Made by a program: the position numbers and the translations under genes | The notes under the pieces: generated by a model | What the model was told of the DNA's origin: nothing | The model's input: only the letters and a program-made list of their open reading frames with translations | Database searches by the model: none | Assembly: GCF_004123675.1 (NCBI RefSeq) | Contig: NZ_CP035417.1 | Location: 3,091,501 to 3,155,500 of the forward strand | DNA from: Leisingera sp. NJS204 | GTDB taxonomy: Bacteria > Pseudomonadota > Alphaproteobacteria > Rhodobacterales > Rhodobacteraceae | DNA: 64,000 bases | Direction of reading: 5' to 3' | In this document: positions 1 to 64,000 of the stretch, one piece after another | Numbering within the stretch: the first letter of the stretch is position 1 | Layout of the letters: each line of letters starts with the position of its first letter

Positions 1-73
1 GCTTGGCGTTCCGGCCTCTTGCCCTAATAGTTACCTGCTGCCAGCGGGACACCTCCCGGTCTTTCAGCCGCCC

Positions 74-769
74 CTACCCCTGTGCGCCGCTCAGGACCAC
101 CAGCCGGTGCGGGTCGGTGACAACAATATGCTTGCGGGTGGAGTGAACGATGCCGTCCTTTTCCCAGGCCGACAGCAGGCGGCTGACGGTGTGCAGCGTG
201 GTGCCGGTCATCTCCGAGATATTGCGGCGGGTCACTGGAAAAGCGATCTCGATCCCTTCCTCCACCTTGCGGCCCGACTGGGTCACCATCCGCAAAAGCG
301 CTGCCGCCACCCGTTGCTCCACTGCTTGCGTCGCCAGTTCGGTGATCCTTGTCTGCATCTCCCCCAGGCGCTGGCCCAGGGTGCTGTAGCTTTCGGTGGC
401 AAAGCCCTGGTACTTGGCGGTGAACTCAGCCCACAGCCGCACCGGCCAGGACAGCGCCAGCGATTCCGAAGCCGCCACAGCCGTCGCCGGATAGGTGTCG
501 CGGTTCAGCGCGGGCGCTATGCCGAACAACTGGCCCGGCGAGATATGCAGCGCGATGATCTGCTCGCCGCCTTCGGTGGTTTTCACAACACGGATGTAGC
601 CGTCCAGCAGCAGGTGGAAGCGGTCGGCGTCATGGCCTTCGTGAAAAACCTCATTGCCCTCGTCATAGCGCCTGGGCAGGGCTTGATCGAGGATCTCGCG
701 GATCTGGCCGCGCTCCAGGAGGTTGAAGGGCGGCAGCCCGGTCAGGAGGCTTTCGTCGAGCTTGGACAA
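74..769 (-). CDS. Crp/Fnr-family transcriptional regulator (Dnr/Nnr-like)
   Basis: A 231-residue regulator with an N-terminal cyclic-nucleotide-binding-type beta-roll (about residues 15-130), a long dimerisation helix, and a C-terminal Crp-type winged helix (about 150-225; recognition region ISEMTGTTLHTVSRLLSAW). It contains no cysteine at all, so it cannot bind an FNR-type Fe-S cluster; that fits the Dnr/NnrR branch, which senses nitric oxide through haem. The only usable in-frame start is TTG at 769, because an in-frame stop lies further upstream without ATG or GTG between. It is divergent from nnrS at 1011, a common arrangement for nitrosative-stress regulators. The assignment to NO sensing is inference from context and missing cysteines; a general Crp-type role is possible. 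Confidence 0.88.
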   Translation of the reverse strand: MSKLDESLLTGLPPFNLLERGQIREILDQALPRRYDEGNEVFHEGHDADRFHLLLDGYIRVVKTTEGGEQIIALHISPGQLFGIAPALNRDTYPATAVAASESLALSWPVRLWAEFTAKYQGFATESYSTLGQRLGEMQTRITELATQAVEQRVAAALLRMVTQSGRKVEEGIEIAFPVTRRNISEMTGTTLHTVSRLLSAWEKDGIVHSTRKHIVVTDPHRLVVLSGAQG

Positions 770-1010
770 GAATGCACCGCAAGTTTGCTGAAGGACAAAG
801 AGATGACCCCGCCGTTATCGCATAGTGACGCCAGAGGAAACAACCGTGCGGGAAAAACGGGAACCCGGATCCGGGGGAGCCTCCCTCCCCCCTGCCTGCC
901 GGTGCTGATCCACGGGGTTCGGCGAAAGATTGCGTCCCTTGCGCCGAACCGGCGGGCGGCACCTGACCAGTGCCGCCCGTCTTTCTTTGATTGGACACTT
1001 GGAGGCCGAA

Positions 1011-2219
1011 ATGGCTGCGCGAACCGACTATTCTGGACCCGTCCTTTTTTCCTTTGGCTTCAGGCCGTTCTTTCTTGGGGCCTGCCTGTTTGCCCTGCTG
1101 GCGATCCCCGCCTGGCTGCTGATCTGGCAGGGCACGCTGGAGTACAGCGGGCCGTTTCTGCCAACCGACTGGCACATTCATGAGATGATCTTTGGCTACG
1201 GCGCGGCGGTCGTGGCGGGTTTCCTGTTCACCGCAGTGCCCAACTGGACCGGGCGGATGCCTGCGCGCGGCTGGCCGCTGGCGCTGCTTTCAGGCCTTTG
1301 GCTGCTGGGCCGGATCGCCGCTGCCGGCTGGCTGGGGCTGTCGGCGCTTGGGGTGATGGTTGCGGACTGCGCCTTTCTGGCCGCTGTGGTTGTGATGATC
1401 GCGCGCGAAATCATCGCGGGTGAAAACTGGCGCAACCTCAAGGTTCTGGTGCCGATCACCCTGCTGGGCCTGGCCAATGCCTGCTTCCATATTGAGGCGA
1501 TGACCGAGGGGGCGGCTGATATCTCGCGCCGTTTGGGAATTGCCGTGCTGATCTTTCTGATCATGCTGATCGGCGGGCGGATCATCCCCAGTTTCACCCG
1601 CAATTGGCTGGCCAAGAACGGCGCAGAGAAGATGCCGGTGCCATTCGGCAAATTCGATGCCGTGACCCTCGCGTCGGGTGCTGCCGCTTTGCTCGCCTGG
1701 ACCGCAGCGCCCTGGGCTGCCGTCAGCGGTGTGCTGCTATTGGCAGCCGGGCTGCTGCACGTCCTGCGATTGGCACGCTGGTGCGGGCTGGCCAGCCTGG
1801 GTGAGCCGCTGCTGTTCATGCTGCATGCGGCCTATGCGCTGGTGCCTGCAGGGCTGATCGCCGCCGCGGCAGTGCCATTTGGCTTGCTCGAACCCGCCGC
1901 AGCCGCGCATATTCTGGGTATCGGTGCTGTTGGCGGCATGACATTGGCCGTCATGATGCGCGCCACCATGGGTCACAGCGGCCGGCCGCTGGTTGCAGGC
2001 CCGGCTTTGACCGCTGCCTTTGCGCTGGTCATTGCGTCTGCCTCCTTGCGGGTTGCAGGCAGCACTGAACTGGCCGCGGGCTGGACCGGCATCACCGTTT
2101 CCGGAGGTTTATGGACCGCAGGGTTTGCGTTGATGGTGCTGAAAACCGGGCCTTGGCTGGCAACCCGGAGTGCGGGATCCAAGAAAGTGTCAGGACCGCA
2201 GGCCCACAACCGGACCTAG
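1011..2219 (+). CDS. nnrS: NnrS family haem-copper membrane protein
   Basis: A 402-residue, almost wholly hydrophobic protein with about twelve membrane spans. The opening YSGPVLFSFGFRPFFLGA and the later WHIHEMIFGYGAAVVAGFL segment are the NnrS signature, including histidines expected to bind haem. NnrS proteins sit in the inner membrane and protect against nitrosative stress by limiting formation of dinitrosyl iron complexes. The reading frame is open from 930, but ATG 1011 has a GGAGG ribosome-binding site eight bases upstream and starts at the conserved N-terminus. The Crp/Fnr gene facing away from it is the probable regulator; no convincing FNR/Nnr box was found in the gap. Identification by motif is firm; the physiological trigger is inferred. 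Confidence 0.92.
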   Translation: MAARTDYSGPVLFSFGFRPFFLGACLFALLAIPAWLLIWQGTLEYSGPFLPTDWHIHEMIFGYGAAVVAGFLFTAVPNWTGRMPARGWPLALLSGLWLLGRIAAAGWLGLSALGVMVADCAFLAAVVVMIAREIIAGENWRNLKVLVPITLLGLANACFHIEAMTEGAADISRRLGIAVLIFLIMLIGGRIIPSFTRNWLAKNGAEKMPVPFGKFDAVTLASGAAALLAWTAAPWAAVSGVLLLAAGLLHVLRLARWCGLASLGEPLLFMLHAAYALVPAGLIAAAAVPFGLLEPAAAAHILGIGAVGGMTLAVMMRATMGHSGRPLVAGPALTAAFALVIASASLRVAGSTELAAGWTGITVSGGLWTAGFALMVLKTGPWLATRSAGSKKVSGPQAHNRT

Positions 2220-2326
2220 AGCACATGTAAGGCCTTAAAGACGGCAAAGCTTACGCAAATTTAACAGCCTTCTCAGAGAGTGTTATTCCGGGTAACTAGG
2301 CTTTGGATAGTGTGGGGAGGTCCTAA

Positions 2327-3328
2327 ATGCAGTGGAAAGCTGCTGCCGCTGCTGTAGTGCCGCTGCTGCTATGGGCCGTCCAAAGCCTGGCGCAACCCGC
2401 CGGGCTTGACGCATTCAAGCGGCCCGCTGCCGTGCCATTCCCGGAGGCTGCGCCCTACAGCCGTGAAATTGCCACCTTAGGCAAAATGCTGTTCTTTGAT
2501 CCGCGCCTGTCCGGCGGCCAGAACATCAGTTGCTCAAGCTGCCACAACCCTTCTTTCGGCTGGGAAACCCCGGTACCCAAGGCCATCGGCGCTGCAAACA
2601 AACCCGTGCGCCGCCATGCGCCGACACTCCTGAACGCGGCCTGGATCACCCCGCTGTTCTGGGACGGGCGCGCGGACAGCCTGGAAACGCAGGCCATTGG
2701 GCCGATCACCGCTCCGGATGAGATGAACGCAACCTTTGACGGCATCACCGCCCGCCTGACTGCGGTGCATGAATACAAAACCTGGTTCGATCGCCTGTTC
2801 CCTGGGCGGGGGATCCGCAAGGAGACCGTCCTGACCGCACTCGCCACCTACCAGCGCACGATTGTCAGCGGCGTGGCCAGTTTCGACCGCTGGGTAAGCG
2901 GGGATGCAACTGCAGTGCCGGAGGCCGCCAAACGCGGCTTTGCGCTGTTTAACGGGCGGGCGAATTGCGTGTCCTGTCATTCCGGCTGGATGTTCACGGA
3001 CAACCAGCTGCATGACATCGGAATTCAAACAACCGACCTTGGCGGCGGCGGCCTGACACCGCCGGACCCGGAGATGAACTACCGCTTCAAGACCCCCGGA
3101 CTGCGCAACATCGCTCTGCGGGCGCCGTATATGCACGACGGTTCGCTCACCTCGTTGCGGGAGGTGGTCCGCCATTATGCCGACGGCGGCAGCGCCAAGG
3201 CATCCCGAATGCCGGATATCGAAGGTTTTGCCGCCACCGAAGCGGACATCACCGACCTGATTGCCTTTCTGCAGACGCTGACGGATACCGGAACCAATGT
3301 GCCAACCCCTATTCTGCCGGCAAACTGA
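2327..3328 (+). CDS. MauG-type di-haem cytochrome c peroxidase
   Basis: A 333-residue exported protein: residues 1-22 form a signal peptide ending near SLAQPAG, and two c-type haem sites follow, CSSCH at 69-73 and CVSCH at 214-218. The spacing, the FKTPGLRNIALRAPYMHDGS segment and the total length match the bacterial cytochrome c peroxidase/MauG superfamily, which acts in the periplasm either to reduce hydrogen peroxide with electrons from small cytochromes or to carry out radical-based modification of a partner protein. No mau genes are nearby, so peroxide reduction is likelier. GGGAGG lies just upstream of ATG 2327. It is followed after 25 bp by the sensor kinase gene, suggesting co-transcription. 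Confidence 0.9.
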   Translation: MQWKAAAAAVVPLLLWAVQSLAQPAGLDAFKRPAAVPFPEAAPYSREIATLGKMLFFDPRLSGGQNISCSSCHNPSFGWETPVPKAIGAANKPVRRHAPTLLNAAWITPLFWDGRADSLETQAIGPITAPDEMNATFDGITARLTAVHEYKTWFDRLFPGRGIRKETVLTALATYQRTIVSGVASFDRWVSGDATAVPEAAKRGFALFNGRANCVSCHSGWMFTDNQLHDIGIQTTDLGGGGLTPPDPEMNYRFKTPGLRNIALRAPYMHDGSLTSLREVVRHYADGGSAKASRMPDIEGFAATEADITDLIAFLQTLTDTGTNVPTPILPAN

Positions 3329-3353
3329 TGCGCATGGCTGAGGGTCCCCGCTT

Positions 3354-5732
3354 ATGAATATCAAACGGTCCACCGTGCTGCCGGTTCTGGTGATTGCGGT
3401 TGCGGCACTGCTTGCGGCACTGCTGATCGGCAGCATGGCGATGTATGCCTCCAGCCGGAAAGACGCGGTGCTGGAAGCCTCGCTTGAGGTGACCCGGCGC
3501 GCCAGCGGCGTCAGCACCGGCATCACGGCCGCCGAAGTTTATGCCCAAGACGTTCTGGCGATGACGCGGCTGATCCCGCAGGAAGACGTGGCCAGCCAGT
3601 TTCAATCTTACCTCAAGGAAATCAACAGCGATCTCAGCGCCTTGCTGAAGCAACCGCTGCCTGGGCCGCTGCGGGCTGAGGCTGAAGCCCTGAATCAGAC
3701 GCTGACGGAGTGGTGCGAATTGGCGGTTGTGCTTTTGGGCATCAAACCTGCAAAGGACATTCCCACTCTCAGCACATTGATGATGAGCAGCGAGGCGGTT
3801 ACCCGGCAAGCTGCCACTGTGACCGGTCTGGCGGCTGTGCATGCGGAACAGGCCATCGCGGCGGCGAACCGGGCGTTGTCCCGTATTTTTGTTCTGGGGC
3901 TGACCGGCACCGCGCTGCTTATGCTTGCAGCACTGATTTTTGCCTTTCGCAAGGCGCACGCCGTCTCCGGCGCGATGCAATTGGCGGCTTCCAAGCTGCG
4001 GCGGCTGGCAAGCCGCGAGCAATTTGCGCCCTCACAGGAAGCAAGTGAGATTTCTGCCGTATTTGCGGCGCTGGACACATTGGAAACCAGTCTGGAGGAA
4101 AAGAAGCGGATCGCCGAGCGGCTGCAGCAGGAAAAAGCCCGGGCGGAAGCTGCCACCGAGACCAAATCCCGCTTCCTGGCAACCATGAGCCACGAGATCC
4201 GCACGCCGATCAACGGGGTCCTGGGGATGGCGGAAGTGCTGAATGAAACCAGCCTCACATCTGAACAGCAATCCTGCACCGGAACCATTCTGGCATCGTC
4301 CGAGGCGCTGCTGCGCATCGTCAACGACATTCTCGATTTCTCCAAGCTGGAGGCCGGAAAAGAGCAGATGCTGGAGCAGCCCTTTAACCTGCGCGACGTG
4401 ATTTATGACGTCGCCACGCTGATGTCGCCCAGCGCATCCGCCAAGGGGCTGGAAATCTGTATCGACATCCCGGAAAACACGCCTGCCGTCTTTACCGGCG
4501 ACAGCGGCCGGGTGCGGCAGATTCTGATGAACCTGGTGGGCAACGCGGTAAAGTTCACTCTGGAAGGTTTTATCAGTATCACACTCAACTACGACGCCGG
4601 CCATGCTATTCCACTGTGCATTGATGTGCGCGACACCGGGGTCGGCATCCCCAATGACTGTATCGGCCAGATCTTTCATGCCTTCGAGCAAGTAGAAAGC
4701 ACCACCGCCCGGCGATTTGAGGGCACCGGTCTGGGCCTGGCCATCTCGTCCCGTTTGGCGCAGGCCATGGGCGGGCGGATCGATGTGGACTCGGAGAGCG
4801 GCACAGGGTCCTGTTTCACTGTCTGCCTGACGCTGCCTGTTGCCGCTCCTGCGCCGGTCCTTTCCCGGCCGCTTGCGGGCAAACTGGTGGCTGTGGCCGC
4901 GGATCTGGCCTTTGCCCGCGACGTGCGGCAGCGCCAGCTGGCTCTTTGGGGGGCAGACACAATCGCGCTTCACGGCATGGACGGGCTGCTGGAAAAAGTG
5001 GCGGCAATGGCTGCGGAACAGCGGCAGCCGGATCTGGTGCTGGTTGAAACCAGCCTGCCGCTGGAGCAAGCCAGAAACCTTTGCCGGAGCCTGCACAGCT
5101 TGCCCGGGTGCCGGGAGATGCCGATCGTTTTCTGCACCGGCGGTCAGATGCTGGCCGAATACGAAGTGTTGAAGGAGTGCAAGACGTTGCGTGTGCTGAT
5201 GAAACCGGCGCGCAACAAACTGCTTTTGCAGACCCTGCAGGAGGTCTTGAACTCCGGTGCGCCGCAGGCTGCCGCCGCGGTGCCGCCCAGCGCCGGGCAA
5301 ACAGCCGGGCAATTCAGCCACTTGCGCCTTCTGGCGGCTGAGGACAACCGTACCAACCAACTGGTTTTGCAGAAAATGCTGGCCCCTTCCGGCATTCAGC
5401 TGACCATTTGCAGCAATGGGCAGGAGGCGGTGGACACCTTCGCCGCACATCATTTCGATCTGGTGCTGATGGACATGTCGATGCCGGTGATGGATGGCAT
5501 TGAAGCCACCCGCCGCCTGCGGGCCTGGGAACAGGAAAACGGCCGGGCGCCCTGCCCTGTCCTTGCGCTGACCGCCAATGTGCTGAGCACCGACGAAGCG
5601 GCCTGCCGCGCTGCAGGCATGGTTGAATTTCTTTCCAAGCCGATGCGCAAGCAGCTGCTGCTGGAACAAATTGCCAAGTGGACTGATACGCCGTCTGCCA
5701 CTGATGCAACGCTGCAGGCCCGGCAAGCCTGA
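3354..5732 (+). CDS. Membrane hybrid sensor histidine kinase with receiver domain
   Basis: A 792-residue hybrid kinase. Two membrane helices (about 9-31 and 183-203) enclose a periplasmic sensor region of about 150 residues; a linker and coiled coil lead to HisKA with FLATMSHEIRTPINGVLGMA (phospho-acceptor His280), then HATPase_c with NLVGNAVKFT, DTGVGIP and GTGLGLAIS. Residues about 500-625 look like a degenerate receiver lacking the full acidic pocket, and residues about 645-780 are an intact receiver with LVLMDMSMPVMDG (Asp707) and a later LSKP lysine. It is a BarA/TorS-like architecture without an Hpt domain, so phosphate must leave through a separate Hpt protein. It sits 25 bp after the di-haem peroxidase gene; a redox signal is plausible but not shown. 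Confidence 0.93.
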   Translation: MNIKRSTVLPVLVIAVAALLAALLIGSMAMYASSRKDAVLEASLEVTRRASGVSTGITAAEVYAQDVLAMTRLIPQEDVASQFQSYLKEINSDLSALLKQPLPGPLRAEAEALNQTLTEWCELAVVLLGIKPAKDIPTLSTLMMSSEAVTRQAATVTGLAAVHAEQAIAAANRALSRIFVLGLTGTALLMLAALIFAFRKAHAVSGAMQLAASKLRRLASREQFAPSQEASEISAVFAALDTLETSLEEKKRIAERLQQEKARAEAATETKSRFLATMSHEIRTPINGVLGMAEVLNETSLTSEQQSCTGTILASSEALLRIVNDILDFSKLEAGKEQMLEQPFNLRDVIYDVATLMSPSASAKGLEICIDIPENTPAVFTGDSGRVRQILMNLVGNAVKFTLEGFISITLNYDAGHAIPLCIDVRDTGVGIPNDCIGQIFHAFEQVESTTARRFEGTGLGLAISSRLAQAMGGRIDVDSESGTGSCFTVCLTLPVAAPAPVLSRPLAGKLVAVAADLAFARDVRQRQLALWGADTIALHGMDGLLEKVAAMAAEQRQPDLVLVETSLPLEQARNLCRSLHSLPGCREMPIVFCTGGQMLAEYEVLKECKTLRVLMKPARNKLLLQTLQEVLNSGAPQAAAAVPPSAGQTAGQFSHLRLLAAEDNRTNQLVLQKMLAPSGIQLTICSNGQEAVDTFAAHHFDLVLMDMSMPVMDGIEATRRLRAWEQENGRAPCPVLALTANVLSTDEAACRAAGMVEFLSKPMRKQLLLEQIAKWTDTPSATDATLQARQA

Positions 5733-5792
5733 CACGCAGGGTCCCGGCCTATTGCTTTACCTGTGACGCGATGGCGCTGATCCGCCATGAAA

Positions 5793-5833
5793 ATCACGAC
5801 AATACACAAAATCACACTAAATCGTGATATAAT
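5793..5833 (+). promoter_or_regulatory. Candidate promoter/operator of the haem peroxidase gene
   Basis: A perfect -10 hexamer TATAAT lies at 5828-5833. A 7-bp inverted repeat, ATCACGA at 5793-5799 and TCGTGAT at 5822-5828, flanks the expected -35 position, and AAAATCAC occurs twice in the same stretch. No good -35 hexamer is visible, which is typical of activator-dependent promoters. It would give a leader of about 130 nt before the start at 5969. Inference from sequence pattern only. Confidence 0.4.
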
Positions 5834-5968
5834 GGGCGCCTGCCTGTGTCCCGGTTTGAGTGCATTTCCGGAACCTGGGAAGGCGTTTACCGGCACCGCT
5901 CGCACAGGGATGGCGCGCCGCACACAATGGCAGTTTTGGTGAAAGTTAATGAGTGATTGGGGGATCAC

Positions 5969-8053
5969 ATGTCCAGTTTACAGATCGGGGCCGCACGCCC
6001 CGCCGATGGCTATGCCGCACATTCCGAAAATCCAGACTGGGGGGCAACCGGCACCGGCCTGCTGCATTTAGCGCCCAGCGGCCTGACTTCTGACGGCGGC
6101 ATGGCCGGGGCGGACCGGCCCAACCCGCGTGAGATTTCCAATATCCTGTCTGCGCAAGACGGCAGCACTGTGAATGCTGCAGGCGCGTCGGACTTCCTGT
6201 GGATCTGGGGGCAGTTTCTGGATCATGATCTGTCGCTGACCGGGACCGAAAGCGAGACCGGGGCAGATATCGAAGTCCCGGCGGGAGATCCGTTTTTTGA
6301 TCCTTTCGGCACCGGTGAGGCGGTCATTCCCTTTACCCGGATAGCGCAGCAGGACGGTGAGTATCTCAATGAGATCACAGCATTTATTGATGCCTCCATG
6401 ATCTATGGCTCGACGGTGGAAACTGTCGCAGCAATGCGGGACGAAGGCGGCAGGCTGCGGATGACCAAGGACGGGTATCTGGGCCGGGATGGCGACGGCT
6501 TCCTGACCGGAGACGTCCGCGCCGCGGAAAATGTGGCCCTGTCCTCGATGCACACGATTTTCACCCGCGAGCACAACCGGCTGGTTGAGGAACTGGCCGC
6601 AAGGGATCCAGGCCTGACAGACGACCAGCTGTTTGAGGCGGCCCGCGCCCGGGTCGAAGCGCTGGTGCAAAGTGTCACCTTCAAGGAGTTTCTCCCCCTT
6701 TTGATCGGCCAAGACGCGCTTGGGGCCTATCAGGGCTATGACCCGGACGTGAACCCCGGCATTGCTATCGAGTTTTCTACTGCCGTGTTCCGGCTGGGGC
6801 ATACGCTTTTGCCGGCCAATCTGCAGCTGGTGGCAGCTGACGGAACCGCCGGTCTGCTGGCGTTGCGGGACGCGTTCTTTCAGCCGCATCTGCTGAAGGA
6901 ACCGGACATGATCGAAAACGTCATGCGCGGTGCTGCAACCCAAGCAGCCGAAGCTGTAGACACTATGGTGGTCGAGGATGTGCGCTCATTCCTGTTCGGG
7001 CCGCCTGGCGCAGGCGGGCTGGACCTGGCAGCGCTGAACATTCAACGCGGGCGCGATCTGGGTGTCGCCAGCTATAATGACCTGCGCGAAGCGCTTGGCC
7101 TTGCCCGGGCAGAAAGCTTTACCGATATCACGAAGGATGCCGGTCTGGCGGCCAGACTGGAAGATGCCTATGGCGACACCGATCTGGTCGATGCCTGGAT
7201 TGGCGGGCTGGCCGAAGACCCGTCCGGCGACCGGCTGCTTGGGGAAACCTTTACCACGGTCATGGTGGACCAGTTCACCCGCCTGCGCGACGGCGATCCA
7301 TTCTGGAGTGAAGGACGCGAGGGTATTCCCGCCAGCGAGATGAAGGCGCTATGGGAGACAAGCCTGTCCGATATCATTGTGCGTAACACCGATATCAGCG
7401 CCATTCAAAAAGACATCTTCATGGCGATGGACAGGGCTGCCGGCACAATGGGCGATGACACCCTTGAAGGCGGTGCCGGACGCGATTTCATGTTCGGCAA
7501 TGATGGCGCAGACAGCCTGGCTGGCCAGGCCGGCGGCGATGACCTTCAGGGAGGCCGCGGCAAGGACACCCTTGCTGGCAACCAGGGGAACGACTGCCTG
7601 GACGGCGGCGCTGGCCGGGACCGCTTGAATGGCGGATCCGGGGAAGACTTCATCTTTGGCGGCACTGGAAAAGATCAACTCACAGGGGGGCAGGACAACG
7701 ACGAGCTGTCAGGCGGGCGCGGCATGGACAGGCTGTCCGGGAACAAGGGCAACGACACGCTTGACGGCGGCCTGCATGCCGACACTCTGAGCGGCGGCGC
7801 CGGGAATGACCTGCTGACCGGCGGCGCCGGCGGCGACTGTTTTCTGTTCCGGACCCGGCACCATGGGGATGACACCATTACGGATTTCGAACTGGGCCTT
7901 GATGAAATCAAAGTGACAGGCCCAATGCGCCGCACATTGTCTATTGAGGACACAGAAGGCGGCCTGAAATTCTCGGATGGTGAAAACTGGTCCGTGTTGC
8001 TGGAGGACATCAGCATGGGCGACTGGTTTCAATCCGGCGACAGCCTGTTCTGA
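5969..8053 (+). CDS. Animal-type haem peroxidase with RTX calcium-binding tail
   Basis: A 694-residue protein in two parts. Residues about 30-490 are an animal haem peroxidase (peroxinectin/myeloperoxidase superfamily): FLWIWGQFLDHDLSLTGT with distal His86, the FTREHNRLVEEL segment, and FRLGHTLLPANL with proximal His278. Residues about 494-630 are some fourteen RTX nonapeptides of the GGxGxDxLxGG type, for example GAGNDLLTGGAG, which bind calcium after export. There is no N-terminal signal peptide, and RTX proteins leave through type I secretion using a C-terminal signal; no ABC exporter gene is in the window. An upstream in-frame TTG exists at 5957, but ATG 5969 is preceded by GGGGGA. In related marine bacteria such proteins make reactive halogen or oxygen species outside the cell; the substrate here is unknown. 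Confidence 0.93.
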   Translation: MSSLQIGAARPADGYAAHSENPDWGATGTGLLHLAPSGLTSDGGMAGADRPNPREISNILSAQDGSTVNAAGASDFLWIWGQFLDHDLSLTGTESETGADIEVPAGDPFFDPFGTGEAVIPFTRIAQQDGEYLNEITAFIDASMIYGSTVETVAAMRDEGGRLRMTKDGYLGRDGDGFLTGDVRAAENVALSSMHTIFTREHNRLVEELAARDPGLTDDQLFEAARARVEALVQSVTFKEFLPLLIGQDALGAYQGYDPDVNPGIAIEFSTAVFRLGHTLLPANLQLVAADGTAGLLALRDAFFQPHLLKEPDMIENVMRGAATQAAEAVDTMVVEDVRSFLFGPPGAGGLDLAALNIQRGRDLGVASYNDLREALGLARAESFTDITKDAGLAARLEDAYGDTDLVDAWIGGLAEDPSGDRLLGETFTTVMVDQFTRLRDGDPFWSEGREGIPASEMKALWETSLSDIIVRNTDISAIQKDIFMAMDRAAGTMGDDTLEGGAGRDFMFGNDGADSLAGQAGGDDLQGGRGKDTLAGNQGNDCLDGGAGRDRLNGGSGEDFIFGGTGKDQLTGGQDNDELSGGRGMDRLSGNKGNDTLDGGLHADTLSGGAGNDLLTGGAGGDCFLFRTRHHGDDTITDFELGLDEIKVTGPMRRTLSIEDTEGGLKFSDGENWSVLLEDISMGDWFQSGDSLF

Positions 8054-8293
8054 CCGCAACCGGGCTGATGCACGGCCATCTGGATGAGACCCGCCGCCCG
8101 CCGCATCGGCAACAGCCGGCCGCCGATCGGAAACTTCGCCACGGCCCGCGGGGCGTGATGTCGTATGTCCCCCATCCGCTGACGCAATCAAAGGACAGGC
8201 GCCGTCTGGCCCGCGGCTAGAATGCCCGATCAGTTTCCGCAAAGCCGCAAAGCCCAAGCGGAAGGCGACAGGCATCGGGGAGGACGCGCCGCC

Positions 8294-10225
8294 ATGAAAG
8301 ACAAGACAACCACCACCGAACAGGCCATGGCACTGATCCGGGACGGGGATGTCGTGACCACCACCGGGTTTGTGCAAAGCTGCATCCCGGAAATGCTGCA
8401 CGCGGCCTTGGAAAAGCGGTTCATCGAGGAGGGCGCGCCCCGCGACCTGACGCTGATCATGTGCGCAGGCGCCGGCGACAGCAAGGGATTGGGGACCGGA
8501 CGGCTGCACCACGACGGGCTGCTGCGACGGGTGATTGCCGGCAATTTCGGCCGCATGCCCAAGGTTGCGCAAGCAGCACAAGAGAACAAGATCTGCGGCT
8601 ACAACCTGCCGCAGGGGGTAATCTCGCAGCTTTACCGGGCCTGCGCGGCGGGCCAGCCGGGGCTGTTCTCCAAGGTCGGCCTGCACACCTATGTCGATCC
8701 CCGCCATGGCGGCGGCAAGGTCAACAAAGTGACCGAGGAGGACATTGTCCGCTACCACGAGGTCGATGGCGAGGAATGGCTGTTCTACAAGGCCACCAAG
8801 ATCGACGTCGCCTTCATCCGCGGCACCAGCGCCGACCGCTCCGGCAACATCAGCATGGAGCGCGAGGCGTTGACACTGGACTGCCTGGCCCAGGCAATGG
8901 CCGCCCATAACAACGGCGGCATTGTCATCGCCCAGGTGGAGCGCATCGTCGAGGACGGCTCGATCAAGCCGAAGGACGTGAAGATTCCCGGCTTGCTGGT
9001 GGACTGCGTCTGCTTGGCGGACGATCCGGACATGCACCGGATGAATTACGGCGTGCAGCACAACCCTGCCCTGTCCGGAGAGATCCGGGTGCCGGTGGAG
9101 GGCATCGCCAAGATGCCGCTGGATCAGCGCAAGATCATCGCCCGCCGCGCCGCCTTTGAACTGCCGCCCAACGGCGCTGTGAACCTCGGCGTCGGTGCGC
9201 CCGACGGCGTCGCGGCGGTAGCAAACGAGGAAAAGGCCACCCCCTATATCACCCTCACAACTGAGGCCGGCGCGGTCGGCGGTGTGCTGGCAGGCGGTTC
9301 CAGCTTCGGCTCCTCAGCCAATGCCGATGCCATCATCGACCAGAACCAGATGTTCGATTTCTACGACGGCGGCGGGCTCGACCTCACCTGCCTTGGCATG
9401 GCGGAATGCGACGCCGAAGGCAGTGTCAATGCCTCCCGTTTCGGCGGCCGCCTGAATGGCTGCGGCGGCTTCATCAACATCTCGCAGAACTCGCGCGCGG
9501 TGGTCTTTGCCGGCACGTTCACCGCTGGCGGGCTGAAGGTTGCGGTTGAGGGCGGCAACCTGCGCATCGTCCAGGAAGGCCGCAACAAGAAGTTCGTCCG
9601 CCTGATCGAACAGATCACCTTCTCCGGCCCTTACGCCTCGCAGCGCTCGCAGCCGGTGCTTTACGTAACCGAACGCTGCGTGCTGCAGCTGACGCCCAAG
9701 GGACTGGAACTGATCGAGATTGCGCCCGGCATCGACCTGCAGCGCGATATCCTGGATCAGATGGAGTTCAAGCCGATCATCGAGAACGTCAGCCCGATGG
9801 ATCCGCGCATTTTCCAGGATGAGCAGATGGGGCTGATGAATGACCTGCTGAACCTGAACCTGTCGGAGCGGGTCACTTATGATGCCGCACGCCACACCAT
9901 GTTCCTCAACCTCGAAGGCTGGAGCGTCAAGAAGAAGCGCGACATCGAGGACCTGACCCGTGTCTTGCAGGATGCCTTTGTCAAAAGCGGCCAGGATGTG
10001 AACATGGTGATAAACCAGAACGGCTTCCGCATTGCCGAGGATCTGCAGGATGCCTATGCGGCATCGGTCGGCCGGACACTGGAGCGCCACAGCGCCTCGA
10101 TTGCCCACTACACCACCAGCGCCTTCATGCGCCTGAAGATGCAAGGCACCCTCGCCAGCCGCAGCGTGCAACCGCATATTTTTGAGAGCGGCGAAGAAGC
10201 GCATCAGGCCATTTGGGGGTCCTGA
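8294..10225 (+). CDS. Family I acyl-CoA:acetate/3-ketoacid CoA-transferase, long form
   Basis: A 643-residue fused CoA-transferase. The N-terminal half is a CoA_trans alpha-type domain (GDVVTTTGFVQSCIPEML, then CAGAGDSKGLGTG) and the second half a beta-type domain with LTTEAGAVGG, where Glu324 is the expected residue forming the glutamyl-CoA thioester. Residues after about 530 form an extra C-terminal region of roughly 110 residues not needed for the transferase fold. Propionate CoA-transferases are about 520-540 residues, so this is a longer subfamily. The frame opens at 8222, but ATG 8294 has GGGGAGG upstream and begins at the conserved domain. It stands alone before the tRNA; its acyl substrate cannot be read from context. 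Confidence 0.88.
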   Translation: MKDKTTTTEQAMALIRDGDVVTTTGFVQSCIPEMLHAALEKRFIEEGAPRDLTLIMCAGAGDSKGLGTGRLHHDGLLRRVIAGNFGRMPKVAQAAQENKICGYNLPQGVISQLYRACAAGQPGLFSKVGLHTYVDPRHGGGKVNKVTEEDIVRYHEVDGEEWLFYKATKIDVAFIRGTSADRSGNISMEREALTLDCLAQAMAAHNNGGIVIAQVERIVEDGSIKPKDVKIPGLLVDCVCLADDPDMHRMNYGVQHNPALSGEIRVPVEGIAKMPLDQRKIIARRAAFELPPNGAVNLGVGAPDGVAAVANEEKATPYITLTTEAGAVGGVLAGGSSFGSSANADAIIDQNQMFDFYDGGGLDLTCLGMAECDAEGSVNASRFGGRLNGCGGFINISQNSRAVVFAGTFTAGGLKVAVEGGNLRIVQEGRNKKFVRLIEQITFSGPYASQRSQPVLYVTERCVLQLTPKGLELIEIAPGIDLQRDILDQMEFKPIIENVSPMDPRIFQDEQMGLMNDLLNLNLSERVTYDAARHTMFLNLEGWSVKKKRDIEDLTRVLQDAFVKSGQDVNMVINQNGFRIAEDLQDAYAASVGRTLERHSASIAHYTTSAFMRLKMQGTLASRSVQPHIFESGEEAHQAIWGS

Positions 10226-10242
10226 AGCGGACACAAGCCCGC

Positions 10243-10263
10243 GCCAGCCCGTATCGGGCTGGC
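10243..10263 (+). terminator. Hairpin after the CoA-transferase gene
   Basis: A perfect 9-bp stem, GCCAGCCCG and CGGGCTGGC around a TAT loop, 17 bp after the stop codon. It lacks a T-tract, so termination may be weak or Rho-assisted. Confidence 0.5.
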
Positions 10264-10483
10264 CACCCCTTCCGCACCCATCCGCGCGCGCCGGAGAACC
10301 GGTCCGGCCGTTCGTTCCAGCACTTGGCAGGCGCACAAAACCTTTCATGCAAAAGATCCGTAAGTCCTTAAGGTAAATACGGTTTCCAAGGGCACCGGGT
10401 TGCCGCCAGCTGATGAAAGCCCGGGGCCATGCAGATTTTCTAACGAGAGCTGGACAGGAACTGCATTTTTTTTAAAAACCCTC

Positions 10484-10510
10484 TTGCACCCCCTCGCAAC
10501 AAACTTTAGA
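10484..10510 (+). promoter_or_regulatory. Probable tRNA-Gln promoter
   Basis: TTGCAC at 10484-10489 and TTTAGA at 10505-10510 are separated by 15 bp and end 14 bp before the tRNA. The position is right for a stable-RNA promoter; spacing is short. Confidence 0.4.
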
Positions 10511-10524
10511 CAGCGCCTCACCGA

Positions 10525-10599
10525 TGGGGTGTAGCCAAGTGGTAAGGCAGCAGTTTTTGGTACTGTGTATCGTAGGTTCGAATCCTACCACCCCAGCCA
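10525..10599 (+). tRNA. tRNA-Gln (anticodon TTG)
   Basis: A complete cloverleaf of 75 nt including encoded CCA. The acceptor TGGGGTG pairs with CACCCCA, the D stem GCC with GGC, and the anticodon stem GCAGT with ACTGT around the loop TTTTGGT (anticodon TTG, reading CAA). The T arm is GTAGG-TTCGAAT-CCTAC with discriminator G73. Its 3' end is the attachment site for the element that follows: the last 17 bases plus 7 more recur at 20909-20932. Confidence 0.97.
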
Positions 10600-10606
10600 T
10601 CGGCCT
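10583..10606 (+). repeat. attL core (tRNA-Gln 3' end)
   Basis: 24 bp starting TCCTACCACCCC and ending CATCGGCCT, identical at 20909-20932 and, inverted, at 13915-13938. It covers the 3' half of the T arm and the acceptor stem, the usual crossover zone for tRNA-targeting tyrosine integrases. Confidence 0.92.
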
Positions 10607-10781
10607 TTCACACAAGAAAATAAGCACCCGGCGCACCCACTAGCCCCGGAACTGCCCCCGGTTTCGGCCCCAGTGTTCCTGGACGATTTCGGTAAGCTGA
10701 CGAGGCCGCTTCCCCATGGCTTGAGAGTTGCTGGCGGGGCCGCTAGCTAGCTCAGATCTTGGGTAAGGCTGTACTTGGATC

Positions 10782-11288
10782 TGACCTCCCCCTAGTCGCG
10801 GGAGAGGCCGTTGGCGTTATGGCTGAGTATAGTCGGCATAGGGATAAGTAATGGAAGCGAACCGTTATCCCGGGAAATACCAACCAGAACAAACCACAAG
10901 TTCTTCCTTATCAAAGAACCAAAGAATCGAGGAGCTCAAGACGTTCCTGGAAGCGGCGCTGACGGCCCAGATAACCGGGTGAGCGGGGAATATGGCGAAC
11001 CTCCAAGTAATCATCCTCTCGATCCGGGGTTAGCTCCCGCACCTCATCCAGCCCCCGAATGTTATGCGACATTTCCACGAACTGCCCGAGCACCCTTAGA
11101 GCCGACGCTTTCATCCCGGCCTTCAACCGCTTGGCATAGGCGTAGTTGATGATGAAGCTGTCATGGACGCACAGGGCCGGTATTTCTATTCGCGTGAACG
11201 CCCTGATCAGCATGTTCGCCATGATGCTATCAATGTTCATCAGATAGATCCCTCGGTCAGCGCAGATATCGTCCCTGAGGAAGGGGTG
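10782..11288 (+). repeat. Left arm of a ~507-bp inverted repeat
   Basis: This stretch matches the reverse complement of 13234-13740. I found one mismatch in the coding part (a GCC/GTC codon change, Ala to Val) and none in the stretches compared beyond it. It holds the last 126 codons of the polymerase-like gene plus its downstream region. Outward of it (10607-10781 against 13741-13914) similarity drops to a clearly diverged but recognisable level. Confidence 0.9.
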
Positions 11289-12428
11289 TTTCTCCACGAA
11301 GGCATCCAGCACCTTGAACAACTCGGCATTCTTCATGGACTTCTCCTGGGAGCCAGTCGGCGCATCGTTCCTGAAAGCACTGCAGGCCTTGTTCCTCGAA
11401 GATGCATTCAAAGCCATTAGAACGAGAGACTTGACCAGCTTGCGTTGCTTGGCCGGATCCATGTCCTTAATCAGACCATCCTCCAGAACGTAGGGGTCGC
11501 TCTCGAGCTGAACGCCATGCTTCGCAGCCAGGATGGCTACGTGCAGGGCTCGGTAATCCACTTCGACGGTCGGCTGATCGTTGATGTGGATGCGTTGTCT
11601 CAACTCGCTTCCGCAGTTCTGCCACCAACCCCCAAAGAAACGCCCGCCACACCTCCAGTCATTCCGGTTGAATATGCGAACGACGTGATGATCAAAGCCG
11701 CCGATGGCAAGCCGCGCCATTTGACCGGTTCGCGGGCCTTCCTCGATTGGCCTGTCGATCCAAGGCTGCTCCAGATCAGGGATGTCGATAAAGGTGCGCT
11801 GCAGAAGCCAGTTATACCTCTCCAACTCCGCCCGCATCTTCACTGAATCCGGCGTGTCCACGTATTCGAGGTTGCGCTGAGACTTCTCGAGCCCTCGCAT
11901 CACGACGCTTTCTTTCTTGGGATGGATAAGGATGTGCTGCTGCCCAAACTTAACCTGACGGAACAGTCGGCAAAGTGATTCAGCTGCCCGGATGCGTGTG
12001 GTTCGGTTCGTGCTAGCTCTGGGTCCTGAGTAGCTACCAGCGGCGAACGCAATGAAGCCGCCATCATGCAGGCTATGAACAAGCTTGGGGGCCGCACGAG
12101 ACAGGCCAAACCAATTATAGCGGCTGCTAGCTGTCCACGCGGTGTTGTTCATGTCCACGGCAATGCTGAGCTCTGGATCTCTATCCCATGCTTCAAACAG
12201 ATTTAGCAGTAGGATTTCTAGCTGTTGTCTTCGGGTGGCCTTTGGTTTCACACCTCCTTTCTTGAGGGCAGTTGCTTCTGGCTCCCCAATGCACTGCTTC
12301 CAGACCAGATTGGTTAGCTTCGATACGTCAGGGTGCTTCGAAAAGCGGTGGATGTTGAGGGTCCGCGAGTAATACGGATCTGCGATGATCAGGTCATTGA
12401 GTTGCACTTCTGAGCGAAAGTTGTTCAT
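10911..12428 (-). CDS. Hypothetical protein with family A polymerase-like palm motifs
   Basis: A 505-residue protein of unknown function; ATG 12428 has AGGA seven bases upstream. The C-terminal half shows three motifs in the order found in family A DNA polymerases and single-subunit phage RNA polymerases. Residues 288-296 VEVDYRALH resemble motif A (DYSQIELR) with Asp291. Residues 327-342 KQRKLVKSLVLMALNA resemble the O-helix of motif B. Residues 421-424 VHDS resemble motif C (VHDE/IHDS) with Asp423. A conserved-looking GGRFFGGWWQ block (261-270) precedes motif A. The first 230 residues show no recognisable exonuclease or primase motif. It may be a replication, repair or primer-making enzyme of the element. 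The polymerase reading is inference from motif order; a structural prediction would decide it. Its last 126 codons are duplicated inverted at 13234-13611. Confidence 0.85.
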   Translation of the reverse strand: MNNFRSEVQLNDLIIADPYYSRTLNIHRFSKHPDVSKLTNLVWKQCIGEPEATALKKGGVKPKATRRQQLEILLLNLFEAWDRDPELSIAVDMNNTAWTASSRYNWFGLSRAAPKLVHSLHDGGFIAFAAGSYSGPRASTNRTTRIRAAESLCRLFRQVKFGQQHILIHPKKESVVMRGLEKSQRNLEYVDTPDSVKMRAELERYNWLLQRTFIDIPDLEQPWIDRPIEEGPRTGQMARLAIGGFDHHVVRIFNRNDWRCGGRFFGGWWQNCGSELRQRIHINDQPTVEVDYRALHVAILAAKHGVQLESDPYVLEDGLIKDMDPAKQRKLVKSLVLMALNASSRNKACSAFRNDAPTGSQEKSMKNAELFKVLDAFVEKHPFLRDDICADRGIYLMNIDSIMANMLIRAFTRIEIPALCVHDSFIINYAYAKRLKAGMKASALRVLGQFVEMSHNIRGLDEVRELTPDREDDYLEVRHIPRSPGYLGRQRRFQERLELLDSLVL

Positions 12429-12557
12429 CAGGTTTCCTCATGGCAGTTTGCTCTTGCTCCAAACCGGTAATGGCTTGGACACGAAGGTGATTTCACTCAG
12501 ACCGCGAGCGACGATTACCCGCCCGCGACCCACCTTTTCGGCTTTAATATTGGCTAG

Positions 12558-12830
12558 TTAGCAATCCGGGAGGCTGCCCAGCCGTGGGGCAGCTGGACGA
12601 TCTACCCAGAGCCCAGACAGCGGCGGCGGTTTCTCCTGAGCCTTCGAGCCGGTCATTCCTATCGGTATTGCTCGCTGGGTCCGGAGCAGAGTTTCCAAGT
12701 GTTTCGAGCTTGCCGCATCGCGTCGGAACGCTCCTATTTCTTCCCGATGCCCACGCAACTTCCGCTGCAACCTCTTCCAGTCTCTCGGTATTCTATTTTC
12801 GCACCAAGAAAACGGTTTGCCGTGTGCCAT
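12558..12830 (-). CDS. Small basic hypothetical protein (90 aa)
   Basis: ATG 12830 is preceded by TGGAGTGAAC, a good ribosome-binding site, and the frame runs 90 codons. The product is rich in arginine and lysine in its first half (RDWKRLQRKLRGHREEIGAF) and proline-rich at the end; no domain is recognised. The open frame extends upstream to 12929, but that part crosses a tRNA-like sequence and reads as non-protein. It lies 130 bp from the start of the polymerase-like gene on the same strand and could be its upstream partner. Real gene status is moderately supported by the ribosome-binding site only. Confidence 0.45.
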   Translation of the reverse strand: MAHGKPFSWCENRIPRDWKRLQRKLRGHREEIGAFRRDAASSKHLETLLRTQRAIPIGMTGSKAQEKPPPLSGLWVDRPAAPRLGSLPDC

Positions 12831-13233
12831 GTTCACTCCATTCAAGCTGTAAGGCGCACGAGGAGTCGAACCCCTCGAACGCATTCGTTCAGAGGAGGAA
12901 ATTTTCATCACGGAGACTAAGTCACGCACGCGAACAGCTAAGCCTGCGATCGAGGCTCTAGCGGCGTATGCGAGATTAGCCGTAGCTCACCAGACAACTG
13001 GTAAACACGTGGCTGTAGCCTCGTTTATGTGATGTATTCTAAGCGGAAGACCGAATACACGTATCCCGATAGAATAGCCCTTCCCACAGGGGCTTCAGTA
13101 GGACCTTACTTAAGGCCTTCAAAATCCGAAGAAATCTTAGTGGGAGGCTAACTCATCAGGGATCCTTGCCGTGTTATCTCTGGGACTTGCTTGTTACCGC
13201 TAAGGGCTCTCAGAGGTCAACCACGATTTCTAC
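12831..13233. other. Non-coding stretch with tRNA-like and hairpin remnants
   Basis: No convincing gene is seen in these 400 bp. On the minus strand 12851-12890 looks like the 3' half of a tRNA with a long variable arm: hairpin GAACG-AATG-CGTTC, then a T arm around GGTTCGACT with a GAGG/CCTC stem, then a possible acceptor strand. I could not build a full cloverleaf: the anticodon arm does not pair. Two more perfect hairpins occur, AGCCT/AGGCT at 12940-12956 and ACCAG-ACAA-CTGGT near 12989. This may be decayed phage-type tRNA sequence. Confidence 0.35.
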
Positions 13234-13239
13234 CACCCC
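13224..13239 (+). other. att-core-like sequence at the breakpoint of the truncated gene copy
   Basis: The 16 bp CGATTTCTACCACCCC match the tRNA-Gln T-arm/acceptor sequence at 10579-10594 in 14 positions. Homology to the intact gene starts at 13234, inside this sequence, where both share CACCCC. It looks like a recombination junction between an att-type sequence and the gene. Confidence 0.5.
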
Positions 13240-13611
13240 TTCCTCAGGGACGATATCTGCGCTGACCGAGGGATCTATCTGATGAACATTGATAGCATCA
13301 TGGCGAACATGCTGATCAGGGCGTTCACGCGAATAGAAATACCGGTCCTGTGCGTCCATGACAGCTTCATCATCAACTACGCCTATGCCAAGCGGTTGAA
13401 GGCCGGGATGAAAGCGTCGGCTCTAAGGGTGCTCGGGCAGTTCGTGGAAATGTCGCATAACATTCGGGGGCTGGATGAGGTGCGGGAGCTAACCCCGGAT
13501 CGAGAGGATGATTACTTGGAGGTTCGCCATATTCCCCGCTCACCCGGTTATCTGGGCCGTCAGCGCCGCTTCCAGGAACGTCTTGAGCTCCTCGATTCTT
13601 TGGTTCTTTGA
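13234..13611 (+). pseudogene. Truncated inverted copy of the polymerase-like gene
   Basis: The 3' end of the 10911-12428 gene, beginning at codon 381 (HPFLRDDICADRGIYL) and running to the same stop. An internal ATG at 13282 leaves a 109-codon open frame identical to residues 397-505 except for one Ala-to-Val change. It keeps the motif C-like VHDS but lacks motifs A and B, so it cannot be an active polymerase by itself. No ribosome-binding site is evident before 13282. Near-identity with the intact copy shows a recent duplication or ongoing gene conversion. Confidence 0.85.
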
Positions 13612-13740
13612 TAAGGAAGAACTTGTGGTTTGTTCTGGTTGGTATTTCCCGGGATAACGGTTCGCTTCCATTACTTATCCCTATGCCGACTATACTCAGC
13701 CATAACGCCAACGGCCTCTCCCGCGACTAGGGGGAGGTCA
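13234..13740 (-). repeat. Right arm of the ~507-bp inverted repeat
   Basis: Reverse complement of 10782-11288. Together the arms flank a 1.9-kb unique segment (11289-13233) that could invert by homologous recombination. Confidence 0.9.
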
Positions 13741-13914
13741 GATCCAAGCACATCCTTACCCAAGATCTGATCCTGCTAGCGGCCCCGCCAGCGGTTTTCA
13801 AGCCAAGGGAAATCAGTCCCGCCAGCGCTCCGAAACTGCCCAGAAAAACGGGGGCCGAAAACGGGGGCAGTTCGGCTCTTTCGAGCTCGTCAGCGTCTTA
13901 TTCTATTGGAGGAA
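13741..13914 (-). repeat. Diverged inverted copy of the element's left end
   Basis: Read on the minus strand it aligns along its whole length with 10607-10781 (shared AACTGCCCCCG, CTGGCGGGGCCGCTAGC, CAGATCTTGGGTAAGG), but with many differences and one block replaced. It therefore comes from a related but distinct element. Confidence 0.7.
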
Positions 13915-13938
13915 AGGCCGATGGCTGGGGTGGTAGGA
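13915..13938 (-). repeat. Internal att core in inverted orientation
   Basis: Exact reverse complement of the 24-bp cores at 10583 and 20909. On the minus strand its left neighbour equals the element's right end (20678-20908) and its right neighbour resembles the element's left end (10607 onward), the configuration of a circular-form attP. Confidence 0.9.
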
Positions 13939-14169
13939 CGCCTTGCCCACCGATCCGCTTCATCGCCTTAGCCGCCCCGTCAGCAAACCTGGGGCCGTTC
14001 CTGGGGCGGTTCGGTAGCTAATGACCCGTCTCCGGGCAGCTAGCGACCTGCCAACAAAAGATCCCAGCCTAGAACCGTTGCCGAGCCGCTGCCAACTTCC
14101 CAGCCTGCCGCTATCGATCCGCTGACGAGAGGGGACGGTGGAGACCCGATGGTGGCGAGGCGTGGTGTG
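13915..14169 (-). repeat. Left arm of a perfect 255-bp inverted repeat
   Basis: Reverse complement of 20678-20932, compared base by base with no mismatch. The arms include the att core at their outer ends and enclose a 6.5-kb segment (14170-20677) carrying the integrase, XRE, YegP, DUF805 and TcmP/DUF5131 genes. Confidence 0.93.
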
Positions 14170-14279
14170 GGTGGAGATATGCGCTTGAAGCCCAGAGACA
14201 AGGTGCTAGGCTTTGGCAAGTCATTGATGGCAATGCAGAAAGCCTTCACTGTTTTACTTTTTTCGTCGGAAGTTTGCCA

Positions 14280-15620
14280 ATGCCAGGGAAATTCGAACTC
14301 TACGAGGATAATGCAGGTGAGTTTCGCTTCCGGCTAAAAGCTCGCAGCGGCGAGAACATTCTGGCTAGCGAAGGCTACAAGCAAAAGGCTAGTGCCGAGA
14401 ACGGCATCGAGTCGGTCAGGAAGAACGCCGGAGACGATGCGTGCTACGAGCGCAAGGAAACCTCCGCCGGAAAGCACATGTTCAACCTGAAAGCCAGCAA
14501 CGGTCAGGTGATCGGCACCTCGCAGAGCTACGCCAATGCGTCGGGACGGGACAACGGCATCGAGTCGGTCAAGAGGAATGCGCAGGACGCAGGTGTCGAC
14601 GATCTGAGTAGCGATCTGAGTCGGAACCGAATTGCTCAAGTCAGGTCCCTTGCACAAGCTCTTCCTGATCAAAGTGACATCGTCAAATTTGGCCTCACCG
14701 AGAAGGGCAAGGTACAACTCGTTGCCGTTCCGAATACGGCTGATGACGTGGAAAGGATCATCACCATTCGCGAAGAGCTGATTTCAGCAGATGGTCCAAT
14801 AGCTGCCTTGAGCACTCGCTACTCTCGGAATCCTAATGCCCCCCAAGCCGCCTTGCTCGAGAGGGTCATAGGGAGCTATGCAAAGGAGCTCAGCAAAGAC
14901 ATACACGACATCAACTTTGCTGTTCTGTTTGTAAGAGGCACCCGGCTAGTGTCCGCCTCAAATACAGCTCAGCACAATATTCAAACTGGAGAATGGCCTG
15001 ACTTCGAGCCCGAGGAACAAGAAGCGCTGGATTCCCTGATCGCTCTTCATGGCCCATTGATGATGGCTACGCCAGTCGGCAGAGACCTAGTGGCAGCTTC
15101 TAACGAGTTTGATGGCACGCCGGAGAAAAGCAAAGAAGAGGAAGGGCTTTTCCAAGAGCTTGCTGAAACGGTTGCTGACGAGACCGAAGTGTTTGAAGCC
15201 GAAACGCTGGATGCTATCCATGACATCACAACACCCGTTGAATTCGACCTTCATCCAGCAAGAACCCGCCGTCTCCGCGTTCTACTCGCAGGGTCCTTAC
15301 TAACTTCCGTTGCTGGGGCCTCTGCCTGGCTCGCTTCTCTGGGATCCTCTTTGGCACTGATACCGGCCGTAGGAGGAATGTTCATCTGGGAGGTGGTCAA
15401 AAAAACTGATGATTTTAAGTCTGTCACTGATTTGCTTGCGAAGGGCTATGATGGCATGCCCGATCAAGCGGCGGAACAGCTGAAGAATCTGAAGCGCATG
15501 TCGAAGCTGCTCGAGAAAAGGCGTGCGATGTTCACGAAGCTGGCTGACCTTCGCCCGGAATTTGGATGGGCAAAACGCTACATCAAACCCGAAGAAACAG
15601 TCGACGACGGCGAAGAGTGA
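14280..15620 (+). CDS. Tandem YegP (DUF1508) protein fused to an unknown membrane-anchored region
   Basis: A 446-residue protein. Residues about 4-53 and 56-103 are two YegP/DUF1508 repeats (each with a GIESV(R/K) turn), a small fold usually encoded alone as 60-110 residues. Residues 110-325 are unassigned and acidic toward the end. Residues about 331-373 are hydrophobic (RRLRVLLAGSLLTSVAGA, then LIPAVGGMFIWEVV), probably two membrane helices. A charged 70-residue tail follows. ATG 14280 is chosen over the in-frame TTG 14274 because GGAAG lies eight bases upstream and homology starts there. It is convergent with the DUF805 gene. The size and membrane anchor make it unlike ordinary YegP; a cargo or defence role for the element is speculation. 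Confidence 0.85.
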   Translation: MPGKFELYEDNAGEFRFRLKARSGENILASEGYKQKASAENGIESVRKNAGDDACYERKETSAGKHMFNLKASNGQVIGTSQSYANASGRDNGIESVKRNAQDAGVDDLSSDLSRNRIAQVRSLAQALPDQSDIVKFGLTEKGKVQLVAVPNTADDVERIITIREELISADGPIAALSTRYSRNPNAPQAALLERVIGSYAKELSKDIHDINFAVLFVRGTRLVSASNTAQHNIQTGEWPDFEPEEQEALDSLIALHGPLMMATPVGRDLVAASNEFDGTPEKSKEEEGLFQELAETVADETEVFEAETLDAIHDITTPVEFDLHPARTRRLRVLLAGSLLTSVAGASAWLASLGSSLALIPAVGGMFIWEVVKKTDDFKSVTDLLAKGYDGMPDQAAEQLKNLKRMSKLLEKRRAMFTKLADLRPEFGWAKRYIKPEETVDDGEE

Positions 15621-15704
15621 GTTTTCACCAGCCGCTTTCAACTGCTAGCGGCGCTCTGACTGGTGCTATTGGGGAGACCCGCCAGGCAACAGATCTCTCC
15701 AGGA

Positions 15705-16331
15705 TTATACGGGGGCGTTCTTGAACTCGTCGGTAGGGACGAGAAGAAGGAACACTAGGAGCGCGAGGTTAGCTGGCGGAACGAGAACCAGCAGGAACCA
15801 CCATTGATTTACTCCGGTGTCTCGGGTTCGGCGAACCCCGAAAGCGAGGAGAACCGCTGCGACTGCTCCAATTGCCAGAAGCGACAGGACGCCTAACCAG
15901 CTATCAGGCTCCGTCAGAAACAGCGCGACCAACACCAGCGTCAGCAGACCGGTCACCACTTGCACGATCAAATACTCTCTTCGGGACACACGGCCAGAGA
16001 ACCCGAAAATGTAGTTCAGCAATGGTGCTGCGGCGGTATTCAATTCAGTTGCAGAGTGTTTACCGGTCCGAATGAGCTCTTCAGACGCCTCCGATGCTTG
16101 CGTTGCCGCCTGCTCAGCAGCCTTCTTCACTTTTGCATTTAGCGCTGGGTCGGTGATTGCCTTGTGAGCTCTTTTCACGCCCAACTCAGTCAGACGGATC
16201 AAAAATAGTCCACTGATGCCGATAGATACGATTGCCAACCAAACTGGATACGGCGGGTTGACAACGTACCATATGGTTGCGCCAGCAGCGGCTGTAGCGA
16301 GCAGCGAAAGTAGTGAAAGAAAACGATCCAT
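15705..16331 (-). CDS. DUF805 family membrane protein
   Basis: A 208-residue protein. Two membrane helices at the N-terminus (LLSLLATAAAGATIWYVV and VWLAIVSIGISGLFLI) are followed by a soluble stretch of about 50 residues and then a DUF805 domain: FGFSGRVSRREYLIVQ, LLAFGVRRTRDTGVNQWW and LVLVPPANLALLVFLL. DUF805 proteins (YhaH type) are inner-membrane proteins of unknown function, and the GRxxRxEY and RRxxDxG motifs are conserved here. Most members lack the extra N-terminal helix pair. It is divergent from the XRE gene across a region with operator-like palindromes, so it may be regulated by that repressor. Confidence 0.88.
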   Translation of the reverse strand: MDRFLSLLSLLATAAAGATIWYVVNPPYPVWLAIVSIGISGLFLIRLTELGVKRAHKAITDPALNAKVKKAAEQAATQASEASEELIRTGKHSATELNTAAAPLLNYIFGFSGRVSRREYLIVQVVTGLLTLVLVALFLTEPDSWLGVLSLLAIGAVAAVLLAFGVRRTRDTGVNQWWFLLVLVPPANLALLVFLLLVPTDEFKNAPV

Positions 16332-16423
16332 TATCTACTCATTCAGTTGTTCAAGTCAGTTTCGTGATCGTGCCCAAATTGCCAATCGAATGCGCCGCGT
16401 AGTTTTGAAGCGCCCAGCAAATG

Positions 16424-16454
16424 AGACTCATAGTCTGTAGATTATAAGTCTACA
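16424..16454 (+). promoter_or_regulatory. Twin palindromes upstream of the XRE gene
   Basis: AGACT-CAT-AGTCT (16424-16436) is followed directly by TGTAGA-TTATAAG-TCTACA (16436-16454), both perfect, 19 bp before the XRE start. This is the expected place for an autoregulatory operator between xre and the divergent DUF805 gene. Confidence 0.5.
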
Positions 16455-16472
16455 AGGTTGCTCTGTCCGATC

Positions 16473-16697
16473 ATGGCGATACGCAGGCTTGTAGGGCAAA
16501 ATCTCAAAAGGTTCCGGGAGGAAGCCGGGTTCTCGCAGGAGGCCCTGGCCTTCGAGTGCGGCCTTCATCGAACCTACGTAAGCGGCGTGGAGAGGGGGGT
16601 GCGCAACCCCACGGTACTGGTTCTTGAGAAGCTTGCCGAGCCGTTGGGGGTGCCCCCATGGAGGCTTCTGGTGCCACCTGATGATCAGCCAAACTAA
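16473..16697 (+). CDS. XRE-family helix-turn-helix regulator
   Basis: A 74-residue single-domain protein: NLKRFREEAGFSQEALAFEC, GLHRTYVSGVERGVRNP and LEKLAEPLGVPPWRLL give the five-helix XRE fold with a standard SQEALA helix and RTYVSGVERG recognition helix. Small XRE proteins of this type act as repressors or activators of mobile-element and restriction genes. The frame opens with TTG at 16458, but ATG 16473 begins at the domain. Twin palindromes lie just upstream. The coding sequence has GC-rich codons unlike its AT-richer surroundings. Confidence 0.9.
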   Translation: MAIRRLVGQNLKRFREEAGFSQEALAFECGLHRTYVSGVERGVRNPTVLVLEKLAEPLGVPPWRLLVPPDDQPN

Positions 16698-16785
16698 GAA
16701 TTATCCTCTGATAAAAAAAGCAAAGTGAAAGCCCCGGCGAACCTGCCAAGGCCCGCCGAGGTTAGGATCATGGTATCTTCCGGGT

Positions 16786-16941
16786 CAACACGTATTCCGC
16801 GAGCCAAGCCCAGTATGCCGCCGCATTAGTGAAGCTCTGAGCCCGAGCTGCCAGATCTTCAGCGGCCCTACGAGAAAGACCGCCATCGTATTCAGCGATA
16901 GCGGCCCTTTCTTCGAACTCCTCAATGTTGGGTGGTCTCAT
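16786..16941 (-). CDS. Small integrase-coupled ORF (51 aa)
   Basis: ATG 16941 overlaps the integrase stop codon in an ATGA arrangement, so it would be translated by coupling. The 51-residue product (NIEEFEERAAIAEYDGGLSR, then RRAAEDLAARAQ) resembles the short EYDGGLSR-type ORFs often found beside integrases in Rhodobacteraceae elements. Function unknown; an excisionase-like role is a guess. It is too short for most gene callers, and the overlap is the main evidence. Confidence 0.6.
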
Positions 16942-18248
16942 CCCGGCACCGGCAACCTGATCTGGTCTATGATGGACCGCTTCTGTTCGTCTGAGATGCC
17001 TGCGGAATAGATGCCGTAGGTGATCCCGTTCTCCGACCGCGCTGACTTATGACCCACCAGTGAAGCCGTGAAGTGCTCCGGGACACCTGTACGCTCGCAT
17101 TGAGTGATGAACCACTTCCGGGTCGAATGAAACACCAACCCTGGACGCTCCAGCCGCAACCGCTGCCGGGCCTTGGCAAACGCCTTGGTGATTTGGTTGA
17201 CGGTCAAGTCAGGGAACAACGGGCCGAACTCAGGCAACTCTCTGAAAAGGTCCTGCAACACTGGGTGCACCGGAACCAGTCTCTCCGCAGCATCCGTTTT
17301 CAACAGCCGCAGCTCATTTGGACGAACCCAAGCAAAGGTCCCGAGGTTGCCCTTCGACACCAGATCCTCGCGAAGCAGGCCAGCCGCTTCCCCGGCACGC
17401 ATCCCTGACAGTAGGCAGGTCAGAAACACCGGGTGCAGATCACCGCTTCGGTCAGCCAGCAGTCTCTGCACTTCCTCGTCCGTCGGCACTGCATAGGGTT
17501 TGGGCCGAACCTTCTGGTCAAACAGCACTGACTTGAAGGGATTGGCTTCCAAGGCCCCCTCATAGACGCACCAGTCGAGGAAATGGTTCACCTGCGACCA
17601 GATACGCTTCTGGGTCCGCACGGTTATCTTGGCTGCGCAGTTCTCCGAGAAAGACAGCAGACCGTCTAGGCTCAACCCTCTCGTTGACGCTGACTTGCCA
17701 ACTAGCGGGGACAGCTTGGCGATCAAACCAAGAAACTCCCTGCCGTCATCTCGCCCAAGGCTGCAGAGCGACCGTTCACCATACCGGCTAGCGAACAGCT
17801 CCACCGAATAGCGCACCGACTTGAACCCGCCATGGCGAAGCTGGCTGCTCCGGTGCCTCAAGTACATGTCAGCGCGGTCACCGATCAGAATCTTCTGCTT
17901 TGCGGCCAACCGGTTGAAGTCAGGCCGGTCAATAACTGCTCCGGAGTCTGCCAGAGAGGCCCGCAGGCGGTCGAGAGCGCCTTCTGGATTAGCTGCCCAT
18001 GCAGAGGCAGTTCTGCTGTTCCTTGGAGCGCTCAGTGCTTCCTCTGCGAGTGACCGAACCTCAGCCACCTGCGTTTCATAGCGAGCGTTCAATTCAGCTG
18101 CCCGGACGCGGGCGGTAGCGGCGTCTCTCGTCTTCAACGATTGTTTCAGAGCTTGCTGGCCGAGAGCCAGAGCTACGTCTTTCGGGTAATGGCGTCGATA
18201 GAGCCACGTGTGACCCTTCAAATACGCATACTTGATCTGAGCAGACAT
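16938..18248 (-). CDS. int: Tyrosine site-specific recombinase (integrase)
   Basis: A 436-residue phage-type integrase. The N-terminus (YLKGHTWLYRRHYPKDVALA) is the DUF6538-like arm-binding type, the core-binding domain spans about 110-235, and the catalytic domain follows with Arg284 (SGMRAGEAAG), His374-Ser-Thr-Arg377, His400 (VGHKS) and the tyrosine at 411 or 414. All expected catalytic residues are present, so it should be active. ATG 18248 has the strong site AAAGGAGG. Its likely targets are the 24-bp cores at 10583, 13915 and 20909; the tRNA-Gln site fits this integrase class. It lies downstream of two tiny ORFs and overlaps a third, forming one short operon. Confidence 0.95.
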   Translation of the reverse strand: MSAQIKYAYLKGHTWLYRRHYPKDVALALGQQALKQSLKTRDAATARVRAAELNARYETQVAEVRSLAEEALSAPRNSRTASAWAANPEGALDRLRASLADSGAVIDRPDFNRLAAKQKILIGDRADMYLRHRSSQLRHGGFKSVRYSVELFASRYGERSLCSLGRDDGREFLGLIAKLSPLVGKSASTRGLSLDGLLSFSENCAAKITVRTQKRIWSQVNHFLDWCVYEGALEANPFKSVLFDQKVRPKPYAVPTDEEVQRLLADRSGDLHPVFLTCLLSGMRAGEAAGLLREDLVSKGNLGTFAWVRPNELRLLKTDAAERLVPVHPVLQDLFRELPEFGPLFPDLTVNQITKAFAKARQRLRLERPGLVFHSTRKWFITQCERTGVPEHFTASLVGHKSARSENGITYGIYSAGISDEQKRSIIDQIRLPVPG

Positions 18249-18289
18249 AGCGTCTCCTCCTTTTGGTTTTGAGATTGGGGAAAAGGGCT

Positions 18290-18475
18290 TCAGTCGCCCT
18301 CGTAGACCCGCAGGATCAGGTCGAAGTCGGGCTCGCCGTATTCGCCTTCCAGTGGTCCCGTAAGGGAGTAGCCACCCACGCAGTCGTCGAAGACTTCGGT
18401 GATCCGGAACAGATGCTCCGGCCAGTCTTCAGATGCGCGGATGATCACAATGTCGTCGGGTTGATACTCGACCAT
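18290..18475 (-). CDS. Small acidic hypothetical protein (61 aa)
   Basis: A 61-residue acidic protein beginning MVEYQPDDIVIIRASEDWPE and ending LILRVYEGD, with a beta-rich pattern like a small SH3-type barrel. Its ATG at 18475 shares its A with the stop codon of the ORF above (TGATG), a coupling arrangement, and the integrase starts 41 bp after its end. Short proteins of this kind recur next to integrases, but no function is known to me. Operon position suggests a role in control of excision or in element maintenance. Confidence 0.6.
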   Translation of the reverse strand: MVEYQPDDIVIIRASEDWPEHLFRITEVFDDCVGGYSLTGPLEGEYGEPDFDLILRVYEGD

Positions 18476-18597
18476 CAGTCGATCCTGGCAAACAGGACGA
18501 TGATGATCTTGCCGATGACGATTTCACCGCTGCTGGACCGTCTGGCCTTGATCGGCTTGGACGCTAGCAGGTACTTCGCAAGTATATGAGACAGCAT
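18475..18597 (-). CDS. Leader micro-ORF of the integrase operon (40 aa)
   Basis: ATG 18597 is preceded by CGGAGGTTTATC, a strong ribosome-binding site, and its stop overlaps the next start by one base. The product is basic at the centre and hydrophobic at the end (EIVIGKIIIVLFARID). It could be a true micro-protein or a leader that couples translation of the 61-residue ORF. Support is the ribosome-binding site plus the overlap. Confidence 0.5.
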   Translation of the reverse strand: MLSHILAKYLLASKPIKARRSSSGEIVIGKIIIVLFARID

Positions 18598-18605
18598 GAT
18601 AAACC

Positions 18606-18636
18606 TCCGTAGTTGCTATCGATTTAGATACGGAGT
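18606..18636 (-). promoter_or_regulatory. Inverted repeat covering the leader ribosome-binding site
   Basis: CTCCGTA (18606-18612) and TACGGAG (18630-18636) are perfect inverted repeats around a 17-nt loop. One arm contains most of the GGAGG of the micro-ORF, so in RNA the hairpin would hide the ribosome-binding site; in DNA it could be an operator. Confidence 0.4.
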
Positions 18637-18713
18637 GGCTCTCGGTTTTTGGAGGCTCTCAGGTGGGTCAATTGCAAGGAAGAGTTCTCATCAGAAACAA
18701 ATGGCCATTTACT

Positions 18714-18741
18714 TTGTTCCCCAATTGTTCCACTGTAGATT
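18714..18741 (+). promoter_or_regulatory. Putative promoter of the tcmP operon
   Basis: TTGTTC at 18714 and TAGATT at 18736 with a 16-bp spacer. Transcription would start near 18748, which excludes the upstream ATG at 18742 and supports the start at 18796. Confidence 0.4.
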
Positions 18742-18795
18742 ATGGCAACAGGAATCTACCATAGCTTGCAGATTCAGACGCAGACAGAGACTTGC

Positions 18796-19908
18796 ATGCC
18801 AAAGAGATTTTTCGAAGAACGTGGCGACCAGTCAGTAGTTAAAGCCCGTATAGTCCAGAAATACTTCGCCGCATGGGCGAACATCGTTGTCGGAACCGCA
18901 AGTAGATATGGTAGCGGGAAAATCGCTTACATTGACCTTTATGCTGGTCCGGGTCGGTATAGAGACGGAGCGGCTTCAACGCCCTTGTTGGTTCTCGAGG
19001 AAGCAATCAGAAATCCACGTGTACGCGGCGCCCTCGTTGCATTGTTCAACGATTTGGATGAGAATAACTCAGCAACGCTACAAGGTGAAATCGACGCGTT
19101 ACCAGGCATTGATCAACTAAGGTATAAACCTACGGTTCAATGCAATGCTGTTGGGAAGGACGCAGAGGACTATTTCTCAAAAGCTGAGCTCGTACCCTCG
19201 TTCACGTTCTTCGACCCGTTCGGATACAAGGGCCTGTCTCTTCGCTTGATCAATGGAGTGATCAAGGATTGGGGGTGTGATTGCGTGTTCTTCTTTAACT
19301 ACAATCGGATCAACGCAGGCCTCACAAATGATAAGGTCAAAGAGCATCTAGACGCTTTGTTCGGTGAAGATCGAGCGAAGCGGCTGAGAGACAAAGTGGA
19401 TGGTGCAAGCCCACTGGTTCGCCAAGAGCTGATTTTGGAGGAGCTGGCCAACGCGCTGACGGAAATGGGGGCGAATTTCGTTCTACCCTTCCGCTTTAAG
19501 AATGAGCAAGATCGGCTCACTCATCATCTTGTGTTTGTTTCAAAGGATTTCACCGGCTACCGAGTGATGAAGGAAATCATGCACAAGGAAAGCTCAACTG
19601 CAGACCAAGGTGTAGCTTCCTTCGCTTATTCGCCTGCTGACGAAAGCATGCCGTTGCTTTTTGAACTCACCCGCCCTCTTGATGACTTGGAGGGTATGCT
19701 ATTGGAAGAATATGCAGGTCGGACTCTAACTATGGACCAGATCTTTCGCGACCATAGCGTTGGGCGTCCTTACATCGCTAAGAACTACAAGGATGTTCTG
19801 ACGAAACTAGAGAAGGATGGAAAAATAGCTGTTACTGATCCTGAGAACAAGAAGCGTCGAGGGTTTGCAGGTAGGCTAGTCGTCACCTTCCCAAAGGCGG
19901 AAAATTAA
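18796..19908 (+). CDS. tcmP: Three-Cys-motif partner protein TcmP
   Basis: A 370-residue protein of the TcmP family, which by definition is encoded beside a three-Cys-motif (Gp37/Gp68, DUF5131) protein, as here. The first half reads as a Rossmann-type methyltransferase-like fold: IAYIDLYAGPGRY (43-55) resembles the SAM-binding loop, and FFDPFGYKG (138-146) stands where amino-methyltransferases have a [DN]PPY motif, with DPFG instead. FFFNYNRIN follows. The C-terminal region (about 280-360) looks like a winged helix. An upstream ATG at 18742 abuts the likely -10 hexamer and adds a non-homologous tail, so I use 18796. The stop overlaps the next ATG by one base (TAATG). Function of the family is not established to my knowledge; RNA or DNA modification is inference. 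Confidence 0.85.
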   Translation: MPKRFFEERGDQSVVKARIVQKYFAAWANIVVGTASRYGSGKIAYIDLYAGPGRYRDGAASTPLLVLEEAIRNPRVRGALVALFNDLDENNSATLQGEIDALPGIDQLRYKPTVQCNAVGKDAEDYFSKAELVPSFTFFDPFGYKGLSLRLINGVIKDWGCDCVFFFNYNRINAGLTNDKVKEHLDALFGEDRAKRLRDKVDGASPLVRQELILEELANALTEMGANFVLPFRFKNEQDRLTHHLVFVSKDFTGYRVMKEIMHKESSTADQGVASFAYSPADESMPLLFELTRPLDDLEGMLLEEYAGRTLTMDQIFRDHSVGRPYIAKNYKDVLTKLEKDGKIAVTDPENKKRRGFAGRLVVTFPKAEN

Positions 19909-20660
19909 TGGGAACAAACTCAAAAATCGAATGGACTGAGGCTACCTGGAACCCGGTTGCAGGCTGCAGTATCATATCCCCAGGCTGCACCAACTGTTAC
20001 GCGATGCGGATGGCTGAGCGCCTGGAAGCAATGGGACAGCCAAAGTATATGGCGCTTACCCGGCGATCGGGTGGGCGAGCAAAATGGAATGGCAAAGTCC
20101 GCCTCGACAGCGCCTCACTAGCCATTCCCTCCACATGGAAGAAGGGGCGAACGATCTTCGTCAACTCCATGTCGGATCTATTCCACGAAGAAGTTCCGTT
20201 AGCCTTCATTCAACAAGTTTTTGGCGTAATGAGGGACTGCCCTCAACACACATTCCAAGTTTTGACAAAGCGTTCGGAGCGTGTTGCCGAACTCTCATCA
20301 AGCTTGGACTGGTCTCCAAACATCTGGATGGGCGTTAGTGTTGAAAATGCCGATTACACTTTCCGTATAGACGATCTTCGTCGAACTGATGCCCTAGTAA
20401 AGTTTCTCTCTCTGGAACCTCTAGTTGGCGATTTAGGTCAGTTAAGGTTGCAGGGCATTGACTGGGCTATAGCAGGTGGTGAAAGCGGTCCAGGCGCTCG
20501 ATTTATGGACCCAGAGTGGGTGCGTTCGATCAGAGATCAGTGCGTTGCTGGCAGCGTTGCATTTCATTTCAAGCAATGGGGCGGCGTTAACAAGAAAAAG
20601 TCAGGACGGACCCTTGATGGAAGGACATGGGACGAGCTTCCTGAACGAGCCGTTGCATAA
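19908..20660 (+). CDS. Phage Gp37/Gp68-like three-Cys-motif protein (DUF5131)
   Basis: A 250-residue protein opening IEWTEATWNPVAGCSIISPG and carrying the family cysteine cluster Cys20-X6-Cys27-X2-Cys30. This is a spaced variant of the CX3CX2C cluster that binds the 4Fe-4S centre in radical SAM enzymes; the following YAMRMAERL helix and the internal repeating strands agree with a radical-SAM-like barrel. Further conserved blocks are FVNSMSDLFHEEVP, FQVLTKRSER, WMGVSVENADY, LSLEPLVG and WAIAGGESGPGAR. It is translationally coupled to TcmP. The pair occurs widely in phages and islands. The iron-sulphur and SAM roles are family-level expectation; the substrate is unknown. Confidence 0.9.
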   Translation: MGTNSKIEWTEATWNPVAGCSIISPGCTNCYAMRMAERLEAMGQPKYMALTRRSGGRAKWNGKVRLDSASLAIPSTWKKGRTIFVNSMSDLFHEEVPLAFIQQVFGVMRDCPQHTFQVLTKRSERVAELSSSLDWSPNIWMGVSVENADYTFRIDDLRRTDALVKFLSLEPLVGDLGQLRLQGIDWAIAGGESGPGARFMDPEWVRSIRDQCVAGSVAFHFKQWGGVNKKKSGRTLDGRTWDELPERAVA

Positions 20661-20677
20661 CCTAACCCATCCCTCCA

Positions 20678-20932
20678 CACACCACGCCTCGCCACCATCG
20701 GGTCTCCACCGTCCCCTCTCGTCAGCGGATCGATAGCGGCAGGCTGGGAAGTTGGCAGCGGCTCGGCAACGGTTCTAGGCTGGGATCTTTTGTTGGCAGG
20801 TCGCTAGCTGCCCGGAGACGGGTCATTAGCTACCGAACCGCCCCAGGAACGGCCCCAGGTTTGCTGACGGGGCGGCTAAGGCGATGAAGCGGATCGGTGG
20901 GCAAGGCGTCCTACCACCCCAGCCATCGGCCT
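20678..20932 (+). repeat. Right arm of the perfect 255-bp inverted repeat
   Basis: Reverse complement of 13915-14169 with no mismatch seen. It is the true right end of the integrated element and contains the attR core at its outer end. Confidence 0.93.
20909..20932 (+). repeat. attR core
   Basis: 24-bp direct repeat of the tRNA-Gln 3' end at 10583-10606. Only the T-arm and acceptor part is repeated, so there is no second tRNA gene here. Confidence 0.92.
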
Positions 20933-21010
20933 CTCACACAAGAAAACAAGCACCCGGCGCACCCGTTAGCCCCGAAAGGGCCCCCGGTTTCGGCCCCAGT
21001 GTTTTGGCGT
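20933..21010 (+). repeat. Second copy of the sequence that follows tRNA-Gln
   Basis: This stretch aligns with 10607-10685 with about ten differences (shared TCACACAAGAAAA, AAGCACCCGGCGCACCC and CCGGTTTCGGCCCCAGTGTT). So either the homology at the attachment site is about 100 bp long, or a second element's left end lies beyond attR, with the rest lost. Confidence 0.7.
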
Positions 21011-21409
21011 GCTGCTAGAGGCTTCAAACGGGTGTTCAGGGTGGGTCGGGAGGCCCCCAGTCAACCGCTGGAGGCCATCGCCACGGGTTAGAGCAGGCTG
21101 AAGTACACACCGTTTGCCCAGTGATCCCAGTCGTCGCGCTTGTTATCCGCCGCTGACCCCTCCACCAGATGCTCTGGCCGACAGCATAGTTCGTTACCGC
21201 ACCGGTGCCGAACCATCGTCGTCGTCCCGATGACCGCTCGGTTGGCGACACAGTAGACGAACCTCGCCGCCGCTACCTGCCGCCCTCGGAACCGCATCTT
21301 GGGCCGTTGCTGAGTGGCTTTTACCCAGCATCCGTTCTCATCCTCCTGGACGTGTCGCGGTTTGATGCCGCTCCTTTGATAGCATTTATTGCAGCAAAGG
21401 AGACGAACT

Positions 21410-21685
21410 ATGGGACTGAAACGGACAGAAGAATTCCGGGCCGATGCGGTGCGGATTGCGCTGACGCGCGGGCTGAGCAGGAAGCAAGTGGCCTCTGATT
21501 TGGGTGTTGGCCTTTCGACCCTGAACAAGTGGATCACAGCGCATCGCGACACCGAGGTGGTATCCGACAAAGACCTCGACCTTGCCCGAGAGAATGAACG
21601 GCTTCGACGGGAGAACCGCATTCTCAAGGAGGAGAGGGAGATCTTAAAAAAGGCAACGCAGTTCTTCGCGGGCCAAAAGCCATGA
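21410..21685 (+). CDS. IS3-family transposase OrfA
   Basis: A 91-residue OrfA: an N-terminal helix-turn-helix (FRADAVRIALTRGLSRKQVA, then LGVGLSTLNKWI) and a leucine-zipper-like coiled coil (ARENERLRRENRILKEER). It recognises the terminal repeats and assists OrfB. ATG 21410 follows AAAGGAG; an in-frame ATG at 21389 is not needed. Its stop overlaps the OrfB start as ATGA, so OrfB would be made by translational coupling rather than only by frameshifting. Intact. Confidence 0.92.
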   Translation: MGLKRTEEFRADAVRIALTRGLSRKQVASDLGVGLSTLNKWITAHRDTEVVSDKDLDLARENERLRRENRILKEEREILKKATQFFAGQKP

Positions 21686-22619
21686 GGTTCAGGTTCATCG
21701 AAGAACACACTGATACCTTCAGCGCCAAGCGGATGTGCAATGTGCTGGATGTCAGTGAGCGCGGTCTACGGGCCTATCGCAGCCGCCCGGCCAGTCAAAG
21801 GCAGCGCACTGACATGGTCGTTCTGGCGCATATCAAGGAACAATCTCGCCTCAGCCTGGGCAGTTATGGCCGCCCACGGATGACCGAGGAACTGAAGGAG
21901 TTGGGCCTGAACATTGGCCATCGTCGCGTCGGGCGTTTGATGCGTGAGAATGGCATCCGTGTCGAACGATCTAAGAAATACAAGGTGACGACCATTGCCC
22001 GGCAGACGATTGCGAAGCAATCAGCCGAGAGGGGGACAGCAACCACGCCTTCAACATCGCACCCAATCTGCTGAACCGGGATTTCTGCGCAGATGCGCCC
22101 AATCAGAAATGGGCAGGTGACATAAGTTACGTGTGGACGCGCGAGGGCTGGCTCTACCTGGCGGTGATCCTTGATCTGCATTCCCGGCGGGTGATCGGTT
22201 GGGCCATCAGCAATCGGATGAAGCGGGACTTGGCGATCCGGGCGCTGAACATGGCTATAGCCTTCAGATCACCGCCTATGGGCTGCATTCATCATACGGA
22301 TCGTGGATCGCAATACTGTTCTCATGACTATCAGATAATCCTGCGACAACACGGGTTCAGCGTGTCCCCCTCTCATGCATGTAAACATGCACTGCCGGGG
22401 CAGTGGATGAGCGGCAAAGGAAATTGCTATGACAATGCGGCCATCGAGACCTTCTTCAAGACGATCAAGGCAGAGCTGATCTGGCGAAGGTCGTGGCCAA
22501 CGCGTAGGGCCGTTGAACTGGCCATCTTCAACTACATCAATGGCTTCTACAATCCGCGACGGCGGCACTCAGCATTGGGCTGGAAAAGCCCCGTCGCATT
22601 CGAACGGAAAGTGGCCTAA
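21682..22619 (+). pseudogene. IS3-family transposase OrfB, frameshifted
   Basis: An integrase-fold (DDE) transposase read in two frames. Residues 1-117 (starting MRFRFIEEHTDTFSAKRMCN) are in the first frame. The continuation, from DSNHAFNIAPNLLNRDFC through the catalytic core, is in the -1 frame, the switch falling at the GGGGG run 22031-22035. The core keeps GDISYVWT, HHTDRGSQYCSH and NCYDNAAIETFFKTIKAE, so the DDE residues are intact and one base in the G run would restore it. A 13-codon in-frame palindromic insertion sits between the second Asp and the Glu motif. Likely inactive unless ribosomes slip or the G-run count is wrong. Confidence 0.85.
22368..22406 (+). repeat. 39-bp in-frame palindromic insertion in orfB
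   Basis: It adds 13 codons (PSHACKHALPGQW) where relatives run from GFSVS directly into MSGKGNCYDN. It consists of two perfect palindromes: TGCATG-TAAA-CATGCA (22376-22391) and CACTGCC-GG-GGCAGTG (22390-22405). Confidence 0.6.
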
Positions 22620-22710
22620 ACGAGCACTTGGAGCGGCACGAAAACGGGACACGTCCAGCGGGCAATCGAACCATTTACGTGTTTGAGCTGCTGCAGGCTC
22701 GGAGGCAACT

Positions 22711-24084
22711 TCATCCCAACACAGCTTGTACAGCCCGCAGCGCGGCTGCCACCACCTGATCAGCTTCCGCGCGGCTGAGACAGAACGGCGGCGCAAAGCC
22801 CAGGATATCCCCCTGCGGCATGGCGCGGGCGATGACCTTGTCCTGCTCCAGCAGTTTGGCCGAGATCTGCGGTCCGATCTTGTCTGCTGAATCAAAGAAA
22901 GTGCGGCTGCCCTTGTCCTTCACAAATTCCACGGCACACAGCATTCCCTCGCCGCGCACGTCGCCCACATTGGCGTGACCGGACAGTGCCTCTGCCATGG
23001 TGGCGTTCAGATAGGCGCCGGTCTCGCCTGCGTTCTGCACCAGGTTCAGCTCATCGATCAGCTTGAGGTTGGCAACACCCGCTGCCGCACCGATCGGGTG
23101 CGCCGAATAGGTCCAGCCGTGGCCGATCGGGCCGTTTTCATCGGTGCCCTGTTCCAGCACCTTCCAGACCTTGTCCGAAATGATGGAGCCGGACAGCGGC
23201 GCATAAGCCGAAGTGAGGCCCTTGGCGATGGTGATGATATCAGCCTCGATACCATAGTGATCCGAACCGAACATGCTGCCGAGACGGCCAAAGCCGGTGA
23301 CAACCTCATCCGCAACCAGCAGGATGTCGTGCTTCTTGAGCACCGCCTGAATGGCGGACCAGTAGCCTGCGGGCGGCGGTACGATGCCGCCGGTGCCCAG
23401 AACCGGCTCACCGATGAAGGCAGCGATTGTATCTGCGCCCTCACGCTCGATCAGTGCCTCCAGTTCGGCGGCGCAATGGGCGACGAACTGCTCCTCGGTC
23501 TGGTCCAGGTTGTTGCGGCGGAAATAGTACGGCGCCTCGGTGTGGATCACCTGTTCGATCGGCAGGTCGAACTTCTTATGGAACAGCTCCAGCCCGGTCA
23601 ATGAGCCGGTGACCAGCCCCGAGCCGTGATAGCCCCGCCAGCGGGAGATGATCTTTTTCTTTTCCGGGCGGCCCAGGATGTTGTTGTAGTACCAGATCAG
23701 CTTGACGTTGGTTTCATTGGCGTCCGAACCGCCGAGGCCGAAATAGACCTTGGACATGTTCGCAGGCGCCCGGTCCAGGATCATCTTGGACAATGTGATC
23801 GAGGCTTCGGTACCGTGGCCTACATAGGAATGATAATAAGCCAGTTCCTTGGCCTGATCCCCGATCGCCTCGGCGATTTCCTTGCGGCCATAGCCCACGT
23901 TCACGCAATAAAGACCGGCAAAGGCATCCAGCAGCTTGTTGCCGTCGCGGTCTTCGATGAAGACACCGGATGCGGTCTTGATCACCCGGTTCGGGCTTTC
24001 CCCGCGGGCGTGCTGGGCCAGATGAGTCGAGGGGTGGAAAAAATTCTCGCGGTCCCACTGGTCGAGTTGGTCGTTCTTCAGCAT
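22711..24084 (-). CDS. atf: Class III aminotransferase of ectoine catabolism (Atf)
   Basis: A 457-residue PLP enzyme of the omega-amino acid/pyruvate aminotransferase type. Signatures: ENFFHPSTHLAQH near the start, VYFGLGGSDANETNVKL, the ILLVADEVVTGFGRLG segment with the PLP-contacting Asp, and IITIAKGLTSAYAPLSGSI with the Schiff-base Lys. In the ectoine pathway it is assigned to removing the gamma-amino group of L-2,4-diaminobutyrate to give aspartate semialdehyde. ATG 24084 is preceded by AGAGGAAG; the frame opens further upstream without homology. It is the last gene of the operon, 28 bp after ssd. The remains of an HNH gene adjoin its stop directly. Confidence 0.88.
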   Translation of the reverse strand: MLKNDQLDQWDRENFFHPSTHLAQHARGESPNRVIKTASGVFIEDRDGNKLLDAFAGLYCVNVGYGRKEIAEAIGDQAKELAYYHSYVGHGTEASITLSKMILDRAPANMSKVYFGLGGSDANETNVKLIWYYNNILGRPEKKKIISRWRGYHGSGLVTGSLTGLELFHKKFDLPIEQVIHTEAPYYFRRNNLDQTEEQFVAHCAAELEALIEREGADTIAAFIGEPVLGTGGIVPPPAGYWSAIQAVLKKHDILLVADEVVTGFGRLGSMFGSDHYGIEADIITIAKGLTSAYAPLSGSIISDKVWKVLEQGTDENGPIGHGWTYSAHPIGAAAGVANLKLIDELNLVQNAGETGAYLNATMAEALSGHANVGDVRGEGMLCAVEFVKDKGSRTFFDSADKIGPQISAKLLEQDKVIARAMPQGDILGFAPPFCLSRAEADQVVAAALRAVQAVLG

Positions 24085-24112
24085 CGTTCTTCCTCTCTCT
24101 TGCCTGCGGGGC

Positions 24113-25588
24113 TCAGGCCCAGTCGCGGCATATGTACTTGATTTCGGTAAATTCTTCCATGCCCAGACGGGCGCCTTCGCGGCCAAGGCCGGATTGCTTG
24201 GTGCCGCCAAAGGGGATCGGCGCGCCGGTAACTTTGGTGCGGTTCACAGCAACCATGCCGTACTGCAGCGCCCGGCTGAGGCGGTAGATCCGGCGCGGGT
24301 CGTGGCTGTGGAGATAGGCCACCAGCCCGTACTCGCTGTCATTGGCCCGGGCCACCACTTCTTCCTCGGTATCGAAAGGGGTGACGGGCGCGACCGGGCC
24401 AAAGGTTTCCTCGGACATGATCAGCGCATCTGCGGGAACATCGGTCAGCACGGTGGGTTCATAAAACAACGGCCCAAGTGGGTGGCGCTTGCCGCCGCAA
24501 GCCAATGTTGCGCCCTTGGCCAGCGCATCCGCCACATGCTGCTCCTGCTTTTGCAGCGCCTTTTCGTTCATCAGCGGCCCGAGATCGCAGTCATCCATAC
24601 CTTTGCCGACGCTCAGTGCCTTGGCAGCCTCAATGAACTTCGCGCAGAACTCCGCATAGACCGGGCGTTCGACAAAGATCCGGTTGGCGCCCAGGCAGTC
24701 CTGACCGGAGGTGGCGAATTTCGCCTTGATCGCTTCATCCACCGCCTTGTCCAGATTACAGCCTTTGAAGACGATCACCGGCGCATGGCCGCCCAGCTCC
24801 ATCACCAGCCGCTTCACGGTGTCGGCCGACTGGCGGTACAGAAGCTTGCCGGTATTGGTGGAGCCGGTGAAGGATAGCGCCCGCACCCTTGTGTCGCGGG
24901 TCCAGGGTTCGACGATGGCAGGGGCATGGCCAGTCACCACGTTGAACACGCCTGCAGGGACGCCTGCACGCTCGGCCAGCTCCGCCAGCGCCAGCGCGCT
25001 GAACGGGGTCTCACCCGAAGGATGCGCCACCACGGTGCAGCCCGCCGCCAGCGCCGCCGCTGCTTTGCGGGTCAGCATGGCAGAGGGGAAGTTCCAGGGC
25101 GTGATCAACGCCGCCACGCCCACCGGCTCACGCCACAGTTCCACTTCGGCGTCGGGCAAATGGCTGGTCACGCCTTCGATGTTTGGGCGTTTGGCCTCTT
25201 CGGCGTAGAATTCCACAAAGGCGGCGCCATAGTCTATCTCGCCGCGCGCCTCGGAAAGGGGCTTGCCTTGTTCCAGCACCATGATGCGGGCAAGGTCTTC
25301 CTTGTGTTCCAGCTGCAACTCATACCAGCGCCGCAGGATGGCGGCGCGCTGCTGCGGCAAAAGACCTGCCCAGGCCGGGAAAGCTGCCTGCGCCGCGTCC
25401 ACGGCGGCACAGGATTCTTCTGCAGACAGACTGGCGACGTGGCCAAGTTCAGCACCATCCGCCGGATCGCTGACCGGGAAGGTTTCGCTGCTTACCGCGG
25501 CGCGCCACTTTCCATTTATGTAGGAAAATGAACGAACTAACGCCTTGTCAACAATGTCCGCGCGGGCAGAGAGAGCAGTCGCTGTCAT
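24113..25588 (-). CDS. ssd: NAD(P)-dependent semialdehyde dehydrogenase (Ssd)
   Basis: A 491-residue aldehyde dehydrogenase related to succinate-semialdehyde dehydrogenases. It has the ITPWNFPSAMLTRKAAAALA nucleotide-binding segment, the catalytic Glu in LVMELGGHAPVI, the catalytic Cys in GQDCLGANRI, and the terminal GGTKQSGLGREG. In this operon it is expected to oxidise aspartate semialdehyde, made by Atf, to aspartate. ATG 25588 has AGGAG ten bases upstream. A gap of 120 bp separates it from the SDR gene and contains a hairpin (AGCTGG/CCAGCT) that may lower read-through. Confidence 0.9.
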   Translation of the reverse strand: MTATALSARADIVDKALVRSFSYINGKWRAAVSSETFPVSDPADGAELGHVASLSAEESCAAVDAAQAAFPAWAGLLPQQRAAILRRWYELQLEHKEDLARIMVLEQGKPLSEARGEIDYGAAFVEFYAEEAKRPNIEGVTSHLPDAEVELWREPVGVAALITPWNFPSAMLTRKAAAALAAGCTVVAHPSGETPFSALALAELAERAGVPAGVFNVVTGHAPAIVEPWTRDTRVRALSFTGSTNTGKLLYRQSADTVKRLVMELGGHAPVIVFKGCNLDKAVDEAIKAKFATSGQDCLGANRIFVERPVYAEFCAKFIEAAKALSVGKGMDDCDLGPLMNEKALQKQEQHVADALAKGATLACGGKRHPLGPLFYEPTVLTDVPADALIMSEETFGPVAPVTPFDTEEEVVARANDSEYGLVAYLHSHDPRRIYRLSRALQYGMVAVNRTKVTGAPIPFGGTKQSGLGREGARLGMEEFTEIKYICRDWA

Positions 25589-25709
25589 GGAAGTTCTCCT
25601 GTGCTTTACAGGAGAGCTTGTCTGATGCTGACAGACGAAGTGTCTGAAGTTTCCTGAAACAGCAGAAGAAACAGCTGGCTTTTGCGCCAACCAGCTTGAT
25701 TTGAAGATA

Positions 25710-26495
25710 TCACCCGCCGGACGGGTTCATCTGCCGCTTGATGACGCCGGCTCCCATGAAGCCGCCATCGATCGGCAGCACAACTCCGCTGACGTAAGCG
25801 GCCCCGGAACTCAGGAGGAACTCCGCCGCAGCACCAACTTCATCCGGGGCTCCGTAGCGGTTGGCAGGAATACCGCTGCAATAGGCGGTTCTGGTCTCCG
25901 CGTCATGCATGCGGCTGACCAGCTCGGTCTCAATGGCGCCGGGTGCCATGGCATTGACCGTGATCCCTAGTTCGGCCAGCTCGACCGCCATAACCCGGGT
26001 CAATGCATGAACGCCCCCCTTGCTGGCCCCGTAAGCAGAGCGCCCGGTTCCTCCGCGTTCACCGGCGGCGGAGCCCATCAGCAGGATGCGGCCATAGCCT
26101 TGACCAGCCATCATCCGCGCCGCGCCGCGCGCGCACAGGAATGTCCCGGTCAAGTTGATGCCGATCAGCCGGTTCCAATCATCCAGCGAGGTGTCGAGGA
26201 TGGTTTTTTCCACACCGATCCCGGCGCAATGCGCCATTCCGTGCAGTGGGCCGCCAAATTGCTGAACCGCCGCGAACATCGCCTCGACGTCGGCTTCGCG
26301 GCTGATATCAGCCTCAATCGCCAAGGCTTCGGCGCCTGCATCGCGCAATTCGGAAGCCGTGGCTTCGGCTGTGCCCGCGTTGCGGTCCGCAATGACCAGT
26401 TTGGCACCGGCACCTGCAAGCCGACGGGCAATTGCCTGCCCGATCCCGCTTCCGCCGCCTGTTATCAGAATATTTTGCCCCGAAAACGTGCCCAT
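25710..26495 (-). CDS. Short-chain dehydrogenase/reductase inside the ectoine operon
   Basis: A 261-residue classical SDR: ILITGGGSGIGQAIARRLAG (cofactor loop), NAG-type motif HCAGIGVEK, catalytic Ser in LLMGSAAGERG, and YGASKGGVHALTRVMAVELA with Tyr and Lys. Asp in VIADRNA after beta-2 suggests NAD rather than NADP. It is not part of the best-known Ruegeria pomeroyi operon order, in which asnC is followed directly by ssd and atf. A role in oxidising or reducing an intermediate of hydroxyectoine breakdown is plausible but not shown. It is co-directional with its neighbours, 97 bp after asnC. Confidence 0.9.
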   Translation of the reverse strand: MGTFSGQNILITGGGSGIGQAIARRLAGAGAKLVIADRNAGTAEATASELRDAGAEALAIEADISREADVEAMFAAVQQFGGPLHGMAHCAGIGVEKTILDTSLDDWNRLIGINLTGTFLCARGAARMMAGQGYGRILLMGSAAGERGGTGRSAYGASKGGVHALTRVMAVELAELGITVNAMAPGAIETELVSRMHDAETRTAYCSGIPANRYGAPDEVGAAAEFLLSSGAAYVSGVVLPIDGGFMGAGVIKRQMNPSGG

Positions 26496-26592
26496 GCCGC
26501 AGCCTCCTCCACTCCTCTGACACCCAGCCTAACCTGCTGCCCGCAAGCTGTTTGGGTCTGCATACGACTGGATTCCACCTGAAACTGCCGTT

Positions 26593-27072
26593 TCAGTCCT
26601 GCCGCAGCAGAACATCCAGAGGCGGTGCGCCAGCCCCTTTTACAGGTTTGGTCACAACATAGGTGAAGTATCGGGAAAGTCCGATGCGGGCGTCCAGCAT
26701 CTCATCAATCAGCCGCTGGTAAGCATCGATGTCGCGGGTGACTATCTGCAGCAGATAGTCAAAGCCGCCTGCCAGCGCCCAGCAGGCGGTGACCTCGTCA
26801 TAGCGCTGCATCGCCGTTTCAAACGCGTGGAAACTGGCAGCGGTGTGGTCAGCAATCTCAGCGGCGACAAACACAGTCAGATGCGGCGCCAGTTTCTTGA
26901 GGTTGATGCGGGCGCCGTAGCCCTCAATCAGACCGGCCTGTTCCAGCTTTTTCAGCCGGTCCCAGCAGGGGGTCGGCGACAGGCCGATCCGGTCGGCCAG
27001 CGCGGCCTTGGTGATGCGGCCCTCGGTTGAGAGCACGCGCAGAATGTCGAGATCGCGCTGGTCCAGTTGCAT
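26593..27072 (-). CDS. asnC: Lrp/AsnC-family regulator of ectoine catabolism
   Basis: A 159-residue feast/famine regulator: an N-terminal helix-turn-helix (LDILRVLSTEGRITKAALAD, then RIGLSPTPCWDRLKKLE) and a RAM/AsnC ligand domain (about 70-150, with GGFDYLLQIVTRDIDAYQ). The embedded asnC gene is a fixed member of ectoine catabolic operons and is thought to respond to an intermediate such as 2,4-diaminobutyrate. It lies 12 bp after eutE. It may regulate the operon together with EnuR. Confidence 0.92.
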   Translation of the reverse strand: MQLDQRDLDILRVLSTEGRITKAALADRIGLSPTPCWDRLKKLEQAGLIEGYGARINLKKLAPHLTVFVAAEIADHTAASFHAFETAMQRYDEVTACWALAGGFDYLLQIVTRDIDAYQRLIDEMLDARIGLSRYFTYVVTKPVKGAGAPPLDVLLRQD

Positions 27073-27084
27073 AGGCTTGCCCTA

Positions 27085-28077
27085 TCAGGCGCCGGTGACG
27101 CCGACAACTGCCACACAGTCACCGGATTTGATCAGGCCGGGGAAATGGCGGCTGATCACCAGCCCCGCGCGGCGGGCGCGGTATTCCACCGGCCGCTGCC
27201 CGGTGCGGTCGAGCGGCCACACACGGGCCACGAGATCCCCCTTGGCAACTGTTTCGCCCAAATCGGCCATCATCTCATAAAGGCCGTCGCCTTCGCTGAA
27301 CAGGAAGCAGTCGTCATCCGGCATCGTCAGGTTCACGGTCTCTTCCAGCTGCATCTCCCCCTGCAGGATGCCGAAGTGGATCAGCACATTGCGCAGCCCC
27401 TTCTTGGCGATGGCATTGCTGCGCGCGGAGGACGATCCGCCGCCGCCCAGCTCCGTGGTGACCAGAACTTTGCCCATTTCCTCGACCGCGGTGTCATACA
27501 TGCCGCCGCTGTCGATCTCCAAAAGCTCCACCGAATAAGGCGCGTTGAACGCCTTCATCGCGGCAAAGCAGGCCTCCTGCGCAGCCTTGTCCTCCAGGAT
27601 ATGCGCCGCGGCAAAAGGCACGAAATCCAGCGTTTTGCCGCCAGAGTGGAAGTCCACCGCCAGATCCGCCATCGGCAAAAGCGTGCGCTGGAAATAATCG
27701 GCGATCTTCTCGGTCACGGTGCCGTCGGGCCGGCCCGGGAACGACCGGTTCATATTGCCCTTGTCGATCGGCGAGGTGCGGGTGCCGGCCCGGAATGCCG
27801 GATAGTTGAAGGCCGGCACAATGATCAGCCGCCCGGTCACATCCTCTGCCGCCGTCGTGGCAGCCAGCTCGTGCAGGGCAATCGGGCCTTCATACTCGTC
27901 GCCGTGGTTGGCGCCAGTCAGCAGCGCCGTCGGCCCCTCGCCGTTCTTGATCACCGTCAGCGGGATCATCACTGATCCCCAGGCCGAGTCATCCCGGCTG
28001 TAGGGCAGTTTCAGAAATCCGTGATGCACGCCGTCCTGATCCAGCGCGATGGTGGGGGAAATCGGGTTTGCCTTCAT
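27085..28077 (-). CDS. eutE: N-acetyl-L-2,4-diaminobutyrate deacetylase (EutE/DoeB)
   Basis: A 330-residue zinc amidohydrolase of the succinylglutamate desuccinylase/aspartoacylase family. Zinc ligands are visible in TGANHGDEYEG (His and Glu) and VDFHSGG (His), with FPGRPDGTVTEKIADYF between. It removes acetate from N-alpha-acetyl-diaminobutyrate produced by ectoine hydrolase. The DoeB assignment comes from both family and position directly after eutD (3-bp gap). ATG 28077 begins the conserved N-terminus. Confidence 0.92.
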   Translation of the reverse strand: MKANPISPTIALDQDGVHHGFLKLPYSRDDSAWGSVMIPLTVIKNGEGPTALLTGANHGDEYEGPIALHELAATTAAEDVTGRLIIVPAFNYPAFRAGTRTSPIDKGNMNRSFPGRPDGTVTEKIADYFQRTLLPMADLAVDFHSGGKTLDFVPFAAAHILEDKAAQEACFAAMKAFNAPYSVELLEIDSGGMYDTAVEEMGKVLVTTELGGGGSSSARSNAIAKKGLRNVLIHFGILQGEMQLEETVNLTMPDDDCFLFSEGDGLYEMMADLGETVAKGDLVARVWPLDRTGQRPVEYRARRAGLVISRHFPGLIKSGDCVAVVGVTGA

Positions 28078-28080
28078 GGG

Positions 28081-29268
28081 TCAGTCCTTAACGAACATTT
28101 TGCGCGGCACATCCGACAGGCACTCCGGCCCGTCCACCCCGATGCGGATGCTTTCAGTGATCTCGAAACCCCAATCCTCCATCCAGAGGCCGGTCATGAA
28201 GTGGAAGGTCATGTTTTCTTCCAGAACGGTGGTGTCGCCCGGACGCAGCGACATGGTGCGCTCGCCCCAGTCCGGCGGGTAGCTGACGCCGATCGGATAG
28301 CCGGTGCGGTTATCCTTTTCGATGCCGTATTTCTTCAGCACCTTGAAGAACGCCTTGGCAATGTCCTCGCAAGTATTGCCGGTTTTTGCCATTTCCAGAC
28401 CCGCTTCCATGCCTTCCAGCACCGCCTTTTCCGCGTCAAGAAAGGTCTGTGTCGGCTTGCCTAGAAACACCGTGCGCGACAACGGGCAGTGGTAGCGGTG
28501 CACAACACCAGCGATTTCAAAGAAAGTACCCTCGCCGGATTTCATCGGCAGATCGTCCCAGGTCAGATGCGGCGCGGCTGCATCCGGTCCTGACGGCAGC
28601 AGCGGCACGATGGCGGGATAGTCGCCGCCAAAGCCCAGACCCTCGTCATAACGCAGGGCGGCGTCATAGATATCTGCCACCAGATCGCATTTGCGCATCC
28701 CTGGCTCAACCTTGTCGAAAATCCGCTGATGCATGCGCTCGACGATCTTGCCGGCCTGGCGCATATAGGCGAGTTCAGCCTCGGATTTCACCGCGCGCTG
28801 CCAGTTGACCAGCGCGTTGGTGTTGGCAAAACGGGCATTCGGCAGATGCGCCTGCAGGGAGGCATAGGCAGCTGCGGTAAAATAGTAGTTGTCCATTTCA
28901 ACGCCGATAGTGCCGCCGTCCAGCCCGCGATCCGCCAGCTGCGCCGACAGGTAATCCATCGGGTGGCGGTCAGTCGATTGCACGTAATGGTCCGGATAGC
29001 CAATGATACTGGCGGGGGCCATGAAGCAGGTGCGCAAAGCGCCATTGGCATCCTGGCCGCGGCCGTACCAGAGCGGCTCACCCTCGAGGCTCAGCACGAC
29101 GCATTGATGGACATAGAAGGACCAGCCGTCATAGCCGGTCAGCCAGTTCATGTTCGAAGGATCCGTGACGATCAGAAGGTCGATGCCGCGGCGGGCCATC
29201 TCGGACCGGGTTTTGTCTATACGCGCCTGGTATTCGGAGCGGGAGAAATACAGCTTGGGGTCTGCCAT
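28081..29268 (-). CDS. eutD: Ectoine hydrolase (EutD/DoeA)
   Basis: A 395-residue protein of the M24 aminopeptidase/creatinase fold, the family of ectoine hydrolase DoeA, which opens the ectoine ring to N-acetyl-diaminobutyrate. N-terminal creatinase-like domain: MNWLTGYDGWSFYVHQCVVL. C-terminal pita-bread domain: GFGGDYPAIVPLLPSG, EGTFFEIAGVVHRYHCPLSR, and ENMTFHFMTGLWMEDWGFE. Length agrees with characterised DoeA. The start is ATG 29268; the open frame begins further upstream without homology. It is followed directly by eutE. Confidence 0.92.
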   Translation of the reverse strand: MADPKLYFSRSEYQARIDKTRSEMARRGIDLLIVTDPSNMNWLTGYDGWSFYVHQCVVLSLEGEPLWYGRGQDANGALRTCFMAPASIIGYPDHYVQSTDRHPMDYLSAQLADRGLDGGTIGVEMDNYYFTAAAYASLQAHLPNARFANTNALVNWQRAVKSEAELAYMRQAGKIVERMHQRIFDKVEPGMRKCDLVADIYDAALRYDEGLGFGGDYPAIVPLLPSGPDAAAPHLTWDDLPMKSGEGTFFEIAGVVHRYHCPLSRTVFLGKPTQTFLDAEKAVLEGMEAGLEMAKTGNTCEDIAKAFFKVLKKYGIEKDNRTGYPIGVSYPPDWGERTMSLRPGDTTVLEENMTFHFMTGLWMEDWGFEITESIRIGVDGPECLSDVPRKMFVKD

Positions 29269-29287
29269 ATGCGTGGTTCCTGGTTGA

Positions 29288-30280
29288 TCAGCTGGTGAAA
29301 GTGGCGCCTGCCCCCGCCGCATCTGCGCGGGAGCCTGCAAGGGTTGCGATGGCGGTGTCCTGAACGCCGGTGCCGGTCAGGTCGGCAATGATCAGATCAC
29401 TGTCCGCCTGGCGCCCGGCGGCCTTGCCTGAAGTGACATCTCCCAGTTCGGTGAAACTGCGGTCATTTGCGATCAGCCCCGCCCCGATGGCACTGCGCAG
29501 CTCGCCCTTGACGGCACACTGCGCCTGGCTGTCAGGCACGTATAAGTCTGCCTTGGCCAGGCAAGCGGGGTCCAATTCACACTTGTGCTCCTGATCCGAC
29601 CCCATGGCGATGACCAATTGGCCAGGCCGCAACCACTCCGCTTGGATCACGGGGTCAGCAGCGGGGGTGGTGGTGACCACAATGTCAGCTGACAATACTG
29701 CCTCTCCGATGTCAGTGCTGGCCGAGATTTCCAGCCCAAGCTCTTCGCGCAGGATTGCAGCAGCGGCCTCAGCCCTGGTGCTGTCCCGCGCCCAGATGAC
29801 GGCGCTTTTGATTTCGCGCACCAGGGTCATCGCCTTCAGCTGCATCTTCGCCTGCACGCCCGCGCCAATGATGCACACACGCGCGGCATCCTCCCGCGCC
29901 AAATGGCGCGCCGCAACCGCCCCGGCGGCGGCGGTACGCACGTCGGTAAGGTAGCCATTGTCCAAAAGCAGCGCCTCCAAAAGGCCGGTCTTGCTGGAAA
30001 ACACCACCATCAGTCCCGTGGTGCTGGGCAGCCCAAGCTTGGGGTTATCGAAAAACCCCGGGCTCATCTTCATCGCAAAGCTGCCGATCCCCGGCACATA
30101 GGCGGTTTTGACGCAGACCTCGCCGTTATGATCCGGCACAGGCAGCGTCATGATCGGCGGCATCACCACCTTGCCCCCGGCCAGCGTGGTAAAGCCCTGC
30201 TCAATGCAATCCACTGCATCGCCGTCCAGTGGCACCAAATCGCGCAGCTCCGTCTCAGTCAGGATCTTGATGTCAGGCAT
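29288..30280 (-). CDS. eutC: Ornithine cyclodeaminase-like protein EutC
   Basis: A 330-residue member of the ornithine cyclodeaminase/mu-crystallin family: KTAYVPGIGSFAMKMSPGFF with the substrate-binding Lys region, GLMVVFSSKTGLLEALLLDNG, and the NAD loop VCIIGAGVQAKMQLKAM. EutC works with EutA and EutB in converting hydroxyectoine toward the ectoine branch. Its start overlaps the end of eutB by about eight bases, implying coupled translation. The exact step catalysed is not settled in the literature I know. Confidence 0.9.
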   Translation of the reverse strand: MPDIKILTETELRDLVPLDGDAVDCIEQGFTTLAGGKVVMPPIMTLPVPDHNGEVCVKTAYVPGIGSFAMKMSPGFFDNPKLGLPSTTGLMVVFSSKTGLLEALLLDNGYLTDVRTAAAGAVAARHLAREDAARVCIIGAGVQAKMQLKAMTLVREIKSAVIWARDSTRAEAAAAILREELGLEISASTDIGEAVLSADIVVTTTPAADPVIQAEWLRPGQLVIAMGSDQEHKCELDPACLAKADLYVPDSQAQCAVKGELRSAIGAGLIANDRSFTELGDVTSGKAAGRQADSDLIIADLTGTGVQDTAIATLAGSRADAAGAGATFTS

Positions 30281-31280
30281 CTGCGCCCCCCTTGGTTTCG
30301 GCCGCCACGTCGACATCTTCTCCGTTGATGATGCGTTTGTGCAGCGCCATGTCGATGTTCTGACCACTGACCAATGAGACGCAGCAGCCCAGATTTTCGA
30401 TCTTGCCCGCCAGCAGGGCAGCGATGCCAACGCTGCCGGAACCTTCGATCACCTGGCGTTCTTCGAAATACGCGTGGCGGATGGCGGCGGCAATTTCCGT
30501 CTCGGAAACCAGCACCACATCATCGACAAAAGCCTTGGTCATTTCAAAGGTATAGGCATTATCCAGCCCGATGCCACCACCCAGAGAATCCGCAAGCGTG
30601 GCTTTTTCTTCTACCAGGACCGGTTTGCCGGCCTGCAGGCATTCATACATCGCCGCGCCGCGTTCCATCGAGATGCCGATAACACGGATCGCCGGATTTG
30701 CCGCCTTCATCACCATCGCCACGCCGGAAATCAGCCCGCCGCCGGACAGCGGCACCAGCACAGTGTCCAGATCCGGCGCCTGTTCCAGCATTTCCAGCGC
30801 CACGGTGCTTTGGCCCGCGATGATGTCGCGGTGGTCAAATGGCGGCAGCATGGTCATGCCGTCCGCCACCAGCCTGTCGACCTCAACCTGGGCATCGTCC
30901 TGCGAGCGGCCCGCAATGCGCACTTCGGCGCCGTGGGATTTGATGCCCTCGATCTTGTTTTGCGGCACCAGCTCCGACATGCAGATGATGCAGCGCACCC
31001 CGGCCTGCGCCGCGGCATAGGCCAGCCCGCGCCCGTGGTTGCCGGTGGAGACGCCAACAACCCCCGCCGCGCGCTGTTCATCGGTCAGCGACAAGACCGC
31101 GTTGGTGGCGCCGCGCAGTTTGAAACTGCCGGTGATCTGGGTGCTTTCCAGCTTCAACGAAACCTCTCCGCCGCAAAGCGCGCTGAGAGAGGGCGAAGGT
31201 ACCAGTGCCGTCTGCCGGATTTTCCCGCCGATCCGCGCCCGGGCCTGATAGCTGTCCTGAAGGGTGATTTTGTCAGTCAT
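30273..31280 (-). CDS. eutB: Threonine dehydratase-like PLP protein EutB
   Basis: A 335-residue fold-type II PLP enzyme. The Schiff-base Lys is in TGSFKLRGATNA; the phosphate loop is LSGGGLISGV and a VSTGNHGRGLAYAA asparagine loop is present. It resembles serine/threonine dehydratases and is annotated in the family as hydroxyectoine utilisation dehydratase; removal of the hydroxyl group as water is the expected chemistry. It has 18 bp to eutA upstream and overlaps eutC downstream. The N-terminal ATG 31280 matches family length. Confidence 0.92.
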   Translation of the reverse strand: MTDKITLQDSYQARARIGGKIRQTALVPSPSLSALCGGEVSLKLESTQITGSFKLRGATNAVLSLTDEQRAAGVVGVSTGNHGRGLAYAAAQAGVRCIICMSELVPQNKIEGIKSHGAEVRIAGRSQDDAQVEVDRLVADGMTMLPPFDHRDIIAGQSTVALEMLEQAPDLDTVLVPLSGGGLISGVAMVMKAANPAIRVIGISMERGAAMYECLQAGKPVLVEEKATLADSLGGGIGLDNAYTFEMTKAFVDDVVLVSETEIAAAIRHAYFEERQVIEGSGSVGIAALLAGKIENLGCCVSLVSGQNIDMALHKRIINGEDVDVAAETKGGADA

Positions 31281-31298
31281 TGGATCTGTTTAGCCTAT

Positions 31299-32063
31299 TT
31301 AGAGTTCAAAAAGCCTGCCGTAGCCCGGCACCGGATCCGTGATCCCGGCCAGGCGCAGGCAGCGCCAGACCATTGCCTGGTTGGAGCTGACAACCGGCTT
31401 GCCCAGGTGGTCCTCGATCCGCTCAATGCAGACAGCCGCCCGCAGCGCGGTGCAAGACAGGAAAAGCGCATCGGCTGATGAATCACAGGCGGCGATCCCG
31501 GCCTCAATGATGCTGTCCTCGGAAATCCGCGCCATCTGGCGGTCGTCGGTCAGCCCGAAACAGGCGGCACTGACCACCGCTGGGCCATGCGCCGCAAAAT
31601 ACTGCGCCATCTCATCGGTGACCGCCGGGCTGTAGGGTGTCAACAGCGACACCCGCCCGGCCCCAAGTGCGGCAAACGCATCAAAGGCGGCAGAGCTTGG
31701 GGTGACGCAAGGCGCGCCCGGCTTGGCCGTGTTCAGAGAGCGGGCGACCGCATCATTGCCCAAAACGATGGAAGCCGCGGTGCAGCCATAGGCCACCACA
31801 TCCACCGCCTCCTCCGGCAGGATCTGCGCTGCGGCCTCAGTCAGCCGCGGTCCGGTCTTCAGCAGCGTTTCCCGGGTGGTCGGGTTCTCGAATGCGATCC
31901 GGTTCACATAGACGCCCACCCGGTCCGGGTCGCAGATCCGGGCAAAGTCGCGCTCGGACGTGTGGTCGGTTGCCAGCGCCACCAGCGCGATCCGTTTCTT
32001 CACGGGGCGGTGGTCCAGCCGGGCCGGAACCCGCGAGGGCGTGGCATGGATATCAAAGGCCAT
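31299..32063 (-). CDS. eutA: Asp/Glu racemase-like protein EutA
   Basis: A 254-residue protein of the aspartate/glutamate racemase and maleate isomerase/arylmalonate decarboxylase group. The two catalytic-type cysteines are in AYGCTAASIVLG and FLSCTALRAA, consistent with a two-base cysteine mechanism. In hydroxyectoine use EutA is the first of the EutABC trio. ATG 32063 is used; an open frame continues upstream through usp in another register and is not coding. It lies 11 bp after usp. Confidence 0.9.
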   Translation of the reverse strand: MAFDIHATPSRVPARLDHRPVKKRIALVALATDHTSERDFARICDPDRVGVYVNRIAFENPTTRETLLKTGPRLTEAAAQILPEEAVDVVAYGCTAASIVLGNDAVARSLNTAKPGAPCVTPSSAAFDAFAALGAGRVSLLTPYSPAVTDEMAQYFAAHGPAVVSAACFGLTDDRQMARISEDSIIEAGIAACDSSADALFLSCTALRAAVCIERIEDHLGKPVVSSNQAMVWRCLRLAGITDPVPGYGRLFEL

Positions 32064-32074
32064 TTTCTGCCTTC

Positions 32075-32503
32075 CTAAACAACTAGAACCGGGGTTTCGG
32101 CCAGGCTCGTTACCTTGTGAGAGACACTCCCCAGCAGCGCCCCTTCCAGCGAGCCAAGACCCCGGCTGCCGATCACGATCAGGTCTTGCCCATGCTCCCT
32201 GGCAAACCCCGTGATGGTGCGCGCCACCGGCCCGGCTTTGACAAAGGCGCGGGGGTTTGAAACGCCGCCCTCTGCCGCCAGCACCTTGCCGCGCTCGGCC
32301 ACCTCGCGGGCGTGGCCGCGCATGACCTCGTCCAGGTCGTCCGGCTGATCCGGGCGCACCATATGCATCGAGGCCTCCAGCAGCGAGTGGTGGCGATAGA
32401 CCGTCAGCAGCGTCAGCCCAGCCCCGCACAGCTCCGCCGCCTTGGCCAGCGCGGCCTCCGCCCCTTGCGAGCCGTCAAAGGGCACCAGAATGGATGTGAA
32501 CAT
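32075..32503 (-). CDS. usp: Universal stress protein associated with the Ueh transporter
   Basis: A 142-residue single UspA domain: ILVPFDGSQGAEAALAKAAE at the start and the ATP-binding GSRGLGSLEGALLGSVSHKV at the end (G-2X-G-9X-G-S pattern complete). The homologous TeaD of Halomonas binds ATP and tunes activity of the ectoine TRAP transporter TeaABC. The gene lies 12 bp after uehC. So it should be an ATP-binding modulator of UehABC. Confidence 0.92.
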   Translation of the reverse strand: MFTSILVPFDGSQGAEAALAKAAELCGAGLTLLTVYRHHSLLEASMHMVRPDQPDDLDEVMRGHAREVAERGKVLAAEGGVSNPRAFVKAGPVARTITGFAREHGQDLIVIGSRGLGSLEGALLGSVSHKVTSLAETPVLVV

Positions 32504-32515
32504 CGCCGCGCCTCC

Positions 32516-33802
32516 TTATTTGGCAAAGGCCAGGTCGCGCAGAAACAGCGCAATCTGCGGGAAGAAGATCAGCGCCACCGACACCCCCAGCAGCATCAGG
32601 ATGAAGGGCGGCGTACCGCGCACCACCTCGGCATAGGGGCGTTTGAACACGGCAATCGCGGTGAAGATATCGCAGCCAAAGGGCGGCGTGGCCGATCCGA
32701 TAGCCACCTGCAGGGTGATGATTGTGCCAACCAGAACCGGGTCCAGCCCCACCGACTTCACCACCGGCGCAAAAACCGGCACCAGCACCAGGATCACCAC
32801 GATGGGATCGACAAACATGCAGCCGATGAAAAACGCGATGGAGATCACGAACAGCACCCCGATGGCGCCCATCTCGGCAATGCCGATGGCGCCAAGGATC
32901 TGATGTGGCACCTGCGCGAATGAGATAACCCAGGAAAACGCAGCCCCTGCCCCCACCAGAATGAACACGATTGCGGTGACCAGCCCGGTGGATTTTGCGG
33001 TTTCATAGACATCCGCCAGCGACATCGAGCGGAACACGGCGACCTCCAGGATCAGCGCATATAGAACGCAGGCCGCCGCCGCCTCGGTCGGGCTGAAGAC
33101 GCCGCCATAGATGCCGCCGATGATGATCACCGGAAACCCCATCGGCCAAAGCGCCTGCCGCATGGTCTGAAACCGCTGGCGCCAGGTCGCCTTGGGCTCG
33201 GTCGGCACGTTGTTACGCACCGCATAGATATAGGCATAGCCCGAAAACAGCAGCAGGATCAGCAGGCCGGGACCGATGCCCGCAATGAACAGCTCGGCAA
33301 TCGAGGTGCTGGACACCACGCCATAAATGATCATGCCGATGGAGGGCGGGATGAGAAAGGCGATGTCGCTGGCATTGACGATCAGCGCCAGCACAAAGCT
33401 GTCCTTGTAGCCCGCCTGCAGCATCCGCGGGCGCAGCGGCGAACCGATGGCCACAACGGTCGCCTGGGTCGAGCCGGAAACGGCGCCGAACATGGTGCAA
33501 GCGGCAGCGGTGGAAATCGCCAGCCCGCCGCGGATATGGCCGATATAGGCCATCACCACATTGATCAGCCGCCCTGCCGACTGGCCCCGGGTCATGATGT
33601 CGGCGGCAAAGATGAACATCGGCACCGCAATCAGCGAGGCGGGCCGGATACCGGCCATCATCTGCTGCACCATGGTTTCGGTCCGGGCCAGATCGCCGAA
33701 CAGCATCAAGAAGCCGATGAAAGCGCCGGCAATCAGCGGGATCATCATCGGAAAGCCCAGCAGCAGCAGGACAATCATGGTCAGGAAAATAGTTGCAGCC
33801 AT
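32516..33802 (-). CDS. uehC: TRAP transporter large membrane subunit UehC
   Basis: A 428-residue DctM-type permease with about twelve to thirteen membrane spans (starting MAATIFLTMIVLLLLGFPMM). It carries the substrate and sodium path of the ectoine/hydroxyectoine TRAP importer; blocks such as GSPLRPRMLQAGYKDSFVLA, LIPPSIGMIIYGVVSS and ATPPFGCDIFTA are typical. ATG 33802 follows the uehB stop by 10 bp; the longer frame has no homology. Confidence 0.93.
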   Translation of the reverse strand: MAATIFLTMIVLLLLGFPMMIPLIAGAFIGFLMLFGDLARTETMVQQMMAGIRPASLIAVPMFIFAADIMTRGQSAGRLINVVMAYIGHIRGGLAISTAAACTMFGAVSGSTQATVVAIGSPLRPRMLQAGYKDSFVLALIVNASDIAFLIPPSIGMIIYGVVSSTSIAELFIAGIGPGLLILLLFSGYAYIYAVRNNVPTEPKATWRQRFQTMRQALWPMGFPVIIIGGIYGGVFSPTEAAAACVLYALILEVAVFRSMSLADVYETAKSTGLVTAIVFILVGAGAAFSWVISFAQVPHQILGAIGIAEMGAIGVLFVISIAFFIGCMFVDPIVVILVLVPVFAPVVKSVGLDPVLVGTIITLQVAIGSATPPFGCDIFTAIAVFKRPYAEVVRGTPPFILMLLGVSVALIFFPQIALFLRDLAFAK

Positions 33803-33812
33803 GGGTCCGTCC

Positions 33813-34424
<612 letters not shown>

Positions 34425-34448
34425 TCAGCGGTGACTTCAGAGCAGGCG

Positions 34449-35465
34449 TCAGTTGGCAGTTGCTGCCAGGTCCGCTTTCATCTGCTCCAGGATCACAGCG
34501 CCGCTGTCGCCGGTCATCTCAATGAACTTGGCCTCAACCTCTGCCGCCGCCTCCTTGAAGCAGCTGCGCTGTTCGTTGGTCAGCACCGTCACATTCATCT
34601 CAGGCTTGGCCTCCATGATCTTGGCCAGCTCGGTTTCTGCGGCCTGCTGCTGGTAAACCACGGTGTGGTCATAGGCGGCCTGCGCCGCGTTCTGCACCAG
34701 CTGCTGATCCTCGGGGCTCAGGCCGTCATAGAAATCCTTGTTGGCCATCACCGCGGTGGTGAAGTTGTTGTGGCCGGCATAGGTGATGTAATCGGTGACC
34801 TCATAGATCTTGGTCGAGTACAGGAAGAACGTCGGGTTCTCCTGCCCCTGGATCACATTGGTCTGCAGCCCGCCGTAAACCTCGCCCCAGGGCAGCGGCG
34901 TCGGGGTGGCGCCAAAGGCCTTGTAGCTTTCGACCAGCAGCGGGTTGGTCATCACCCGGAACTTCACCTCGTCCAGATCGGCGCAGGTGGCCACCGGAGT
35001 CTTGGTGGTCATCGCCACTTCGCCCTCGGGGAACATGTTCAAAAGCTCCAGCCCCTGATCGGCATAGAGCGGCTTGAACATGCCGTTGATCGCCTTGCTT
35101 TCCTTGTAAAAGCGCGCCAGGTGGTCCTGATCGGTCGGCAGCAGGTAGGGTACAAAGAAAACCTGCGCCTCTGGGATCAGCGAGCCGGTAAAACCCGGTG
35201 ATTGGTCTACGAACTGCAGAATGCCGTCCTGAGTCTGCTCCATGATGTCGGCGGATTCACCCAATGTGCCATAGGGGAACAGCTGGATCTCGTGATCCGA
35301 GTTTGCCTCGATCTCTGCCTTGAATTTCTGCGCATAGACGCCCTGCACATCGGTCATCGCCTCCTCAAAGGCATAGCGCCAGGTGTCCGCCTGCGCCGCG
35401 CTGCCTGCCAGGGCAATCCCCGCCGCCGCCAGGGCCGCGAAGGTGATTTTGACTGTCTGAGCCAT
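34449..35465 (-). CDS. uehA: Ectoine/hydroxyectoine TRAP substrate-binding protein UehA
   Basis: A 338-residue periplasmic DctP-type protein with a cleavable signal peptide (LAAAGIALAGSAAQA, cut near residue 26). The ligand domain includes FPYGTLGESADIMEQTQDG, the Arg in VKFRVM that usually pairs with the substrate carboxylate, and PWGEVYGGLQTNVIQGQENP. Its operon position after enuR and before the two membrane subunits identifies it as UehA. ATG 35465 follows GGGAGG. It is the first gene after the candidate EnuR operator. Confidence 0.93.
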   Translation of the reverse strand: MAQTVKITFAALAAAGIALAGSAAQADTWRYAFEEAMTDVQGVYAQKFKAEIEANSDHEIQLFPYGTLGESADIMEQTQDGILQFVDQSPGFTGSLIPEAQVFFVPYLLPTDQDHLARFYKESKAINGMFKPLYADQGLELLNMFPEGEVAMTTKTPVATCADLDEVKFRVMTNPLLVESYKAFGATPTPLPWGEVYGGLQTNVIQGQENPTFFLYSTKIYEVTDYITYAGHNNFTTAVMANKDFYDGLSPEDQQLVQNAAQAAYDHTVVYQQQAAETELAKIMEAKPEMNVTVLTNEQRSCFKEAAAEVEAKFIEMTGDSGAVILEQMKADLAATAN

Positions 35466-35520
35466 GATTTCCTCCCAAGTCTCACCGGTGCCTGCGCACC
35501 GCTGCGGCAGGTTTGAGAAG

Positions 35521-35561
35521 AATTGTACTGCATGTCAATTTTTTTATTGTTGCAGGACAAT
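35521..35561 (-). promoter_or_regulatory. Candidate EnuR operator in front of uehA
   Basis: Two palindromes, both centred on TGCA, lie in the 95-bp enuR-uehA gap. AATTG-N10-CAATT spans 35521-35540 and ATTGT-N6-ACAAT spans 35546-35561. Their centres are 22 bp apart, two helical turns. On the transcribed strand the inner arm also gives TTGACA, a possible -35 element. Binding by EnuR is inference. Confidence 0.5.
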
Positions 35562-36955
35562 CAGTATGTGAAAGGCGCAACCCCCTCCGGCGGGCGGCCC
35601 AGCATTCCGGCGATCAGCTCCAAGGCTTGCCTGAAACGCCCCAGATCCTGGATGCTGCCAAGCGACAGACGCACAGCATTCTGCGGCGGCGTCTTGGGGG
35701 GCAGGAACGGCGCATCCGGCGCCACCGCGACTTTCAACTCACGTGCGTAAGACACGAAACTGCTGGTGCTCCAGCCCTTGGGCAGCGGCAGCCATAGATG
35801 CAATGCCGAAGGGTGGCCCTGCCAGTGCCAGTCTTTCAGCACCTCAGCGGCGATGCCATGGCGCTCGGCCAGTGCAGACCGCTGCCACTGCGCCAGCTCC
35901 AACGCGGTGCCGTCAAGCACCCAGCGGGTGGCCAGTTCGCACATCAGCGGCGTGGCCATCCAACCGAACACGACAATCCGTCCGGTTAGCGCCGGCAGCA
36001 GATGCTCCGGCGCTGCCATATAACCTGCGCGCAACCCTGACACAGTGCATTTGGTAAAGGTGGTCAAGTAGATTGAACGCTCCGGCGCGAGGGCAGTAAC
36101 CGCCACCGGACGCCCCTCGGCCACCGGACCAAAGGCATCGTTTTCGATGATGTGCAGATCATGTTTGCGGGCAACCCCCACCAACGCACGGCGGCGTTCC
36201 TCAGGCATCATGCCCGCCGTCGTACTGGCCAAGGACGGAAGCAAAAACAACACTTTAGGGTTGCTTTCCTGACAATACCGCTCAAGCGCATCCGGGAGGA
36301 TACCATCCGCATCCACATCAACCCCCGCAAGGTTCAAACCCAAATAAGAACACCCCGAAACCAGCAAATGATGCGTGACCTTGTCTGATACCACCGTGTC
36401 GCCTGGCCGGGTCAGCGCCGACAGCGCCGCTGACATGCCATGACTGACCCCATTGGTCATAATGATCCGCTCCGGCGGCACCTCCAAACCGCAGTGCCGC
36501 AGCCATTGCGACCCCGCGGCACGATGGGCGTCATGACCGATATTCGGGCGGCAGGACAGATAGTAGCTCGGATCCAACCCCTCCGGCAGCTCCCTCAGCG
36601 CTTGTTCGAACCGCTCAGCGTGCTGCTGCGAGAATGCCGGGCGTGAAATCGACAAGTCGAAACCGCCGCCGCGCTCAGAGCTCAGCTGAAACGGCTGATC
36701 ATTGGACTTGTCAGGATCCAGAACGTAGCTGCCCCGGCCGACCTGGCCGTCAATCAGCCTTTGCCGCCGCAAACTTTCATATGCCTTGCTGACGGTGTGG
36801 ACACTGAGGCCGAGATCATCAGCCATCTTGCGATGAGTCGGCAGCTGCGTCCCCTTCGGCAGCTTGCCGTCTGAGATTGCCTTGGCAATGGCCAGCGCAA
36901 GGCTCGCATGCAGGGGGGAGGTCAAGGCGGAGGGATCAGGATGCCAAATTGTCAT
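35561..36955 (-). CDS. enuR: MocR/GntR-type repressor of ectoine catabolism, EnuR
   Basis: A 464-residue MocR regulator. Residues about 10-75 are a GntR winged helix (LPTHRKMADDLGLSVHTVSK), and residues 110-460 an aminotransferase-like PLP domain. The PLP lysine, in YLTTFTKCTVSGLRAGY, is residue 302, the same number reported for EnuR of Ruegeria pomeroyi; Asp273 (ENDAFGP) would contact the pyridine nitrogen. EnuR represses the ueh/eut genes and is released by N-alpha-acetyl-diaminobutyrate or diaminobutyrate reacting with PLP. ATG 36955 is used; the longer open frame upstream lacks homology. The gene precedes uehA on the same strand. Confidence 0.93.
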   Translation of the reverse strand: MTIWHPDPSALTSPLHASLALAIAKAISDGKLPKGTQLPTHRKMADDLGLSVHTVSKAYESLRRQRLIDGQVGRGSYVLDPDKSNDQPFQLSSERGGGFDLSISRPAFSQQHAERFEQALRELPEGLDPSYYLSCRPNIGHDAHRAAGSQWLRHCGLEVPPERIIMTNGVSHGMSAALSALTRPGDTVVSDKVTHHLLVSGCSYLGLNLAGVDVDADGILPDALERYCQESNPKVLFLLPSLASTTAGMMPEERRRALVGVARKHDLHIIENDAFGPVAEGRPVAVTALAPERSIYLTTFTKCTVSGLRAGYMAAPEHLLPALTGRIVVFGWMATPLMCELATRWVLDGTALELAQWQRSALAERHGIAAEVLKDWHWQGHPSALHLWLPLPKGWSTSSFVSYARELKVAVAPDAPFLPPKTPPQNAVRLSLGSIQDLGRFRQALELIAGMLGRPPEGVAPFTY

Positions 36956-37157
36956 GCGACATTTTACAAGTGACGGCCCCGATTTCGCAATACAATTTCC
37001 ACGCAGCTGCATTCCAAACGCAGGCAATGATCCAACTGCTGGCTTTGCAATGGTCAGTTTCGGCTGCCATTTGGTGCGATAACCCGCTCTCCCGTGCGCC
37101 ATCCTAGCCCGCCGACAGCTCCAATGCGCGAGGTATCAGAAAACCCGGCCGCGCCGG

Positions 37158-38255
37158 TCACGCCAGTTTCAGCACCTGCTCGACTACATATTCGGTCTGC
37201 GCTTCAGTCTGAGCAGGCCCGATCGGCAGGCTGATCACCTGCGCAGCCAACGTCTCAGAAACAGGGAACGCACCCTTGCCATAGCCAAGCCCGGCATAGG
37301 CGTTCTGCAGATGCGGCGGTTTGGGGTAGTGGATGACAGTGCCGACTCCTGCAGCCTCCAGCCGGGTGCGGAAAGCATCCCTGTCCGGATGGCGCACCAC
37401 AAAGAGATGCCAGACCGGGTCCGCCCATTCCGGCACCGCAGGCAGTACCAGTCCCGCCGCAGACAGTGCCTCCAGGTAACGGGCGGCGATGGCCTGGCGG
37501 CGGGTGTTCCAATCATCGAGCACTTGCAGTTTCACTTGCAGCGCCGCTGCCTGCATCGGATCCAAACGGCTGTTCTGACCGGCCAGCTCATGCTCGTATT
37601 TAACCGCCGAGCCATAGTTGCGCAGCATCGAGACTCGCTCTGCCAGCTCCGGCGAGGTGGTGGTAAACCCGCCGCCATCCCCAAGCGCACCCAGGTTCTT
37701 ACCCGGGTAAAAGCTCCAGCAAGCGGCCTCGCCGAAGCTGCCGATCCGCTTGCCTTTGTATTTGGCGCCATGCGCTTGGGCGGCGTCCTCCAGCAGGTGC
37801 AACCCGTGCTGTCCGGCCAGCTCAATCAGCGGATCCATGTCGGCTGGCTGACCATAAAGATGGACCGGAATGATCGCCTTGGTGCGGGACGTGATGGCAG
37901 CGGCCACCGCCTCCGGGCCGATGTTGTGGGTGGCTTCCAGCGGTTCCACCGGAACGATGGTTGCACCGCAAAAGCTGACTGCCAGCCAGGTCGCAATATA
38001 TGTGTTCGCGGGCACTATGACCTCGTCCCCCGGACCGATCCCCATTGCCTTCAGCGCAAGGATCAGCGCGTCCAGGCCGTTTCCAGTGCCCAGGCAGCGC
38101 GGCGCACCGGTATAGCGGGCGAAATCCGCTTCAAACGCCTCCACTTCGGGACCTAGAATAAAGTGACCCGAGCGCGTAACCCGCAGCACAGCTGCCTCCA
38201 GCTGGTCCTGAATTTCGGCATGGGCGCCCGCAATATCGAGGAAAGAAACCTTCAC
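37158..38255 (-). CDS. DegT/DnrJ/EryC1-family sugar aminotransferase (FdtB-like)
   Basis: A 365-residue PLP enzyme that aminates keto-sugar nucleotides. Key residues: [13 protein letters not shown] for PLP phosphate, [15 protein letters not shown] (Asp157, Gln160), and [14 protein letters not shown] with Schiff-base Lys186. With a 3,4-ketoisomerase gene immediately upstream (4-bp ATGA overlap), the likely reaction is transamination of dTDP-3-keto-6-deoxyhexose to a 3-amino sugar such as dTDP-Fuc3N or Qui3N. No rmlA/rmlB genes are in the window to supply the precursor. Confidence 0.9.
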
Positions 38256-38704
38256 GCTGCACCTGCCGCAGCTTTGAATTCATCATAGTCGCGGATGTAA
38301 TCCGCTTCGTCATAAACTTCGGAGGTCAGCACCATACAAACCGCCCCGGAGGAGAAGTTGTCGAGATAGCGCCACATCATTGGGCAAACATACAGCCCGT
38401 AGTAGGAGCGGTTCAGGTGGAAACGCTTGGTCGCAAAGCCGTCGTCCAGCAGGATATCGAAACTGCCCGACATGCAGATAATGAACTGATGCAGCGCCTT
38501 ATGCGCGTGCTCGCCGCGGTCGGCCCCGCCCGGCACGTCATACAGGTAATATACCCGTTTGATATCAAAGGGGATATGGTTGCCGCCCTCAACAAAGGTC
38601 AGGTTGCCCCGCACGTCTGTTATTTTGGGCAAGTCAATGATTTTGCAGTCAGTCAGAGGCACGGAAACCGCCTTCGCATTTGAATGTCCCTTGTGTATAT
38701 GCAT
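38252..38704 (-). CDS. dTDP-6-deoxyhexose 3,4-ketoisomerase (FdtA/QdtA-like)
   Basis: A 150-residue single-cupin WxcM/FdtA family protein. [18 protein letters not shown] and the catalytic-type histidines in [13 protein letters not shown] (His66 and His68) are conserved, as is the terminal [12 protein letters not shown]. It moves the keto group of dTDP-4-keto-6-deoxyglucose from C4 to C3, making the substrate for the coupled aminotransferase. Family members usually start close to the DLPK block, so ATG 38704 leaves about 20 extra residues; a frame opening further upstream at 38818 is less likely. It is divergent from the acyltransferase gene at 38772. Confidence 0.88.
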
Positions 38705-38771
38705 ATCTGAACCGGACCAGCAAGCAGCGCCGGCCGACAGGGCCGCCTCAATCAAGGACAACGTCCCTCCC

Positions 38772-39446
38772 ATGAGCAAAAAGCTACTGATCATCGGTGC
38801 GGGTGAATTCGCCGACATCGCCTATGAATACTTTACCGTCGATAGCGACTATGAGGTCGCGGGTTTTGCGGTGGAGGCAGAGTTTCTGACCGGGGATGAG
38901 AAATTCGGCCTGCCGGTGGTAGCACTGGAAACCGTGGAAACCGTGTTCCCCGCCTCCGAGGTTGAAGCGCATGTGGCGGTGACCTCAACCAAACTGAACC
39001 GGATCCGCGCACGGCTGATCGAGATCGCCCGCAGCAAGGGTTACACGCTGGCCAACTTCATCAGCCCCCATGCCATGGTTTGGCGCACAGCAGAGCTGGG
39101 CGACAATGTTTTCATCTTTGAAAACAACGTTGTGCAGCACGGCGTCAAAATCGAAAGCGGTTGCGTCCTGTGGTCGGGCAACCATATCGGCCACCAGACC
39201 CGGATCCGCGAGCACTGTTTCCTGGCGTCGCATGTGGTGGTCTCGGGCTATTGCGATATCGGCGCACGCAGCTTTGTCGGGGTCAATGCGACCTTTGCTG
39301 ACAACGTGAAAATCGGGGAGGACAGCTTTGTCGGCATGGCAGCCGCCGTGAACAAGAGCTTTGACACACCGGGCCAGATCCTGAACGGCAACCCGGCCGA
39401 GCCTGCAAAAGTTTCCTCCTACCGTTATTTCCGGATCAAACAGTAA
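38772..39446 (+). CDS. NeuD-type sugar O/N-acyltransferase (left-handed beta-helix)
   Basis: A 224-residue protein with an N-terminal nucleotide-binding-like domain (KLLIIGAGEFADIAYEYF) and a C-terminal hexapeptide-repeat helix (GDNVFIFENNVVQHGVKIES, then CDIGARSFVGVNATFADNVK), ending KSFDTPGQILNGNPAEPAK. This is the sialic acid O-acetyltransferase NeuD/PglD architecture, which acetylates amino-sugar nucleotides. With the neighbouring aminotransferase pair it may N-acetylate the 3-amino sugar, making a Fuc3NAc or Qui3NAc donor. ATG 38772 follows CCTCC-rich sequence without a clear ribosome-binding site. Confidence 0.87.
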   Translation: MSKKLLIIGAGEFADIAYEYFTVDSDYEVAGFAVEAEFLTGDEKFGLPVVALETVETVFPASEVEAHVAVTSTKLNRIRARLIEIARSKGYTLANFISPHAMVWRTAELGDNVFIFENNVVQHGVKIESGCVLWSGNHIGHQTRIREHCFLASHVVVSGYCDIGARSFVGVNATFADNVKIGEDSFVGMAAAVNKSFDTPGQILNGNPAEPAKVSSYRYFRIKQ

Positions 39447-39447
39447 G

Positions 39448-40374
39448 ATGGGCTGGGTTAAGAAAGGGCTGGTATTTGCCCCGGACGGAAGCCAGGACTG
39501 GGCCAGGCATTCCTTTATGACACCCTGCCCCTGGCAGCGGGACGCGGACACCATCCGTCTGTTCGGCGGGATGCGGGATGATCAGGGGATCAGCCGGATT
39601 GGCTGGGTGGACGTCGATGCCTCCGACCCCCTGCAGGTCAAGGCTGTGTCCGAACAGCCGGCGATCGGGCTGGGGGCGCCAGGCATGTTCGATGACAACG
39701 GCATGATCCTGGGTGATGTGCTGGAGGTCGCAGAGGATGAGCTGCGGCTGTACTATGTCGGGTTTCAGCTGGTGGAAAAAGCCAAGTTCCTGGCCTTCAG
39801 CGGGCTGGCCATCAGCCGCGACCGGGGCGACAGTTTCGAACGGGTGCAGCAGACACCGGTCATCGACCGCTGCCCCGAAGGTGCCTTCATCGGTGCGCTT
39901 CATTCTATCGCCACGCTTCCCGATGGCTCCTACCGGGCTTGGATTTCCCGCGGCTTTGGCTGGCAGGACATCGGCGGCCGGCTGTTCCCGCAATATGACT
40001 GCTGGACGCTGACCAGCGAAGACGGCGTGCGCTTTGACAACGCAACCGCGCAGCGGATCATCCCCCCTGCCCCGGAGGAATACCGCATCGGCCGCCCGCG
40101 TGCGAACCAGCTGCCGGACGGATCATGGGAGTTGCGCGCGACCTCCGACACTCTGTCAAAGCAATATGCCAGCTTCCGGTTCACTTCTCCTGACGGGGTT
40201 AGCTTTGCCCGGACCAGTGACGAGGAACTGCCGCGCGGCACTGCAGGTTCCTGGGACGGCGAGATGACCTGTTATCCGGCACGGATCGACACCACCCAGG
40301 GCCGCAGCTTTCTGTTTTACAACGGCAACAACATGGGCGCGACCGGCGTGGGTGTTGCCATGCTTGAGGATTGA
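39448..40374 (+). CDS. Five-bladed beta-propeller glycosidase-like protein
   Basis: A 308-residue protein whose repeating blades (IRLFGGMRDDQGISRIGWVD, LRLYYVGFQLVEKAKF, GLAISRDRGDSFERV, RAWISRGFGW and FLFYNGNNMGATGVG) match the GH43/GH32-like propeller superfamily seen in polysaccharide clusters. There is no signal peptide, so a cytoplasmic sugar-handling role is likelier than secreted hydrolysis. Catalytic residues cannot be assigned with confidence. It starts 2 bp after the acyltransferase stop and is followed 4 bp later by a FemAB-like gene, forming a tight operon. Confidence 0.75.
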   Translation: MGWVKKGLVFAPDGSQDWARHSFMTPCPWQRDADTIRLFGGMRDDQGISRIGWVDVDASDPLQVKAVSEQPAIGLGAPGMFDDNGMILGDVLEVAEDELRLYYVGFQLVEKAKFLAFSGLAISRDRGDSFERVQQTPVIDRCPEGAFIGALHSIATLPDGSYRAWISRGFGWQDIGGRLFPQYDCWTLTSEDGVRFDNATAQRIIPPAPEEYRIGRPRANQLPDGSWELRATSDTLSKQYASFRFTSPDGVSFARTSDEELPRGTAGSWDGEMTCYPARIDTTQGRSFLFYNGNNMGATGVGVAMLED

Positions 40375-40377
40375 CCC

Positions 40378-41319
40378 GTGGCGATTGAGGTACAGCGCTA
40401 CGCAGCTGAAAACGCCAGCCACTGGGACGATTTCCTGAAGGTATCGAAAAACGGCACCTTTCTGCTGCAGCGCGGGTTCATGGACTATCACGCCGACCGG
40501 TTTCAGGATCATTCTTTGATGATCCATGAAGACGGCAAGCTGCTGGCGGTGCTGCCGGCCAATGCCGATGGCACGGTGCTGAATTCCCATGGCGGGCTGA
40601 CCTATGGCGGGGTCATTTCCGGCACCAAGATGAGTGCGGAGCGCATGCTTATGGTTTTTGACGCGCTTGCCGCCTATCTGCGCCCCGCCGGGTTCACCGA
40701 AGTGAACTACAAAGCCATCCCCTATATCTATCACCGCCAGCCGGCCGATGAAGACATCTATGCGCTGTTCCGGCAAGGTGCGCAGGTTGTACGCACGGAT
40801 GTGTCAGCCACCATCGCAGTACCGCACCGCCTGCCCTTTGGCAGCGGCAAAAAAGACGGGCTGCGCAAGGCGCGCAAGGCCGGTCTGGAAATCCGCGAAA
40901 GCACCGATTGGAGCGCCTGCTGGGCTTTGCTTACCCAAGTTCTGGACGACCGGCATAATGCGCGGCCTGTGCATAGCGAGGCGGAGATCCAGCTGCTTGC
41001 GGGCCGTTTTCCTGATCGGGTCCGGATGTTCGGCGCCTTTGACAGTGATCAGATGATCTCCGCCCTGGTGATCTTTGACTGCGGCCAGACCGTGCATGTG
41101 CAATATATCGCCTCGTCTGCCCCAGGCCGGCAGAATGGCGGTGTCGACATGATCGTCCACCACTTGCTGGACGCTGTTTTCACCGGCAGGACATGGTTTG
41201 ACTTTGGCATATCCACCACTGATCAGGGGCGGGAACTGAATACCGGCCTGGCCCGGCAGAAAGAGATGTTCGGCGCCCGCAGCACGGTGTATCAGCAGTA
41301 CCGCTGGCAACTCACCTGA
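40378..41319 (+). CDS. FemAB/BioF2-like GNAT acyltransferase
   Basis: A 313-residue protein with the tandem GNAT arrangement of the FemAB-like/Acetyltransf_6 family: FLLQRGFMDYHADRF near the start, LRKARKAGLEIRESTDW, and VHVQYIASSAPGRQNGGVDM with WFDFGISTTDQGRELNTGL near the end. Such enzymes transfer amino-acyl or acyl groups to amino sugars or peptides during cell-surface polymer assembly. The start is GTG 40378, three bases after the previous stop (TTGACCCGTG). In this locus it may decorate the amino sugar with an unusual acyl group. Confidence 0.82.
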   Translation: MAIEVQRYAAENASHWDDFLKVSKNGTFLLQRGFMDYHADRFQDHSLMIHEDGKLLAVLPANADGTVLNSHGGLTYGGVISGTKMSAERMLMVFDALAAYLRPAGFTEVNYKAIPYIYHRQPADEDIYALFRQGAQVVRTDVSATIAVPHRLPFGSGKKDGLRKARKAGLEIRESTDWSACWALLTQVLDDRHNARPVHSEAEIQLLAGRFPDRVRMFGAFDSDQMISALVIFDCGQTVHVQYIASSAPGRQNGGVDMIVHHLLDAVFTGRTWFDFGISTTDQGRELNTGLARQKEMFGARSTVYQQYRWQLT

Positions 41320-41382
41320 CGAACGCTTCTGCCGTCCGGACCTCTGACAGAGGAGGCGGCCGGCGGAACAAAAGGACAAGCA

Positions 41383-42318
41383 ATGACACAGACCCCCGCC
41401 GCCAGTTTCATCCTGCTGTCCTATTGCCAGGAAGACACTATCGCCGAAGCGGTGCAGTCCTTGCTGGACCAGAATTGCGAACCGATCGAGATCATCATCT
41501 CGGATGATGCCTCCGCCGACGGAACGTTTGAGAAGATCAAGCAGCTGGCCGGCACCTATTCCGGTCCGCACAGGATTGTGGCCCGGCGGAACGAAAGCAA
41601 TATGGGCGTCAATCGGCATATCGAACATGCTATCTCCCTCGCCACTTCCGACCTGATGATCTGGACCGCCGGCGATGACCGCAATGCCCCCAACCGTGCA
41701 CAGCGGGTTATCGACAGCCACCGGGAAACCGGCGCCAAACTGCTCTATTCGGATGCGGAAACCGTCGGCCCGGACGGAGAACCCGGCGAGAACGCCTACC
41801 GCCGCGCCCTGTTCTACAAGGACTTCAGCACCGAGGATGCGGCCACCGCCTTTTCGCTCTACCTGGGGGCAACTGCTGCATGGCACAAAGACCTCTATCG
41901 CAAATACGGCGGCTTTCCCAAAGACCGTGCCTATGAGGATCTGATCCTCGGCTTCCGCGCCCTGCTGGAGGACGGCCTGCACTATATTCCCGAGAAGCTG
42001 GTGACCTACAAAGAAGACGTCGGCATCTCAGCCCAGCTGACCAAGAAGATCAGCACTCTGACCAATCAGGAGCGCCGGACAAGGATGCTGAAAGGGCAAC
42101 TGGCCGTCTTGGAGCAGCGACTTGCGGATGCCAGAACCTTTGGCCTAGCGGAAAATTCGCCGGTTGTCAGGAAGATGACACAAGCAGCCGGCAAGATCCA
42201 TGCCCGGTTGGATTTCTATGACGGTATCGGCGCCGTGCTGGCCAGCCGGCACTATGGCTGGGGGGCAAAGCTGCAGGGCATCGCCAGCGAAGGCATGCGC
42301 AGGCTGCGCAACAGGTAA
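41383..42318 (+). CDS. Family 2 glycosyltransferase
   Basis: A 311-residue GT-A fold transferase: ASFILLSYCQEDTIAEAVQS, the nucleotide-binding IIISDDASADGTFEKI, WTAGDDRNAP (DxD-like motif for the metal) and AYEDLILGFRALL with the catalytic-type acid. The C-terminal 90 residues are helical and may bind membranes. It adds a sugar, probably the modified amino sugar made by the neighbouring genes, to a polysaccharide or glycolipid acceptor. The gap from the FemAB-like gene is 63 bp with an AGGAGG; it is convergent with the chemoreceptor gene. Confidence 0.9.
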   Translation: MTQTPAASFILLSYCQEDTIAEAVQSLLDQNCEPIEIIISDDASADGTFEKIKQLAGTYSGPHRIVARRNESNMGVNRHIEHAISLATSDLMIWTAGDDRNAPNRAQRVIDSHRETGAKLLYSDAETVGPDGEPGENAYRRALFYKDFSTEDAATAFSLYLGATAAWHKDLYRKYGGFPKDRAYEDLILGFRALLEDGLHYIPEKLVTYKEDVGISAQLTKKISTLTNQERRTRMLKGQLAVLEQRLADARTFGLAENSPVVRKMTQAAGKIHARLDFYDGIGAVLASRHYGWGAKLQGIASEGMRRLRNR

Positions 42319-42362
42319 CGGGGCAGGCCCAAAACGCCGGCCAGCGGGCAGGCCGCAGTTTG

Positions 42363-45008
42363 TCAGGCTTGCAGCCTCCAGGGATCTTCCTGTTCCAGAC
42401 TACCTGAAACCGCCTCCGACTCTGTATTTGTCCTGAAGGCGCCGATGGCCCCGGCCATGGCCTGCGCTTCTTTGGACAGACCCAGGCTTGAGGAGGTGAC
42501 CTCTTCGAACAGGGCCGCATTGCGGGTGGTGGCATCGTCAAGATTTGACATTGCCGAATTGATTTCCTGCAGGCTGCCGGATTGCTCTGAAGAGGCCTGG
42601 GAGATAGTTTTCATCAGATCTGCTGCGCTGTCGACAGAGGCGGAGATTTCACCAATTGCCGTGCGGGTCTGTTCAACCAGATCCGCACCAAGTTCGACAT
42701 TCTGGCCGGCTTCATCCACCAGAGCCGAAATTTCAGTCGCAGCTTCTTTCGACCGGTGCGCCAAGGTCCGCACTTCCGAGGCCACCACCGCAAAGCCCTT
42801 GCCAACAGTGCCGGCACGTGCCGCCTCGACCCCGGCATTCAACGCCAGAAGGTTGGTCTGCTGGGCAATCGCCTCGATCATGCCGATGATCCGTGAGATT
42901 TTGTCTGAGCTTTCCTTGATTGCTTCCATTGCGCCGTAAGTCCGCTTCACCACCTCAATACTGGCGCTGGCATTCTCGCGTGCCGCTTCAACAGAGGCTG
43001 ATGCCTCCCCCGAGGCCTGGGCGGTGCCGGTAATGGAAACCGAGAGCTGGTTCACGGCAGCAGCCGTGCCTGCCAGTGTCTGCGCAGTACGCTCCGAGCG
43101 TTCGGACAAATCGCGGGAGGCCGAAGAGATTTCGGTGCTGCCGCCGGCAATCGACTGGCCGCTGGTGCTAAGGCTGCTGACCGACGCCTCCAGTTTTTCC
43201 AGCGCCGCATTGAAATCATCCCGCAGCTTGGTATAGCCCTCGCCCATTTCCCCGTGGATCCGGGCTGTCAGATCGCCCTGCGACAGCTGCTCCAGACCCT
43301 CGCCAATGGCCGTCACTGCCGCCGTCTGCTCTGCCAGGCGGGCGTCACGTTCCGCATCCGCTGCGGCCTCGACTTCTGCTTTCTCCACCAGCCCGTCGCG
43401 AAACACCGAGAGCGCCGTGGCAATCCGGAAGATTTCATCACTCGACCGGTCGTACCCTGTTACCGGGCGCAGATTGCCGGCAGCCAGCCGCTCGGTTGTG
43501 CCGCTGATATCAGCCAGAGGGTGCAGGATAAGGATCCGGGTCAAAAACAGAGACGCCAGGAAGACACCGGCAGCCACAGCCGCCAGGATTTGCAGCTGTT
43601 GCTGCGCTGCCTTCACCTCAGCCGCAAGACCGTCGGCAATGGACGCGATTTCCAGCCGGCTTTCGGCCCCAAGACTGGTTGCGTGATGTGCAAATTCCAG
43701 CACCGCATCCACAGTAGCTTGCGACGCCGCAGCAGCCGCAGCTGTGGCCTCCAGCGACGCCACCTTGAAGACCGGCAATCCCTCCGACGGATCGGCCAGG
43801 CCAACCAGGTCCTTAAGCTCCTGCGCAAATACCCCGTTATTGAAACCGGCATAACCCTGCAGCGCCTTGGCAGCGTCCTGAAGCGGGGCAGCAGCGGCAT
43901 CTGCGGCATCAATATCATGCGCAGCCGCCACATCCAGCGCCGCCACCTGGAAGGCGCTGATCCAGCCATTGATCTCCAGCAGCTGCTGCAGCACGCCGAC
44001 CTGGTTGTCCAGCAGCCCCTGGATCGCCGACCGGTTATCAGAGCTGGCCTGGGTTGCCGCAACAGACAGGGTGAACACCATACGCTCCATCGCCTGGGTC
44101 AGCGGGCGCACGCTGGCATTGCGGGCGCTCAGAACTTCCTTGCGGCTGTCCTTCAGCTCCTTGCGGCTAGCGGTAAGGGTATAGCGGAACAGCTCCACAC
44201 CCGCGCGGACCTTTTTGGCCCTGAATGTATCCAGGCCCAGCTCTTCCAGCCGCCCCATGACCGGCTCCAGCCGGCTCAAAGCGTCATTCGCCATTTTCTT
44301 GAGCGCCCGCTTGGTGGGCACGTCGCGCACGTGGCCCAGCGCCAGTGCCGCACCGGACAAAATGCTGATATCAGCGCGGGCTTCCAGCAGCGTTTGCAAG
44401 CTGCCGAACTGTTGCTCAACCAGGTTTTTGAGGACCTCATCAACCTGGCCGATTGTGTCTTCGCCGCCTGCCATCAAACTGTCGCTGGCCTCCGACGCGA
44501 CCTGCACAAGCTTTTCCTGCACCGTTTGGCTAAGAGTCTGCAGGCTGCCGGTCTGGGAGTCGATCCAGGCCTGGTTTCGAAAGGCGCTTTTGCGGGCCGC
44601 GATCAGATTGCTGAGCATTTCGGAGGCCGCGTCCGCCTCCGGCCTAAACATGGCCCGCTCTGCCGCAGGCAGTTCAGCCAGGCTGTTTTCAAGATGCGCA
44701 ATCGCTGCAACCGCCTCAGTCTCGGCCTGGACCAGCTCGTCAACTGATCCAGCTTGCAAGACCGCGATCATCGCATCCTTTGCCCGGCTTCCCGCCTTGA
44801 CAAGACGGCCGCTCAGCTCCAGCCGGGGCACCTTCTGTTCCGTCAAAACCTCCATTTGGCGGCCGGTCTGGGAAAAGACCAGCGTAACCATGACACCGCC
44901 AACAGCAATAGCAGCCCCCATTGCCATCAGGATCAGCGTGATTTTTGCGCCAATGCTGGAGAACAATCGGAAACCGCGCTTGGCGGGAAGTTTTTTCTTT
45001 GCAGTCAT
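42363..45008 (-). CDS. Methyl-accepting chemotaxis protein
   Basis: An 881-residue chemoreceptor. Membrane helix 1 is near residues 20-45 ([20 protein letters not shown]); a very large periplasmic helical sensor of about 430 residues follows; helix 2 is near 485-505 ([20 protein letters not shown]), then HAMP and the signalling domain with [20 protein letters not shown] and [18 protein letters not shown]. The periplasmic part is long and repetitive, resembling tandem four-helix bundles. No CheB/R-type C-terminal tether is obvious. ATG 45008 is used rather than the in-frame TTG at 45020. No che genes are nearby, so it is an orphan receptor with unknown ligand. Confidence 0.93.
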
Positions 45009-45252
45009 AGTATCACCCAAGGCATCCGCCCATATTCCGTGCCAAGACCGGACTAGCAGCCGGCCTCACCGCCGTTATCGGCCGGTCAGGCATTCAATGG
45101 TGCAGGACCGCTGCCGCACAGCTGCCCGCATCTCCCAAACAAAAGGGACGCAAGAATGTAAAAAAAATATGAGCGGTAATCGGGAAATCTGTTGAATTTT
45201 ATCGACCGGCAGTGAAAGCAGCCCGCTGCAAAGGCCGCTTCAACACTACCGG

Positions 45253-45780
45253 TCAGATCTCTCCGGAGAGACGGCGCGCCGCGTGCAGGGGCAAATTTGT
45301 GGTTTCGGTAACAGGCCGGTAACCGGAAAGCGGATCAAATATATGCCGGATCTGCCCGCCCTCGCGGCACGTGGTCAGCAACACCGGACGGCCATTCACC
45401 TGCTGGCCCGAGACAGTAACCGGCAAGGTGCCTGTCAACCAGCCGCCATAGCTGACGGCCCCGCTGCCGCTGCGGATGACAATCTCGAAGTAGTCCAGCG
45501 CTGCCATTCTGAAGATCAGATCCGGCACCTCGCTTGGCCCGCCGCCCAGATGCTCAACCGTCAGATCGGCACCGATAAGGTTTTGCACCGAATAACCCCA
45601 GCGGTGCATGAAATCCTCAACAACGTCCAGGATCTCTTGCGTCCGCTCCTCTGGCTGCACGCCCGGGCCGTATTCCGAAAACCGGCGTTCGAAAGACAGA
45701 TTTTCTGGCACTCCGCCTCCTAGACCTTGGTTCAGGGCCAAACTGCCCGATTTGCTGCTGGTTCCGGCAAAGCCTAGCAC
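45253..45780 (-). CDS. Hypothetical protein
   Basis: About 175 residues, not recognised. It has a helical acidic region (EERTQEILDVVEDFMHRWGY), a beta-rich centre (YFEIVIRSGSGAVSYGGWL, LPVTVSGQQVNGRPVLL) and a basic end. No signal peptide or membrane helix. The frame opens with TTG at 45801, but GTG 45780, with AGGAAG 9 bases upstream, is a better start; neither is certain. It lies downstream of the winged-helix/TPR regulator on the same strand (84-bp gap) and may be its target. Confidence 0.6.
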   Translation of the reverse strand: MLGFAGTSSKSGSLALNQGLGGGVPENLSFERRFSEYGPGVQPEERTQEILDVVEDFMHRWGYSVQNLIGADLTVEHLGGGPSEVPDLIFRMAALDYFEIVIRSGSGAVSYGGWLTGTLPVTVSGQQVNGRPVLLTTCREGGQIRHIFDPLSGYRPVTETTNLPLHAARRLSGEI

Positions 45781-45864
45781 GCACAACTGCTTCCTGCACA
45801 AAAGATATTTTTGAAATACAAGTTACACAGCGTCACCGTGGCTTTTGCACAATCGCTTGACCGG

Positions 45865-47523
45865 CTATTCCGGTACGCCCGCCTGCCGCAAGGCAGAAGC
45901 CCATTCCTGCCCCGCCGGGCTCATCGCTGCAGGATTGTCGCGCTGGAACTGCGACAGGCAGAACTCCGGCGCGGCCTCAAGCAGTTTTTGGACTGTGCTG
46001 CGGGCTTCAGCACCCCGTCCGGACATTTGCAGGGCGATCGCCTTGGACCGCAGCGGCACCGGAAAGGCGCCCTTGGCTTCAAGCGACCGCTCGGAAAGTT
46101 CAATGGCACGGGCAAAGTTGCGGGCAGACAGATACGCCAGCGCCGAGAGCGCATCAAAATAGTACCGCTGCGGTCCTAAAGGCGTCAGCCGCCGGGCCGC
46201 GTCGGTCATTTGCACCGCCTCATCCGGCATGTCCTGATAGGCCAGCGTCGCCCCTTTCAAAAGCAGCGCCAGCGCTTCGTTGGGATTGTCGCGCAGCGCC
46301 AGGTCATAGGCGTCTTGTGCCAGATCGAAGCGGAACGTCAGATGGCTGGAGATAAGCCCCTTAAGCGTATGAGCCAATGAGAAACCAGGTGCAGCTTCGA
46401 TGGCGGCCTCTGCCATCCGGCTGGCCAGGCGGCTGTCCTCTCCACGGTTCGGAGACAAGCCCTTTTCAACCCGCATCACATGCCAGAATCCCATCCAGGT
46501 CAGCGGCAGCACATGTTTTGGCTCCCGTTCAAGCAGATGCGACAGGATTTCATGTGCTTGCTGGAATTTGCGCGCGTCCATTTCCTGCATCAGCGAAATC
46601 GCCGCCATCAACAGGGTATGGCTTTCCAGGGTGGACAGCGGCTTGAAGCCCGCCAGCCGGACAGCTTCGCCCGCAGCGGTCTGTCCGATTTGCTGGGTGG
46701 CATTGCGCAGCACAGCACTGCGGCCCTCCATCAGGCTGCCTTTGCTGCCCTCGAAACTGCGCGACCAGATTACTTTTTCGCGGACTGCATCATGCAGATC
46801 GATCTCAACCCGGAACCGGTTGCCGTCGCAGCTGACGGTGCCCGACACCAAGTAATCCACGCCCGCGACCGAAGACACTTCGGCTGGACGCACTGTTTCC
46901 GGATCAAACTGGCGCGAGGCCAGATAGGAGGTGACCGAAAACGCCCAGCTGCGCGACAAGTACCGTGACAATTCTTCAGACATCAGCGATCCCAGCGGCA
47001 CAACCGCGTCGCCAGGGGCACGATGCACAAAAGGCAGCACCGCAATCGAAGGCAGCAGCCCATCCAGGATTACACGGCCCGGCGATGTTCCTGCTTGCGG
47101 TCCAGGCCGGGCAGCACCACGGGCGAACTCCGCCCGGGCTTCGTTCAGCCAAGCGTTAAAAGCGGTCTCATGAGGCAGTTCAAACCCTTCCATGAAAACC
47201 GCATTGCCTGCGCAACTGTCCAACTCCACCCGGGTCAGGTCGAGGATAACCCGCTCCCGGTTTGCATACAGCAGCTTGGCCGCTTCGGGACCCAGATGCC
47301 GGCGCAGCGTCGACAAGGCTGTCCGCAGGCTTGCCTTTGCCTGTTCGGGCTGTGCCAGGCACCACAAGGTCTTCTCCAGAAACGCCCGCGTGCGGATCCC
47401 GCCATCAGCTGAGGACAAAAGCGCCAGCAGCGCCTGATGTTTCGCCCCAAGCTGAACATTGGTTCCATCTGCGTGAAAGACGCCAAACGCGCCAAACCGA
47501 CATATCTTCAGAAGGACAGTCAT
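45865..47523 (-). CDS. Winged-helix regulator with FlgO/TolB-like and TPR regions
   Basis: A 552-residue protein in three parts. Residues about 5-95 are an OmpR/SARP-type winged helix (LLALLSSADGGIRTRAFLEK, KASLRTALSTLRRHLGPEAA). Residues about 165-290 resemble the FlgO/TolB-like domain often fused to such regulators and to adenylate cyclases (PSIAVLPFVHRAPGDAVVPL, VDYLVSGTVSCDGNRFRVEI, KVIWSRSFEGS). Residues 310-550 are tetratricopeptide-like helices. No membrane helix is evident, unlike CadC. ATG 47523 has GGGG upstream. The regulated genes are unknown; the adjacent hypothetical gene is the obvious candidate. Confidence 0.85.
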   Translation of the reverse strand: MTVLLKICRFGAFGVFHADGTNVQLGAKHQALLALLSSADGGIRTRAFLEKTLWCLAQPEQAKASLRTALSTLRRHLGPEAAKLLYANRERVILDLTRVELDSCAGNAVFMEGFELPHETAFNAWLNEARAEFARGAARPGPQAGTSPGRVILDGLLPSIAVLPFVHRAPGDAVVPLGSLMSEELSRYLSRSWAFSVTSYLASRQFDPETVRPAEVSSVAGVDYLVSGTVSCDGNRFRVEIDLHDAVREKVIWSRSFEGSKGSLMEGRSAVLRNATQQIGQTAAGEAVRLAGFKPLSTLESHTLLMAAISLMQEMDARKFQQAHEILSHLLEREPKHVLPLTWMGFWHVMRVEKGLSPNRGEDSRLASRMAEAAIEAAPGFSLAHTLKGLISSHLTFRFDLAQDAYDLALRDNPNEALALLLKGATLAYQDMPDEAVQMTDAARRLTPLGPQRYYFDALSALAYLSARNFARAIELSERSLEAKGAFPVPLRSKAIALQMSGRGAEARSTVQKLLEAAPEFCLSQFQRDNPAAMSPAGQEWASALRQAGVPE

Positions 47524-47898
47524 CCGTAAACCCCACAAAAATCCGCGTCGCACTTGAAATTAAAGTAACGTTACATTGCATTGCCGCAATATGTTTTGCA
47601 ATTACTGATTGCATTAACTTCGCAATTCATTTCAAAAGCAACGCCTGACAACCTTCGGGCATATCTGAGGGCGATCATAACTGTGCACACGACATGGCAC
47701 CGCAAACTGACCACAGGCAGCAGCCTGTTTTAGTGCAGCTGAGCAGGTCCTTCGCAACAACCATGACCTGATCTGCTAAAAAGAACAACCACACACGCAA
47801 AAACTGTAATTCATTATCTAATTGGAACAACGGGACTGACTGCCAGTATCGATTTTCAATCCTTCAACCCTCGGCCTGTGTTGTTTTGATACCTGCCC
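47524..47898. other. AT-rich intergenic region
   Basis: 375 bp without a gene, holding the promoter of the winged-helix/TPR regulator and the downstream region of the hydrolase gene. TTGCAATT-type motifs repeat (near 47557, 47599 and 47619: GCATTGC, TTGCAATTA, CGCAATTC), which could be binding sites; no terminator hairpin with a T-tract was seen. Confidence 0.4.
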
Positions 47899-48810
47899 CT
47901 AAACCGCTGGCACAAAGCGGTAGCCGCTGCCAATGCGCTCTGCCCGCCCGATACCGCCGCCAGGCAGATGATAGCCGATCAGCTGCATTTGCTCGGCGGC
48001 AAGCCGGTCCAGCAAACGCATACGTGTCGCAGCAGCCGTTTGCGGCTCCTGGTCGGCACCAACCGGCCTGCCAGGGTCAGCAAAGCTCACATGATGATTA
48101 CCCACTGCATCCCCTAGAACCAGGACACTGTTACTGCCATCCCGGACTTCAAATGACATATGCCCCGGCGTGTGGCCTGGCGTGGCATGAGCTGCGACAC
48201 CCGGCAGGATCTCCTCGCCGTCCCGGAAAAGCTGCACCTTGTCTTCCAACTGCTCCATCCGGCGCCGGGCCCCAATGGCCATGGCTGTCCTGTTGCTGCC
48301 GATACTGTCTGCAGTCTCCGGGTCGAACCAGTAATCCCATTCTCCCTGCCCCATCAGATAGGCCGCGCCAGGGAACAGCAGATCGTCAAAATCATCCAGC
48401 ACCCCCCACAGGTGATCCGGATGGCAATGTGTAAAGACCACGTGCGTCACCTCGTCAGGAGTGACGCCAAGAACATCCAGCGCGCCAGACAGATTTCCCG
48501 CACTATCCTGAAACCCCGGCCCAGCGCCGGCATCGAACAGGACAACTCTGCCTTCTTCGCGCAGCAGCGTTACATTCACCTCCGGCGTCAGCGGCCCGGC
48601 TGCAAGCCCGTACTGCTCCAACGCCTGCTGCAAAGCGTCCGGTTCAAGCCCGTCAAACAGAAACTCCGGCGGCAGAGTGAGATACCCGTCTGAAACTGTC
48701 TCAATCCGCTTGTTGCCCAAATTGATCCGCGCCGAAGCCCAGCCGGGAACAGCAGCAGCAGCCAGCCCCGCTGCAGCCGACAAGCCAAATTCACGCCTGG
48801 TGAACCCCAT
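47899..48810 (-). CDS. Tat-exported metallo-beta-lactamase-fold hydrolase
   Basis: A 303-residue protein with a twin-arginine signal (TRREFGLSAAAGLAAAAVPG) and the HxHxDH metal site FTHCHPDHLWG (His128, His130, Asp132, His133). Further ligands are likely in HATPGHTPGHMS and LGDAVGNH. The fold covers lactonases, arylsulphatases and similar hydrolases; it acts in the periplasm if the signal is used. It lies 128 bp after pcaQ on the same strand, with a perfect palindrome upstream. Because lactonases of this fold exist and pcaD is missing here, an enol-lactone substrate is conceivable, but periplasmic export argues against it. Confidence 0.87.
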   Translation of the reverse strand: MGFTRREFGLSAAAGLAAAAVPGWASARINLGNKRIETVSDGYLTLPPEFLFDGLEPDALQQALEQYGLAAGPLTPEVNVTLLREEGRVVLFDAGAGPGFQDSAGNLSGALDVLGVTPDEVTHVVFTHCHPDHLWGVLDDFDDLLFPGAAYLMGQGEWDYWFDPETADSIGSNRTAMAIGARRRMEQLEDKVQLFRDGEEILPGVAAHATPGHTPGHMSFEVRDGSNSVLVLGDAVGNHHVSFADPGRPVGADQEPQTAAATRMRLLDRLAAEQMQLIGYHLPGGGIGRAERIGSGYRFVPAV

Positions 48811-48858
48811 ACCGTTTCCTTTCCCTATCGCCGCGCAATCAAATGCATAAATATTGTT

Positions 48859-48878
48859 TGATGAATATTACTTCATCA
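48859..48878 (-). promoter_or_regulatory. Palindrome upstream of the hydrolase gene
   Basis: TGATGAA-TATTAC-TTCATCA is a perfect 7-bp inverted repeat, 49 bp upstream of the hydrolase start. A dimeric regulator site is likely; the regulator is unknown. Confidence 0.4.
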
Positions 48879-48938
48879 CGGCACTAAGGGAAACACTCGG
48901 CGATGCCGCAACCCGGCATGCCGGAGTACTGGCGGCAC

Positions 48939-49865
48939 CTAGGCCAGCCCCTGCGCGGTGCAAGCCCTGCGCAGGGCCGCACAAAACCGCTGTGCGGCGG
49001 CCGAAAGCCGGTGCTCCCGCCGGACACACAGACCCACGGGGCCAAGGGTGCTGTCCGTATTCAAGGGCAACACTGCCATGCTGCCAGCCTCCAGCTCCGG
49101 CCGCACCACACCGTGGCTGATGATCCAGATCGCCTGATGCGCCAGGACAAAGCGCCTTCCGAATGTGGCGGAAACGGTTTCGATCGGAAACCTGGGCAGT
49201 GCCAGCCCCTGCTCAAGAAACATCCGCTCGACCATCGGCCGGATTATCGATCCTTCAGACGGCATCAGCACCGGGTAGTCCTCAAATGCTGTAGGCGGCA
49301 CATGCACGGCGCCGGCCAAAGGATGGTCCCGCGCGACAACAACGGCCACCCGCTCGCGGTACAGCGGGTCGAACTCCACACCCGCCATGGCTTCCGGCGC
49401 AGGCATCCTGCCAACCACCAAATCAAGCCCGCCGCGGCGCAGCTGGTCGATCAGGTACTGATTGCCCCCGGACATTACCATGAACCGCCCCGGCGCGCCG
49501 CCGCCGCGCAGTTGCGCCAGCGTGTCAGGGACCAGATCGGCGGCGACAGTGGGCAGTGCGCCAATGGAAACCAGCGGTCCATCTGCCGCGTCCAGGCCGC
49601 GCAACAGCGCCACCCCGTCGCGAGCCAGCGCCAGGCTGCGCCCGGCATGGTCCCGGAACAGCTCGCCATACCCGCTGAGCCGGATACCGCGGCCATGCTT
49701 TTCGACCAACGGCTTGCCGCAAACTTCCTCCAGTTCGCGCAGTGCCCGTGTCACCGCGGGCTGGGTCATGCCCAAGGCCGCGGCCGCCTGGGTGACGCTC
49801 ATCTTGCGGGCCACCTCTACGAAGACCTCAAGATGGCGCAGTTTCAATGAAGACGATAGCCGCAT
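48939..49865 (-). CDS. pcaQ: LysR-type regulator PcaQ
   Basis: A 308-residue LysR protein: an N-terminal winged helix (SLKLRHLEVFVEVARKMSVT, QAAAALGMTQPAVTRALREL) and a two-lobe effector domain. Its divergent position next to pcaC-pcaH-pcaG identifies it as PcaQ, which in alphaproteobacteria activates the protocatechuate genes in response to carboxymuconolactone-type intermediates. ATG 49865 is chosen; the frame opens further upstream into the intergenic region. The 88-bp gap contains GGTTAT (near 49872), one half of the ATAACC-N4-GGTTAA-like PcaQ site, but the other half is not clear. Confidence 0.9.
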   Translation of the reverse strand: MRLSSSLKLRHLEVFVEVARKMSVTQAAAALGMTQPAVTRALRELEEVCGKPLVEKHGRGIRLSGYGELFRDHAGRSLALARDGVALLRGLDAADGPLVSIGALPTVAADLVPDTLAQLRGGGAPGRFMVMSGGNQYLIDQLRRGGLDLVVGRMPAPEAMAGVEFDPLYRERVAVVVARDHPLAGAVHVPPTAFEDYPVLMPSEGSIIRPMVERMFLEQGLALPRFPIETVSATFGRRFVLAHQAIWIISHGVVRPELEAGSMAVLPLNTDSTLGPVGLCVRREHRLSAAAQRFCAALRRACTAQGLA

Positions 49866-49953
49866 ATCACTCCGGTTATGATTACATGTATGTTTCAAGA
49901 TTATACAGATCAGCTCCGGTATGCGATACTTTATCCAGCACGGGGAGACCAGG

Positions 49954-50352
49954 ATGACGCAGCAGAACCGGTACAGCCAAGGCATGCAAATCAGGCGCAA
50001 GGTGCTTGGCGATGCCCATGTGGAGCGCGCCGAAGCTGCCAAAACCGCGCTGGACGCCCCCTTTCAGGAGCTGATCACCGAAGCTGCCTGGGGCACGGTC
50101 TGGGCCTCTGACCGGATTTCGCTGCGGGAACGGTCCATGCTGACACTGGCACTGCTGGCTGCCACTGGGAATTTCGACGAGATTCCGATGCACATCCGCG
50201 CCACCGCCCGCACCGGCGCCAGCCAGGAAGATGTGCTGGAGGCCTTCCAGCATGCGGCCATCTATGCCGGGGTGCCGTGCGCGAACCGTGCCCTGAAGCT
50301 GGCCAAGCAAACCTATGCAGAAATGGAAAGCGAGGGAGGGGAAACCCCATGA
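49954..50352 (+). CDS. pcaC: 4-carboxymuconolactone decarboxylase
   Basis: A 132-residue AhpD-like helical protein: [20 protein letters not shown] near the start and [15 protein letters not shown] plus [20 protein letters not shown] near the end are the PcaC signatures. It decarboxylates gamma-carboxymuconolactone to beta-ketoadipate enol-lactone in the cytoplasm. ATG 49954 is preceded by GGGGAG; the longer frame from 49921 is less likely. Its stop overlaps the pcaH start (ATGA). Confidence 0.93.
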
Positions 50353-51083
50353 CCAAGCCGCAACCCGGGGAGTTCTACCAGAGGGACCGCCGATGGCACC
50401 CGCCTGCCCTGTCGCGGGACTACAAAACCTCGGTCACCCGCGCGCCGCAATACCCGCTGATCAGCCTGGAAAACACCGCCAGCGAGATCACCGGCCCGGC
50501 GTTTGGCCACAACGACATCGCCGCTACCGACAATGACCTGCTGGCCAACTTTGCCCAGCCCGGTGAAAGCCCGATCGGTGAGCGCATCATCGTGCATGGC
50601 CGGGTGCTGGATGAAAACGCGCGGCCGGTGCCGAATACGCTGGTAGAGATCTGGCAGGCCAACGCTTCTGGCCGCTACCGGCACAAGAAGGACAGCTATC
50701 TGGGCGCACTGGATCCGAATTTCGGCGGTTGCGGGCGGGTCCTGACGGATGAAAACGGATGCTATCATTTCCGCACCGTGAAACCCGGCGCCTACCCCTG
50801 GCGCAACCGGGTGAACGACTGGCGGCCCGCGCATATCCATGTCTCGGTCTTTGGCACCGGCTTTGCCCAACGGCTGATCACCCAGCTGTATTTCGAGGGC
50901 GACCCGCTGATCGTCCGCTGCCCGATTGTGAACACCATTCCGGACCCGGAGGCGGTGCAGATGCTGATCGCGCGGCTCGACATGAATGCAACCATTCCGC
51001 TCGACACCATCGCCTACCGCTTTGACATTGTGCTGCGCGGACGGCGGTCCACCCTGTTTGAAAACCGGCTGGAGGGGAATTGA
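50349..51083 (+). CDS. pcaH: Protocatechuate 3,4-dioxygenase beta subunit
   Basis: A 244-residue intradiol dioxygenase beta chain. Iron ligands: Tyr in [12 protein letters not shown] and the following Tyr in [16 protein letters not shown], with His-X-His in [13 protein letters not shown]. It cleaves protocatechuate to 3-carboxy-cis,cis-muconate together with PcaG. The N-terminus starts [20 protein letters not shown], as in other PcaH. The start overlaps the end of pcaC, and the stop overlaps the start of pcaG, so the three genes are translationally coupled. Confidence 0.95.
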
Positions 51084-51703
51084 TGCGTCAGCGTTTTGAT
51101 TATCTGAAAGAAACCCCTTCGCAAACCGCCGGGCCTTATGTCCATATCGGCCTCGCTCCCGGCGCTGCGGGATTTGAGATCTATGATCAGGAACTTGGCT
51201 GGGACATTGCCGGGCATAACGCCAAGGGCGAGCACATCCGGGTCGAGGGCATGGTCATCGACGGCACTGGCTCGCCGGTCAAGGACGTGCTGCTGGAGGT
51301 CTGGCAGGCCAATGCGAACGGCATCTATGCCCACCCCGAAAATGGCGGCACGGTTGAGGACGGTTTTCGCGGCTGGGGCCGGGTGATCTCCGATTTTGAG
51401 ACCGGAGAATGGGGGTTCGGCACAGTAAAGCCCGGGCCGGCTATGGGCCGGGGCGGCCAGATGATGGCGCCGCATATCAACCTGTGGATTGTGGCGCGCG
51501 GCATCAATGTGGGGCTGAACACCCGGGTCTACTTTGAGGACGAGGCAGAGGCCAATGCCACCGACCCCGTGCTGAATGTGATAGAATGGGAGCGCCGCCG
51601 CGCCACCCTGATTGCCAGGCGCAGCGAACGGGACGGTTTGGCGATTTACCGCTTCGACATCCGCCTGCAGGGCGACGATGAAACAGTGTTTTTCGACATC
51701 TGA
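51083..51703 (+). CDS. pcaG: Protocatechuate 3,4-dioxygenase alpha subunit
   Basis: A 206-residue alpha chain: QTAGPYVHIGLAPGAAGFEI, EVWQANANGIYAHPENGGTV and MMAPHINLWIVARGINVGLN are the family blocks. As usual for PcaG it lacks the full iron ligand set of the beta chain. ATG 51083 shares a base with the pcaH stop and follows GGAGGGG; the TTG at 51080 is not needed. It forms the (alpha-beta)n enzyme with PcaH. Confidence 0.95.
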   Translation: MRQRFDYLKETPSQTAGPYVHIGLAPGAAGFEIYDQELGWDIAGHNAKGEHIRVEGMVIDGTGSPVKDVLLEVWQANANGIYAHPENGGTVEDGFRGWGRVISDFETGEWGFGTVKPGPAMGRGGQMMAPHINLWIVARGINVGLNTRVYFEDEAEANATDPVLNVIEWERRRATLIARRSERDGLAIYRFDIRLQGDDETVFFDI

Positions 51704-51715
51704 AGGGGAGCAATC

Positions 51716-52546
51716 ATGAGTAAACCCTGCATCATCTGCGTGGCCATCACCGGCTCGGTTCCGACCAAGAAAAACAACCCGGCAGTGCCCGTCACCATCG
51801 CCGAGCAGATCGAAAGCACCCAGGAGGCGTTTGAAGCCGGCGCCTCCATCGCTCATTGCCATGTGCGCAACGACGACCAGACGCCGACCTCGGACCCGGA
51901 ACGGTTCGCCCGCCTGATGGAAGGCCTGCACAAACACTGCCCCGGCATGATCGTGCAGCTGTCGACCGGCGGCCGCTCCGGCGCCGGACACGAGCGCGGC
52001 GGCATGCTGCCCCTGCGCCCCGACATGGCCTCGTTGTCGGTGGGATCGAACAATTTCCCGGCGCGGGTTTATGAAAACGCACCCGATCTGGTGGACTGGC
52101 TGGCCTCGGAGATGCGTGCGCATGAGGTGAAGCCCGAGATCGAGGCCTTTGACCTGTCGCACATACATCAGGCGGTAAAAATGAACCGGGAGGGGCGCAT
52201 TGCCGGCACGCTTTACGTGCAGTTCGTGATGGGCGTTAAGAACGCGATGCCGGTCGACAGGGACGTGTTCGATTACTACGTCAAAACCATGCAGCGGCTG
52301 GCACCGGAGGCCCAGTGGTGCGGCGCCGGTGTCGGGCCGGGGCAGATCCTGGTCAACGAATGGTCCATCGCCGCGGGCGGCCATACCCGCACCGGGCTGG
52401 AGGACAATATGCGGCTCGACCGCGACACCCTTGCGCCCTCCAATGCCGCGCTGGTGAGGCGGGCAGCGGCGCTTTGCGAAACCTACGAACGCCCTGTCGC
52501 CACCTGGCAGCAGGCCCGCAAGATCCTGGAACTCCGGCCCGGTTGA
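51716..52546 (+). CDS. Beta-keto acid cleavage enzyme (BKACE, DUF849)
   Basis: A 276-residue TIM-barrel zinc enzyme: VAITGSVPTKKNNPAVPVT, zinc ligands in AHCHVRNDD (His47, His49), STGGRSGAG for substrate, and a C-terminal VNEWSIAAGGHTRTGLEDN with the third ligand region. BKACE proteins condense a beta-keto acid with acetyl-CoA to give acetoacetate and a new acyl-CoA; some members use beta-ketoadipate. Being 12 bp after pcaG and with no pcaIJ or pcaF nearby, it most likely turns beta-ketoadipate into succinyl-CoA and acetoacetate. Substrate is inferred from context. Confidence 0.85.
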   Translation: MSKPCIICVAITGSVPTKKNNPAVPVTIAEQIESTQEAFEAGASIAHCHVRNDDQTPTSDPERFARLMEGLHKHCPGMIVQLSTGGRSGAGHERGGMLPLRPDMASLSVGSNNFPARVYENAPDLVDWLASEMRAHEVKPEIEAFDLSHIHQAVKMNREGRIAGTLYVQFVMGVKNAMPVDRDVFDYYVKTMQRLAPEAQWCGAGVGPGQILVNEWSIAAGGHTRTGLEDNMRLDRDTLAPSNAALVRRAAALCETYERPVATWQQARKILELRPG

Positions 52547-52664
52547 TGCCGCCCGCTTCGGGCCGCAGGGCCGAAGCCACGCCCAAGGCCGCCAGGCGGC
52601 CCGTCAGGGCAACCGCGGGCGCGGGAGCCCCCCCCCTTCCGCCCGGCCGGCCAACTGGCGCCGG

Positions 52665-53054
52665 TCAACTCCCGCCGGAAAGGTCCTTGAGAATCGGGCA
52701 ATCCGGACGGCTGTCGCCTGCACAGCCTTTGACCAGCTCTCTCAATGTGCCGCGCATCGCCTGCAGATCGGCGATCTTCTCCTCGATCTTGCCCAGATGC
52801 TCCAGCGCCAACTGCTTCACATCGGCGCTGGCGCGGGTTTCGTCCTCGTAAAGCGCCATCAGGGTACGGCAGTCCTCGATGGTGAAACCCAGCGCCCGGG
52901 CGCGACCCAAAAAGGCCAGCTTATGCAGATCAGTCTCGGCAAAGCAGCGATAGCCATTGGCGCTGCGATGCGGTTTGATCAGGCCGATATCCTCGTAATA
53001 GCGGATGGTCTTGGCCGGCAGGCCGGAGCGGCGGGATACATCTCCGATATTCAT
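52665..53054 (-). CDS. cueR: Cu(I)-responsive MerR-family regulator CueR
   Basis: A 129-residue MerR protein: MNIGDVSRRSGLPAKTIRYY winged helix, long dimerisation helix, and a metal loop with Cys111 and Cys119 (KGCAGDSRPDCPIL), the two-Cys pattern for monovalent copper, silver or gold. It activates copA from a promoter with a 19-bp spacer, found at 55592-55622. Its start overlaps the copA stop by ATGA, so it is co-transcribed and autoregulated. Confidence 0.93.
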   Translation of the reverse strand: MNIGDVSRRSGLPAKTIRYYEDIGLIKPHRSANGYRCFAETDLHKLAFLGRARALGFTIEDCRTLMALYEDETRASADVKQLALEHLGKIEEKIADLQAMRGTLRELVKGCAGDSRPDCPILKDLSGGS

Positions 53055-55558
53055 GCGCGCGCCTCCTGCTTGCCGGCCGCAAGGACCGCCGGCCCGGCCT
53101 GTCCTTCATCCATGGCCGGTTTCAGGCGGCGCAAGCGCAGGGCATTGAACAGGACAAACACGCTCGACAGTGCCATTGCGCCTGCCGCAAGTGCCGGCGA
53201 CAAAAGAGGCCCCCCAAAAGGGTACAGAACCCCGGCCGCCACCGGTACCAGCAGCACGTTATAGCCAAAAGCCCAGCCCAGGTTCTGGCGGATGTTGCGC
53301 ATGGTGGCGCGGCTGACTGTCAGCGCGTTCACCACCCCGCGCAGATCACCCGAGACCAGCACCACATCCGCCGCCTCGATCGCCACATCGGTGCCGGTGC
53401 CGATGGCAATTCCAGCATCCGCCGCCGCCAGCGCCGGGGCGTCGTTTATGCCGTCGCCCACAAATGCCAGCACGCCATGCTCTGCCTGCAGCTCCTGGAT
53501 CGCGGCAACCTTATCAGCAGGCAGGCATTCGGCCTTCACTGCATCAATACCCAGCCGCGCGGCAATCGCCTGCGCCGTCGCCAAAGCATCACCGGTGATC
53601 ATTGCCACCTTCAATCCTTGGTCATGAAAGGCTTTAATTGCCGCCGGGGTACCCGGCTTGACCGGATCCGCCACCGCAATCACCGCCGCCGCCTGGCCGT
53701 CAACGGCGGCGAAAAGCGGGGTTTCGCCGCGCTCTGCCAGTTTCAGCCCCTCCGCCTCCAGCGGGCCAAGCGCAATGCCTTCGCGCGCCATCAGCCGGGC
53801 GGCACCGGCCAGCACCACGCGGCCCTCGACCTCGGCGCGCAGGCCATAGCCCGGGATTGCTTCAAACGTATCGGGTTCGGGCAGCCCCTTGCCTGCCGCT
53901 GCCGTGACGGCGCGGGCGATGGGGTGTTCCGACTGCGCCTCAGCGGCGCCGGTCAAGCGCAGCACCTCTTCGCGGGTGAATCCTTTGGCGCAGATCAATT
54001 CGGTCAGCACCGGCCGGCCCTCAGTCAATGTGCCGGTCTTGTCGAGCGCCACCACGCGCACTTCCTGCAAGTGCTGCAGTGCATCGCCCTTGCGGAACAG
54101 AACCCCCATCTGCGCCGCGCGGCCGATGCCGACCATGATAGAAGTCGGCGTCGCCAGCCCCATGGCGCAGGGACAGGCGATAATCAGCACCGAAACACCG
54201 GCCACCAGGGCCAGCGGCAGGGCGGGCGCAGGGCCGAGCAGAGACCAAACCAGCACGGTCAGCGCCGCAACCGCGATCACTGCGGGTACGAACCACAGGG
54301 TGATACGGTCGACCAGCCCTTGCACCGGCAGCTTGGCGCCCTGCGCCTGCTCGACCATGCGGATGATCTGCGCCAGTACTGTGTCGCGGCCAACGCGGGT
54401 GGCCCGGAATTCCAGCGCAGAATTGCCGTTGATGGTGCCCGTCGTCACTTCATCACCGCGGGACTTGGCGACGGGCACCGGCTCACCGCTGATCATGCTT
54501 TCGTCGATGTAGGAGCTGCCGGAGGTGATCTCGCCGTCCACCGCGATGCGCTCTCCCGGACGGACGCGGATCAGGTCGCCTGGGCCGATTTCTTCCACCG
54601 GAGTTTCAATTGCATCCCCGCCCGAGACCACCATGGCGGTTTTCGGCTGCAGCCCGGCCAGCTTGCGGATCGCGGCGCCGGTGCGGCCCTTGGCGCGGGC
54701 CTCCAGGAAGCGGCCCGTGAGAATAAGGGCGACGATCACCACCGCCGCCTCGTAATAGACATTGGCGGTGCCCGCGGGCAACAGCCTGGGCGCGAAGGTG
54801 GAAATCACCGAGAATCCATAGGCCGCGGAGGTCCCCAGCGCCACCAGCGCGTTCATGTCGGGAGCGCCGCGGAGCAAGGCCGGAAAGCCCTTAGCATAGA
54901 ATTGCCGACCCGGCCCGGCCAGCACCGCGGTAGTCAGGGCGAATTGCAACAAGTAGCTGTTTTGCGTGCCTATATTTTCCATAACCCAATGATGCAGCGC
55001 CGGGACCATGTGGCCGCCCATTTCGATCAAGAACACCGGCAGTGTCAGAAGCGCGGCGATCAGCACCTGCCGGCCCAGTGCGGAAATCTCACCCGCGTTA
55101 CGGCGGCCGGTCTGCTCCGCTTCATCCTCTGCCGCACCGCTGAGACGGGCCGGATAGCCGGTATCCGTCAATGTGCGGGCGAGATCGGCGGCGCGGGCCA
55201 TGCCGGTTAAATAACGGATTTGTGCCGTCTCATTTGCCAGGTTCACGCTGGCCGATAGCACCCCCGGCACCGCCAGCAGCGCCCGTTCCACCCGGCCCAC
55301 GCAGGACGCGCAGCTCATGCCGCTGACCACCAGGGAAGCTTGCGCCTCTGCCGCCGGATACCCCGCAGAGGCCAATGCGCTGGTCAGATCCATCAGCGGA
55401 ACCTCCGCCGCAGCCTCCACCTGGCCGGTGGCATTGGCAAGGTTGACGGAGGCGCTCTGCACGCCTTCGACCGCCGCCAAGGCGCGCTCAGCACGCCCTG
55501 CACAGCCCGCACAGCTGAGGCCGGTGATATTCAGTGAAATCCTGCTAAGTTCAGACAT
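53051..55558 (-). CDS. copA: Copper-exporting P1B-type ATPase
   Basis: An 835-residue copper pump. Two N-terminal HMA domains: CAGC at 16-19 and CASC at 83-86. Membrane domain with CPC in IIACPCAMGLATP (about residue 463). Phosphorylation motif VVALDKTGTLTEG (about residue 505), HP motif in AQSEHPIARAV, and GDGINDAPALAAAD. All residues for Cu(I) transport are present. It pumps Cu(I) from the cytoplasm to the periplasm. ATG 55558 has AGGA upstream. It is followed by cueR in one operon and is preceded by a CueR-type promoter. Confidence 0.96.
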   Translation of the reverse strand: MSELSRISLNITGLSCAGCAGRAERALAAVEGVQSASVNLANATGQVEAAAEVPLMDLTSALASAGYPAAEAQASLVVSGMSCASCVGRVERALLAVPGVLSASVNLANETAQIRYLTGMARAADLARTLTDTGYPARLSGAAEDEAEQTGRRNAGEISALGRQVLIAALLTLPVFLIEMGGHMVPALHHWVMENIGTQNSYLLQFALTTAVLAGPGRQFYAKGFPALLRGAPDMNALVALGTSAAYGFSVISTFAPRLLPAGTANVYYEAAVVIVALILTGRFLEARAKGRTGAAIRKLAGLQPKTAMVVSGGDAIETPVEEIGPGDLIRVRPGERIAVDGEITSGSSYIDESMISGEPVPVAKSRGDEVTTGTINGNSALEFRATRVGRDTVLAQIIRMVEQAQGAKLPVQGLVDRITLWFVPAVIAVAALTVLVWSLLGPAPALPLALVAGVSVLIIACPCAMGLATPTSIMVGIGRAAQMGVLFRKGDALQHLQEVRVVALDKTGTLTEGRPVLTELICAKGFTREEVLRLTGAAEAQSEHPIARAVTAAAGKGLPEPDTFEAIPGYGLRAEVEGRVVLAGAARLMAREGIALGPLEAEGLKLAERGETPLFAAVDGQAAAVIAVADPVKPGTPAAIKAFHDQGLKVAMITGDALATAQAIAARLGIDAVKAECLPADKVAAIQELQAEHGVLAFVGDGINDAPALAAADAGIAIGTGTDVAIEAADVVLVSGDLRGVVNALTVSRATMRNIRQNLGWAFGYNVLLVPVAAGVLYPFGGPLLSPALAAGAMALSSVFVLFNALRLRRLKPAMDEGQAGPAVLAAGKQEARA

Positions 55559-55591
55559 CGGAATCCTGCCGCTTCTGGTCCTTTGACAAGA

Positions 55592-55622
55592 GATATGAGG
55601 GTTCCAGCGAGGGGAAGGTCAA
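55592..55622 (-). promoter_or_regulatory. CueR-type promoter of copA
   Basis: On the minus strand TTGACC (-35) and CATATC (-10) are separated by 19 bp, and the spacer holds an inverted repeat TTCC-N7-GGAA, the layout of MerR/CueR-activated promoters. It lies 34 bp before the copA start. Confidence 0.75.
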
Positions 55623-55911
55623 GACCCGGCATTCAATTTCCTTCCCATAACTGGAATCTTTCGAGCAAGCTGCTGGGAACCGGCAGTTTTTCATCACGCG
55701 GGAATGGCGCGGACCGTTGGCCGGCTGTCGCATTCAGGGCAAGGCCCGGCACCCTGCTCCTGATAATGTGCCGAGGCAAAGCTTGCGTGCGCCAGCCTGC
55801 AAATGTAACGCTGGGTCATTCCGGCCCGCGGCCCTGCTGCTGGCTACGCATTCAACCGGATCCGCTTCGCGGCGGCCCGGCCCCGCAGAATTTGGACGAA
55901 GGACCAGTCAC

Positions 55912-57027
<1,116 letters not shown>

Positions 57028-57052
57028 GCCCTATCCAGTTCGCAAATAGCAA

Positions 57053-57076
57053 AACGCAGGCCCTGGGGCCTGCGTT
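57053..57076 (+). terminator. Rho-independent terminator
   Basis: A perfect 11-bp stem AACGCAGGCCC-TG-GGGCCTGCGTT followed by CTCGTTTCT and preceded by AGCAAA, 26 bp after the dehydrogenase stop. It may work in both directions between the convergent dehydrogenase and spoVR genes. Confidence 0.85.
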
Positions 57077-57139
57077 CTCGTTTCTGCGGCAAGGCTGAAA
57101 AGCTGCCGCCAAAAGCCGGACCCAGCCCTGTGGAGTGCG

Positions 57140-58654
57140 TCAGTTTTCAAAGGCGGTCTCCACCGCGTCCAAGCTGACGTCATACCCCCAAAGACGGCGC
57201 AAGTGCTTCAGCACCTCTTCCTGATCCTCCTCATCCAAATGAATGCCATCCCGCACAGTATGGGTCAGCTTCAATTCCCGGTCACCGCGCAGATCCGCGT
57301 CTGTCACCTGAATATCAGGTTCCAGGTAAGCCAGATCATACTGCTTTGCCAAATCGCGGCGGATCGCCTTGTATCCCGCGCGGTTATGGATCTGACTCAC
57401 CACCAGATTGGGCAGGTCGGCGTCATTGGTCAGCGTGAACAGCTTGAACTTACGGATCAGATGCGGCGACAGGAACTGCTGGATAAAGCTTTCATCGCGG
57501 TAATTCGCCCATGCATCGCGCATCACTTTCCGCCAGTCGGGATCACCGGCGAAATCGGGGAACCACTCGCGGTCCTCATCAGTCGGGTCCTGACAGATCC
57601 GGCGGATGTCCTGCATCATCGCAAACCCCAGCGCATAAGGATTGAGGCCGGAGAAACGCGGATCGTCAAACTCAGGCTGCAGCACCACATTGGTATGGCT
57701 GTGCATTATCTCCATAAAGGCGCCTTCGGTGATTTGGCCCTGCTCATAAAGTTTGTTTATGATGTAGTAGTGCACGAAGGTCGCGCAGCCCTCGTTCATC
57801 ACTTTGGTCTGTTTCTGCGGGTAAAAATACTGCGCCAGCATCCGCACGATGCGCAGCAGCTCACACTGCCAGGCCTCCAGCACCGGACTGTGCTTTTCCA
57901 GGAAATAAAGCACGTTCTCCTGCGGCAGGTTCATCTGCTTGCGGCGCGCGCTGAAATCAGCATCCTCGACCAGTTCCAGCTTGTCGCGACCCAGGGTTGT
58001 ATCAGTCCAGATATCCAGCACGCTTTGGCCGCTTTCATAGCCTTCGCGCACCTTCTGCATCGCCACCAGTTCCTCGGTGGTCGGCTTGGGCGGGCGTCCG
58101 TAGCGGAACACGCCTTGGGATTGCAGCGCATGGGCCGCGTCCAGAATCTCTTCGACCGCACAAGGGCCGTACCGTTCCTCGCAAGCGGCGATGTAATTTT
58201 TGGCAAAGGCCAAGTAATCATGAATACCAGCTGCATCTGTCCACTGCTGAAACAAATAATTGTTCTTGAAGAAATGGTTATGTCCGAATGCCGCATGCGC
58301 CATCACCAGCGTCTGCATCGCCATGGTGTTTTCTTCCATGTTGTAGCTGATGCAGGGGTTCGAATTGATGACGATCTCATAGGCCAGACCCTGGCGGCCG
58401 GTGCGGTACAGCGCCTCGTCGCGGGCGAAATGCTTGCCGAATGACCAATGCTGATACATCAGCGGCAGGCCGACACAGGAATAGGCATCCAGCATCTGCT
58501 CAGCCGAAATGATTTCGATCTGATTGGGATAAACATCCAGCCCAAGGTCGCCCAGCGCGATCTCCTCAATCGCGTCGCGCGCTGTTTCCATCAGTTCAAA
58601 GGTCCATTCCGGCCCGTCGAACAGCGGCTTGCGCGCCTTTTCAGCTGCCTGCAT
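57140..58654 (-). CDS. SpoVR family protein
   Basis: A 504-residue cytoplasmic SpoVR/YcgB protein: CISYNMEENTMAMQTLVMAH, the histidine-rich AAFGHNHFFKNNYLF, and VNEGCATFVHYYIIN motif (here MNEGCATFVHYYIINKLYEQ) are hallmarks. Function is unknown in non-sporulating bacteria; it belongs with PrkA and YeaH to a stress and stationary-phase module, and the histidine pattern hints at metal binding. It overlaps the upstream gene by 14 bp, so the three genes are translated together. Confidence 0.92.
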   Translation of the reverse strand: MQAAEKARKPLFDGPEWTFELMETARDAIEEIALGDLGLDVYPNQIEIISAEQMLDAYSCVGLPLMYQHWSFGKHFARDEALYRTGRQGLAYEIVINSNPCISYNMEENTMAMQTLVMAHAAFGHNHFFKNNYLFQQWTDAAGIHDYLAFAKNYIAACEERYGPCAVEEILDAAHALQSQGVFRYGRPPKPTTEELVAMQKVREGYESGQSVLDIWTDTTLGRDKLELVEDADFSARRKQMNLPQENVLYFLEKHSPVLEAWQCELLRIVRMLAQYFYPQKQTKVMNEGCATFVHYYIINKLYEQGQITEGAFMEIMHSHTNVVLQPEFDDPRFSGLNPYALGFAMMQDIRRICQDPTDEDREWFPDFAGDPDWRKVMRDAWANYRDESFIQQFLSPHLIRKFKLFTLTNDADLPNLVVSQIHNRAGYKAIRRDLAKQYDLAYLEPDIQVTDADLRGDRELKLTHTVRDGIHLDEEDQEEVLKHLRRLWGYDVSLDAVETAFEN

Positions 58655-59978
58655 ACTGCGCCCCTTTCACCTTGGGGAGGAAGAACTCCCGGAAAATCGG
58701 ATAGATGTGGCCGGGTTGCGAGACACGCTGCATTTCAAAATGCTGCGCCTGGCCCTTCACGTCACGGTAGTTCTGCCACAGGTCTTCGCCTGCTTCGGGA
58801 TTGTTCAGCAGCATTTCCGCCGCCTCATCGACGATTTCCACATAGGCATAAAACTGGCTGACCGGCAGCAGGTCGTTCAGCAGCAGATTTTTGCAGCGCA
58901 CCGAGTCATTGCCGAAATTCTCGCCGTCGGAGGCCTGCGCGCCGTAGATGTTCCACTCATCCGGCGGGTAGCGCTCTTCGATGATCTCCTTCATTTTCTC
59001 CAGCGCGGTGGACACAATGGTGCCGCCGGTTTCCCGGGCATAGAAGAAGGTTTCCTCGTCGACTTCCTGGGCGTGGTGAGTGTGCCGCACGAACACCAGT
59101 TCGGTGTGTTCATAGCAACGCTCCAGGAATAGGTGCAGCAGCAGGAAGAAGCGTTTGGCCAAGTCCTTTTCGCGCTCCTGCATGGAGCCTGAGACATCCA
59201 TCAGGCAGAAGACCACAGCGCGGGAATTGCGGATCTTTTCCGGTACAAAGGTATCGTACCGCAGGTCCAGCGGGTCGATATAGCCGACGACCTTGCGCTT
59301 GCGGAGGATGCCTTCGAGTTTCTTTTGCAATTCGGCCAGAAATGCCTCTTGCGGCGGGCTGCGTTCCTCCAGCGCTTCCAGTTCGGCGATCTGCTCTTCC
59401 AAATCCCGCTGCGACTTGGTGGTCGGGCGCTGCAATGCAATCCGGCGCCCCAGAGAGTTGCGCATGGTGCGCACCAGATTGAGGTTGTTGGGCGTGCCCG
59501 CAGTGGTCAGGCCGGCCCGGCGGGTGCCGATGGTTTCGGTCTCCACCGTAGCCTTTTCCACCAGGTCCGGCAGCTCCAGCCCCTCAAACAGGATTTCCAG
59601 GTATTCTTCCTGCGTGAGTGTGAAGGAAAATTCGTCCGCACCATCCCCGTCCTCGGAGGCCTTGCGGCCACCCTCGCCCGCACCGCCGTCCGGGCGTTTG
59701 ATGGTGTCGCCGACAACAAAATCCTTGTTGCCGGGCAGAACATGACGGCGCAGGCCGCCCTTGGAAGAGTGAAAGAACCGCGGCTCCTTCAGCCCTCTGG
59801 TCGGGATAGTGACCTTTTCGCCTTCGTCCGGGACACCGCTTCCGCTTTGGATCGATTTTCCCCGGACCGATTGGTCGACGCGTTCCTTAATATTCTCCCG
59901 GGCCCGCCGCAGGAACCGCTGGCGGTTCCCGAGGCTCTTGCCCTTCGGATTGGCGCGCCTGTCGATGAAATGATGCAT
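58641..59978 (-). CDS. YeaH/YhbH family (DUF444) protein
   Basis: A 445-residue protein with an N-terminal basic region (RRANPKGKSLGNRQRFLRRA) and a C-terminal von Willebrand A-like domain with VVFCLMDVSGSMQEREKDLA (the MIDAS DxSxS motif). The central EEYLEILFEGLELPDLVEK is typical. YeaH works with kinase YeaG/PrkA in Escherichia coli during nitrogen starvation. It is the middle gene of the prkA-yeaH-spoVR operon, 18 bp after prkA. ATG 59978 begins at the conserved MHHFIDRRANP. Confidence 0.92.
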   Translation of the reverse strand: MHHFIDRRANPKGKSLGNRQRFLRRARENIKERVDQSVRGKSIQSGSGVPDEGEKVTIPTRGLKEPRFFHSSKGGLRRHVLPGNKDFVVGDTIKRPDGGAGEGGRKASEDGDGADEFSFTLTQEEYLEILFEGLELPDLVEKATVETETIGTRRAGLTTAGTPNNLNLVRTMRNSLGRRIALQRPTTKSQRDLEEQIAELEALEERSPPQEAFLAELQKKLEGILRKRKVVGYIDPLDLRYDTFVPEKIRNSRAVVFCLMDVSGSMQEREKDLAKRFFLLLHLFLERCYEHTELVFVRHTHHAQEVDEETFFYARETGGTIVSTALEKMKEIIEERYPPDEWNIYGAQASDGENFGNDSVRCKNLLLNDLLPVSQFYAYVEIVDEAAEMLLNNPEAGEDLWQNYRDVKGQAQHFEMQRVSQPGHIYPIFREFFLPKVKGAQYAGS

Positions 59979-59996
59979 ATGCCACAGCGCTCCTCT

Positions 59997-61931
59997 TTAG
60001 CCCGCCTTGTTAACGCGCATGTACCATTCGACCAGACGCCGCACTTGGCGGTCGGTATAGCCATGGCCGCGCATACGCTCGACGAACTCCTGATGTTTGC
60101 CTTCGGTCTTGCTGTCCTTCTTGCTGCCGAAACTGATCACCGGAAGCAGCTCCTCGACCTGGCTGAACATGTGTTTTTCGATCACATCGCGCAGCTTTTC
60201 ATAGGAATTCCAGGCCGGGTTTCTGCCCGTGTTTGCGCGATGGCGCAGGGCAAATTTCACGACCTCGTTGCGGAAGTCCTTGGGATTGGCGATGCCAACC
60301 GGCTTTTCGATCTTTGAAAGCTCCGAATCCAGCACTTCGCGGTTATAGAGCTGACCGGTGTCGGGATCCTTGTAATCCTGTTCTTCGATCCAGGCATCGG
60401 CGTAGGAGATATAGCGGTCAAAGACATTCTGGCCGTATTCCGTATAGCTTTCGAGGTACGCCTTCTGGATCTCGTTGCCGATGAACTCTTCATAACGCGG
60501 CGCCAGTTCCGTCTTGATGAACTCAAGGTACTTCTGCTCGGTCTCCTGCGGAAACTGCTCGCGCTTGATCATCTGCTCGAGCACATACATCAGATGCACC
60601 GGGTCCGCTGCCACTTCATCCGTGTCGAAGTTGAAAGTGGTGGACAGCACCTTGAAAGCGAAGCGGGTTGAGATGCCGTTCATCCCCTCGTCCACGCCGG
60701 CGCGGTCCTGATACTCCTGCACCGTCTTGGCTTTGGGGTCGGTGTCCTTCAGGCTTTCGCCGTCATAGACCCGCATCTTGGAGTAAAGGTTTGAGTTCTC
60801 ATGCGGCTTCAGGCGGGTCAGCACCGAGAAGCGGCTAAGAATCTTCAGCGTCTCCGGCGCACAGGGCGCATCACGCAGCTCGCTGAACTCGATCAGTTTT
60901 TCGTAGATTGAGGATTCATCCGAGACCCGCAGGCAATACGGCACCTTGACGATAGACACCCGGTCGATGAAGGCCTCGTTGTTCTTGTTATTCTTGAACG
61001 ACTGCCATTCGCTCTCGTTGGAGTGCGCCAGGATCAGGCCGTTGAAGGGGATCGCACCAAAGCTTTCGGTGCCCATATAGTTGCCTTCCTGGGTCGCCGT
61101 CAGCAGCGGGTGCAGCATCTTGATCGGCGCCTTGAACATCTCGACAAATTCCAGAACACCCTGGCTCGCCCGGTTCAAGCCGCCGGAGAAGCTGTAGGCA
61201 TCCGGGTTGTCCTGGCTGAAATGCTCCAGCTGGCGGATATCAACCTTGCCAACCAGGGTGGAGATGTCCTGGTTGTTCTCATCACCCGGCTCCACTTTGG
61301 CCACGCAGATGCGGCGCAGGCGGGAAGGGTACATGCGAACAACGGAGAATTTGTTGATATCGCCGTCGAATTCATCCAGCCGCTGGACGGCCCAAGGCGA
61401 CATCAGCCCTGGCAGGCGGTGCTGGACAATGCCGTATTCCTCTTCCAGAACCTTGCCCATGCGGACTGGATCAAACAGGCCCAGCGGACTTTCGAAAATC
61501 GGCGAGATCTGATCGCCGGCTTTCAGCACATAGATCGGCTGTTCTTCGACCAGGCGCTTCAGCCGCTCCGCCAGAGACGATTTGCCGCCGCCGACCGGAC
61601 CCAAGAGGTAAAGGATCTGCTTTCGCTCTTCCAGGCCTTGCGCGGCGTGGCGGAAATAGCCGACGATCCGTTCGATGGTGTCTTCCATGCCGTAGAAGTC
61701 GTGGAAAGCGCTGTAGCGCTTGATTGTCCGGTTCTGAAAGATCGGACCGAGCCGCGCGTCCTTGGACGTGTCTACCAGCTCCTCTTCGCCAATTGCCTTC
61801 AACATCCTCTCGGCGACGTTCGCGTACATGCTTGGATCGTCGCGGCAGGCGTTCAAATAATCCTGCAGCGGCATCTCCTGCTCGCGGGTTTCGCCGTACT
61901 GCTCTGCAAAAAGTTCGGCAATGTCTTTCAT
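59997..61931 (-). CDS. prkA: PrkA family AAA+/serine protein kinase
   Basis: A 644-residue protein of the PrkA/YeaG family. The AAA+ core begins near residue 80 with Walker A GPVGGGKS (111-118), contains LILAHSNESEWQSFKNNKNN, and is followed by the C-terminal PrkA domain (KHMFSQVEELLPVISFGSKK). The family has been described as a serine kinase, and more recently as an AAA+ protease-like protein in Bacillus; it acts under starvation and stress. Upstream are two AGGAGG sequences and an inverted repeat (62151-62190). It is first in the operon with the YeaH and SpoVR genes. Confidence 0.94.
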   Translation of the reverse strand: MKDIAELFAEQYGETREQEMPLQDYLNACRDDPSMYANVAERMLKAIGEEELVDTSKDARLGPIFQNRTIKRYSAFHDFYGMEDTIERIVGYFRHAAQGLEERKQILYLLGPVGGGKSSLAERLKRLVEEQPIYVLKAGDQISPIFESPLGLFDPVRMGKVLEEEYGIVQHRLPGLMSPWAVQRLDEFDGDINKFSVVRMYPSRLRRICVAKVEPGDENNQDISTLVGKVDIRQLEHFSQDNPDAYSFSGGLNRASQGVLEFVEMFKAPIKMLHPLLTATQEGNYMGTESFGAIPFNGLILAHSNESEWQSFKNNKNNEAFIDRVSIVKVPYCLRVSDESSIYEKLIEFSELRDAPCAPETLKILSRFSVLTRLKPHENSNLYSKMRVYDGESLKDTDPKAKTVQEYQDRAGVDEGMNGISTRFAFKVLSTTFNFDTDEVAADPVHLMYVLEQMIKREQFPQETEQKYLEFIKTELAPRYEEFIGNEIQKAYLESYTEYGQNVFDRYISYADAWIEEQDYKDPDTGQLYNREVLDSELSKIEKPVGIANPKDFRNEVVKFALRHRANTGRNPAWNSYEKLRDVIEKHMFSQVEELLPVISFGSKKDSKTEGKHQEFVERMRGHGYTDRQVRRLVEWYMRVNKAG

Positions 61932-62658
61932 CTTGAATCAAGCCTCCTGGTTATCTGGCGCCGTTCCTCCTGGCGTTTTAGTTCGCGGACAGACAGACTG
62001 CGCCCGGTACGTGGGCATGGATGTCCGCGTTAGTGTTGAGTTCTGATTTCTGCTCGGCGCCGTTTCTGGCGTTATACGTCCGGCTGGCCGCTCTTTGCGG
62101 CGGCCTGCGCCCGGATACCAGGCTGGCGGCGTGTTGCTTACTCTCAAGCTTACACCAAATACGTACTTCTTACTATCTGAAAGTGGTGTACTTTTAATTA
62201 ATTGCCAGAAACTTTTGCGGGAAATTTTCATCACATCGCGGCGATCACTGTTGTTGCGGCCGCCTTACGCGCCACGGCAAATCAAGTGCCTCCAGCCGCG
62301 CGTCCACTGTTGATGAGAGGGATGCAAGGGGCTTTCCCCTTCTGCTTCTGAAGTCCAGACAACAGGGTTAGCAGTGCATACGGCAAGGCAAGACGGCCAA
62401 TTCTCCGGCGCCGGCCATCCGCCCGCCCCGTATCACGGCTGCGTGAAAAACCTTAGAAATTCTGCGGCACTCAGGACACGGTTGCCGCCCAAACTGCATA
62501 AATCCCGTCCATGACGCACTGGACAGGACAATAAAAATCATCACAGTATGGCCTCAAAATGGCCGCAAAAGACGGTCGATGGGCAAACGTACAGGCAACG
62601 GAACGACGCAGCACCCGCCAGATTGCGGCGGCGCAGCGCACAGATGAGTGGTATTACA
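61932..62658. other. Intergenic region between prkA and the adhesin gene
   Basis: 727 bp with no convincing gene; short frames such as 62559-62744 are in another register from the adhesin and look non-coding. It holds both divergent promoters. A perfect inverted repeat, TACACCA (62151-62157) and TGGTGTA (62184-62190), lies in an AT-rich patch about 220 bp before prkA, and two imperfect direct copies of a GGCGCCGTT...TGGCGTT motif occur at about 61959 and 62058. Confidence 0.5.
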
Positions 62659-64000
62659 ATGAGCACGGTCGCATTTATTACCCGCGATATGGCGGGCACT
62701 ACACAGCATGGGAACTTTTCCGAAGGCACCCCGGCACGTATTGACGCCTCCCATGCCAAGGATATCTCGCTGAACCTCAGCCCTGCAGATGTCGAAAGCT
62801 ATTCCCGCCAGGGCGGCAACCTGCACATCACCCTGGCCGATGGCCAGGAACTGGTGATTGAGAACTACTATTCCTACGGCTCATCCGGCGGGAAAAACCT
62901 GTTCCTAAGCCAGGACGGCGAATTCACCGAAGTTGTCCTGGAAGACAAATCCAGCGGCATGCTCTTTGCCACATACGAGCCGCTGGATCTGACCGGAAAA
63001 TGGAGCGCCTACGATGAGATGGTGTTCCTGGACGTTGACCGCATCGAACCGGTGGTTGCACCGCTGGCCGCGCCGCTGTTCGGCGGGCTGGGTGCGGCCG
63101 GGGCCGCAGCCGGTGTCGTCGGCGCGGCTGTAATTGCCGGCGGCGGCGGCGGTGACGGCGGCGGCGGAACGGATGGCATTATTCCAGCGGTCGATGACCC
63201 CGATGCCACCTACCCGGTTTCTGACTCCACCACCGAACCGGTGGTTATCACCGGCACCGGCGCACCGGGTTCCGAAGTGATTGTCAATGTCGGCACCTCT
63301 ACAGCCACCACAACCGTCGATGACGACGGCAATTGGAGCGTCAGCTTCCCGGTCAATGATCTGCCAGAGGACGGCAATTATGACACAACTGTGCATGTCG
63401 TTGACCCCAACGGGACCGAGTTCGACCTGGATGGCCCCGCTGTCGTAATCGACACGGTTGCCACTGTCGGCCTCGACGAGGGCCAGGCAGGCGGCGACGA
63501 CATGATCAATGCCGCCGAGGCAGCTGACGGGGTGACCCTGACCGGAACCGCCGAAGCGGGCGCCACAGTGGAAGTCACTTTCCAGGGTGTGACCCGGACG
63601 ATTACCGCGACCGAAAGCGGGACTTGGAGCGCTGACTTCGCTGCTTCGGAAATCGCCTCCGGTGAATACGACTCAGAAGTCAGCGTCACCGCGACCGACG
63701 CTTTCGGCAATACTGACAGCGTCACCGGTACAATCCGCGTAGACACGACCACGGCCGTGGAAATCGACAATGGCCAAGCGGGCGGCGATGACATTGTCAA
63801 CAACGCCGAAGCTACCGCTGGTCTGACATTGACCGGAACCGGCGAGGCCGGCGCAAGTGTCAGCGTCACGGTTGAGGGCGTGACCCGCACCGCGACCGTG
63901 GATGCAGACGGCAACTGGGCCGCAGAATTCGAAGCCGGCTCGCTGCCTGCCGGTGAATACGACACCACTGTCAGCGTGACCTCCACTGACGAAGCCGGCA
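62659..64000 (+). CDS. Giant Bap-type adhesin with Ig-like repeats (5' part)
   Basis: An open frame of 447 codons that continues past the window. The N-terminus (about 1-140) is like the BapA prefix domain: ADVESYSRQGGNLHITLADG, LVIENYYSYGSSGGKNLFLS, ending in a glycine/alanine-rich hydrophobic hairpin (LAAPLFGGLGAAGAAAGVVG) followed by a Gly tract, a feature that can anchor such adhesins in the outer-membrane exporter. From about residue 175 come Ig-like repeats of roughly 105 residues, each with an NGQAGGDD or EGQAGGDD-type opening, LTLTGTGEAGA and DGNW(A/S). Such proteins are exported by type I secretion and mediate surface attachment. ATG 62659 has only a weak GAGTGG upstream. No stop within view, so total size is unknown. 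Confidence 0.88.
   Translation, partial: MSTVAFITRDMAGTTQHGNFSEGTPARIDASHAKDISLNLSPADVESYSRQGGNLHITLADGQELVIENYYSYGSSGGKNLFLSQDGEFTEVVLEDKSSGMLFATYEPLDLTGKWSAYDEMVFLDVDRIEPVVAPLAAPLFGGLGAAGAAAGVVGAAVIAGGGGGDGGGGTDGIIPAVDDPDATYPVSDSTTEPVVITGTGAPGSEVIVNVGTSTATTTVDDDGNWSVSFPVNDLPEDGNYDTTVHVVDPNGTEFDLDGPAVVIDTVATVGLDEGQAGGDDMINAAEAADGVTLTGTAEAGATVEVTFQGVTRTITATESGTWSADFAASEIASGEYDSEVSVTATDAFGNTDSVTGTIRVDTTTAVEIDNGQAGGDDIVNNAEATAGLTLTGTGEAGASVSVTVEGVTRTATVDADGNWAAEFEAGSLPAGEYDTTVSVTSTDEAG

Follow-up and report, generated by a model that had tools for sequence, protein, structure and literature searches.

An open reading frame (ORF) in the window, by which we mean the whole 64,000-nucleotide stretch of DNA that was analyzed, encodes a 505-amino-acid protein with motifs resembling those of family A polymerases, and the question raised by this locus is what so small a polymerase would do there. 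The evidence points to a superfamily A nucleic acid polymerase of the TV-Pol type that is likely the replication protein of a 10.3-kb island, inserted by a tyrosine recombinase into the 3' end of a tRNA-Gln gene.

The first-pass annotation had proposed both this ORF and the motif A/B/C order of superfamily A polymerases within it, and both are borne out. The gene is on the minus strand, and the plus-strand frame across the same interval is interrupted by stops. VEVDYRALH is motif A and carries D291, KQRKLVKSLVLMALNA starts 36 residues past D291, and VHDS, which is motif C and contains D423, starts 130 residues past D291. These motif positions are among the most conserved in 2 alignments, one of 55 rows (55 of the 64 long, nonredundant ORFs, window protein included, with very long or partial ones omitted) and one of 44 rows (the window protein and proteins of viral contigs). 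D423 is found in 55/55 and 44/44 rows, D291 in 54/55 and 44/44, and N206 and F253 each in 55/55 rows of the larger alignment. R263, R329, and K333 are each found in 52/55 and 44/44 rows, D311 in 51/55 and 44/44, and E289 and H422 each in 50/55 and 44/44, while G262, R277, Y313, and N341 are each present in all 44 of the window and viral rows. Active-site residues are lost in a few members, and in one of them (L014) Arg replaces the motif C His. The R329-x3-K333-x7-N341 spacing is the same as that of R754/K758/Y766 in Pol I and that of R627/K631/Y639 in T7 RNA polymerase, the latter being invariant columns in an alignment of T7-type enzymes.

Searches with the window polymerase gave no Pfam, NCBIfam, or PADLOC match, and neither phmmer nor a profile search found a relative among PDB sequences, the best single match having an E value of 0.46. 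Its PHROG match is phrog_4756 (E 5.6e-42, residues 250-449), a family annotated as of unknown function and of which we found no mention in the open-access literature searched. The protein had been described as having no visible exonuclease domain, and indeed none was found, nor is there a nuclease among the Pfam families shown for the window protein or for other members.

A polymerase of this superfamily would be expected to have a palm domain, and one is predicted in the AlphaFold model of the protein (mean pLDDT 79.3, pTM 0.74), in which the 10-residue mean pLDDT is 88-98 across residues 251-450. A strand at 285-292 ends near D291 of motif A, a single helix at 325-341 holds R329, K333, and N341, and a hairpin at 418-421/424-428 turns at H422-D423 of motif C. 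The motif A strand and motif C hairpin are palm-like, and the fold match implies that D291 and D423 would sit together in one palm site. Strands 249-253 and 261-266 form a beta hairpin before the palm that supplies R263. In the region where TV-Pols (see below) have a thumb made of two antiparallel helices, helix 193-210 is confidently modeled, and helices 221-225 and 235-242 fall in or beside a stretch with pLDDT below 50. Foldseek comparison with the PDB returned 54 matches at E <= 0.001 (best E 6.9e-6), and every one of the best 50 of the 54 is a family A DNA polymerase; TM scores of about 0.3 are expected where a match covers the palm and fingers only. Against BFVD, the top 11 matches are phage proteins of 400-450 amino acids (E <= 1.9e-17, TM by query 0.47-0.65), led by a Barba31A protein annotated as a DNA polymerase (E 2.5e-21), with Pol I and phage RNA polymerases intermixed at lower ranks. 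The N-terminal domain is of mixed alpha/beta structure. When its 232 residues were modeled alone (pLDDT 68), the best Foldseek match had E 0.027 and none was below 0.001; many of those listed are MarR-type winged helices, and we regard a winged helix as no more than a tentative suggestion.

The features surrounding the gene are collected in Table 1. Direct att repeats, which are copies of the tRNA-Gln 3' end, lie 10,326 bp apart with the 10.3-kb island between them, so the satellite-sized element suspected from the sequence is present. No other replication gene was recognized among the 6 island ORFs that were scanned. Neither of 2 other roles that had been floated, in defense or as a template-independent enzyme, found anything in its favor, the polymerase being without a PADLOC match. 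Elsewhere in the island, the adjacent TcmP and DUF5131 genes (18742-20660) match candidate defense models of PADLOC as a pair.

Table 1. Features of the island and its integration site, in positions of the window.
Feature	Position	Strand	Remarks
tRNA-Gln (TTG), integration target	10525-10599	plus	ARAGORN
attL (tRNA-Gln 3' end and island left end)	10583-10677	plus	93% direct repeat of 20909-21003
Left arm of long inverted repeat	10583-11288	plus	att core, left end, polymerase 3' end
Polymerase gene (divPolA2 / phrog_4756, TV-Pol type)	10911-12428	minus	505 aa; D291, R329, K333, D423
Right arm of inverted repeat	13234-13938	minus	93.6% over 707 columns
Inverted copy of polymerase 3' end	13282-13611	plus	residues 397-505, with a single codon change (A418 to V)
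attI (inverted att core, 13922-13938, and inverted right-end flank)	13915-14178	minus	98.9% over 265 columns to 20669-20932
DUF1508 protein, 448 aa (cargo)	14274-15620	plus	
DUF805 protein (cargo)	15705-16331	minus	DUF805 gene also in sister island L215
Tyrosine recombinase (integrase)	16938-18248	minus	N-terminal DUF6538
TcmP three-Cys-motif partner protein	18742-19908	plus	PADLOC candidate PDC-M30A
DUF5131 protein	19908-20660	plus	PADLOC candidates PDC-M41B and PDC-M30B
Island right-end flank	20669-20908	plus	repeated inverted beside attI
attR	20909-21003	plus	

The association with a tRNA gene and an integrase recurs among relatives. We compared 63 loci, namely the window, 2 plasmids, and 60 genome stretches from the matches found, some genomes giving 2. 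A tRNA gene with the polymerase gene on its 3' side is found in 41/63 (including L137, where the tRNA call lies inside the polymerase gene and may be false), and in 23 of these 41 the stretch also contains a direct att repeat; those of L097 and L127 lie in neighboring stretches and are 17 bp exact each. An integrase relative, detected with a profile built from these same loci, is present at 42/63 loci, with the integrase in pieces in L097, L126, and L144. Among 20 control stretches taken 0.1-0.4 Mb from such loci, 3 have a tRNA and none an integrase relative, and the comparison for any tRNA (41/62 loci vs 3/20 controls) gives a Fisher p of 7.6e-5. Tandem islands occur in L128 and L215.

The second of these, L215, is a sister of the window island, with a tRNA-Gln, an integrase 71% identical, and both direct and inverted att copies. 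It has no polymerase-profile match in 20 kb, and its genome is absent from the 53 family genomes in which the window protein finds a match. Between the tRNA and the inverted att, L215 instead encodes a 488-amino-acid protein that matches DUF5906 (E 9.4e-21), the VapE-like family (E 1.9e-4, under the family cut-off), and PHROG families labeled "DNA primase" (best 8.8e-28). DUF5906/VapE proteins are SF3-type helicases. In this one case, a DUF5906 helicase-like replication gene appears to fill the slot of the polymerase. Relatives of it were seen only in L215, where it replaces the polymerase, and in L219, where it lies beside one, out of 72 loci in which divergent helicases could escape detection. 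Same-place exchange of replication genes is the argument that was used for TV-Pols in 2008 (PMC2579912). Against the replication reading stand the rarity of this helicase and the 22/63 loci, including some on short contigs, in which no tRNA is found with the polymerase gene on its 3' side.

We lean toward DNA rather than RNA synthesis, which is favored by the fold match and the context and not by the active site. The position of Pol I E710 (D+5, equated by ungapped motif A spacing) is His in 43/55 and 42/44 rows, and, by ungapped motif B spacing, the position of F762 (K+4) is Leu or Asn in 41/55 and 40/44 rows and that of Y766 (K+8) is Asn in 46/55 and 44/44. Pol I proper (PF00476) was rejected as an identity since there is no Pfam match and no exonuclease and since His, Leu/Asn, Asn, and HDS stand in place of the Pol I residues. 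Nor does the protein fit the T7-like RNA polymerases (PF00940), since it has no match to that family and carries His at D+5 and Asn at K+8, not the Gly and Tyr (G542 and Y639) that are invariant in the T7-type alignment. Profile comparison with a set of 6 Pol I sequences gave E 4.3e-4 and probability 34 for the 44-row alignment and E 0.0033 and probability 10 for the 55-row alignment, and it aligned GGR and motif A, the latter with its Pol I counterpart. Comparison with 2 T7-type sequences was weak (E 0.01 and 0.02, probability 4 and 2) and aligned motif C with the T7-type motif C; the large subunit of the N4 RNA polymerase was part of an alignment together with the enzymes of T7 and KASIA but not of this comparison. 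None of these profile alignments is strong singly, and their motif registers match those of the first-pass annotation.

Could the protein nonetheless be a single-subunit RNA polymerase like those of T7 or N4, which transcribes the island or, in phages, the phage genes? Its motif C reads HDS as in T7 RNA polymerase, a D-x-Y motif follows motif A, the steric-gate Glu of Pol I is mostly His, and PF00940 is the sole Pfam family that matches more than 2 of the 55 members (weakly, in 6/55, best E 0.012). In phage KASIA, the gene is 3 genes away from an annotated RNA polymerase gene, and the paper on divPolA2 leaves such a role standing (PMC11348598). Weighed against this, the best 50 PDB fold matches are DNA polymerases, the T7-type Gly and Tyr are replaced, no N-terminal domain of T7 type shows up in Pfam, an annotated RNA polymerase is already present in KASIA, and the swap with a helicase-like replication gene in L215 suits replication better. 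We consider an RNA polymerase unlikely. Since this branch lacks both the ribose-gate Glu and the motif B Tyr of Pol I, it may be informative on the shifts of a single fold among the tasks of making DNA, making RNA, and priming.

The first-pass annotation was wrong in calling the protein undescribed. Its phage relatives are the phrog_4756 proteins named divPolA2 in 2024, and it fits the TV-Pol family of predicted primase-polymerases of mobile elements (Iyer, Abhiman, and Aravind, 2008; PMC2579912), for which Rhodobacterales are among the species and lambda-type integrases or resolvases are among the neighbors. The window protein shares with TV-Pols a length of 400-600 amino acids, a superfamily A core, a mobile element with a recombinase as neighbor, and the lack of a nuclease. 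The 2 metal-binding Asp residues of the TV-Pol palm correspond to D291 and D423, the Arg from the beta hairpin before the palm to R263, and the Asp and RxxxK of the fingers to D311, R329, and K333; the recombinase-bearing element of that description is matched by the integrase counts given above (42/63 loci vs 0/20 controls). There are also differences. The TV-Pol text stresses linkage to a D5 helicase, whereas a related helicase is rarely seen here; the TV-Pol N-terminal domain is all-helical, whereas that of the window protein is mixed; and the targeting of tRNA genes and the inverted internal att seen here were not found in the accessible text of the TV-Pol description (PMC2579912). That text names Microcystis phage Ma-LMM01 among the TV-Pol carriers with the gene left unspecified. 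In 100 of the 162 kb of this phage, the best ORF is gp030 (506 amino acids, beside a transposase gene), a weak match at E 0.012-0.023 whose motif YDVVKCH has His at D+5.

The characterized point of comparison is CCPol-MP, an active A-family polymerase and primase (PMC7581432). CCPol was, to the knowledge of the authors of that 2020 eLife paper, the only biochemically characterized member of its family; its priming needs an OB-fold partner, and the PolA-SSB pairs are all in Bacillota according to the accessible text (PMC10061031). What these systems have in common with the island is a replication module of a mobile element that combines an A-family polymerase and a site-specific recombinase. 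CCPol closely resembles Pol I and retains the equivalents of E710 and F762, where the window branch has His and Leu/Asn, so the window branch differs from its characterized relative. By analogy with CCPol-MP only, the island polymerase would perhaps also synthesize primers. We found no open-access paper that joins most of the terms TV-Pol, divPolA2, tRNA, integrase, Rhodobacter, and polymerase. With its family in print since 2008 (TV-Pol) and 2024 (divPolA2), the novelty of the protein itself appears low.

In phages, the relatives have different company. The divPolA2 proteins of barbaviruses and other phages belong to the same family by sequence and fold, with a globular N-terminal domain, no exonuclease, and the phrog_4756 assignment, and their role was left between repair polymerase and RNA polymerase (PMC11348598). 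The window gene is in a chromosomal integrative island, in contrast to divPolA2, which is found in phages beside a regular polymerase, sometimes as 2-3 paralogues, and in variable neighborhoods (PMC11348598). The gene table of phage Barba9A likewise lists a regular polymerase beside divPolA2. Because these phages also carry a regular polymerase, divPolA2 is not the main replicase there, which counts against the replication reading. This coexistence and the variable neighborhoods would suit an accessory polymerase of mobile elements, active in repair, gap filling, or translesion synthesis and dispensable for replication. In islands, however, the gene is tied to an integrase and an attachment site and is the only replication gene recognized among the ORFs scanned, and we regard an accessory role as improbable there. 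Three viral contigs of 89-93 kb (L169/L170, L156/L176, and L166/L189) have 2 distant polymerase gene copies each, and a contig of another genome (G478, C13) has an inverted C-terminal polymerase piece about 4.6 kb from the main gene (28-1056 and 5635-5847).

At E <= 0.001, the phrog_4756 searches matched 13/101 near genomes, 32/385 genomes of the class, and 17/299 of the phylum, with 0/14 control genomes matching in each of the three, and the window protein itself as query matched 53/394 genomes of the family; these 4 sets have genomes in common, that of the window being in all of them. Among phage records, 155/50,697 match, 115 of them Rheinheimera phages, and none of the 155 covers over 80% of the query in one place. 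Barba phages match the window protein at E 4e-7, and 4/72,556 plasmids match. Three narrower alignments found 0, 5, and 56 viral-contig loci, partly the same ones, and with the window protein alone as query the only match was one of 24 residues in a single genome contig, none being viral. In a tree of 97 rows, made by a quick method and with many long branches elsewhere, the window falls in a 10-row clade (SH-aLRT 98); a tRNA is in reach for 7/10 members, and it is tRNA-Gln in all 7. Virus and bacterial rows are mixed in this tree, with 10 changes by parsimony of which at least 6 are forced by well-supported branches, so transfer of the gene between phages and islands is probable.

In L117 (1-20000), a unit of 8,949 bp is repeated in tandem with 99.9% identity over 8,768 bp. 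It encodes the polymerase, RepA_C, a ParA-like ATPase, a serine resolvase, and a DNA methyltransferase and forms a plasmid-like circle or array. L197 (1-9111) is an array on a viral contig with unequal repeats at offsets of 4,659 and 3,347 bp, and its unit of tyrosine recombinase, polymerase, and one or more unknown ORFs is possibly a minimal element. The tandem copies were dropped as proof of a polymerase-only replicon, since L117 has RepA_C and the L197 units are unequal and hold both integrase and polymerase. The RepA_C initiator beside the polymerase gene in the 8.95-kb plasmid-like unit counts against a replication role.

Copying of the excised circle is the function best supported by context, although unproved. 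In the cycle that we infer, with a catalytically active polymerase, excision, and replication of the circle, the integrase would excise the island as a circle, and the N-terminal domain, perhaps a winged helix, would grip the origin or template. The polymerase, possibly helped by proteins of the host, would then start and/or extend DNA strands on this circle, and copies of the circle would re-integrate at tRNA genes.

The part of this locus that appears new is the architecture of an island with an inverted attachment site. The window attI has the island left end, inverted, on one side (to 13234) and the right end, also inverted, on the other (to 14178), and in sequence it looks like an inverted attP. 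Identity between the arms is 155/200 columns beside the core (40, 37, 33, and 45 per 50) and 505/506 past 200 columns from it. As the polymerase 3' end is inside the arm, the gene would be inverted by arm-arm recombination but stay complete.

An inverted att copy at E <= 0.001 is found in 10 of the 41 tRNA-linked loci (the window, L097, L098, L104, L110, L122, L126, L127, L128, and L144), as well as in L215, which is outside the 41. The arms within an island are 94-100% identical over 72-707 bp in the window, L097, L098, L104, L110, L126, L127, and L215 and are weaker in L128 (89-93%), L144, and L122. Between ten islands compared, the left ends are at most 71% identical over 80 bp, with additional stretches of 20-37 bp at 84-100%, which indicates that the copies are made or kept alike island by island. 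The inverted site separates the integrase from the polymerase in 8/10 (all but L122 and L128) and from the helicase in L215. An inverted match in L122 (29 columns, 90%) and the full inverted att of L128 (13362) lie beyond both genes. Between the two genes of L128 there is just a copy of the right-end flank, near 4568-4658, and L128 conforms only when this copy is counted as the site. L144 is degraded, with an inverted match of 20 bp at 95% and broken pieces of polymerase and integrase. The gene adjacent to the tRNA is the polymerase in the window, L097, L126, L127, and L144 and the integrase in L098, L104, and L110, and the polymerase gene shares the strand of the tRNA in L097, L127, and L144 and takes the opposite one in the window, L126, and L128. 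The other 31/41 loci have no inverted att copy at this threshold, so the family does not need one.

The inverted site can be read in three ways. It may be functional, serving inversion or an amplification like that of the 2-micron plasmid; it may be a by-product, in which a second copy enters an inverted site and a deletion follows; or it may be the product of aberrant replication. Tandem insertions do occur (L128, L215). Near-identity within islands fits a functional site and also a recent by-product or aberrant replication, while the diverged 200 bp beside the window core argue against a simple functional reading. One could go further and see the polymerase gene as a decaying passenger and its inverted fragment as debris of tandem insertions and deletions, given that some relatives are stop-broken or partial (G210, G476, and G578), that islands occur in tandem, and that most tRNA-linked loci lack the inverted att. 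The window gene, however, has an uninterrupted frame of 505 codons and retains its catalytic residues, and its 3' end and the copy of that end in the repeat are distinguished by a single codon; decay is thus highly improbable here.

The yeast 2-micron plasmid has 2 inverted recombination sites inside long inverted repeats, a tyrosine recombinase, and a gene end inside the repeat. The sequence of the integrated island is similar in having long inverted repeats that each contain the att core, nearly identical far from it and diverged near it. Unlike the plasmid, the island is chromosomally integrated and has a third, direct att, and both inversion and amplification are hypothetical here. An excised circle with 2 inverted attP-like sites would consist of an integrase half and a polymerase half. 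The integrase, presumed from the att sequence to act on attI, could flip one half during replication and convert theta to double rolling-circle replication, or it could switch the gene toward or away from the tRNA promoter; ending in the repeat, the polymerase gene would survive the flips. Such a bacterial counterpart of the 2-micron plasmid is, in our estimation, a long shot. If the inverted att pair does work, bacteria would have recombinase-driven island flipping or amplification of a kind that is, to our knowledge, known only from yeast plasmids. We found no description of an island with an inverted att in the open-access literature searched, nothing in the accessible parts of that literature stood out as a bacterial integrative element of the 2-micron kind, and the accessible text of the Charybdis preprint mentions neither "tyrosine recombinase" nor "inverted".

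Directly to the right of attR (21088-22619), an HNH-type ORF (21088-21708) is overlapped by ORFs that, by eye, encode an IS3-like transposase. An ORF of the same Pfam kind is present at the left end of island L215, and the one beside attR may be what is left of another island once inserted in tandem.
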